From: Sediminibacterium sp.
Lineage (GTDB): Bacteria > Bacteroidota > Bacteroidia > Chitinophagales > Chitinophagaceae
Direction of reading: 5' to 3'
NCBI GenBank assembly: GCA_030158535.1
Contig: JAOASV010000220.1
Span: 1-38,752, forward strand
DNA length: 38,752 bases
This document shows, in pieces, positions 1 through 38,752 of the stretch (within the stretch, counting starts at the first letter, position 1; each line of letters starts with the position of its first letter). The notes under the pieces are model-generated. The model was not told the origin of the DNA, searched no databases, and saw only the letters and a list, made by a program, of their open reading frames with translations. The position numbers and the translations under genes are program-made.

Positions 1-441
1 CGTTACATGAACTACGAAAGTTTAAGTGATGGTGGTTTTGCATCAGGCTCCATGATGGGGTCTGGTGGATTTATTGTACTCGATGAAGACCAGTGTATCG
101 TGCGCAACACTTTATCACTCGCGCGTTTTTACAGACACGAAAGTTGTGGACAGTGTTCACCATGTCGTGAGGGAACAGGTTGGATGGAAAAAATATTACA
201 CAACATTGAATATGGCAAAGGCAAAATTTCTGACATTGACCTGCTTTGGGATATTCAAAGAAAGATAGAAGGGAATACCATTTGTCCATTAGGAGACGCT
301 GCGGCATGGCCAGTAGCAGCTGCTATTAGACATTTTAGAGATGAGTTTGAGTGGCATGTAAACAATCCGCTTGAAGCACAAGAAAAAAATTATGGTTTAG
401 CGCATTATGCAGATCCTATTCATGTGCCAGTAACCGCTTAA
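1..441 (+). CDS. nuoF: NADH-quinone oxidoreductase subunit F, C-terminal part (5' truncated by window edge)
   Basis: Frame is open from base 1 (RYMNYESLSDGGFASGSMMGSGGFIVLD...). The motif ESCGQCSPCREGTGW is the NuoF 4Fe-4S (N3) site. Followed directly by nuoG-N. Confidence 0.95.
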   Translation, partial: RYMNYESLSDGGFASGSMMGSGGFIVLDEDQCIVRNTLSLARFYRHESCGQCSPCREGTGWMEKILHNIEYGKGKISDIDLLWDIQRKIEGNTICPLGDAAAWPVAAAIRHFRDEFEWHVNNPLEAQEKNYGLAHYADPIHVPVTA

Positions 442-452
442 TAAATTAAAGT

Positions 453-1496
453 ATGTCCGAACAACAACTTTTTAAAGTAACCATCGACAACATTACCATT
501 GAAGTGCCAGCAGGTACTACAATTTTAAATGCTGCCAGACAAATTGGAGGTGATGTTACGCCACCAGCTATGTGTTATTACAGCAAGCTAGAAGGTAGTG
601 GTGGTAAGTGTCGTACCTGTTTAGTAGAAGTGAGCAAGGGATCTGAGAAAGACCCGCTCCCAATGCCTAAGCTCATTGCTTCTTGTCGTACCACTGTAAT
701 GGATGGTATGGAAGTAAAAAATATTACCAGTGAAAAAGTAGTAGACGCGCGCGCTGGTGTTGTTGAGTTTTTATTACTCAATCACCCACTTGATTGTCCT
801 ATTTGTGATCAGGCTGGCGAGTGTCATTTACAAGATTTAAGTTACGATCATGGTAAAGAGGGTACACGTTACGAATTTGAGCGTCGTACATTTAAAAAGC
901 ATGATTTAGGTCCATACATACAACTTCATATGACACGTTGTATTTTATGTTACCGTTGTGTGTATACTGCAGATCAACTTTCTAAAGAGCGTTCACATGG
1001 TGTACTTGATAGAGGCGACCATGCGCAAATTGCAACCTTTATTGAAAAAAGTTTAGACAATGAATTTATTGGCAACGTCATTGACGTTTGTCCAGTAGGT
1101 GCATTAACAGATAAAACATTCCGCTTTAAAAATCGTGTTTGGTTTTTAAAACCAATGGATGCGCACCGCGATTGTCCTACATGTTCTGGTAAAGTAACCC
1201 TTTGGAACAGAGGTGATGAAGTATACCGTGTAACAGCGCGTAAAGACAAATGGGGTGAAGTAGAAGATTGGATATGTAACACATGTCGTTTTGAGACTAA
1301 AAATACTTCAGACTGGGTTATTGAAGGTCCACGTGAAATTGACAGACATTCTGTTATTGCACAGGGGCATTACCAAGGTTCTGTGGGCATGCATAAGCCT
1401 ACCGAAACATTTGCTGCTGTAAATGATGGACGCGCGCCACATTTATTAATGGACATTCATAGTGTGAGTGAAGTAAACAAAGATTCATCTTTATAA
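453..1496 (+). CDS. nuoG: NADH-quinone oxidoreductase subunit G, short form (Fe-S domains only, no molybdopterin-oxidoreductase domain)
   Basis: N-terminal 2Fe-2S motif (PPAMCYYSKLEGSGGKCRTCLVE), His/Cys 4Fe-4S region (HPLDCPICDQAGECHLQD), CILCYRCV and CPVGALTDK. Ends at 347 aa, just after CNTCRFE. Confidence 0.92.
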   Translation: MSEQQLFKVTIDNITIEVPAGTTILNAARQIGGDVTPPAMCYYSKLEGSGGKCRTCLVEVSKGSEKDPLPMPKLIASCRTTVMDGMEVKNITSEKVVDARAGVVEFLLLNHPLDCPICDQAGECHLQDLSYDHGKEGTRYEFERRTFKKHDLGPYIQLHMTRCILCYRCVYTADQLSKERSHGVLDRGDHAQIATFIEKSLDNEFIGNVIDVCPVGALTDKTFRFKNRVWFLKPMDAHRDCPTCSGKVTLWNRGDEVYRVTARKDKWGEVEDWICNTCRFETKNTSDWVIEGPREIDRHSVIAQGHYQGSVGMHKPTETFAAVNDGRAPHLLMDIHSVSEVNKDSSL

Positions 1497-1509
1497 ATTA
1501 GATTAAGAC

Positions 1510-2562
1510 ATGACATTACTTGCTGTAGATTGGCTTTTAATCATCGAAAAATTAGTACTCATTGCAATCATTGTGTTTGCAAGCCTGGGTATTGCCTTAT
1601 ATACCACTTTTGCAGAACGCAAAGTGGCCGCTGTTTTACAAGACCGTCCAGGACCTAACAGGGCCGGACCTTTTGGACTACTACAACCTTTTGCCGATGG
1701 ATTAAAACTCATCATGAAGGAAGAAATTATTCCTACTAGTTCTAATAAAGCATTGTTTGTTTTAGGTCCAGGACTAGCTATGACGGCAGCACTTATGACC
1801 TGCTCTGTAATTCCTTGGAGTAGTCATATCGAAATCTTTGATCGTAAAATAGATTTACAAATTGCAGATATCAATATTGGTATCCTATACATTTTTGGTG
1901 TGGTGAGTATGGGTGTGTACGGTATGATGATTGGTGGATGGGCGTCTAACAATAAGTTTTCACTCATGGCAGCACTACGTGGTGCGTCTCAAGCCATTAG
2001 TTATGAGTTAGCAATGGGCCTTTCACTTATTGCGGTATTAATGCTTTCAGGATCACTCAGTTTAAAAACAATTGTGGATGGTCAAATGGCCGCTGGCAGT
2101 TACTGGAATATTGTTTACCAACCACTTGGTTTTATTATCTTTTTTGTTTGTGCACTTGCAGAGTGTAACAGAACCCCTTTTGATTTACCAGAAGCAGAAA
2201 ACGAATTAAACTTTGGTTACCACCAGGAGTATTCTTCTATGAAACTAGGTTTCTATTTGTTTTCGGAATACATCAATATGATTATGAGTAGTGCGGTAAT
2301 GGCTTCTTTATATTTTGGTGGTTTTGATGTTCCTTTCTTAGACGAAAGCACACTGGCTCCAAACATTGCAGCGATTATTGGTGTAGCTGCGCTACTTACT
2401 AAAATTGCTATTTTCATTTTTGTATTTATGTGGATTCGTTGGACGGTTCCACGTTTTAGATATGATCAACTCATGAACTTGGGTTGGAAAACCATGATTC
2501 CACTTGCGCTATTTAACATGCTTGTTACTGGTGCACTTATTTTATTAAAAGCAGGGGTTTAA
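1510..2562 (+). CDS. nuoH: NADH-quinone oxidoreductase subunit H
   Basis: ERKVAAVLQDRPGPNRAGPFGLLQPFADGLKL, CNRTPFDLPEAENEL and RWTVPRFRYDQLMNLGWK are typical NuoH signatures. Confidence 0.97.
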   Translation: MTLLAVDWLLIIEKLVLIAIIVFASLGIALYTTFAERKVAAVLQDRPGPNRAGPFGLLQPFADGLKLIMKEEIIPTSSNKALFVLGPGLAMTAALMTCSVIPWSSHIEIFDRKIDLQIADINIGILYIFGVVSMGVYGMMIGGWASNNKFSLMAALRGASQAISYELAMGLSLIAVLMLSGSLSLKTIVDGQMAAGSYWNIVYQPLGFIIFFVCALAECNRTPFDLPEAENELNFGYHQEYSSMKLGFYLFSEYINMIMSSAVMASLYFGGFDVPFLDESTLAPNIAAIIGVAALLTKIAIFIFVFMWIRWTVPRFRYDQLMNLGWKTMIPLALFNMLVTGALILLKAGV

Positions 2563-2581
2563 AATATTAATTCAATTAGCT

Positions 2582-3118
2582 ATGCAGGCGTTAACCAATA
2601 GAGCACAGGAAGTATCCAGAAAGCCCATGACATTCATGGAGCGCTTATACATTCCGAGCATTTTAAAAGGAATGGCTATTACATTTAGTCACATTTTTAA
2701 AAAGCAACCTACCATCCGTTATCCGGAACAAAAACGTGAGTTTAGTCCGGTGTTTAGAGGGCTTCATGTTTTAAACAGAGATGAAGAGGGTAGAGAGCGT
2801 TGTACTGCTTGTGGGCTTTGCGCGGTGGCTTGCCCTGCCGAAGCCATTACCATGGAAGCTGCAGAGCGTGAAGTGGGCCAAGAAAATTTATACCGCGAAG
2901 AAAAATATGCTGCCAAGTATGAAATTAATATGCTGCGCTGTATTTTTTGTGGCCTTTGTGAAGAAGCTTGTCCTAAAGACGCCATTTATTTAAGTGAAAC
3001 TTTTGCGCCAGCTAATTTTACGCGCACTGGTTTTATTTATGGAAAAGATCATTTATTAATCCCGAATCCAGTAACGGAACCTGAAGCATACGCTGCAGCA
3101 AAGGGTCAAAGAAATTAA
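2582..3118 (+). CDS. nuoI: NADH-quinone oxidoreductase subunit I (two 4Fe-4S ferredoxin motifs)
   Basis: CTACGLCAVACPAEAI and CIFCGLCEEACPKDAI; position in nuo operon. Confidence 0.96.
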   Translation: MQALTNRAQEVSRKPMTFMERLYIPSILKGMAITFSHIFKKQPTIRYPEQKREFSPVFRGLHVLNRDEEGRERCTACGLCAVACPAEAITMEAAEREVGQENLYREEKYAAKYEINMLRCIFCGLCEEACPKDAIYLSETFAPANFTRTGFIYGKDHLLIPNPVTEPEAYAAAKGQRN

Positions 3119-3128
3119 TAACGAACGC

Positions 3129-3632
3129 ATGAGTATTACACAATTCTTATTTTACTTTTTAACGGTGCTTGCGCTTTTTAGTGCCGTGATGGTAGTGGTT
3201 AGTAAAAACCCGGTGCATAGTGTGCTTTGGTTGATTGCTGTATTTTTTGCCATCTCTGGTCATTACATTTTATTAAATGCACAGTTTTTAGCTATCGTAA
3301 ACCTTATCGTTTATGCGGGTGCGATCATGGTATTGTTCTTGTTTGTGATCATGCTTATGAACCTCAATGCATCTACCGAGCCACAAAAAAACAATTGGTT
3401 AAAACTCGCTGGTGTAATTGCGGGTGGTTGTTTTTTAATGGTGTTGGTATCACTGGTAAAACAAGCCAACGAATTAAACAATATCGCAGTAACCATGGGT
3501 ACTGGTGAAATCGGACTGATTAAAAATTTAGGAAAGGCGCTCTTTAACGATTTTGTAGTGCCTTTTGAAATTAGTAGTGTACTCTTTTTAAGTGCCATGG
3601 TTGGCGCCGTTGTCATTGGTAAAAAAGCATAA
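3129..3632 (+). CDS. nuoJ: NADH-quinone oxidoreductase subunit J
   Basis: Hydrophobic 167 aa protein with NPVHSVLWL and IVNLIVYAGAIMVLFLFVIMLMN; operon position. Confidence 0.94.
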   Translation: MSITQFLFYFLTVLALFSAVMVVVSKNPVHSVLWLIAVFFAISGHYILLNAQFLAIVNLIVYAGAIMVLFLFVIMLMNLNASTEPQKNNWLKLAGVIAGGCFLMVLVSLVKQANELNNIAVTMGTGEIGLIKNLGKALFNDFVVPFEISSVLFLSAMVGAVVIGKKA

Positions 3633-3653
3633 TTAACATTAAAGTATTCGCAT

Positions 3654-3989
3654 ATGCCTATTCAATATTATATCTACCTCTGTCTTGCCTTATTTAGTAT
3701 TGGCATTGTAGGGGTTTTAACACGCCGAAACGCCATTATCGTTTTTATGTGTATCGAGCTCATGTTAAACGCTGTGAATTTATTGCTCGTTGCGTTTTCT
3801 AAAGTGCACAATACTATGGCACTTGCTGGAGACAAAACTTCTATGATTGGTATTGAAGCGCAACTCTTTGTATTTTTTATTATGGTGGTTGCAGCTGCAG
3901 AGGTAAGTGTAGGACTCGCCATTATAGTAATGATGTACAGAAATGTACATAGTGTAGATATTAACTTCTTGAATAGATTAAAAAACTAA
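3654..3989 (+). CDS. nuoK: NADH-quinone oxidoreductase subunit K
   Basis: 111 aa protein with [29 protein letters not shown] and [17 protein letters not shown]. Confidence 0.95.
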
Positions 3990-3996
3990 CTAGGAT

Positions 3997-5916
3997 ATGA
4001 GTAAGCTTGTTTATTTAGTGCCCCTTTTTCCGTTACTCGGCTTTCTGGTTAACGGACTTTTTAGAAAATCATTATCAAAGCAACTGATTGGTATCATTGG
4101 CTCTGGTGCTATGCTAGCCTCTTTTGTGGTGAGCTTATTGATTTTCTTTGATGTTAAAAATGGTGGCGGTGCAACCGTACAACTTTTTAATTTTATCCAT
4201 GTTGGATCTTTAATCATTCCTTTCGAATTTTTGGTGGATCCATTGTCTTCTTTATTCTTACTTATTATTACGGGTATTGGATTTTTAATTCATTTGTACT
4301 CGACTGCATATATGCACGAAGAAGAGCCCATGCATTTTGGTAGGTATTTTGCCTATTTAAATTTGTTTGTGTTTTCGATGCTATTACTGGTATTAGGTGG
4401 TAACTACGTTGTAATGTTTATTGGTTGGGAAGGCGTAGGATTGTGTTCTTATTTACTGATTGGTTTTTGGTTCAAAAACAACAATTACAATGCCGCTGCT
4501 AAAAAGGCATTTATCATGAACCGTATTGGTGACCTTGGTTTTTTACTCGCTGTATTTTGGTTGATTGTTAAATTAGGTACTGTTTCTTACGCTTCTGTAT
4601 TTGCAGCCGTATCACAGTTATCTGCTACTGATATCACCATCATCACTACTTTATTATTTGTAGGTGCAATGGGTAAGAGTGCTCAAATTCCTTTGTACAC
4701 CTGGCTTCCAGATGCAATGGCGGGTCCAACACCGGTGTCTGCACTTATCCACGCGGCTACCATGGTTACCGCTGGTATTTACATGATTGCTAGAAGTAAC
4801 ATTTTATATACCATGGCGCCAGCAACACAAACACTTGTTGCGGTGATTGGTTTAGCTACAGCCATTTTTGCTGCTACTATTGCACTCAAGCAAAATGATA
4901 TTAAAAAAGTACTCGCTTACTCTACTGTAAGTCAGTTAGGTTATATGTTTTTAGGTTTAGGCGTTGGCGCTTATACTGGTGCGGTGTTTCACGTAATGAC
5001 GCACGCATTTTTTAAAGCCCTTTTATTTTTAGGCGCAGGTTCTGTAATTCATGCCATGCATCATGAGCAAGACATTACTAAAATGGGTGGACTAAAAAGT
5101 AAATTACCAATTACGCATCTTACCTTTTTACTAGGATGTATTGCTATTGCGGGTGTACCTCCATTTTCTGGTTTCTTTTCTAAAGATGAAATTTTAATGG
5201 CAGCTTATGCAACCAATCCTATCTTCTATTATGTAGGAATCGGTGGTGCATTACTCACTGCATTTTATATGTTCAGACTCTATAGTCTTACCTTCTTAGG
5301 AAACTTTAGAGGTACTGCGCACCAACAGGAACACTTACACGAAAGCCCAATTGCGATGACACTTCCACTTATGGTGTTGGCGTTTTTTGCGGTGGTTGCT
5401 GGGTTTGTTGGTACTCCTGCGCTTTTTGCACCTAACGCGCATGCGCTTGAGCATTTTTTAGCACCGGTGTTTGCGGGTTCTACAGCACTTGTTCACGCAC
5501 ATCATATTGAGCATTCTACCGAATGGATTTTAATGGGTACGGCAACGGCACTTATTTTAATTGTGATTGTATATGCAGTTACCAAGTTTAAAAAACATAC
5601 GACTACGGAACCTAATACCGGCATTGCTAAAGTATTAGAAAACAAATGGTATATCGATGAGTTGTATGATACCGTAATTGTAAATCCGCTACACTGGTTT
5701 GCAGGATTTTTGAAAAATACGATAGAGAAATATGTAATTGATGGCGCTGTTAATGGGGTAGGTAAATTAGTAGGTTATGGTAGTCGTCAATTTAGACTTT
5801 TGCAAAGTGGTCAAGTGGGTAGTTATATTTTAATGATGGTAATGGCACTTGTGTTATTCATTATCATTTGGTTTAATGACAACACCATTATGCATTTTAT
5901 TCATAAAATATTTTAG
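3997..5916 (+). CDS. nuoL: NADH-quinone oxidoreductase subunit L
   Basis: FIGWEGVGLCSYLLIGFW, LPDAMAGPTPVSALIHAATMVTAGIYMI and HAFFKALLFLGAGSVIH; 639 aa. Confidence 0.97.
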   Translation: MSKLVYLVPLFPLLGFLVNGLFRKSLSKQLIGIIGSGAMLASFVVSLLIFFDVKNGGGATVQLFNFIHVGSLIIPFEFLVDPLSSLFLLIITGIGFLIHLYSTAYMHEEEPMHFGRYFAYLNLFVFSMLLLVLGGNYVVMFIGWEGVGLCSYLLIGFWFKNNNYNAAAKKAFIMNRIGDLGFLLAVFWLIVKLGTVSYASVFAAVSQLSATDITIITTLLFVGAMGKSAQIPLYTWLPDAMAGPTPVSALIHAATMVTAGIYMIARSNILYTMAPATQTLVAVIGLATAIFAATIALKQNDIKKVLAYSTVSQLGYMFLGLGVGAYTGAVFHVMTHAFFKALLFLGAGSVIHAMHHEQDITKMGGLKSKLPITHLTFLLGCIAIAGVPPFSGFFSKDEILMAAYATNPIFYYVGIGGALLTAFYMFRLYSLTFLGNFRGTAHQQEHLHESPIAMTLPLMVLAFFAVVAGFVGTPALFAPNAHALEHFLAPVFAGSTALVHAHHIEHSTEWILMGTATALILIVIVYAVTKFKKHTTTEPNTGIAKVLENKWYIDELYDTVIVNPLHWFAGFLKNTIEKYVIDGAVNGVGKLVGYGSRQFRLLQSGQVGSYILMMVMALVLFIIIWFNDNTIMHFIHKIF

Positions 5917-5955
5917 TAGATCCTTTAACCGTTCTATTAACGTTAAATAAAAGAT

Positions 5956-7389
5956 ATGATTCCTGTTTTATTACTTTTTATTCCGCTGGTTGCAGGTATT
6001 TTAGGGTTCTTTATTAAAGAGCAAAAAGCAGCAAGCAACTGGGCAATACTAGCATCGGTGGTTACTTTAATGACTGCAATAGTTGGTATTTATGCCATGC
6101 CTGCTTCTATGCATCAGTTTGAAGCAACCTGGTTGCCTAGCATTGGCGCAAACTTTAGCGTTGCATTAGATGGCATGTCTAAAATGCTGGTATTGCTAAC
6201 TGCTATAAGTATGCCGCTCATTTTTATTGCTACGCGTAATAATAATTACAGTAATCCAGGTGTTTTTTATGCATTAATGTTACTAGCACAAGCAGGATTA
6301 ATAGGTGTGTTTATTTCGATGGATGCACTACTATTTTATTTCTTCTGGGAGCTTGCTTTAATTCCGGTTTACTTTTTGTCTTCTATTTGGGGTGGCGAAA
6401 AAAGAATTGCTGTTACGTTTAAGTTTTTCATTTATACGTTTTTAGGTTCTTTACTGATGCTTGTAGGTATTTTATATGTTTACTTGCATACCAAGGATCA
6501 TAGTTTTGCATGGTCTTCATTTACCAACACTGATTTGTTAAGTGGTCAAGAAACACTTCCTTTCTTTTTATTTTTTATTGCATTCGCTATCAAAATGCCA
6601 ATATTCCCTTTACATACCTGGCAGCCAGATGCTTACGAGCAGGCACCAACGGCAACTACCATGGTGCTTAGCGGCGTGATGGTTAAAATGGGTTTATTTG
6701 CAGTGATTCGTTGGGTGTTGCCTTTATTTCCGGTAGCCACTTCAACATTTGCAATGCCTATTGTGATTGTATCGGTGGTAGGAATGATTTACGCTTCATT
6801 AATTGCGATTAAGCAAGATGATATCAAACGTTTAATTGCTTATTCTTCTATTGCGCATATTGGCCTAATGGCTGCGGCTATTTTTGCTGGCGGCACACTG
6901 GGTTTACAAGGGGTACAGGTACAAATGTTTAACCACGGAATTAACGTGATTGGACTTTGGATTCTTGCCAACGCTATTGAGTCTACGCTGGGTACCCGTA
7001 AATTATCGGAACTAGGTGGCCTTGCTACCAAAGCGCCAACCATGGCTATCTTATTTGTGGTACTAGCTTTTGCAAATATTGCTTTACCACTTACCAATGC
7101 TTTTATTGGTGAATTCTTATTATTTAATGGATTATTCCAATATAATATTTGGATAGCTGCAGCTGCTGGGGTGAGCATTATATTAGGTGCTATTTACACC
7201 CTTCAAATGGTACAAAAAGTATTGTTTGGAGAAGTATCTGCTGTTACAGCAAACGCTACCGAAATAAATAGTTATAGCAAGTGGGTGCTTGTTGTAATTG
7301 TTTTAGCAGTTATTGCGCTTGGCGTATATCCGCAACCACTCATTGACTTAACCAAAGATTCTGTTAACGCTTTACTCGTTATAAAATAA
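5956..7389 (+). CDS. nuoM: NADH-quinone oxidoreductase subunit M
   Basis: FFWELALIPVYFLSSIWGG, FPLHTWQPDAYEQAPTATTMVLSGVMVKMGLF and AYSSIAHIGLM; operon position. Confidence 0.96.
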   Translation: MIPVLLLFIPLVAGILGFFIKEQKAASNWAILASVVTLMTAIVGIYAMPASMHQFEATWLPSIGANFSVALDGMSKMLVLLTAISMPLIFIATRNNNYSNPGVFYALMLLAQAGLIGVFISMDALLFYFFWELALIPVYFLSSIWGGEKRIAVTFKFFIYTFLGSLLMLVGILYVYLHTKDHSFAWSSFTNTDLLSGQETLPFFLFFIAFAIKMPIFPLHTWQPDAYEQAPTATTMVLSGVMVKMGLFAVIRWVLPLFPVATSTFAMPIVIVSVVGMIYASLIAIKQDDIKRLIAYSSIAHIGLMAAAIFAGGTLGLQGVQVQMFNHGINVIGLWILANAIESTLGTRKLSELGGLATKAPTMAILFVVLAFANIALPLTNAFIGEFLLFNGLFQYNIWIAAAAGVSIILGAIYTLQMVQKVLFGEVSAVTANATEINSYSKWVLVVIVLAVIALGVYPQPLIDLTKDSVNALLVIK

Positions 7390-7395
7390 TTTCTT

Positions 7396-8790
7396 ATGAA
7401 CGCAATTATTGTATCGGCTTTACTGGGAGTTGTGATGATGTTTAGTGGCATTTTTACCACGAATAAAACAATCATAAAAAACATTGCAACAGTGGGCGTG
7501 CTTGTATTACTGGCTGCCAATTTAATGGAAATGAATAATTTGTTTTCATTTGATATCAATACACATGATTTAATTGTAACCCAGCGTTATGGTTTGTTTT
7601 TTAACTGTATTGCATATGGTGCTACGTTTATTTATTTATTGCTCAGTGCAAGTGACATTACAGAAGTAGGTATTAATGTAGCAGAGTATTTTGCGCTCAT
7701 CTTTTTTGTGCTTTGTGGTGTAGCCATTTTAAGTTCATTTAATGGACTACTCATGTTATTTATTGGCGTCGAAATTTTATCAATTCCTCTTTATATTTTA
7801 ACAGGTTCTGATAAAAGAAATTTAAAAAGTAATGAAGCGTCGCTTAAGTATTTTTTAATGGGTTCTTTTTCTACCGGTGTGATGCTTATGGGTATTGCGC
7901 TTATGTATGGTGCTACCGGTAATTTTGGTATGGTGCATAGTAGTAGTTTAAGAGGTGTGATTGTTGCTTCTCAACAACCTCCATACTTACTTGTAGCAGG
8001 CGTTGTACTACTTTTTGCTTCTATGTCATTTAAAGTATCTGCTGCTCCTTTTCATTTTTGGACGCCAGATGTTTATGATGGTGCACCAAGTGTGTTTACG
8101 TCATTTATGTCTACCATTGTTAAGGCTGCAGGTATGCTTGCGTTTATTCGTGTATTTGAAAATTTGTACACGGTGCTTGGCCCTACTTGGCATATCATTG
8201 TTGACTTTGCTATTGTTACAACTTTATTAATAGGAAATATTACGGCTGTATTTCAGCAGAGCGTTAAACGTATGCTCGCGTATTCAAGTATTGCGCAGGC
8301 AGGTTTTATGCTTTTTGCACTCTATGCCAATAATACAGAAATTGCTAAAGAAGGTATGCTCTTGTATGCAGCTGCGTATAGCTTAGCTACGATTAGCATT
8401 TTTGCTGTGCTTATTAAATTACAGGATTATACATTAGATGGATTTAATGGCCTTGCTAAAAAAGAACCGGTACTTGCTTTTGCAGCAACTGTTTCTTTAT
8501 TATCGTTATCTGGTATTCCTTTAACGGCTGGCTTTTTTGCAAAATACTATGTACTAGCAGGTGCTATGCAAGCAGGTGGTGCCCTTTGGCTCATTATTGT
8601 AGCCGTAATTTTAGCAGCTGTAAGCGTATACTATTACTTTAGAGTCATTCAGGCCATGTATTTTAAAGAAGGCGATCCGCAAACCCTGCCTATTACAGGT
8701 GGTTTTAAAGCGGCATTAATTGCTGTGGCTGCTTTAATTGTGATTCTAGGCATCTGGCCTTCTGCGCTTTTAAGCTGGCTTTACTTTTAG
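7396..8790 (+). CDS. nuoN: NADH-quinone oxidoreductase subunit N
   Basis: FIGVEILSIPLYIL, APFHFWTPDVYDGAPSVFTSFMSTIVKAAG and AYSSIAQAGFML; last gene of the nuo operon. Confidence 0.95.
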   Translation: MNAIIVSALLGVVMMFSGIFTTNKTIIKNIATVGVLVLLAANLMEMNNLFSFDINTHDLIVTQRYGLFFNCIAYGATFIYLLLSASDITEVGINVAEYFALIFFVLCGVAILSSFNGLLMLFIGVEILSIPLYILTGSDKRNLKSNEASLKYFLMGSFSTGVMLMGIALMYGATGNFGMVHSSSLRGVIVASQQPPYLLVAGVVLLFASMSFKVSAAPFHFWTPDVYDGAPSVFTSFMSTIVKAAGMLAFIRVFENLYTVLGPTWHIIVDFAIVTTLLIGNITAVFQQSVKRMLAYSSIAQAGFMLFALYANNTEIAKEGMLLYAAAYSLATISIFAVLIKLQDYTLDGFNGLAKKEPVLAFAATVSLLSLSGIPLTAGFFAKYYVLAGAMQAGGALWLIIVAVILAAVSVYYYFRVIQAMYFKEGDPQTLPITGGFKAALIAVAALIVILGIWPSALLSWLYF

Positions 8791-8823
8791 TATTTTACCA
8801 TACTTATTGGCCTACTTACCGCT

Positions 8824-8854
8824 CCTCATTTTTTTGAGGCCCTCTGTTAGGGGC
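8824..8854 (+). terminator. Possible hairpin terminator region after nuoN
   Basis: CCTCA-TTTTTT-TGAGG stem-loop, overlapping a second GCCCT...AGGGGC hairpin between nuoN and the next gene. No classic trailing U-tract. Confidence 0.35.
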
Positions 8855-8895
8855 TGCTCAATCTGTGCTATCTTTACAGCTATAATGCTACTATT

Positions 8896-10179
8896 ATGGC
8901 AGGAATGACTTCTTTAGACTCTTTATCACTTGCTTGGCGTACGGTACGCGCTAACAAATTGCGTACTAGTATTACCGTTGCCATTATCGCGTTTGGTATC
9001 ATGGCACTGATTGGTATTATCACGGCTATTGAAGCCATGAACCAGAGTTTAAAAGAGAGCTTTTCATCGATGGGTACCAATGCCTTTAATATTAGGTATA
9101 AAAATTCGCGCGTAAGAATGGGTGGCAATAATTCTGATGTTGCTAAATCGGTACGCGGTCAAAAAGAAAAAAAATCAAATTTAGATAAGCCCATTCGTAA
9201 AGAAGATGCGGAGTTTTTTAAAAAAACCTACAGCTTTCCGGGGGCTTTTGTAAGTATATATAGAAGAGGACCTGGTGGTCAAGAAATACATTACCAAGAT
9301 AAAAAAACCAATCCACAAATTACGCTGATGGGTGGTGATGAAAATTATTTAGCGGTGAGTGGGTATACCTTAATTCAGGGAAGAAATTTAAATGAGCAGG
9401 ACATACAAAGTGGTCGGAACATTTGCATTTTAGGTAATGCTGTTGCGGTTACTTTATTTGGTGATAAGCCAGAAAGATGTCTAGATAAAATTGTGCGGGT
9501 AAGTGGTGCGCCATACCGTGTGGTGGGGCTATTAAAAGCAAAGGGCTCTAGTGCCATGATGCGTCAAGACGATGTGATCATTACCTCTTATAACAATATT
9601 AGAAAGTATGGCAATGCAAGTAACTCTTATTTGATGGGCGTTATGGTTGCCAACGTTAAAGAAATTGATCCTGCTGCAGGTCAGGCAACGGCTTATTTTA
9701 GATCGATCCGTAAATTAATGCCTACCGAAACAGATAATTTTGTGATTGAAAAAAGTGACAAGTTTGCTGAGATGTTTATTGGCTTTTTAGGCAGTATTAC
9801 AGGCTCTGCGGGTGCTATTGGACTTATTACACTAATTGGCGCTGCTATTGGACTCATGAATATTATGCTAGTGGCTGTTAATGAAAGAACCAAAGAAGTG
9901 GGACTTATTAAAGCTATTGGTGGGAAAAGTAAAAATGTCCGTCAGCAATTTTTATTTGAGAGCGTTATTATTAGTTTGCTTGGCGCCTTTTTTGGTATTT
10001 TACTAGGCGTTGGCGTTGGAAATATTTTTGCTATCTACTTAAACACAGGATTTATTATTCCATGGGGTTGGGTAATTACTGGTATTGTAATTTGTACCGC
10101 CGTGGGCTTAGGTGCTGGTATTTATCCTGCTATGAAAGCTGCTAAACTCAATCCAATTAACGCACTTCGTTACGAGTAG
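8896..10179 (+). CDS. ABC transporter permease, MacB_PCD/FtsX-like (no ATPase gene nearby)
   Basis: N-terminal LAWRTVRANKLRTSITVAIIAFGIMALIGI; C-terminal GLMNIMLVAVNERTKEVGLIKAIGGKSKNVRQQFLFESVIISLLGAFFGI and YPAMKAAKLNPINALRYE, typical of MacB-type permeases. Confidence 0.9.
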   Translation: MAGMTSLDSLSLAWRTVRANKLRTSITVAIIAFGIMALIGIITAIEAMNQSLKESFSSMGTNAFNIRYKNSRVRMGGNNSDVAKSVRGQKEKKSNLDKPIRKEDAEFFKKTYSFPGAFVSIYRRGPGGQEIHYQDKKTNPQITLMGGDENYLAVSGYTLIQGRNLNEQDIQSGRNICILGNAVAVTLFGDKPERCLDKIVRVSGAPYRVVGLLKAKGSSAMMRQDDVIITSYNNIRKYGNASNSYLMGVMVANVKEIDPAAGQATAYFRSIRKLMPTETDNFVIEKSDKFAEMFIGFLGSITGSAGAIGLITLIGAAIGLMNIMLVAVNERTKEVGLIKAIGGKSKNVRQQFLFESVIISLLGAFFGILLGVGVGNIFAIYLNTGFIIPWGWVITGIVICTAVGLGAGIYPAMKAAKLNPINALRYE

Positions 10180-10894
10180 GCTTGTAGTTTTTTAACTGTG
10201 CATTGATATAGTACACTAAATCTTCTTTGGTTAGATTGGCACGTAACCATGTGGTAGAAGGTCTGTAGGTTTGCATAAATGTTTGCAGCTCATCATCTTT
10301 AAATCCGGTAAGTGAAGCCACTAGTTCTGGTGTAAACCGGTAATTGATATAGGCTTCATTTTCGTTGTCCTCATAAAATGCAAAAGCCCTTCTTTTCTTT
10401 TTTTCATTTTTAGAAAAACGGTCAATGTTAAGTGCGATGCCCGCGCCCGAATTGGCTTTGGCAACCGCAGGTATCATGTAATTTGCAATGCCTTGTAAAA
10501 ATTCTTTACGGCGCTCGATACTGTCTAACTGATATCTGTTAAGTCCTTTACTACTTACGGTTACGTTTCCTAAAAAAGCGCCCAGTGGTTTTAAAAATGC
10601 AGCAATCTGATCTGTATTTTTTTCTGATGTTACTGTAAGGGTGTCAAAATAATATCCAACTGCTGCAAAAGATAAAATGTCTTTGGGTTTTACTGCAATT
10701 AAAAATTTACCAGCACTGCTAGTCATAACGGTTTCACGGGTTGTTAAATTGGTAACACTCGCAAGCACGATGGGCATTTGCGTAGCACTGTCTTTTAAAA
10801 AGCCCGTTCTTTTCTCAATTTTTTGAGCAAAAGAATAGCTGCTTGTTGTTAAGCAAGCAGCTATCATAAATATAAGGAGGTAAATATTTTTCAT
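10157..10894 (-). CDS. Secreted protein with carboxypeptidase-like regulatory (CarboxypepD_reg-like) domain, function unknown
   Basis: Signal peptide (MKNIYLLIFMIAACLTTSSYSFAQ) then GFLKDSATQMPIVLASVTNLTTRETVMTSSAGKFLIAVKPKDILSFAAVGY, a common Bacteroidetes outer-surface fold. Confidence 0.75.
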   Translation of the reverse strand: MKNIYLLIFMIAACLTTSSYSFAQKIEKRTGFLKDSATQMPIVLASVTNLTTRETVMTSSAGKFLIAVKPKDILSFAAVGYYFDTLTVTSEKNTDQIAAFLKPLGAFLGNVTVSSKGLNRYQLDSIERRKEFLQGIANYMIPAVAKANSGAGIALNIDRFSKNEKKKRRAFAFYEDNENEAYINYRFTPELVASLTGFKDDELQTFMQTYRPSTTWLRANLTKEDLVYYINAQLKNYKPTRNEVR

Positions 10895-10921
10895 ACCCTA
10901 AAGGTACGCTAGACAGGGTAA

Positions 10922-13900
10922 CTAGTCTATGATAATTACCTTTTGAGTGTATGTTTTTTTGTTATGCTCAATTTTTAACAAATAATACGCTGAGCTTGGT
11001 TTTCCAATATTGATTTCTTTACTGTAAATACCATTAAAATTAGGGGTCGATTCGGTGAATACTTTTTGACCACTTGCGGTTAAAATATCAATATTTAATG
11101 GCGCCCTATTTTTAACCTCAAAACGTAATTGGAACTTGCCATTGTTAGGGTTAGGCGATACGGTTAAATTAATTTCTTTGGCTACCACTTCTGGCGGTAA
11201 GGCTGTTACTACGTGGTTGATGATATTGGAAGTTTGTGAACATCCAGTGGCATCCGTAACCACAACCTTGTAAGCACCTGATTGTCTTAATTTGGTTTTT
11301 TGTCCTGTTTCACCTGGTATAGAAGCGTCATTAAAATACCACTGATTTCCAGATGTTGCACTACTTGATAATGAGTCTGCAACTTTGGTAATCGTTGGTG
11401 CTACAACGTTTGTAGCTACAATGGTTGCTTTATCACTTAGACAGCCAGCTTGTGTTCTAATTTTCATGTTGTAGAAGAAATAATAGAACGGATTAGGATC
11501 GTTGGTAGAACCCCAGTTTACACTGTTACCGGTGATATTAAATACACCTGGCATACCCATTGGATAGGTTGTTCCAATAATATTATTATTTCTGAAAATG
11601 GTTGCACCATTGGAGCAGGTTACCATAAGCACATGATCTCCAGGGGTGTTTACTGGTAAGTTTAACTGGTAAATAGCACCCGTATCACCTGCAGGGTTTC
11701 CTGTTACAGCACCACCTGTAGGGTTAGGATTTGTTGCCGACACATTAAATGTAACACTGCTTAATGGGAAGTAGGTATAGCTTCCATTTGCATTTAGGGT
11801 TCCTAAGTCTGCAAGCATTACTTGAACGGTACCAGGATTTCCAATGTAAAGTCTTACACTTTCAATAATTACTGGCACAGAGTTATTGATGCGCACAAAG
11901 TTTCCGCTAAAACTATTGTAGCCACCATCAGGGTGTACCATTTTGTTGGGAAAACCAACTGTTGTTTTCATTTCTCTTCCTACATAATATGTTTTATTGG
12001 TAGGAATGGTGTTTGTATTATAAGTAGGTCCAGCTGCAACAGGTGTATTGCTTGTTTCACTGGTATACCAATAGTAGTTAGCATTTGCTTCTGGATTATT
12101 CACTTTTAGAATAGCATTTGTACCACAAATGGTACCTACTGCATCTGGTGTACTTGATTTGCTACTAATGGTTACATCATTAACAATAGAGTTGTTGGTA
12201 GGATTTTGATCTGCGGTAAAATTAACAGACACCGCAACATTATACGAAGTGTTTGGTTTTGTTAAAAATGGCTTTTGAAGTGTAAGGCTCACATTTGTTT
12301 GCCCCGGAATGGTTCCAGGATAAGGCGCATTAATGGTTGCTACTACTGTATTGCCTTCTTTGATAACAGCGTTTACAGTTACGTTATCGGCAGGTGCTGT
12401 GCCATTGTTTCTTAGTTGTACAGATAAATATTGAGTACTGTCAGCACACTCCAAAGATCCTGGATTTGTAATGCTCGTAACAGATACATCGTTAGATGGA
12501 TTGATCACTAATAAACGGTAATCCTGCGTTTCACCTTTTGCGTATGTACCACATGCGTTAACGTCTGCAGCATTTGACGTTTCTTGCAACACAATACGCA
12601 TTCTTAAATAATTACCAATACTCACTGTATTAGGAATGGCAATATTTCCTGTAAAGGCTCCTGCATTTGCAAGGTTGCCGCTTGTTGCTACAAGTTCGTT
12701 ATCGTCGGTAAATGTTCCGTTGTTGTTGTAGTCGATAAATATTTTTGCAATTTTATTATTGTTGCTTGCATCTGAACTACCCGCGCGAACATAAAATGGA
12801 ACGCTTTGTAATGGTTCTACTTGCGCTACCGTTTTGGTATTGTCTGTGTAAGTAGTTCCGCCAGTAGGATTTGAATAACGAATGGTTTTAAAACTTACGC
12901 TATCAATTTTACCACCAACATTAGAAGATGCTGTTGATGCGCAGTAAGCGGTTCCGCCCACGCCACTTACAAGAAGTGAATATGCTTGGGTGCCTCTTTG
13001 TAATGTGTTTTTATAGGTAACCGTTACAGTATACGATTGACCAGGAATGGTGCTATCTACATCTACTACTTCAACGTTATCAAGTACGTTATCACCTGGA
13101 GAAGGATCGCTGCTAGGGCTTGAAGGTATCATTACCCATGGCTTAAATACTTTGGCACCACCATTTGTTGTAACCCTAACATCTAAGTCATTCACAAGTT
13201 TTGGTGTAGGGTCATTTAATACGTTTACGGTTTCTACATTTCCTTTAGGATCTGTCCATGAAATAGTAGCCCTTAATTGACCTTTACCTGAAGCAATTAC
13301 ATTTGTTGAAAAAGAAGTAGTTGTTGCATTGAAAACATTTTCAAACATTAAGTGCTCACTACTTGCATTATTATTATTGGCCACAGATGCTGAAATTACA
13401 GAAGCTGCTTTTTCTACGTTTAAAAGACCAAAGCCAAATTTATAATCGGGACCTGGCGCGCTACCTGCTTCACTGGCTGTATGAATGGCTAGCCCTTTAA
13501 TGGTAGCAGCTCTTAAGAATTCACCATTTTTTAAACGTGCATATAATTCTTGTAATAATAAAAGAGAACCTGATGCATTGGGTGAGGCCATGGATGTTCC
13601 ACTCAAACTTGAATAACTCGTATTAGATGAAGAAACACTTGATAAAACCCCTACACCATTGGCTACTACGTCTGGTTTGATACGACCATCATCGGTAGGT
13701 CCCCAGCAACTAAAACTACTCATCACTACATCTTCGGGTCTACTGTAAATAGAAGAAATGCCGTTAACAGCACCGATAGTTAAAATATTTTTTGCATTAC
13801 CATCCCAAGAAACAATTCCATAGCCATCATTGCTACTGATGCCATCTGGTCTATTACCAGCAGCAGCCATGGTATTACTTGCATTGTATCTGAAAAATGG

Positions 13901-14740
13901 TTGACCAACAGCTGGACCATTTTGATTTCTGCTATTGCCCGCCGATTTTACATAGAGGTAATAAGGCGCATTGTAAGCAATAGAATCTATGAGTTGTGCG
14001 TCATTACTGTAGTATCCAAATTTGTAATCTTCATTGTCTGTAGAACGGCCATAAAATTCCCATCTACTTTGAGAAGAGTTATAATTCCATCCTGTAATGG
14101 TTCCGTACGAATGGTTTGAAATTAAAAGATTAGGCGCCTCTGTTGCAATCTCTGCTTTATCGCCAGTAAAATCATAGGCGATAATGCCTTGTAAACCATA
14201 CGCCATCCCTTTTGCACTCGGGTTAACACCAGTCGCAATCATGGTACCTGTTACGTGTGTGCCATGGTCAGATAAGACCGATGAATTATCTTTTTGCGTA
14301 ACTCTATTTACAAGTTCTACGTGTGTTGTTAAAATTTTACCACCATCCCAAACGCCTAATTTATTTTTTACTGCATTAGATGATCCAGATAAATTAAGCC
14401 CCGATGATCCACCTGGCCATAATTGATTGGCCCTTGTTGTATTGGCAGCAATGGCGTTATTGTGCGCGATATAGTACTTAGGTAAATTAAATGCATCTAC
14501 ACCTACTAGCTTTCCTACATTTCCTTCTTTGTCGGTGAATGTTAATGCCCAACCTTTTTGTTTGGCAAGCGATAATGCTTTGATATAATTTTCTTGATCT
14601 GCAATTTTTAGTGCTTTAGCAGTTCGCTCAAGAATAGCAGGTTCGGTTGTTGTTTGTGCAACTGTTATACTTGTAAAAAATGCACAAAAAAATAATGTTC
14701 CAAAAAAACGAGCGGTTCTATTCAACATAAGTGTTTTCAT
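10922..14740 (-). CDS. S8 (subtilisin-like) serine peptidase with GEVED and CARDB-like domains and a T9SS type A C-terminal sorting domain
   Basis: Catalytic motifs LGVWDGG (Asp), DHGTHVTG (His) and GTSMASPNASG (Ser). GEVED-like FIDYNNNGTFTDDNELV...ETQDYRLLV; CARDB-like DVSVTSITNPGSLECADSTQYLSVQLRNNGTAPADNVTV; C-terminal NLTVSPNPNNGKFQLRFE...YLLKIEHNKKTYTQKVIIID. Confidence 0.92.
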   Translation of the reverse strand: MKTLMLNRTARFFGTLFFCAFFTSITVAQTTTEPAILERTAKALKIADQENYIKALSLAKQKGWALTFTDKEGNVGKLVGVDAFNLPKYYIAHNNAIAANTTRANQLWPGGSSGLNLSGSSNAVKNKLGVWDGGKILTTHVELVNRVTQKDNSSVLSDHGTHVTGTMIATGVNPSAKGMAYGLQGIIAYDFTGDKAEIATEAPNLLISNHSYGTITGWNYNSSQSRWEFYGRSTDNEDYKFGYYSNDAQLIDSIAYNAPYYLYVKSAGNSRNQNGPAVGQPFFRYNASNTMAAAGNRPDGISSNDGYGIVSWDGNAKNILTIGAVNGISSIYSRPEDVVMSSFSCWGPTDDGRIKPDVVANGVGVLSSVSSSNTSYSSLSGTSMASPNASGSLLLLQELYARLKNGEFLRAATIKGLAIHTASEAGSAPGPDYKFGFGLLNVEKAASVISASVANNNNASSEHLMFENVFNATTTSFSTNVIASGKGQLRATISWTDPKGNVETVNVLNDPTPKLVNDLDVRVTTNGGAKVFKPWVMIPSSPSSDPSPGDNVLDNVEVVDVDSTIPGQSYTVTVTYKNTLQRGTQAYSLLVSGVGGTAYCASTASSNVGGKIDSVSFKTIRYSNPTGGTTYTDNTKTVAQVEPLQSVPFYVRAGSSDASNNNKIAKIFIDYNNNGTFTDDNELVATSGNLANAGAFTGNIAIPNTVSIGNYLRMRIVLQETSNAADVNACGTYAKGETQDYRLLVINPSNDVSVTSITNPGSLECADSTQYLSVQLRNNGTAPADNVTVNAVIKEGNTVVATINAPYPGTIPGQTNVSLTLQKPFLTKPNTSYNVAVSVNFTADQNPTNNSIVNDVTISSKSSTPDAVGTICGTNAILKVNNPEANANYYWYTSETSNTPVAAGPTYNTNTIPTNKTYYVGREMKTTVGFPNKMVHPDGGYNSFSGNFVRINNSVPVIIESVRLYIGNPGTVQVMLADLGTLNANGSYTYFPLSSVTFNVSATNPNPTGGAVTGNPAGDTGAIYQLNLPVNTPGDHVLMVTCSNGATIFRNNNIIGTTYPMGMPGVFNITGNSVNWGSTNDPNPFYYFFYNMKIRTQAGCLSDKATIVATNVVAPTITKVADSLSSSATSGNQWYFNDASIPGETGQKTKLRQSGAYKVVVTDATGCSQTSNIINHVVTALPPEVVAKEINLTVSPNPNNGKFQLRFEVKNRAPLNIDILTASGQKVFTESTPNFNGIYSKEINIGKPSSAYYLLKIEHNKKTYTQKVIIID

Positions 14741-14801
14741 ATATCTTCACATTAATGCCACAAGGGCTTTTATACTGAATTAAAAATACTCAATTACCTT
14801 T

Positions 14802-14809
14802 TAACTTTG
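14802..14809 (+). promoter_or_regulatory. Candidate Bacteroidetes -7 box (TAnnTTTG) for the lipoprotein gene
   Basis: TAACTTTG, exactly 4 nt before the ATG at 14814. Confidence 0.5.
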
Positions 14810-14813
14810 CCAT

Positions 14814-15302
14814 ATGAAACGAGTTCTTTTTTACGTATTTACCCTCATTTTTTGGGGGATTGCTTGCAAGACCCCAAAAGCGTCTAACACCCCAGCAGCA
14901 GGAGCTAGCCAGTCTAGTACCATTACCCAAGGTATAGTGGGAGAAGTCACTGAAACTACCGGTAATCAGATGCCCATGGTAGGTGCACCAGCGCCCACAC
15001 CTAGAGCATTTAAAACCACTGTTTATATTTATGATTCTACTCATATAAGTAAGGTTAAACAAATAGGGACGAGTCCACTTTTTTTAACCGTGAATACGCG
15101 TTTGGTACAAAAATTGGACACCAACGAGGCCGGGCAGTTTAGCGTAGCTCTTGAGGCGGGCACATACTCGGTTTTTGTACTAAAAGGCGGCGCCTTTTTT
15201 GCCAACCAATTTGATGAGAAAAACAATATTGGGTTGTGCAGGGTGGAGGTTGGCAAGCAAACGCGTCTTCAAATAAGCGTGAATGCAGATGCGAGTTACT
15301 AA
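14814..15302 (+). CDS. Putative lipoprotein of unknown function (162 aa)
   Basis: MKRVLFYVFTLIFWGIACKTPK has a lipobox-like GIAC. The remainder resembles a small beta-sandwich surface protein. Confidence 0.7.
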   Translation: MKRVLFYVFTLIFWGIACKTPKASNTPAAGASQSSTITQGIVGEVTETTGNQMPMVGAPAPTPRAFKTTVYIYDSTHISKVKQIGTSPLFLTVNTRLVQKLDTNEAGQFSVALEAGTYSVFVLKGGAFFANQFDEKNNIGLCRVEVGKQTRLQISVNADASY

Positions 15303-15306
15303 TTGA

Positions 15307-15357
15307 GCGCTGATCCCCTGTTTGCGCTGATCCCCTTTTTGCGCTGATCCCCTTTTT
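15307..15357 (+). repeat. 17-bp tandem repeat, three copies
   Basis: GCGCTGATCCCCTGTTT / GCGCTGATCCCCTTTTT / GCGCTGATCCCCTTTTT read directly at 15307, 15324 and 15341. Confidence 0.95.
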
Positions 15358-15405
15358 GTGCGCCGTTTAATTTTGCGCTGCTCATGACTTTGGGTGGCGT
15401 TTTGT

Positions 15406-15413
15406 TATCTTTG
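15406..15413 (+). promoter_or_regulatory. Candidate -7 box for mfd
   Basis: TATCTTTG (TAnnTTTG), with a TTTG about 15-20 nt upstream; mfd ATG at 15430. Confidence 0.45.
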
Positions 15414-15429
15414 CGCCGGAGACGACTTT

Positions 15430-18400
15430 ATGAATTTGGATGTGTTGCTAGCGCAGTTTAATAATACCCCCCACCTAAATCAATTGGTGAGCAGCCTTCT
15501 ATTGCCCGAACCCCAAAAAATCTTTTTAAAAAACTTACAAGGTAGCAGTCCCGAATTTTTTGTAGCCGGTGTATTTGCGCACACGAACACCGATTCGCTC
15601 AACCATATTGTGATATTACAAGACGCCGAAGAGGCGGCTTATTTTCACAACACACTCGAAAATGTTTCGAAGGCACTGGACGTGTTTTACTTTCCTTCGT
15701 CTTTCAAAAACAGAAAAAACTTTAAGCTTTTAAATAGTTCTCATGTGATGCTCCGGACCGAGGCGCTAACGAAGTTAGCGGCGGGGGGCAACAAAAAAAT
15801 GTTGGTCACGTATCCCGAAGCTATTTTTGAAAAAGTAGTACTCTCTGAAACGCTGAAGTCCAATATTATTTCTATTAAAACCAATGATACTATTAATGTA
15901 GAGAGTTTGCTAGAACTCTTTGTCATGTATGGTTTCAAGCGTTCCGACTTTGTATATGAGCCCGGACAGTTTGCCATTAGAGGTGGTATTTTAGATATCT
16001 ATTCTTTTGGTAACGAAAAGCCTTATCGTGTTGAGCTTTTTGGAAACGAAGTAGACTCTATTCGAATTTTTGATCCAGAAACACAGCTCTCCGAAAGAAA
16101 ATTATTACAGGTTAATATCATACCTAATGTAGAAACGCAGTTTACCACTGGTGAAAAAGTTTCGCTCTTCGAATTCTTAAAAGAGAACACGGTGGTATGG
16201 ACCAAAGACCTATCTTTTATTTGTGAAAAAGTAACACAGCAATACGAAGACCTTGAGGGTTTTGTGTCACTACTCGATAGCGGTTACCGCATGCAAAATA
16301 GTGACGACGAAGACGATACCCGCGTCATGAACGACGTTACCCTGCAAGATTTTATTACTTCCGAAGACATTATGGCGTCCCTTGCGGGCCGCCACCACAT
16401 TGAGTTTGGCATGCATGCAGGTAGCGCCACACTCGAAATAGAATGCAATACCAAACCACAACCTTCTTTTAATAGACAGTTTGATTTACTCATCAAAGAT
16501 TTAAAAGCACACGAAGGTGCTGGGTATTCGTTGTATATTTTTGCAGAACAGGTAAAGCAATTAGAGCGTTTGCATAGCATTTTTGTAGACCTAAAAACAG
16601 AAATTAATTTTGTTCCAGTTCCTACTAGTATTCATGAAGGATTTATAGACAACGACTTAAAAATTGTTTGCTACACCGATCATCAAATTTTTCAGCGCTA
16701 CCATAAATACAAGGTTAAGCAGGCCTATAATAAAAATAAAGCCATCACGCTCAAAACCTTACGGGACTTGCAACCTGGCGATTATGTAACACATATCGAT
16801 CATGGTGTTGGAACTTATTCGGGACTTCAAAAAATTGAAGTAAATGGTAAAACGCAAGAAGCGGTGCGTATCATTTATAAAGAGGGTGATATTTTATACG
16901 TGAACATCAATTCACTTCATAAAATATCAAAGTATACGGGCAAAGAAGGCACGATGCCTAAAATTAATAAGCTAGGTTCCGATGTGTGGGCCAAGCTCAA
17001 AGAAAAAACAAAAGCCAAGGTTAAAGAAGTTGCTTTTGATTTGATTAAATTATATGCAGAGCGTAAATCGCAAGTAGGTTTTGCGCATGCCCCTGATAAT
17101 TATCTACAAACAGAATTAGAAGCTTCGTTTATTTACGAAGACACGCCGGATCAGTACAAAGCCACCCAAGATGTAAAGCGGGATATGGAGTCTACATCGC
17201 CTATGGATAGGCTGGTGTGTGGTGATGTGGGTTTTGGTAAAACAGAAGTGGCCGTGCGTGCAGCATTTAAATCGGTGGTGGATGGCAAGCAGGCTGCGGT
17301 GTTGGTGCCTACTACTATATTAGCGTTTCAGCACTATAAAACGTTTAAAGAAAGGCTTTCTGATTTTCCGGTAACTGTCGATTTTATCAATCGATTTAAA
17401 TCGGCAAAAGAAAAAAAGGAAACCTTACAAAAATTAGCAGAAGGCAAAATTGATATCATTATTGGCACCCATGGTATTTTGGGTAAAGAGGTAAAGTTTA
17501 AAGACCTCGGCGTCATGATTATTGATGAAGAGCAAAAATTTGGAGTTGGTCACAAAGAAAAATTAAAGACTTTAAAAACCAGTGTAGACTGCTTAACGCT
17601 TACTGCCACGCCTATTCCACGTACCCTTCAATTTAGTTTAATGGGAGCGCGTGATTTAAGTATTATCAATACGCCGCCACCCAACAGACAACCCATTCAA
17701 ACAGAGGTCCACGTTTTTAATGACGACTTTATTAGAGACACCATTTATTACGAAACAGAGCGTGGGGGTCAGGTGTTTTTTATCCATAACAGGGTGCAGG
17801 GCTTATCTGAAATGTGTGCGCTTATTCAGGGTCTCTGTCCCGATTTAAGCATTGGCTTTGCGCATGGGCAACTAGAAGGGCACGAATTAGAGGAACGCAT
17901 TTTGGATTTTATAGATAAAAAATACGACGTACTGGTTTGTACCAATATTGTAGAGAGTGGGGTAGACATCCCTAACGTTAATACCATTATTGTAAACAAT
18001 GCGCATCATTTTGGTTTATCGGATTTGCACCAGCTACGTGGGCGTGTAGGGCGTAGTAATAAAAAAGCGTTTTGTTATTTATTAGCGCCGCCTATGAGTT
18101 CGCTTCCTTCCGATTCGCGTAAGCGTTTACAAACACTTGAGCAGTTTACCGATTTAGGTAGTGGGTTTCAGATTGCGATGCGTGATTTAGACATACGTGG
18201 TGCAGGTAATTTATTAGGTGGCGATCAGAGTGGGTTTATGGCCGAAATAGGTTTTGAAATGTACCAGAAAATTTTAGAGGAAGCCGTGCGCGAATTAAAA
18301 CGCAGCTCCTTCAAAGATTTATTTAAAGAAGAAATTAGTAAGCAGGACGATTTTGTTAAAGACTGTACCATCGATACCGATTTGGAAATTTTAATTCCAG

Positions 18401-18846
18401 ATTCTTATGTCGAAAGTATTGCAGAACGCCTTAGTTTATATACCCGCCTCGATAATTGTGAAAATGACAATGACCTCAACGAATTTAACACCGAATTGAT
18501 AGACCGTTTTGGTGCATTACCACCGCAGGTAACGGATTTATTTACAACCGTGCAGTGCCGCTGGCTCGCTGTAGACCTGGGTTTCGAGAAAATGACCTTA
18601 AAAGAAAATACGCTGCGTTGTTATTTTATTAATAGACCCGACTCTCCATATTTTGAATCGGAATTATTTAAAAAAGTGCTCGACTATTTACAAACAGGTA
18701 CCAACAAAGCGCGCCTTAAACAAGTAGGTAAATTATTTATGCTCGTAGTAGATCATGTAAATGATATGGATGCGATGCTACGCTTTTTAACGCTCATGCA
18801 CAAGGGTGTAATTCCGCAAGCACCTGCTACTACTGCGACCGCATAA
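15430..18846 (+). CDS. mfd: Transcription-repair coupling factor Mfd
   Basis: The listed ORF extends upstream to 15394; MNLDVLLAQF at 15430 is the likelier start. GDVGFGKTEVAVRAAFK (Walker A), DEEQKFGV, TATPIPRTLQFSLMGARDLSIINTPP and QLRGRVGRSNKKAFCYLL. Confidence 0.97.
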   Translation: MNLDVLLAQFNNTPHLNQLVSSLLLPEPQKIFLKNLQGSSPEFFVAGVFAHTNTDSLNHIVILQDAEEAAYFHNTLENVSKALDVFYFPSSFKNRKNFKLLNSSHVMLRTEALTKLAAGGNKKMLVTYPEAIFEKVVLSETLKSNIISIKTNDTINVESLLELFVMYGFKRSDFVYEPGQFAIRGGILDIYSFGNEKPYRVELFGNEVDSIRIFDPETQLSERKLLQVNIIPNVETQFTTGEKVSLFEFLKENTVVWTKDLSFICEKVTQQYEDLEGFVSLLDSGYRMQNSDDEDDTRVMNDVTLQDFITSEDIMASLAGRHHIEFGMHAGSATLEIECNTKPQPSFNRQFDLLIKDLKAHEGAGYSLYIFAEQVKQLERLHSIFVDLKTEINFVPVPTSIHEGFIDNDLKIVCYTDHQIFQRYHKYKVKQAYNKNKAITLKTLRDLQPGDYVTHIDHGVGTYSGLQKIEVNGKTQEAVRIIYKEGDILYVNINSLHKISKYTGKEGTMPKINKLGSDVWAKLKEKTKAKVKEVAFDLIKLYAERKSQVGFAHAPDNYLQTELEASFIYEDTPDQYKATQDVKRDMESTSPMDRLVCGDVGFGKTEVAVRAAFKSVVDGKQAAVLVPTTILAFQHYKTFKERLSDFPVTVDFINRFKSAKEKKETLQKLAEGKIDIIIGTHGILGKEVKFKDLGVMIIDEEQKFGVGHKEKLKTLKTSVDCLTLTATPIPRTLQFSLMGARDLSIINTPPPNRQPIQTEVHVFNDDFIRDTIYYETERGGQVFFIHNRVQGLSEMCALIQGLCPDLSIGFAHGQLEGHELEERILDFIDKKYDVLVCTNIVESGVDIPNVNTIIVNNAHHFGLSDLHQLRGRVGRSNKKAFCYLLAPPMSSLPSDSRKRLQTLEQFTDLGSGFQIAMRDLDIRGAGNLLGGDQSGFMAEIGFEMYQKILEEAVRELKRSSFKDLFKEEISKQDDFVKDCTIDTDLEILIPDSYVESIAERLSLYTRLDNCENDNDLNEFNTELIDRFGALPPQVTDLFTTVQCRWLAVDLGFEKMTLKENTLRCYFINRPDSPYFESELFKKVLDYLQTGTNKARLKQVGKLFMLVVDHVNDMDAMLRFLTLMHKGVIPQAPATTATA

Positions 18847-18848
18847 AA

Positions 18849-18870
18849 AAACCCGCCCAAAGGCAGGTTT
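18849..18870 (+). terminator. Hairpin terminator after mfd, possibly bidirectional
   Basis: AAACCCGCC-CAAA-GGCAGGTTT stem-loop (one mismatch), flanked by an A-run and AT-rich sequence. Confidence 0.65.
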
Positions 18871-18901
18871 AATTATATTTTCTATAATAGAAAAATCTAA
18901 A

Positions 18902-19108
18902 CTAGAATCCTTTTGTTGCAACGCCATCAGCAATTGCTTGTAAAGCTTTAGCTTCTCCTAAGATAGCAGCCATTTTATTTCCTTTGCCATCATGACCAGC
19001 AGCCATGTATCCACCACGAGCAGTTTTAGTAACTACTGCGTCTTGCATTGGAACGTTTTTTTCTTTTGTCTTAAGGCAATATGCTTTAATCATTTTTGAA
19101 GTGTCCAT
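18902..19108 (-). CDS. Small DUF5679-like protein (68 aa) lacking most zinc-ribbon cysteines
   Basis: MDTSKMIKAYCLKTKEKNVPMQDAVVTKTARGGYMAAGHDGKGNKMAAILGEA... resembles the DUF5679 pattern AYCxKC...G.P...G.CP.CGTKM. Start chosen at the internal Met at 19108 rather than the ORF start. Confidence 0.6.
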   Translation of the reverse strand: MDTSKMIKAYCLKTKEKNVPMQDAVVTKTARGGYMAAGHDGKGNKMAAILGEAKALQAIADGVATKGF

Positions 19109-19244
19109 TTGTTCAAATTTTGTTAGGTTAGTTAATGAGCAACCGAATTGCTTCCACAAGCTAGCTAATTTCTACAATCTAGCCATAAGTTAACAGGCTG
19201 TATTGTGCAGATTTTGGGCTGGTTTATTCACAATTTGGCGGGTT

Positions 19245-21278
<2,034 letters not shown>

Positions 21279-21420
21279 TTAAAATAAGCTGTTTTTAGGC
21301 TCAATTTGGGTCCGTGTTTTCCACATAAATTTGACAGTTCCATGACCAATTTGAGGGTTATTTTGAGGCTAAAAAAACCCTTTGCCATCAAACAATTTAG
21401 AAGGGTCCATTGTAATACAT

Positions 21421-21428
21421 TAAATTTG
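21421..21428 (+). promoter_or_regulatory. Candidate -7 box for the AraC-family gene
   Basis: TAAATTTG, 7 nt before the ATG at 21436. Confidence 0.4.
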
Positions 21429-21435
21429 CAGTTGG

Positions 21436-22359
21436 ATGGTACAAGTAATGGACATATTAAGAGTGGCAAACCAAAATTTGGTTGATACAGGTATGAGCCT
21501 GATTTACACCAAAGAACAGCAGGTTCCAGGCTCTATTGAGTACCAAATTAAGCGCTATTACGCCCTTCAACCTTGGTCTGGATCAGACACAGGGATGCTC
21601 ATTTACCATTACGATGCCAAAAAACCTGCCAATAACTTTTTAGAACTCCGTTTTTGTATTTCGGGTAACCGCTTCTGCGAAGAAAAAAGTTGTGCACAAT
21701 GCGTGCATTCGCCCACCAACAATTGCTTTGGTAAACACGAAACTGTAGACACGTTTACTTTTCATTTTACCTCCACTTTTTTACGCCCTTATGTACACAA
21801 TGTAAAAGTTAGCAATTATAAAGATGATGTGCTTGCATTCAAGCATCCCAATGCTTTTACAAAAGTATTTCCGTTATGTAACAGAAAGCGTGGTGTACTT
21901 GATACTTTATTAAATCATAGTTATACCGGCGCCCTCGAAAATATTTTTATCAACGCCAAAGTGCATGAGATTTTACTCTACAGTCTTACCTGTTTAGTGG
22001 ATGAAAAAGAAGAAGGCTTTACGTGTAAATTTTTAGCAGATCCAGCAGGTAGAGAACGCATTTATGAAGCCCGTGAAATACTGCTACAGCATATAGGCGA
22101 CCCAATTACTATTAAAGAATTAAGCCGTAAAGTAGCCATGAATGAATGCTACCTTAAAAAAGGGTTTAAAGAAATTTTTGGCACCACCATTTTTGATTTT
22201 TACCAACAACAACGCATGGAGCACGCTAAGTATTTGCTCTACGAAAAAGGCTTAAGCGTAACTGATATTTCTGCACTACTGGGTTACTCTTCTATATCGC
22301 ATTTTTCGGCGGCTTTTAAAAAGCACACCGGTTTAAAGCCTTGCGAATTACTAAAATAA
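21436..22359 (+). CDS. AraC-family transcriptional regulator, PchR-like, with a cysteine cluster
   Basis: C-terminal HTH (ITIKELSRKVAMNECYLKKGFKEIFGTTIFDFYQQQRMEHAKYLL...VTDISALLGYSSISHFSAAFKKHTGLKP). Central NRKRGVLDTLLNHSYTGALENIFINAKVHEILLYSL resembles the PchR group. Cys cluster CISGNRFCEEKSCAQCVHSPTNNC. Confidence 0.85.
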   Translation: MVQVMDILRVANQNLVDTGMSLIYTKEQQVPGSIEYQIKRYYALQPWSGSDTGMLIYHYDAKKPANNFLELRFCISGNRFCEEKSCAQCVHSPTNNCFGKHETVDTFTFHFTSTFLRPYVHNVKVSNYKDDVLAFKHPNAFTKVFPLCNRKRGVLDTLLNHSYTGALENIFINAKVHEILLYSLTCLVDEKEEGFTCKFLADPAGRERIYEAREILLQHIGDPITIKELSRKVAMNECYLKKGFKEIFGTTIFDFYQQQRMEHAKYLLYEKGLSVTDISALLGYSSISHFSAAFKKHTGLKPCELLK

Positions 22360-22389
22360 AAACTATCTTACCTTTTATAAATTTATCCT

Positions 22390-24024
22390 ATGCGCATACG
22401 TACAATGTTTGCTACCGCTGCTATTGCCCTGTTTTTAACAAGCTGCGGCGGTCCTAAAAAAGTAGATACGATTGTTGTTAACGGTGTTATCTACACCGTA
22501 GATAGTAGCTTTTCTACAGCACAGGCAATGGCCATTAAAGACGGTCTTATTGTTGCAACAGGTACCGATGCTGAAATACTAGCAGCCTATACTGCATCTG
22601 AAAAAATTGATGCAAAAGGGAAAGCAGTATATCCTGGATTTATAGATGCGCACGCGCATTTTGTGGGTTATGGAAAATCGCTTTTTCAGGTAGATTTATT
22701 TGGCACTACTAGTTGGGAAGAAGCCGTAGAGCGCGTAAAAATTTTTGCTGCTGCGCATCCAGAACTTGCTTGGATTGAAGGACGCGGATGGGATCAAAAT
22801 AAATGGCCTGGTAAAAAATATCCTACCAATGCGTTATTAAATACTTTGTTTCCTAACATACCCGTTGTGCTTCAACGTGTGGATGGCCATGCGGCCATTG
22901 CCAACCAAAAAGCATTTGATATCGCTGGCGTGAAACCGGGTCAAACCATTGTGGGTGGCGAGGTTGAAACAAAAAATGGCGTTTTAACAGGTGTATTAAT
23001 TGACAATGCAACAGACCTTGTTTACGGCTCTATTCCTGCAGTAACCAAACAAACGTATACGCAGTGGTTGCAAGCGGCGCAGCAAAATTGTTTTGCGCAG
23101 GGGCTTACCACCATTACCGATTGTGGCCTCAACATGAGTGATATCAATATCATTGATACGCTACAGCAAGAAGGAAAAATTAACATGCGCCTTTTTGCAA
23201 TGCTGAGCGATAATCCTGAAAATCTTACTGCCTATTTAAAAAGAGGACCTTATAAAACCGACAAATTATTTGTGAATGGTTTTAAAGTATACGCCGATGG
23301 AGCCCTTGGTAGCAGAGGCGCTTGCTTGTTACACAGTTATGAAGACCGCAAAGATTGGACTGGATTTTTACTTGCCAATATTTCACATTACGATTCACTA
23401 GCGTCTGTACTTGCTGCGTCAAAATTTCAAATGTGCACGCACGCGATAGGTGATAGTGCCAACCGTCAAATTTTAAATATCTACAACAAATATTTACAAA
23501 AAGGAAATGATAGACGCTGGAGAATTGAGCACGCGCAAGTAGTAAACCCTGCTGATTTTAATTTGTTTGGCGCCGCTGCTGTTGTGCCATCGGTGCAACC
23601 AACGCATGCTACATCTGACATGTACTGGGCTGCAGAAAGACTCGGCAACGAGCGTATGAAAGGTGCGTATGCATACAAGCAACTCATGGATCAAAACGGA
23701 TGGATTCCGCTCGGAACCGATTTTCCGGTAGAAGATATTTCTCCTTTTAAAACATTTTTAGCTTCTGTGGGAAGGGTTGATGCCAAAGGATTTCCGGAAG
23801 GCGGCTTCCAATCAGAAAACGCATTGTCGCGCGAGCAAACCATTAGAGGTATGACTATTTGGGCCGCAAAAGCAAGCTTTTTAGAAAAGGAAGTAGGAAG
23901 TTTAGAAGCTGGGAAAAAAGCAGATTTTATAATACTGGCACAAGACCTAATGCAAGTGCCAGTAAATAAAATATTGGATACTAAAGTAGTTGCTACATTT
24001 AGTGGTGGTAAAAAAGTGTTCTAA
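22390..24024 (+). CDS. Lipoprotein amidohydrolase, YtcJ-like (amidohydrolase family 3)
   Basis: Lipobox FLTSCGG; KVDTIVVNGVIYTVDSSFSTAQAMAIKDG; PGFIDAHAHFVGYGKSL; DGALGSRGACL; GTDFPVEDISPFKTFLASVGR. Confidence 0.88.
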   Translation: MRIRTMFATAAIALFLTSCGGPKKVDTIVVNGVIYTVDSSFSTAQAMAIKDGLIVATGTDAEILAAYTASEKIDAKGKAVYPGFIDAHAHFVGYGKSLFQVDLFGTTSWEEAVERVKIFAAAHPELAWIEGRGWDQNKWPGKKYPTNALLNTLFPNIPVVLQRVDGHAAIANQKAFDIAGVKPGQTIVGGEVETKNGVLTGVLIDNATDLVYGSIPAVTKQTYTQWLQAAQQNCFAQGLTTITDCGLNMSDINIIDTLQQEGKINMRLFAMLSDNPENLTAYLKRGPYKTDKLFVNGFKVYADGALGSRGACLLHSYEDRKDWTGFLLANISHYDSLASVLAASKFQMCTHAIGDSANRQILNIYNKYLQKGNDRRWRIEHAQVVNPADFNLFGAAAVVPSVQPTHATSDMYWAAERLGNERMKGAYAYKQLMDQNGWIPLGTDFPVEDISPFKTFLASVGRVDAKGFPEGGFQSENALSREQTIRGMTIWAAKASFLEKEVGSLEAGKKADFIILAQDLMQVPVNKILDTKVVATFSGGKKVF

Positions 24025-24040
24025 TCATTTAATTAGATTA

Positions 24041-25435
24041 CTAAAACCCTACCATGTCTGCAGGGATAACCCATGCATCAAATTCTTCTGGCGTTACATA
24101 ACCTAATTTAACCGCCATTTCTTTTAAGGTAGTACCTTCTTTGTGTGCTTTTTGTGCAATTTCAGCTGCTTTGTAGTAGCCAATTTTTGTATTGAGTGCA
24201 GTAACAAGCATTAAAGAATTGTCTACGTGCTTTTTAATGTTGGCTTCAATAGGTTCTATACCTAGAGCACACTTGTCATTAAAGCTTACACAACCATCGC
24301 CAATTAAACGAGCAGAGTGTAAGAAATTATAAATCATTACGGGCTTAAATACATTCAGTTCAAAATGTCCGTTTGCGCCACCCATATTAATTGCCACATC
24401 ATTACCCATTACCTGCACCGCAATCATAGACAAAGCTTCACACTGTGTAGGATTTACTTTACCTGGCATGATAGAAGAACCTGGCTCGTTGTCTGGAATA
24501 AATATTTCGCCAATACCACTTCTTGGTCCAGAACTTAACATTCTAATATCGTTGGCAATTTTCATAAGGCTTACTGCCACTGTTTTTAAAGCACCATGTG
24601 CTTCTACAATTGCATCGTGTGCAGCAAGTGCTTCAAATTTATTTTCGGCAGTAATAAATGGAAGTCCTGTTAAATTGGCAATATGCTTAGCTACATTTTC
24701 TGAATAGCCTTTTGGTGTGTTAATGCCAGTACCTACTGCAGTGCCACCAAGTGCTAGTTCTGATAAATGTGCAAGTGTATTATTGATGGCTTTAAGGCCA
24801 TGGTCTAGTTGAGAAACGTATCCGCTAATTTCTTGACCCAGTGTTAATGGTGTCGCATCCATAAAATGCGTACGACCAATTTTTACCACATGCATAAAGT
24901 CTTTGCTTTTTTGTGCAAGGGTGTCTCTTAATTTTTTAATGCCCGGAATAGTCGTTTCTAATAATATTTTATAGGCTGCAATATGCATTGCAGTAGGAAA
25001 GGTATCGTTAGAAGACTGAGACTTGTTTACGTCGTCGTTAGGGTGTAAAAACTTTTCTTTATCAGTTAAGCTACCCCCTTTAATAACGTGTCCACGGTAG
25101 GCTACCACCTCGTTTACATTCATGTTAGATTGTGTACCACTTCCAGTTTGCCATACCACTAATGGAAATTGATCGTTGTGGGTGCCTGCTAAAATTTCGT
25201 CACAAACCTGACCAATGAGTTCGCATTTGTCTGCTGGTAAAACACCCGCGTCAAAGTTTGTAAGTGCTGCTGCTTTTTTCAAATAGGCAAAAGCGGCTAT
25301 AATTTCTTTGGGCATACGGTTGATGTCCGATGCGATTTTAAAATTTTCGATACTGCGCTGTGTTTGAGCGCCCCAATACACGCCTGCAGGTACTTTTACT
25401 TCCCCCATTGTGTCTTTCTCAATTCTAAATTCCAT
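24041..25435 (-). CDS. fumC: Class II fumarate hydratase
   Basis: [44 protein letters not shown] and [17 protein letters not shown]. Confidence 0.96.
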
Positions 25436-25539
25436 GGTTGGTTTTTTAGTAATTATTAGCTAATAGTTATCTTTTGCAAAGGTAAGGGTGTAGGCGCTAC
25501 ATTTTTGCTTATTTTAGAGACTACAAACCGTTAAAACTT

Positions 25540-26628
25540 ATGAAAAAGGTACTCTTTGTTTTATGTCTGGGACTTTCTTTGGCGGCCCATGCACAGCAGG
25601 CTCAAAATATAATTATTGTTACTACCGACGGGTTTCGTTGGCAAGATTTGTTTAAAGGAATGGATGATACCATTGCGAAACAAAAACGTTTTAATGAAGG
25701 CGATAGTTTGGGACTTATCAAAAAGTATGGTGGAGCCACCGAGCAGGAGCGTAGAGAAAAAATAATGCCATTTTTTTGGAATACCATTGCAAAAAAAGGA
25801 CAGGTGTATGGTAACCGTTTGTTTGGTAATAATATCAATACCGAAAATCCACACTGGTTTTCTTATCCCGGTTATTCAGAAATTTTTACAGGCTATGTAG
25901 ATGAGCGCATTAATAGTAACGAGCATCCGGCCAATCCTAACACAACCGTACTTGGCTATTTAAACGCGCAACCTGCACTAAAAGGAAAAGTGTATGCGTT
26001 TAGTGCATGGGAAGCTTTCAATAGAATTTTAAATGAGAAAGGCTCTGGAGTGCCTGTTACTGCTGCTTATGACACAGTTGGGTTTAAAAATCTAACAGCC
26101 AACGAACGAATGCTTAATACATTACACCAACAAAGTTATCGTCCATGGGCAGAAGAGTGTTACGATGTGTTTACACATTTTAATGCCATGGAAACATTAA
26201 AAAATAGAAAGCCAAGGGTGTTGTATATTGCCTACGGTGAAACAGACGAGTGGTCGCATGCAGGTAAATACAAATCCTATTTAAACGCCGCAAATCAGTT
26301 AGACAAATGGATAGAAGAAATTTGGAATTTTGTACAATCGGATCCGCAGTATAAAAATAACACCACTTTATTTATTACTTCTGACCATGGAAGAGGTGAT
26401 GTGGTTAAAGAAAAATGGACCAGCCATGGCGACAAAATAGAAGGAGCTAGTCAAATTTGGATGGCCGTAATGGGACCTAATACACCAGCACTTGGTGAAG
26501 TAAAAACACCGGCGCAATACTATCAAAAACAGTTTGCGCAAACCATAGCAAATTTAATGGGTTATCATTTTACCGCCGAACATCCAGTGGCAGATCCTAT
26601 CAAATCAACAAAAGTTATTTACCAGTAA
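25540..26628 (+). CDS. Secreted alkaline phosphatase/sulfatase-superfamily protein
   Basis: Signal peptide MKKVLFVLCLGLSLAAHA; NIIIVTTDGFRWQDLFKGMDD metal/nucleophile region; TLFITSDHGRGD metal-binding motif. Confidence 0.75.
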   Translation: MKKVLFVLCLGLSLAAHAQQAQNIIIVTTDGFRWQDLFKGMDDTIAKQKRFNEGDSLGLIKKYGGATEQERREKIMPFFWNTIAKKGQVYGNRLFGNNINTENPHWFSYPGYSEIFTGYVDERINSNEHPANPNTTVLGYLNAQPALKGKVYAFSAWEAFNRILNEKGSGVPVTAAYDTVGFKNLTANERMLNTLHQQSYRPWAEECYDVFTHFNAMETLKNRKPRVLYIAYGETDEWSHAGKYKSYLNAANQLDKWIEEIWNFVQSDPQYKNNTTLFITSDHGRGDVVKEKWTSHGDKIEGASQIWMAVMGPNTPALGEVKTPAQYYQKQFAQTIANLMGYHFTAEHPVADPIKSTKVIYQ

Positions 26629-27391
26629 ATACGGGCTTTCTTTTTTCTAGAAAAGCAGTCGTGCCTTCTACCATATCTGTGGTATCAAAGCAGGCGCTAA
26701 ACGCGTTGAGTTCTGTTTCGTAACCATTAAGTGCCTCGTTGTGCACGGCGTTAGCGGCTTCTATACATTTAGCAACGGCAACAGGTGCTTTACTTTGTAT
26801 AAGTGTAGCTATTTCTTTAGCTTTTGTAAGTAATTGATCAGGCGCTACAACATGGTTTACAAGCCCCGATGCAAAAGCAGCAGATGCGTCAATCATGCCG
26901 CCCGTTAACATTAATTCGAGGGCTCTTCCCTTTCCAATAAGTTGTACCAGTCTTTGCGTACCACCATAACCTGGCATAATGCCAAGGTTTACTTCTGGCT
27001 GACCAAATTTTGCATTTTCGGAAGCGATTCTAAAATGACATGCCATAGCAAGTTCGCAACCGCCACCAAGTGCAAAACCATTTACACATGCAATTACCAC
27101 TTTAGGGCAGTTTTCAATTTTAAAAAACAAATCTTGACCACGACGAGCCAGTGTTTTACCACCCGCAGATCCTGCACCAATAAATTCTGAAATATCGGCA
27201 CCTGCTACAAATGATTTTTCGCCTGCACCGGTTATTAAAACTGATTTGATGGCGGGGTTTGTATATACCTCATGCATCACTGCTTCTAGCTATGCAATTA
27301 CTTGTCCATTTAAGGCATTTAGTTTTTCAGGTCTATTGATAGTGATGGTAAAAATACCATTGTCGTTATGGGTAAGAAGTGTTGTGTACAT
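26615..27391 (-). pseudogene. Enoyl-CoA hydratase/isomerase (crotonase family), interrupted by an in-frame TAG at 27290-27292
   Basis: Reverse-strand reading from the ATG at 27391: MYTTLLTHNDNGIFTITINRPEKLNALNGQVIA*LEAVMHEVYTNPAIKSVLITGAGEKSFVAGADISEF... continues in the same frame to the stop at 26615. Crotonase motifs lie on both sides of the stop. Confidence 0.85.
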
Positions 27392-27393
27392 GA

Positions 27394-27819
27394 TTAAAAA
27401 TTTCGGTGTGTAGCAACCCAATCTTGAATGTAGGTTGCAATGGTTGTAGTGGGTGTGCCTGGCGCAAAAAGTGTTCCTACGCCAAGTTCTTGAAGTGTTT
27501 GTATGTCTGCTTCTGGAATAATGCCGCCACCTGTAACAAGCACGTCATTCATTCCTTTTTCTTTTAATAGCCCCATAATTTTTGTAAACACGGTATTATG
27601 TGCGCCACTTAAAATGCTAACACCAATGGCGTCCACATCTTCTTGCAGTGCAGCATTAACAACCATTTCGGGGGTTTGTCTAAGTCCGGTATAAATAACT
27701 TCCATACCTGCATCGCGCAGTGCAGTAGCTATTACTTTAGCACCTCTGTCATGTCCGTCAAGGCCTACTTTGGCAACGAGAACACGAATGGGGCGTTTTG
27801 TTTGGCTCATAGATTGCAA
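27394..27819 (-). CDS. Stand-alone cobalamin (B12)-binding domain protein, methylmalonyl-CoA mutase small/C-terminal subunit-like
   Basis: [43 protein letters not shown] contains DxHxxG (DGHDRG); [10 protein letters not shown] and [11 protein letters not shown] are typical. Confidence 0.9.
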
Positions 27820-27846
27820 GTTATTATATTAATGATAATAGAAACT

Positions 27847-29373
27847 TTATAGTAAAGTTAAAGCATGTTTAATTCTGGCTACGGCATCAGCAACACCAAT
27901 GGTGGCAGCTATTTCAAATACGCCAGGGCCAAATTTGCCGCCTACTAACATAATGCGCATAGGCAGCATGAGTTCACCAGGTTTTAAACCCTGCGTAGCG
28001 GTTAATTCTTTAAAAATATTTTCTAAAATAGTAGGGTCATTGCTATTTGAATTTTCAAAAGCGGAGCAAAGCGCTTCAAAGAAATTCTTTTTATTGTCGT
28101 CCCACTTAGGAGCAATAGACGCCGTGTCTATACTTGTAGGTGCAGCAAAATAAAAGCCAGCTTGTATAATAAAATCGGGTAATAAAATGCAGCGTTCTTT
28201 AGTGATGCCAATTATTTTTTCTAAATAAGATTTATCCTGCACTTGAATACCAGCCTCTTCAAAATAAGGTTGTACAAGTGAAGCTAAATAAGCGTTATCA
28301 GCATTTTTAATCCATTCGGCATTAAACCATTTTGCTTTTTCGTAATTAAATTTAGCGCCTCCTTTATGTACGCGCTCCATCGAAAATTTTTCTATCAAAT
28401 CAGTTATGCTAAACAGTTCTTGATCGGTACCATCGTTCCAGCCAAGCACGGCAAGAAGGTTTACAAATGCTTCTGGTAAAAATCCATGCTCTTTAAATCC
28501 AGTGTTTTTTTCATTTGTTTTTGGATCGGTCCAGTCCATCGCAAATACTGGAAACCCTAAACGGTCTCCATCTCTTTTACTTAATTTTCCATTGCCGTCG
28601 GGCTTTAAAATAAGTGGAAGGTGCGCCCACTGCGGCATATCATTTGCCCAGCCTAAATATTTCCATAATAACAAATGCACAGGTGCAGAAGGGAGCCATT
28701 CTTCACCTCTAAATGCATGGCTAATTTTCATGAGATAATCATCTACTACCACAGCTAAGTGATAGGTAGGCATGCCATCGGCTTTTAATAAAACTTTATC
28801 ATCTACTTGTGAAGTATTAAATGAAACCTCACCTCTAATCATATCTGTAAAAGTAACATCCTCGTTATCTGGCATTTTAATACGCACCACATGCGGCGTG
28901 TTGGCTACTAATAATGCATCTACTTCCTCTTTACTTAACGATAATGAGTTGCGCATTTTAGCACGAACCGCTTGGTTGTATTGTGGTGAAGGATTCTCGG
29001 GCGTTTTAAAATTGTTACGCATTTCTTCAATCTCTGCGGGCGTATCAAAAGCTATATAAGCATGCCCTGCATCAATTAACTGAGTAGCGTACTGTTTGTA
29101 CATGGCTTTGCGCTCACTTTGTCTGTAGGGCGCATAAGGGCCACCAGCTAGCGGGCTTTCATCTGGTGTAAGTCCACACCAATTAAGTGTTTGTAAAATA
29201 TATTCCTCGGCACCGGGTACAAATCTAGATTGGTCGGTGTCTTCGATACGTAATATAAAATCACCACCATGTTTTTTAGCAAACAGGTAATTGAATAAAA
29301 CGGTTCTTACACCCCCTAGGTGTAAGCCTCCAGTTGGGGAGGGCGCAAAACGGACACGTACTCTTTTGTTCAT
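27847..29373 (-). CDS. gltX: Glutamyl-tRNA synthetase
   Basis: MNKRVRVRFAPSPTGGLHLGGVRTVLFNYLFAKKHGGDFILRIEDTDQSR and KLSKRDGDRLGFPVF. Start moved from the ORF start 29511 to the ATG at 29373. Confidence 0.96.
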   Translation of the reverse strand: MNKRVRVRFAPSPTGGLHLGGVRTVLFNYLFAKKHGGDFILRIEDTDQSRFVPGAEEYILQTLNWCGLTPDESPLAGGPYAPYRQSERKAMYKQYATQLIDAGHAYIAFDTPAEIEEMRNNFKTPENPSPQYNQAVRAKMRNSLSLSKEEVDALLVANTPHVVRIKMPDNEDVTFTDMIRGEVSFNTSQVDDKVLLKADGMPTYHLAVVVDDYLMKISHAFRGEEWLPSAPVHLLLWKYLGWANDMPQWAHLPLILKPDGNGKLSKRDGDRLGFPVFAMDWTDPKTNEKNTGFKEHGFLPEAFVNLLAVLGWNDGTDQELFSITDLIEKFSMERVHKGGAKFNYEKAKWFNAEWIKNADNAYLASLVQPYFEEAGIQVQDKSYLEKIIGITKERCILLPDFIIQAGFYFAAPTSIDTASIAPKWDDNKKNFFEALCSAFENSNSNDPTILENIFKELTATQGLKPGELMLPMRIMLVGGKFGPGVFEIAATIGVADAVARIKHALTLL

Positions 29374-29377
29374 GGCG

Positions 29378-29385
29378 CAAAGATA
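29378..29385 (-). promoter_or_regulatory. Candidate -7 box for gltX
   Basis: Reverse strand TATCTTTG-GCGCC... precedes the gltX ATG by exactly 4 nt. Confidence 0.5.
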
Positions 29386-29390
29386 AGATT

Positions 29391-29398
29391 TATATTTG
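29391..29398 (+). promoter_or_regulatory. Candidate -7 box for the polysaccharide deacetylase gene
   Basis: TATATTTG-CCAC-ATG; 4 nt spacing, divergent to the gltX box. Confidence 0.5.
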
Positions 29399-29402
29399 CC
29401 AC

Positions 29403-30032
29403 ATGTACCTCGTAAAAACACCTTGGTGGCTAAGGGCGCTATACCCTTCACTTGTTTGGCGTATGCCCTCCAGGTCCAAAGTGTTGTACCTGACATTTGA
29501 CGACGGTCCACACCCCACCATTACCCCTTTTGTGCTCGATACTTTACGGGAATATCAGGCAAAAGCCACTTTTTTTTGTATCGGTAAAAATGTAGAAGCC
29601 TACCCAGGCATTTATGCTCAAATTATGTTTGAAGGGCACGCCGTGGGCAATCATACCCAGCATCATGTTAATGGTTGGAAGGTTTCTGACGAAGAGTATT
29701 TGCATGATATTACGACTGCCGCCAAGCATATTAAGTCTAATTTATTTAGACCGCCTTATGGTCGAATCAAAAGAAGTCAAATCAAAAAAATCAAACAGCA
29801 GTTTCCAGATATGCGCATTGTTATGTGGGATGTGCTCAGTGCCGATTTTGACACTTCTTTAAACGCCGACGCATGCCTTGGTTACACCGTGTATCATAGT
29901 AAAAGCGGGTCTATCGTTTTATTTCATGATAGTGAAAAAGCGTTTCTACGTTTACAAACAGCGCTTCCTAAAATGCTCGCTCATTTTGCTAATGAGGGCT
30001 ATACATTTGAAGCGATTAAATTTAATGCATAA
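29403..30032 (+). CDS. Polysaccharide deacetylase (NodB/CE4 family)
   Basis: KVLYLTFDDGPHPTITPFVLDTL, GNHTQHHVNGW, FRPPYGRIK and VLFHDSEKA. Start moved to the ATG at 29403 (MYLVKTPWW). Confidence 0.92.
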   Translation: MYLVKTPWWLRALYPSLVWRMPSRSKVLYLTFDDGPHPTITPFVLDTLREYQAKATFFCIGKNVEAYPGIYAQIMFEGHAVGNHTQHHVNGWKVSDEEYLHDITTAAKHIKSNLFRPPYGRIKRSQIKKIKQQFPDMRIVMWDVLSADFDTSLNADACLGYTVYHSKSGSIVLFHDSEKAFLRLQTALPKMLAHFANEGYTFEAIKFNA

Positions 30033-30046
30033 AAGATAATTATACA

Positions 30047-30820
30047 ATGGCGCCCATACTCATTGATACGCATACGCATTTATATTCTAGCGAATTTGAA
30101 TCTGATATTGACGCTGTTATTGAACGCGCGCAACAAGATCATGTTCAAAAATTTTATTTACCTGCCATAGATAGTAACTCGTTAGACGCGATGTTAGGGC
30201 TAGAAAAAAAATATCCAGGTGTTTGCATAGCTATGATGGGGTTGCACCCATGCTATGTAAAAGAAAATGTTACTGATGAATTAGCCATTGTAGAAAAATG
30301 GATTAATGATCGCGATTTTGTGGCGATAGGAGAAATTGGACTTGATTTTTACTGGGATAAAACTTTTGAAAATCAGCAGCGAGCTGCCTTTGAAACACAA
30401 ATGGAGTGGGCGCTTGCAAAAAACTGGCCCATTGTTATTCATACCCGCAATGCCATGCAAGAAACCATTGAAATGGTAAAGCCTTTTGCAAAAAAAGGAC
30501 TGCGAGGAATTTTTCATTGTTTTAGTGGCTCCGCAGAGTCTGCTAAACAAATTATAGACCTTGGCTTTTATTTAGGTATTGGAGGGGTGATAACCTATAA
30601 AAATGCTGGATTGCCAGAAGCGCTTGCAAATGTTCCGTTATCACATTTGGTACTTGAAACCGATGCCCCTTATTTACCGCCCGTGCCATTTAGGGGTAAA
30701 CGCAATGAATCCGGGTATTTGCTGTACATCGCCCAAAAATTAGCGGAGGTTAAACAAACTACATTACATGAGGTAGCCGCTATTACAACGGCTAATGCAC
30801 AAAAAATATTCGGTTCCTGA
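30047..30820 (+). CDS. tatD: TatD family metal-dependent hydrolase
   Basis: LIDTHTHLYSSEF, AIGEIGLDFYWDK, PIVIHTRNAMQE, GIFHCFSGS and LVLETDAPYLPP. Confidence 0.94.
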   Translation: MAPILIDTHTHLYSSEFESDIDAVIERAQQDHVQKFYLPAIDSNSLDAMLGLEKKYPGVCIAMMGLHPCYVKENVTDELAIVEKWINDRDFVAIGEIGLDFYWDKTFENQQRAAFETQMEWALAKNWPIVIHTRNAMQETIEMVKPFAKKGLRGIFHCFSGSAESAKQIIDLGFYLGIGGVITYKNAGLPEALANVPLSHLVLETDAPYLPPVPFRGKRNESGYLLYIAQKLAEVKQTTLHEVAAITTANAQKIFGS

Positions 30821-30839
30821 GCCCCGAACCTTTATTTTT
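30812..30839 (+). terminator. Candidate intrinsic terminator after tatD
   Basis: GGTTC-CTGAGCCCC-GAACC followed by TTTATTTTT. Confidence 0.5.
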
Positions 30840-30840
30840 G
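30833..30840 (+). promoter_or_regulatory. Candidate -7 box for tRNA-Ser
   Basis: TATTTTTG fits TAnnTTTG and lies 35 nt upstream of the tRNA 5' end. Confidence 0.35.
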
Positions 30841-30875
30841 CCCTCCCAATAAATTATTGGATTAGAAGAAACTAT

Positions 30876-30960
30876 AGAGAGGTGTCCGAGTGGTTGAAGG
30901 AGCACGCCTGGAAAGTGTGTATACGGCAACGTATCGAGGGTTCGAATCCCTTCCTCTCTG
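30876..30960 (+). tRNA. tRNA-Ser(GGA)
   Basis: Acceptor AGAGAGG/CCTCTCT, anticodon loop CTGGAAA (anticodon GGA), long variable arm (GTATACGGCAACGTATC), T-loop GGTTCGAATCCC, discriminator G. 3' CCA not encoded. Confidence 0.93.
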
Positions 30961-30961
30961 C

Positions 30962-31156
30962 GAAGTCTTTTAAAATGCGAAGTTGCGAATCAAGCTTGCT
31001 TGAATGAGCAAATGAGCGTTTTAAAAGAGAAACAAAAGTGAAACTTTTGTTTCAAAGACTTTGGTAAAAGAGAATTTTCGGGGATGGCAACGAACAAAGT
31101 GAGTTGACAATCCCAAAGAGAATCTCTTGGATGACAATGCGCAGCATTGGCAATCC
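30962..31156 (+). repeat. Noncoding array of inverted repeats between tRNA-Ser and the pyrC 3' end
   Basis: CTTTTAAAATGC (30967-30978)/GCGTTTTAAAAG (31016-31027); perfect 11-bp GAAACAAAAGT-GAA-ACTTTTGTTTC (31029-31053); GGGATGGCAAC (31081-31091)/GTTGACAATCCC (31103-31114); GGATGACAATGC-GCA-GCATTGGCAATCC (31129-31156). Confidence 0.85.
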
Positions 31157-31166
31157 GTAGATAATT

Positions 31167-32519
31167 CTATCTATCTCTCTCAAACTTCAACCGCATCCCA
31201 TTATTAGTAGCACTCATCACACCATTGTCATAAACCACATTTCCATTAACAAATGTTTTCATCACTTTACTTTTAAATGTATAGTTTTCAAATGGTGACC
31301 AAGCACATTTGTAGAGTAGGTTTTCTTTAGTTGCGGTCCAGCTATTATTAAGATCCACCATCACTATATCTGCGTAGTAGCCTTCTCTAATATAACCACG
31401 TTCTTTTAGTCTATAAATTTCAGCTACATGATGGCTTGTTTTTTCTACAATTTTTTGCAGCGGTAATTTATTCTGATGGTATAATTCTAGTAGTGCAGGT
31501 AATGCGTGTTGCACGAGCGGCCCGCCCGACATGGCTTTTGTGTAGTTGCCACTTTTTTCTTCTATTGTATGTGGTGCATGGTCGGTAGCAATAATATCAA
31601 TTTTGTTATCTAGTAATGCCTGAATGAGTCCTTCTTTGTCGTTACTTGTTTTAACGGCAGGGTTCCACTTTATTTTTGAACCTAGCGTATCATAATCTTT
31701 ATCAGTGAACCATAAGTGGTGCACACAGGCTTCTGCGGTTATTCTTTTATCTCTAATGTTTTGTTGCTGCTCAAATAAAGCTGCTTCCTTTTGTGTAGAA
31801 ATATGAAATAAGTGAAGTCTGTTATTGTGCTTTTTGGCAATCTCTAAAACTCGTTTAGTAGCTTCAACGCAAGCTTCTTCTGTTCTAATGAGGTGATGAT
31901 GGTTAAAAGGAATATTATCACCAAATTCTTTTTTGTATCTATCTGTATTGGTTTTAATAATACTGTCATCTTCACTATGAAGGGCTGTTAGTATGGATGT
32001 TCTTGCAAATAATTTTTCTAGATAATCTGGATAGTTGGCTAATATGCCGTGGTCGTTGTTAAAGTAGAGACCATCATCTGTGATGCCGCATACGTTTTCA
32101 GGATCGGTTAAAAGGGCTTCTTCCAAATTGTCTTGGTTGATGCCCATAAAAAACGAATAGTTAATAAGCGATGAAGCGGATGCTATCTTATATTTTTCTT
32201 CGAGTAAGGCTTGTGTTAATGTGTTAGGAATGGTATTGGGCATATCCATAAAAGACGTAATACCGCCTGCGGCGGCAGCTTTTGACTCGGAAGCAATGGT
32301 TGCTTTATGGGTTAAGCCCGGATCTCTAAAATGCACCTGATCATCAATACAGCCTGGTAGTAGGTGTAGGTTTTCGCCATTAATTTCTTGTACTTGTGCG
32401 TTAGCAGGTAGGTTAATACTCGTTGCAATTTTTTCGATGCGCTGGTTGCTAATTAGTACGTCAGAAAAAAATATTTTTCCTTCGTTAACAACTGCTACGT
32501 TTTTAATGAGGTGTTTCAT
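31167..32519 (-). CDS. pyrC: Dihydroorotase-like protein (Bacteroidetes PyrC subgroup) with atypical ligand motifs
   Basis: PGCIDDQVHFRDPGLTHKATIASESKAAAAGGITSFMDMPNT, ITAEACVHHLWFTDKDY, IKWNPAVK, DIIATDHAPHTIEEK and GPLVQHALPALLEL. Confidence 0.88.
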   Translation of the reverse strand: MKHLIKNVAVVNEGKIFFSDVLISNQRIEKIATSINLPANAQVQEINGENLHLLPGCIDDQVHFRDPGLTHKATIASESKAAAAGGITSFMDMPNTIPNTLTQALLEEKYKIASASSLINYSFFMGINQDNLEEALLTDPENVCGITDDGLYFNNDHGILANYPDYLEKLFARTSILTALHSEDDSIIKTNTDRYKKEFGDNIPFNHHHLIRTEEACVEATKRVLEIAKKHNNRLHLFHISTQKEAALFEQQQNIRDKRITAEACVHHLWFTDKDYDTLGSKIKWNPAVKTSNDKEGLIQALLDNKIDIIATDHAPHTIEEKSGNYTKAMSGGPLVQHALPALLELYHQNKLPLQKIVEKTSHHVAEIYRLKERGYIREGYYADIVMVDLNNSWTATKENLLYKCAWSPFENYTFKSKVMKTFVNGNVVYDNGVMSATNNGMRLKFERDR

Positions 32520-33472
32520 GATGTTGCTGCTCTTTCTAATTTATCATTGATAGCATTTCCCATTCCACTTGCAGGCATTTTTTGGGCAATAATCAGGTCT
32601 AGGTTTTGGTGGTCTAAACGGTGCATGGCTGCGTATAAATTTTTAGCAGCTTCTTCTAAATCGCCGCTTTGGGAAAGTGTTTCAATGGCTGAAATAAAAT
32701 CTGGTAGGGTAGTGGGTTTTAATTGCAAAACGCCAATGCTTTTACCCTGGTGTTTTGCAATTTCAGCTACCAGATTATCTGTTAAAACCGTTGTAGTATT
32801 TGGTGCGTAATGTTTAGAGAGCATGCCGGGCGCCATCACAGATTCGTTATTTGCATGCACACGCATTTTTAATGCACCTGTAATTTTTTCTATATCCTCT
32901 GTTTTGGTACTACCCTGTCTGTACAAAATGGGCTCGCCATTTTCGAAACCAATAATAGTAGATTCTATGCCTTTATCACAACTGCCGCCATCTAAAATAA
33001 TATCTAATGTACCCGTAAAATAATCTGCTACATGTTTTGCGGTAGTAGGGCTAATAGAACCAAATGGATTAGCGCTTGGAGCTGCAAGTGGGAAATCCAA
33101 AGCCTCTAATAATTCAAGTGCAACGGGGTGACCTGGAACGCGCACCCCAACTGTATTTTTACCGCCAGTTACAATATCTGGAATATGATCTTTTTTTTCT
33201 AATACCAGTGTGAGTGGACCTGGCCAAAAAGCATCTGCTAATTGTATAGCAACTTCCGGAATATTTTTTGCTACTTGCTGTAAATAGCCCGCAGATTTTA
33301 TATGAACAATGAGTGGATTATAGTGTGGCCTATTTTTTAAAGCAAATATTTTTTGAACCGCAATTTCACTATACGCATTACCAGCAAGCCCATACACTGT
33401 TTCTGTGGGCATGGCAACAATTTGGTTGTTTTGTAAGGCTGCTACTGCAGCTTGTATAGCGTTTGATGACAT
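32516..33472 (-). CDS. L-threonylcarbamoyladenylate synthase (Sua5/TsaC family), long form
   Basis: VAMPTETVYGLAGNA, IFALKNRPHYNPLIVHI, FWPGPLTLVLEK, VGVRVPGHP and PLAAPSANPFGSISPTTAKHV, plus a C-terminal Sua5 domain (APGMLSKHYAPNT). ATGA overlap with pyrC. Confidence 0.93.
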   Translation of the reverse strand: MSSNAIQAAVAALQNNQIVAMPTETVYGLAGNAYSEIAVQKIFALKNRPHYNPLIVHIKSAGYLQQVAKNIPEVAIQLADAFWPGPLTLVLEKKDHIPDIVTGGKNTVGVRVPGHPVALELLEALDFPLAAPSANPFGSISPTTAKHVADYFTGTLDIILDGGSCDKGIESTIIGFENGEPILYRQGSTKTEDIEKITGALKMRVHANNESVMAPGMLSKHYAPNTTTVLTDNLVAEIAKHQGKSIGVLQLKPTTLPDFISAIETLSQSGDLEEAAKNLYAAMHRLDHQNLDLIIAQKMPASGMGNAINDKLERAATS

Positions 33473-33480
33473 GTTATTCG

Positions 33481-34332
33481 TTATGGGTTACACCTATCGC
33501 AGTAGGTAGGGTCTTCTTCTTGTTTTCCATTTGGAAAATATGCTTCGTGGGTATGGTTACATTTTTGGCAAGCATACACATGATACAAAGTACTTTTAGT
33601 AGGTGCTTTACAGTTTTCACAAGGCAGTCCTGGAGTAGCTTCTTTAATGCCAAAGCCAGGTGTTTGACAGCTTGGGCAGGTGGTCTTTATTATTTTAATT
33701 AGTTTTTTGGTTGTATCTTCTATCACTTGCATTCTTGAAGGATTCATGTGAGCGCGCATATCTGTTTCTACATACACAGATCCATAGCATTCCATAAACC
33801 GCTTAAAAGTTTCAAGTAATTCTTTAATATCAACTATTCCTTTTGCTACTTCTTTGTAGCCCTCTTTTTTATCTTTTATAATAAGACCATGGCTAGGAAA
33901 CAAAGCACTTTGTACAAAAGCCAATAAGTCCTCTTCCGAATTTACTTCTTTAGCATTGTAATTTGTTTTTGTAGAAACTTCTCGAACTGCAATTTCTAAG
34001 CCATTTTTTTTATCTATGAATACTAGCAGTTCATCATCGGCGGGTAAAAAATAGAGTAGTGGGTGCGCTCCAAAAGAGCCCTCACTCGCAACTGCTAAAT
34101 CAGTGCCAGTAAGTTCCATAGCAAGCATACACTTTTTTTTAGCGGCGTCGATAGGGCTTAATTCCCTTTCAATTTCACCACAAAAAGTACCGAGTGCATC
34201 TGTATCCAAATTTTCGGGTACGATGCAGTTGACGCCGAGCTCTTTTTCAAGTAGTGGCGCTATGGCAAGTTGTTTTTTGTGCTTGGTTGCAATTACAATA
34301 GAGCGGCCTTCAAAAAAATTATGCTGGTTCAT
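33481..34332 (-). CDS. DUF6671-like protein with four C-terminal CxxC motifs
   Basis: FFEGRSIVIATKHKKQLAIAPLLEKELGVNCIVPENLDTDALGTFCGEIER...; CPSC, CENC, CQKC and CDRC at the C-terminus. Start at MNQHNFF (34332). Confidence 0.7.
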   Translation of the reverse strand: MNQHNFFEGRSIVIATKHKKQLAIAPLLEKELGVNCIVPENLDTDALGTFCGEIERELSPIDAAKKKCMLAMELTGTDLAVASEGSFGAHPLLYFLPADDELLVFIDKKNGLEIAVREVSTKTNYNAKEVNSEEDLLAFVQSALFPSHGLIIKDKKEGYKEVAKGIVDIKELLETFKRFMECYGSVYVETDMRAHMNPSRMQVIEDTTKKLIKIIKTTCPSCQTPGFGIKEATPGLPCENCKAPTKSTLYHVYACQKCNHTHEAYFPNGKQEEDPTYCDRCNP

Positions 34333-34603
34333 TGATAAAATCAATATGAATCGCCGAAGAAACTTTTAGAGATACATTTTTATCAGTTGCTTCTGCAATG
34401 ATTGTTTCAAGTTTTGCTAGTTCTGCTTTTAAGAATTCAACTTTTTTTAAGGCAGCATCATCTGTTTTTCCAAAGCGCTCTAAATGACTTACATTTTTTT
34501 GCGAATGAAAATTTATTTTCATTGTAAACATATTTAGTAATACGTCTTTTGCTTCTGCTACATTAAATGTGCCATCAATGAGTGTTACTTTATTATTTTC
34601 CAT
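34319..34603 (-). CDS. Conserved-looking hypothetical protein (94 aa)
   Basis: Compact ORF in the same-strand cluster, 14 nt overlap with the downstream gene; hydrophilic with a predicted helical KKVEFLKAELAKLETIIAEA segment. Confidence 0.65.
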   Translation of the reverse strand: MENNKVTLIDGTFNVAEAKDVLLNMFTMKINFHSQKNVSHLERFGKTDDAALKKVEFLKAELAKLETIIAEATDKNVSLKVSSAIHIDFINEPA

Positions 34604-34636
34604 GTTGATTTTTTAGAGGATTAGATTGCTGTTATT

Positions 34637-36073
34637 TTATTGACCTTGCCCTAATGAATAGGCGGCAGTGCCGTCAAATGCATATAGGTTCTCGGTTTTG
34701 ATGGTGTCAATGTCTTCTTCTATCGCTTTTTCTAAAAGTTCGATGATATCCGTTTTATACATTTGTTCTCCATTTTTTGCTTTAAATCTGCATCTCCAAT
34801 GGTCAGTACAAAATGTTTCTTTAAATCCATCAGGCCACACTTTAATACCTCTATTGGTAATCATAGATAGGTAAATGCCTTTGCTTTCCATTTTCTGAAT
34901 TTTACCCGCTAGTTCGTTCGGGTCTGATCCTCCCCAGTGCACAAAAAGATCAACACCTTCTAATGTTTTAGTTGCAGGTTCTTTTCTTTTGTATTTAGGA
35001 AGTTCAATTGCTAAGTTGTTAGAATAAGCAACTGCTTTTAATACCGAAGGTTTTTGACCTAAGTTAGCAATAACAGCAGCGGCAAATTCTTTGGTGCCTA
35101 CTTTTTGTTTGCTGGTACCTTCTTTAAATATATCTGGGGTATGGGTTCCGTCTTCGATGGTTTTAAGCCATGCGTTTTGAATTTTTTCAGCAACGTCTGC
35201 TTGTCCAATATGGTTTAGCATCATAATGGCACCCTGTAACAAGCCAGATGGGTTTGCAATATTTTTGCCCGCGATATCTGGTGCCGATCCGTGAATGGCT
35301 TCAAACATAGAGCACTCTTCACCAATATTGGCAGAGCCTGCAAGCCCTACAGATCCTGTGATTTGTGCAGCAACGTCGCTTAAAATATCGCCATATAAAT
35401 TTGGCATTACAATCACGTCAAATACTTCTGGGGTATCAGCTAATTTAGCAGCACCAATATCAATAATCCAGTGTTCGTTTTGAATGTTTGGATACTCTGC
35501 TGCTATTTCATTAAATACTTTACGAAACAAACCGTCTGTTTGCTTCATGATATTGTCTTTTGTAAAACAGGTTACTTTTTTTCTATTCTGTTGTTTTGCA
35601 TATTCAAAAGCGTATCTAATAATTTTTTCGCAACCAGGTCGGCTAATTAATTTCAAGCACTGCACTACTTCATCTGTTTGTTGGTGTTCGATACCTGCAT
35701 ACAGGTCTTCTTCATTTTCTCTTACAATTAAAATATCCATGATGGGATGCTTTGTTTTCACAAACGGATGCAAGCTCATGCATGGCCTAATATTTGAGTA
35801 AAGGCCTAAAAATTTTCTAGTTGAAACGTTCAAACTTTTGTAGCCGCCACCTTGAGGGGTAGTGATGGGAGATTTTAAAAACACTTTGTTGGTTCTAATA
35901 ATATCCCATGACGCTGGTGCAATGCCCGCCGTATTCCCGGCCAAAAACACTTTTTCTCCAATTTCAATTTCATCAATTGCAAATTTTGCGCCTGCTGCGG
36001 TCAAAATACTTAGGGTTGCGTCCATGATTTCTGGTCCAATGCCATCACCTTTTGCTACTGTTATTCTAGTCAT
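34637..36073 (-). CDS. icd: Isocitrate dehydrogenase, Thermus-type with C-terminal extension (probably NADP-dependent)
   Basis: MTRITVAKGDGIGPEIMDATL, LYSNIRPCMSLHPFVKTKHP, IVRENEEDLYAGIEH, MPNLYGDILSDVAAQITGSVGLAGSANIG and MFEAIHGSAPDIAGKNIANPSGL; ~140 aa C-terminal extension. Confidence 0.9.
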   Translation of the reverse strand: MTRITVAKGDGIGPEIMDATLSILTAAGAKFAIDEIEIGEKVFLAGNTAGIAPASWDIIRTNKVFLKSPITTPQGGGYKSLNVSTRKFLGLYSNIRPCMSLHPFVKTKHPIMDILIVRENEEDLYAGIEHQQTDEVVQCLKLISRPGCEKIIRYAFEYAKQQNRKKVTCFTKDNIMKQTDGLFRKVFNEIAAEYPNIQNEHWIIDIGAAKLADTPEVFDVIVMPNLYGDILSDVAAQITGSVGLAGSANIGEECSMFEAIHGSAPDIAGKNIANPSGLLQGAIMMLNHIGQADVAEKIQNAWLKTIEDGTHTPDIFKEGTSKQKVGTKEFAAAVIANLGQKPSVLKAVAYSNNLAIELPKYKRKEPATKTLEGVDLFVHWGGSDPNELAGKIQKMESKGIYLSMITNRGIKVWPDGFKETFCTDHWRCRFKAKNGEQMYKTDIIELLEKAIEEDIDTIKTENLYAFDGTAAYSLGQGQ

Positions 36074-36092
36074 TGCTTTACATTTTTAGATG

Positions 36093-36132
36093 GCGCAAAA
36101 TTGCGCAAATAAATACATAAATTTCTATTTAT
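36093..36132. promoter_or_regulatory. Two inverted repeats in the icd/lysR divergent promoter region
   Basis: GCGCAA-AA-TTGCGC (36093-36106) and ATAAAT-TTCT-ATTTAT (36117-36132); the latter overlaps a TATATTTG box at 36130-36137. Confidence 0.5.
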
Positions 36133-36161
36133 ATTTGTTATCAAAATCATAAACAAAACTT

Positions 36162-37079
36162 ATGAATTATACCCTCAATCAGTTGCAGGTATACTTAAAA
36201 GTGGTTCAAACCCAAAGCGTCACCAAGGCGTCTGAGGCACTTAACCTATCACAGCCAGCGGTGTCTATTCAGTTAAAAAACTTTCAAGATCAATTTGGCG
36301 TGCCATTAATTGAGGTTATTGGACGAAAGGTGTATATCACCGATTTTGGTAAAGAAATTGCCGAAGCCGCCGAAAATATCATTAATCAGGTCCATGCTAT
36401 CAATTACAAATCACTAGCCTACAAAAATCAATTAACGGGTCGTTTAAAAATAGCATCTGTTTCTACGGGAAAATATGTGATGCCCTTTTTTTTGTCAGGA
36501 TTCATGCGCCAGCACGCTGGTGTTGAACTATTAATGGATGTTACCAATAAGAATAAAGTATTTGAAAGCTTAAAAAACAATGAAATTGACTTTGGACTGG
36601 TGTCATTTTTGCCGTCTCTTTTGGATGTAGATAAACTAGACCTTTTACAAGACAAATTATATTTAGTAGGTAAGCGGGAAACAAATCAACAAGACAATGT
36701 TACTGCCAAAAAAATGTTTGAAAACCTGCCTATCATATTTAGAGAGGAAGGTTCAGGAACTAGGCAGGTGATGGAAAAATTTTTACAAAGTAATAATATT
36801 ACTGTGCTGCGTAAAATGGAGCTTACCTCTAATGAAGCCGTGAAACAGTCACTGATTGCGGGTCTTGGCTATTCTATTATGCCGTTTATTGGTATCCGTA
36901 AAGAAATTGTAAGCAATGAACTGCAAATTATTCCTGTTAAAGGGCTTCCTTTAAAAACAACATGGAATTTGATTTGGTTAAAGGGTAAGAAGTTATCGCC
37001 AACGGCTGCATCGTTTTTAGAATATCTGCAAAAAAATAAAGATCAAATTGTTGCGGATACATTTAGTTGGCACGAATAA
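36162..37079 (+). CDS. LysR-family transcriptional regulator
   Basis: N-terminal HTH MNYTLNQLQVYLKVVQTQSVTKASEALNLSQPAVSIQLKNFQDQFGVPLIEVIGR; LysR substrate-binding domain (FREEGSGTRQVMEKFL). Confidence 0.93.
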   Translation: MNYTLNQLQVYLKVVQTQSVTKASEALNLSQPAVSIQLKNFQDQFGVPLIEVIGRKVYITDFGKEIAEAAENIINQVHAINYKSLAYKNQLTGRLKIASVSTGKYVMPFFLSGFMRQHAGVELLMDVTNKNKVFESLKNNEIDFGLVSFLPSLLDVDKLDLLQDKLYLVGKRETNQQDNVTAKKMFENLPIIFREEGSGTRQVMEKFLQSNNITVLRKMELTSNEAVKQSLIAGLGYSIMPFIGIRKEIVSNELQIIPVKGLPLKTTWNLIWLKGKKLSPTAASFLEYLQKNKDQIVADTFSWHE

Positions 37080-37081
37080 GG

Positions 37082-38752
37082 TTATAGGTGAAAATTAACC
37101 GTTACCCCTGCGGCTCTACCCATTCCAAACACGCCTGAACCATGTGTTTTATATTTTTCGTTGAGGAGGTTAATCAAATTAATGTTTATATCTAGTTGCT
37201 TCAACACTATGCTTGCGTCAATATTAAGTGTGTTCCAGCCGGGCGTTCCAGATTTTCCAATTCTATTATCGTCCATATCTCCCTTGGCTAGCCTTGTTTG
37301 ATTGCCTGCAAATTGATGCCTGCAAGCGAGGGTCATATTTTTATGATTCCATGCAATAGAAGTTTGTCCAAAAAATGGAGGAATTCTTCTCATGGGTTCG
37401 TTTTTTGATACGTTTTGTCCATATGTATAGGTGGCATTTGTTTGTACAACAAATCCCGAATGTAATACCTGCGAAAAGGATAATTCGGCTCCTTTGATAT
37501 AGGATGATTCTATGTTTTTTTTGTTATAAACATTGTAGCCATTTATTACTTTACCATCTACAATAACTCTCGCAATAATGTCTTTTAATTGCATGTTAAA
37601 CATAGAAACAGTAAAATTCCTTTTTGGAGAATTGTATTTATATCCAATTTCTAGGTTTAATGATTTTTCTGGCTTTAAATCGTAACTCGGTATTTCGTAT
37701 CTAAAGTCTACGATACCTAATGTTCCTAGATCGTCTATATTAGGTGCTCTGTAGCCACTCGTAAATGAGCCAAATACCGCATTGTTTTTATTTGCTTGAT
37801 AGTTGATTCCAAAATTAGTTACCAGTGCAGACGGTTTTAAAGCAATATTTCCTAAATCTGTGTCTGTTATTTTAATATTTAAAAAATTGTATCGTATGCC
37901 AGTAATCAATTTAAATTTACCAGCAGTTATATAATGAATAGAAAAGAGCGAGCTATTGTTATATGTCGATTTGTTGGGGTATAAACCTCTTTTTAAAATT
38001 TGATTGCTCGTACTTGTATTTAGTTCGCTTGCAATGCTGTTTACGCGGTCTTTATAATAGTCAAAACCTGTATTGATTGTCCAAAAACTTGTTGGCTTTG
38101 AAATAATTTCCGCAGTTATACCAGTTGTATGAATTGTGTCGTTCTCGTTTCTTATAATGACAGCATTATTTTTTTGAATTGACCTGTTTTCAATTGAGCG
38201 TTGAATAGATGTATTGACTATTAATTCATTTACTATTTTATTATTACCCTTGTATTTATACTTTACATAATGTAAGTTGTGAATTTGATCATCCATCTGA
38301 TTAACCCTAAAATTTTCTAAAAGTATTTTATGATAAATGGGTATATTTTTTTGAGCAGTATTCTGACTTGAAATGGTTATATCTTGTTTGTTATCAATTT
38401 TGATTTTTGTTTTTACATCATAATTATTTTCTGAATAACCTGTAGGTGTTTGTTTGCCTATATTTCCGCCGCCCCATATATCACCATAATTTTTAAAACT
38501 AATGCCACCAATAAAATCCCATTTCTTTTGCGCAAATTGGACTTCTGTTCTGTTGGTACTTTCCATTTGATGCGTAACAAATTTGCTGATATTACTTAGA
38601 TATAACTTGCCATAATTTTTGAGTGTGTTTTGTTTGGTTTCCATTTGGATAACGCCTCCCATGGCATCCGAACCGTATTCTATAGCGCCAATACCTTTTA
38701 ATATGTCTATTTTTTTAAGGGTAAACATATCAATGGTATTTAAGTATTGGTT
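37082..38752 (-). CDS. TonB-dependent receptor, partial (N-terminus beyond window end)
   Basis: Frame open to base 38752 (NQYLNTIDMFTLKKIDILKGIGAIEYGSDAMGGVIQMETK...); plug-end motif, SGYRAPNIDDLG, LKPEKSLNLEIGYKY and a C-terminal beta-barrel strand ending in VNFHL. Confidence 0.9.
   Translation of the reverse strand, partial: NQYLNTIDMFTLKKIDILKGIGAIEYGSDAMGGVIQMETKQNTLKNYGKLYLSNISKFVTHQMESTNRTEVQFAQKKWDFIGGISFKNYGDIWGGGNIGKQTPTGYSENNYDVKTKIKIDNKQDITISSQNTAQKNIPIYHKILLENFRVNQMDDQIHNLHYVKYKYKGNNKIVNELIVNTSIQRSIENRSIQKNNAVIIRNENDTIHTTGITAEIISKPTSFWTINTGFDYYKDRVNSIASELNTSTSNQILKRGLYPNKSTYNNSSLFSIHYITAGKFKLITGIRYNFLNIKITDTDLGNIALKPSALVTNFGINYQANKNNAVFGSFTSGYRAPNIDDLGTLGIVDFRYEIPSYDLKPEKSLNLEIGYKYNSPKRNFTVSMFNMQLKDIIARVIVDGKVINGYNVYNKKNIESSYIKGAELSFSQVLHSGFVVQTNATYTYGQNVSKNEPMRRIPPFFGQTSIAWNHKNMTLACRHQFAGNQTRLAKGDMDDNRIGKSGTPGWNTLNIDASIVLKQLDININLINLLNEKYKTHGSGVFGMGRAAGVTVNFHL

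Follow-up and report, generated by a model that had tools for sequence, protein, structure and literature searches.

The interval between the tRNA-Ser(GGA) gene and pyrC in the analyzed stretch of Sediminibacterium sp. DNA (38,752 nucleotides, referred to here as the window) is occupied almost entirely by inverted repeats. The question raised by this locus is whether these 195 nt represent a chance assembly of hairpins, a terminator shared by two genes, a structured trailer of the tRNA transcript or a repeat that inserts at tRNA 3' ends. The tRNA gene, an intact host gene on the plus strand, extends from 30876 to 30960 according to Rfam, while ARAGORN placed its end at 30961. The discriminator G is located at 30960 and is followed by a C at 30961, a base that can already be used by the outer helix of the downstream structure. 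The convergent neighbor, the reading frame of pyrC (dihydroorotase; 31167-32519, minus strand), has its end at 31167, outside of the element. Each of the inverted repeats listed in the initial annotation was found in place, and its claim that the block is noncoding was confirmed, since no protein-coding frame crosses it. The 195-nt block folded at -65.8 kcal/mol, compared to -40.1 +/- 4.1 kcal/mol for dinucleotide shuffles (z -6.2, 0 of 200). This difference, together with the covariation among the copies described below, led us to reject chance hairpins.

The hairpin array is therefore real, but it is not a series of four equal hairpins. The block consists of one junction unit (30961-31063), made up of the elements P1, P3 and H2, followed by two copies of a module designated P5. 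Its first ~105 nt represent a single copy of a structured family. The family plan comprises the outer helix P1, a terminator-like hairpin H1, the hairpin P3, which is long and has a CUUG-type loop, and the hairpin H2. The fold and the alignment of copies placed the 5' strand of P1 (CGAAGT) at 30961-30966 and its partner (ACTTTG) at 31058-31063, and the two strands of P3 at 30967-30978 (CTTTTAAAATGC) and 31016-31027 (GCGTTTTAAAAG). The P3 core (30983-31011), the most conserved sequence of the family, has an inner stem, TTGC/GCAA, and an apical stem, TCAAG-CTTG-CTTGA, that closes the CUUG-type loop; the core stems are flanked by the two internal loops of P3. H2 (31029-31053) is a perfect 11-bp stem with the loop GAA. 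AATCCC, the 3' strand of the T-arm of tRNA-Ser(GGA), is echoed in the downstream modules. The stem of the first P5 copy (31081-31114, GGGATGGCAAC...GTTGACAATCCC) contains the T-stem sequence ATCCC and its complement, an assignment based on a permutation test against the tRNA's own T-stem, while the second (31129-31156, GGATGACAATGC-GCA-GCATTGGCAATCC) is supported both by this test and by tandem P5 arrays in relatives. All of these features are on the plus strand. In relatives, H1 and its T-run are found just before P3, whereas the window copy lacks H1. Although somewhat decayed, the window copy is otherwise typical of the family.

The feature is not local to the tRNA-Ser gene. A second copy of the junction unit, 76% identical over 103 nt, occurs elsewhere in the same genome. 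A covariance model, R1, gave five matches in this genome and between 3 and 19 in most genomes of the same genus (Sediminibacterium-type freshwater Chitinophagaceae), with none in 3 of the 24. Exact matches to the core, in a scan of named genomes, were found in freshwater Chitinophagaceae, in Sediminibacterium MAGs and in other MAGs labelled Bacteroidetes; the core pattern had no match in a viral collection. A second covariance model, R2, used for the genomes of the order and the phylum, detected the family in 33 of 199 genomes of the order at the threshold used and in 18 of 297 drawn from the phylum, with matches that span several families and groups outside of the window's class.

Nearly all copies begin directly behind a tRNA. 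A total of 89 distinct copies, with 23 tRNA labels, start at -1 to +10 nt of the tRNA end assigned by ARAGORN. In the complete genome G017, which has 34 tRNAs, all seven forward matches start 0-10 nt after a tRNA and none were found elsewhere. Among distant loci, the best ones are likewise situated after tRNAs (Ser, Pro, Arg, Leu, Lys, Asp, Phe, Met and Gln). The earlier suggestion of a repeat family that resides at tRNA 3' ends is thus borne out by copies behind many tRNAs. The absence of other copies and of covariation had been named in advance as grounds for abandoning that suggestion; both were looked for and both exist. Three further findings go beyond the initial annotation, namely that tRNA 3' ends recur as direct repeats, that the later hairpins derive from the T-stem and that there is a link to GIY-YIG nucleases.

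Copies without an adjacent tRNA were considered as possible evidence of free dispersal, an interpretation that was rejected on inspection. In most cases the preceding sequence is a fragment from the 3' part of a tRNA, a tRNA gene split by a group I intron or a conserved flank that is not a tRNA and resembles the end of an island. In G008, tRNA-Ser is followed by unrelated DNA, and a Ser-type element much like that of the window lies beside such a flank on another contig; in this genome and in others, islands appear to have entered between the tRNA and the element. A conserved flank encoding ...IGASLEEFAGDVRAIL... recurs in L003, L025, L027, L045 and L047, often as tandem fragments followed by the same terminator. 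It was considered as a small protein beside four copies, had no Pfam match and resembles the terminus of a family of islands that enter between a tRNA and its element; the opposite terminus may begin with ATGAAAATCAAGG.CTTACGTTAAATCGTGGGTCC (L044, L061). Truncated 3' halves of tRNA-Met(CAT), starting near the anticodon loop and followed by a full element, were present in L049, L056, L061, L094, L098 and L099 and are probably attachment-site remnants of islands. A group I intron in L036 (230-422; RF00028, 44.3 bits against a threshold of 50, E 3.6e-10) lies just upstream of a tRNA-like 3' exon that follows tRNA-Gly(GCC), and similar upstream sequence occurs in L096 and L102. The intron is probably located in the tRNA-Leu(UAA) of these freshwater Chitinophagaceae.

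The fold was evaluated in two alignments, A1, which comprised 21 copies aligned with MAFFT, was not fitted to structure and is independent of the model, and A3, which contained 78 distinct rows. In A1, 95.5% of the cells were paired, compared to at most 51% when the partners were slid, and there were changes on both sides in 26 of the 43 pairs. In A3, where compensatory counts lean towards the model used to align it, double changes occurred in 41 of the 43 pairs and 97% of the cells were paired, compared to at most 52% when slid. P1 was 97.6% paired over the 78 distinct copies. The covariation exceeded that of shuffled and slid alignments, as is expected of a structured RNA family.

The cells that were not Watson-Crick pairs revealed the strand on which the structure is maintained. 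Read on the tRNA strand, 147 were G-U and only 9 were A-C, with ratios of 73:0 in P3 and 33:1 in H2; A1 alone gave 39:4. Since G-U is far more frequent than A-C, the structure must have been selected on the tRNA-sense strand, most simply as RNA. Selection on both strands, or on a reverse transcript, would not give this bias, so that it is the tRNA-sense RNA, or a single DNA strand, that is selected. Moreover, because the bias includes H2, selection sees the tRNA-sense strand beyond the H1 terminator. The proposal that the block is a structured tRNA trailer gained support from both the covariation and this bias. The segments around the T-runs, AAAGCC, GGCTTTTTT, AAAAAAGCC and GGCTTT, can pair in two ways, first with second and third with fourth or second with third and first with fourth. 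Both alternatives are supported by covariation, in the window (30961-31065) and in the family consensus, and as judged from the sequences a possible role for the four segments, with their two mutually exclusive pairings, is that of an RNA switch.

Several signs of insertion were found. Distant copies are followed by a downstream copy of the 3' end of their own tRNA, consisting of the 3' strand of the T-stem, the acceptor strand, the discriminator and often the terminator. The match of this direct repeat was better with the tRNA at the locus than with exchanged tRNAs (p <= 0.0005 for distant members and 0.006 for the genus), a signal that is evident in the distant members and weak in the genus. 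Exact examples are L202, L212, L213, L217, L219, L227 and L073. The repeat is mostly decayed in the genus and is not recognizable in the window copy. In a permutation test, P5 stems corresponded to the T-stem of the tRNA at the same locus in both groups (p = 0.0002), and P1 was found to extend across the spacer, which is specific to each locus, as far as the tRNA (p = 0.0002). Mirrored parts are limited to the spacer or terminator and the T-stem; an inverted downstream copy of the acceptor strand, suggested by eye, was rejected (p 0.98 and 0.68). L227 contains tandem units of 177 nt. In L040 (23-405), six 48-nt repeats of the P5 module GGATGACAATGCGAAGCATTGGCAATCC lie behind the end of a core element. 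An empty site was also identified. In L015 only 25 nt separate tRNA-Ser from the next gene, while the same gap is 274-291 nt in four relatives that have the same downstream gene. One of the four, L018, has an element of unrelated sequence with the same plan, and other relatives have an ordinary terminator at the tRNA-Ser locus.

It could be argued that the element does no more than insulate a tRNA gene from its neighbor or terminate transcription from both sides, as an elaborate intrinsic terminator, and that the inverted repeat arises from the facing T-runs of two terminators. H1 with a T-run right behind the tRNA is part of the family consensus and was seen by inspection in most other copies. 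In the window, a pattern scan predicted that H2 and its T-run form a terminator-like site on the minus strand, facing pyrC, and the element is quasi-palindromic, so that the model weakly matches the reverse strand as well. The part of the initial proposal in which the block could serve pyrC is thus supported. The other part is not, since no terminator-like site was detected by the pattern scan on the plus strand of the window copy. In addition, the next gene was convergent in only 42 of 73 cases and otherwise oriented in 31, and the excess of G-U in H2 and P3 is the opposite of what a terminator on the reverse strand needs. Sequence conservation extends to the core beyond the T-runs, and the direct repeats of tRNA ends and the T-stem-matched P5 would be left unexplained. 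The strand bias and the orientation of neighboring genes thus weaken a bidirectional terminator as the whole story, and we regard it as unlikely.

A regulatory RNA of the host is another candidate that we consider rather improbable. The element would then be a processed 3' external transcribed spacer, released from the pre-tRNA and acting as a small RNA or sponge, or in the control of tRNA 3' maturation. RNAs derived from tRNA trailers are known in enterobacteria, and the element would work in a similar manner. Selection of the whole fold on the sense strand, a start exactly at the tRNA end and persistence across species are all accommodated by this explanation. On the other hand, the distribution is patchy, as the count for the order given above indicates, there is no fixed tRNA partner, and tandem duplication, direct repeats and empty sites also speak against it.

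Small nuclease genes were found in similar positions. One unit of the tandem array in L227 carries an 87-residue GIY-YIG frame (PF01541, 4e-17) in place of the core, after an almost identical tRNA end plus terminator. In L073, the core element occurs together with two GIY-YIG ORFs at neighboring tRNAs. The unit in the window contains no ORF and hence no GIY-YIG gene. Elsewhere, small GIY-YIG ORFs were found directly behind tRNA-Val, tRNA-Asn, tRNA-Asp and tRNA-Phe and before tRNA-Arg and tRNA-Met; most are surrounded by broken tRNA copies and some form tandem arrays of 7-8 units. On the basis of two loci, we suggest that the core element could be related to the GIY-YIG units, lacking the nuclease but spreading by a similar kind of homing repair.

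The following details of these loci were recorded. The small ORFs, of about 75-125 amino acids, were observed in L260 (1129-4024), L261 (711-3319), L262, L263, L264, L265, L266, L267 and L268, most of them directly behind, before or inside tRNA genes or broken tRNA copies; the ORF in L261 had no recognized tRNA copy. The tandem arrays in this set have 364-nt and 381-nt units in 7-8 copies. The tRNA copies near the ORFs contain short GC-rich hairpins, either within the anticodon arm or T-arm or in place of it. In L073 (1919-2365), a tRNA-Met has a duplicated, hairpin-interrupted 5' part, and a GIY-YIG ORF lies between the broken and the intact copies.

The linked nuclease also bears on the possibility that the element is a recombination site that folds as single-stranded DNA, like an integron attC site or the hairpin recognized by a recombinase or transposase, in which case the bias would reflect the DNA strand used. 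The fold is indeed strand-specific, tRNA 3' ends are classic integration sites and are here accompanied by direct repeats, and islands appear to have entered between tRNA and element. However, no recombinase gene is linked to the element, and where a nuclease is linked it is of the GIY-YIG type. Furthermore, the base of the element is variable and its apex conserved, a pattern from which attC differs. We consider a DNA site of this kind very unlikely.

The explanation that we favor, with a probability of roughly 60%, is that the family is a small element that inserts at the 3' ends of Bacteroidota tRNA genes and is transcribed as a structured tRNA trailer, the window copy being partly decayed. 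The element is probably non-autonomous. Several features read from the sequences have led us to this explanation, 1) the existence of the family and its position at tRNA ends, 2) the covariation and strand bias, 3) the direct repeats and the T-stem match, 4) the tandem arrays and the empty site and 5) the slot shared with a GIY-YIG unit. From these we infer mobility by homing, transcription past H1 and a role in tRNA maturation. The element, about 110 nt plus P5 and ~150-200 nt in all, would insert exactly at the tRNA 3' end, and the inserted unit would restore that end. H1 would supply a terminator hairpin right behind the restored tRNA, followed by the conserved structured core of P3 and H2, closed by P1. 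The unit would end in P5, the 3' strand of which would be a copy of the tRNA's own T-stem, and in fresh copies P5 would be followed by the acceptor strand and the old terminator, which form the direct repeat. Since the unit would be co-transcribed with the tRNA and the fold is selected on the tRNA strand, it would act as a structured trailer, one that allows the tRNA to be finished normally while the element persists. The element would spread through recombination or gene conversion at these 3' ends. GIY-YIG nucleases that target tRNAs, and that share its slot in at least one array, would probably assist in this. Many copies appear to have been inherited vertically. Compensatory change this strong is not required of a selfish insert, so that conservation may be due mainly to a host function. 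Moreover, each tRNA has its own matching repeat, so that a fixed attP-style element is no simple explanation of the family.

A broader form of the favored explanation is advanced tentatively. Bacteroidota may harbor phylum-wide tRNA-homing units in which tRNA genes are cut by GIY-YIG nucleases and then repaired by copying in units that use a duplicated piece to rebuild the tRNA end. The core element would be the non-coding, nuclease-free form, with an RNA fold that keeps the rebuilt tRNA functional in 3' processing or termination, so that the unit could be kept for a long time behind essential genes.

The family is a large, covarying group of structured-RNA-like sequences that has no Rfam entry and, in a major phylum, is anchored to essential tRNA genes at their ends. 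It is directly relevant to the making and termination of tRNA 3' ends in Bacteroidota and to the way in which small selfish or domesticated elements can reside within tRNA transcription units. The results further draw attention to tandem arrays of GIY-YIG genes built on broken tRNA copies, which make homing into bacterial tRNA genes directly testable.

No Rfam family other than tRNA reached its threshold in the window. A literature search, which covered few subscription papers, found no description of such a family at Bacteroidota tRNA ends and no report of GIY-YIG units in bacterial tRNA genes; the repeat family has apparently not been described before. The closest named structure is Clostridiales-1 (RF01699), which has been published only as a candidate RNA of Clostridiales and the human gut (PMC2864571). 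The window copy scored 35.8 bits against this model over 30961-31063, the exact borders of the unit, and a relative, L006, scored 24.9 bits; no other copies were listed at E 0.1. The threshold of 48 bits was missed, so that membership was rejected and the resemblance is a lead rather than membership. A search of 297 Bacteroidota genomes with RF01699 gave no match, a result that shows little because the same search was silent in control genomes too. In both structures an outer helix encloses two hairpins, the first of them long and with a CUUG-type loop, and these first three parts align. The third hairpin of Clostridiales-1, GGAU...AUCC, lies inside the outer helix, whereas P5 is outside of it.

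Among mobile elements, the free-standing GIY-YIG homing endonucleases (PF01541) found here are single-domain ORFs located inside tRNA genes or directly after them; copies of tRNA parts flank them, and some are arranged in tandem. The core element is present in the same array as one of these units but encodes no protein. Elements and islands of the tyrosine recombinase type at tRNA 3' ends have a precise site and a far-side direct repeat, as does the element described here. Unlike these islands, the element is under about 200 nt, contains no integrase gene and has a conserved RNA-like fold, and its one core is common to many tRNAs, each with its own repeat. Lastly, REP/BIME, MITE-like and RPE repeats are also short, non-coding, foldable and multi-copy, with tandem modules. 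They are dispersed between genes, whereas the element is bound to tRNA ends and, unlike them, exhibits strong covariation with a sense-strand bias.
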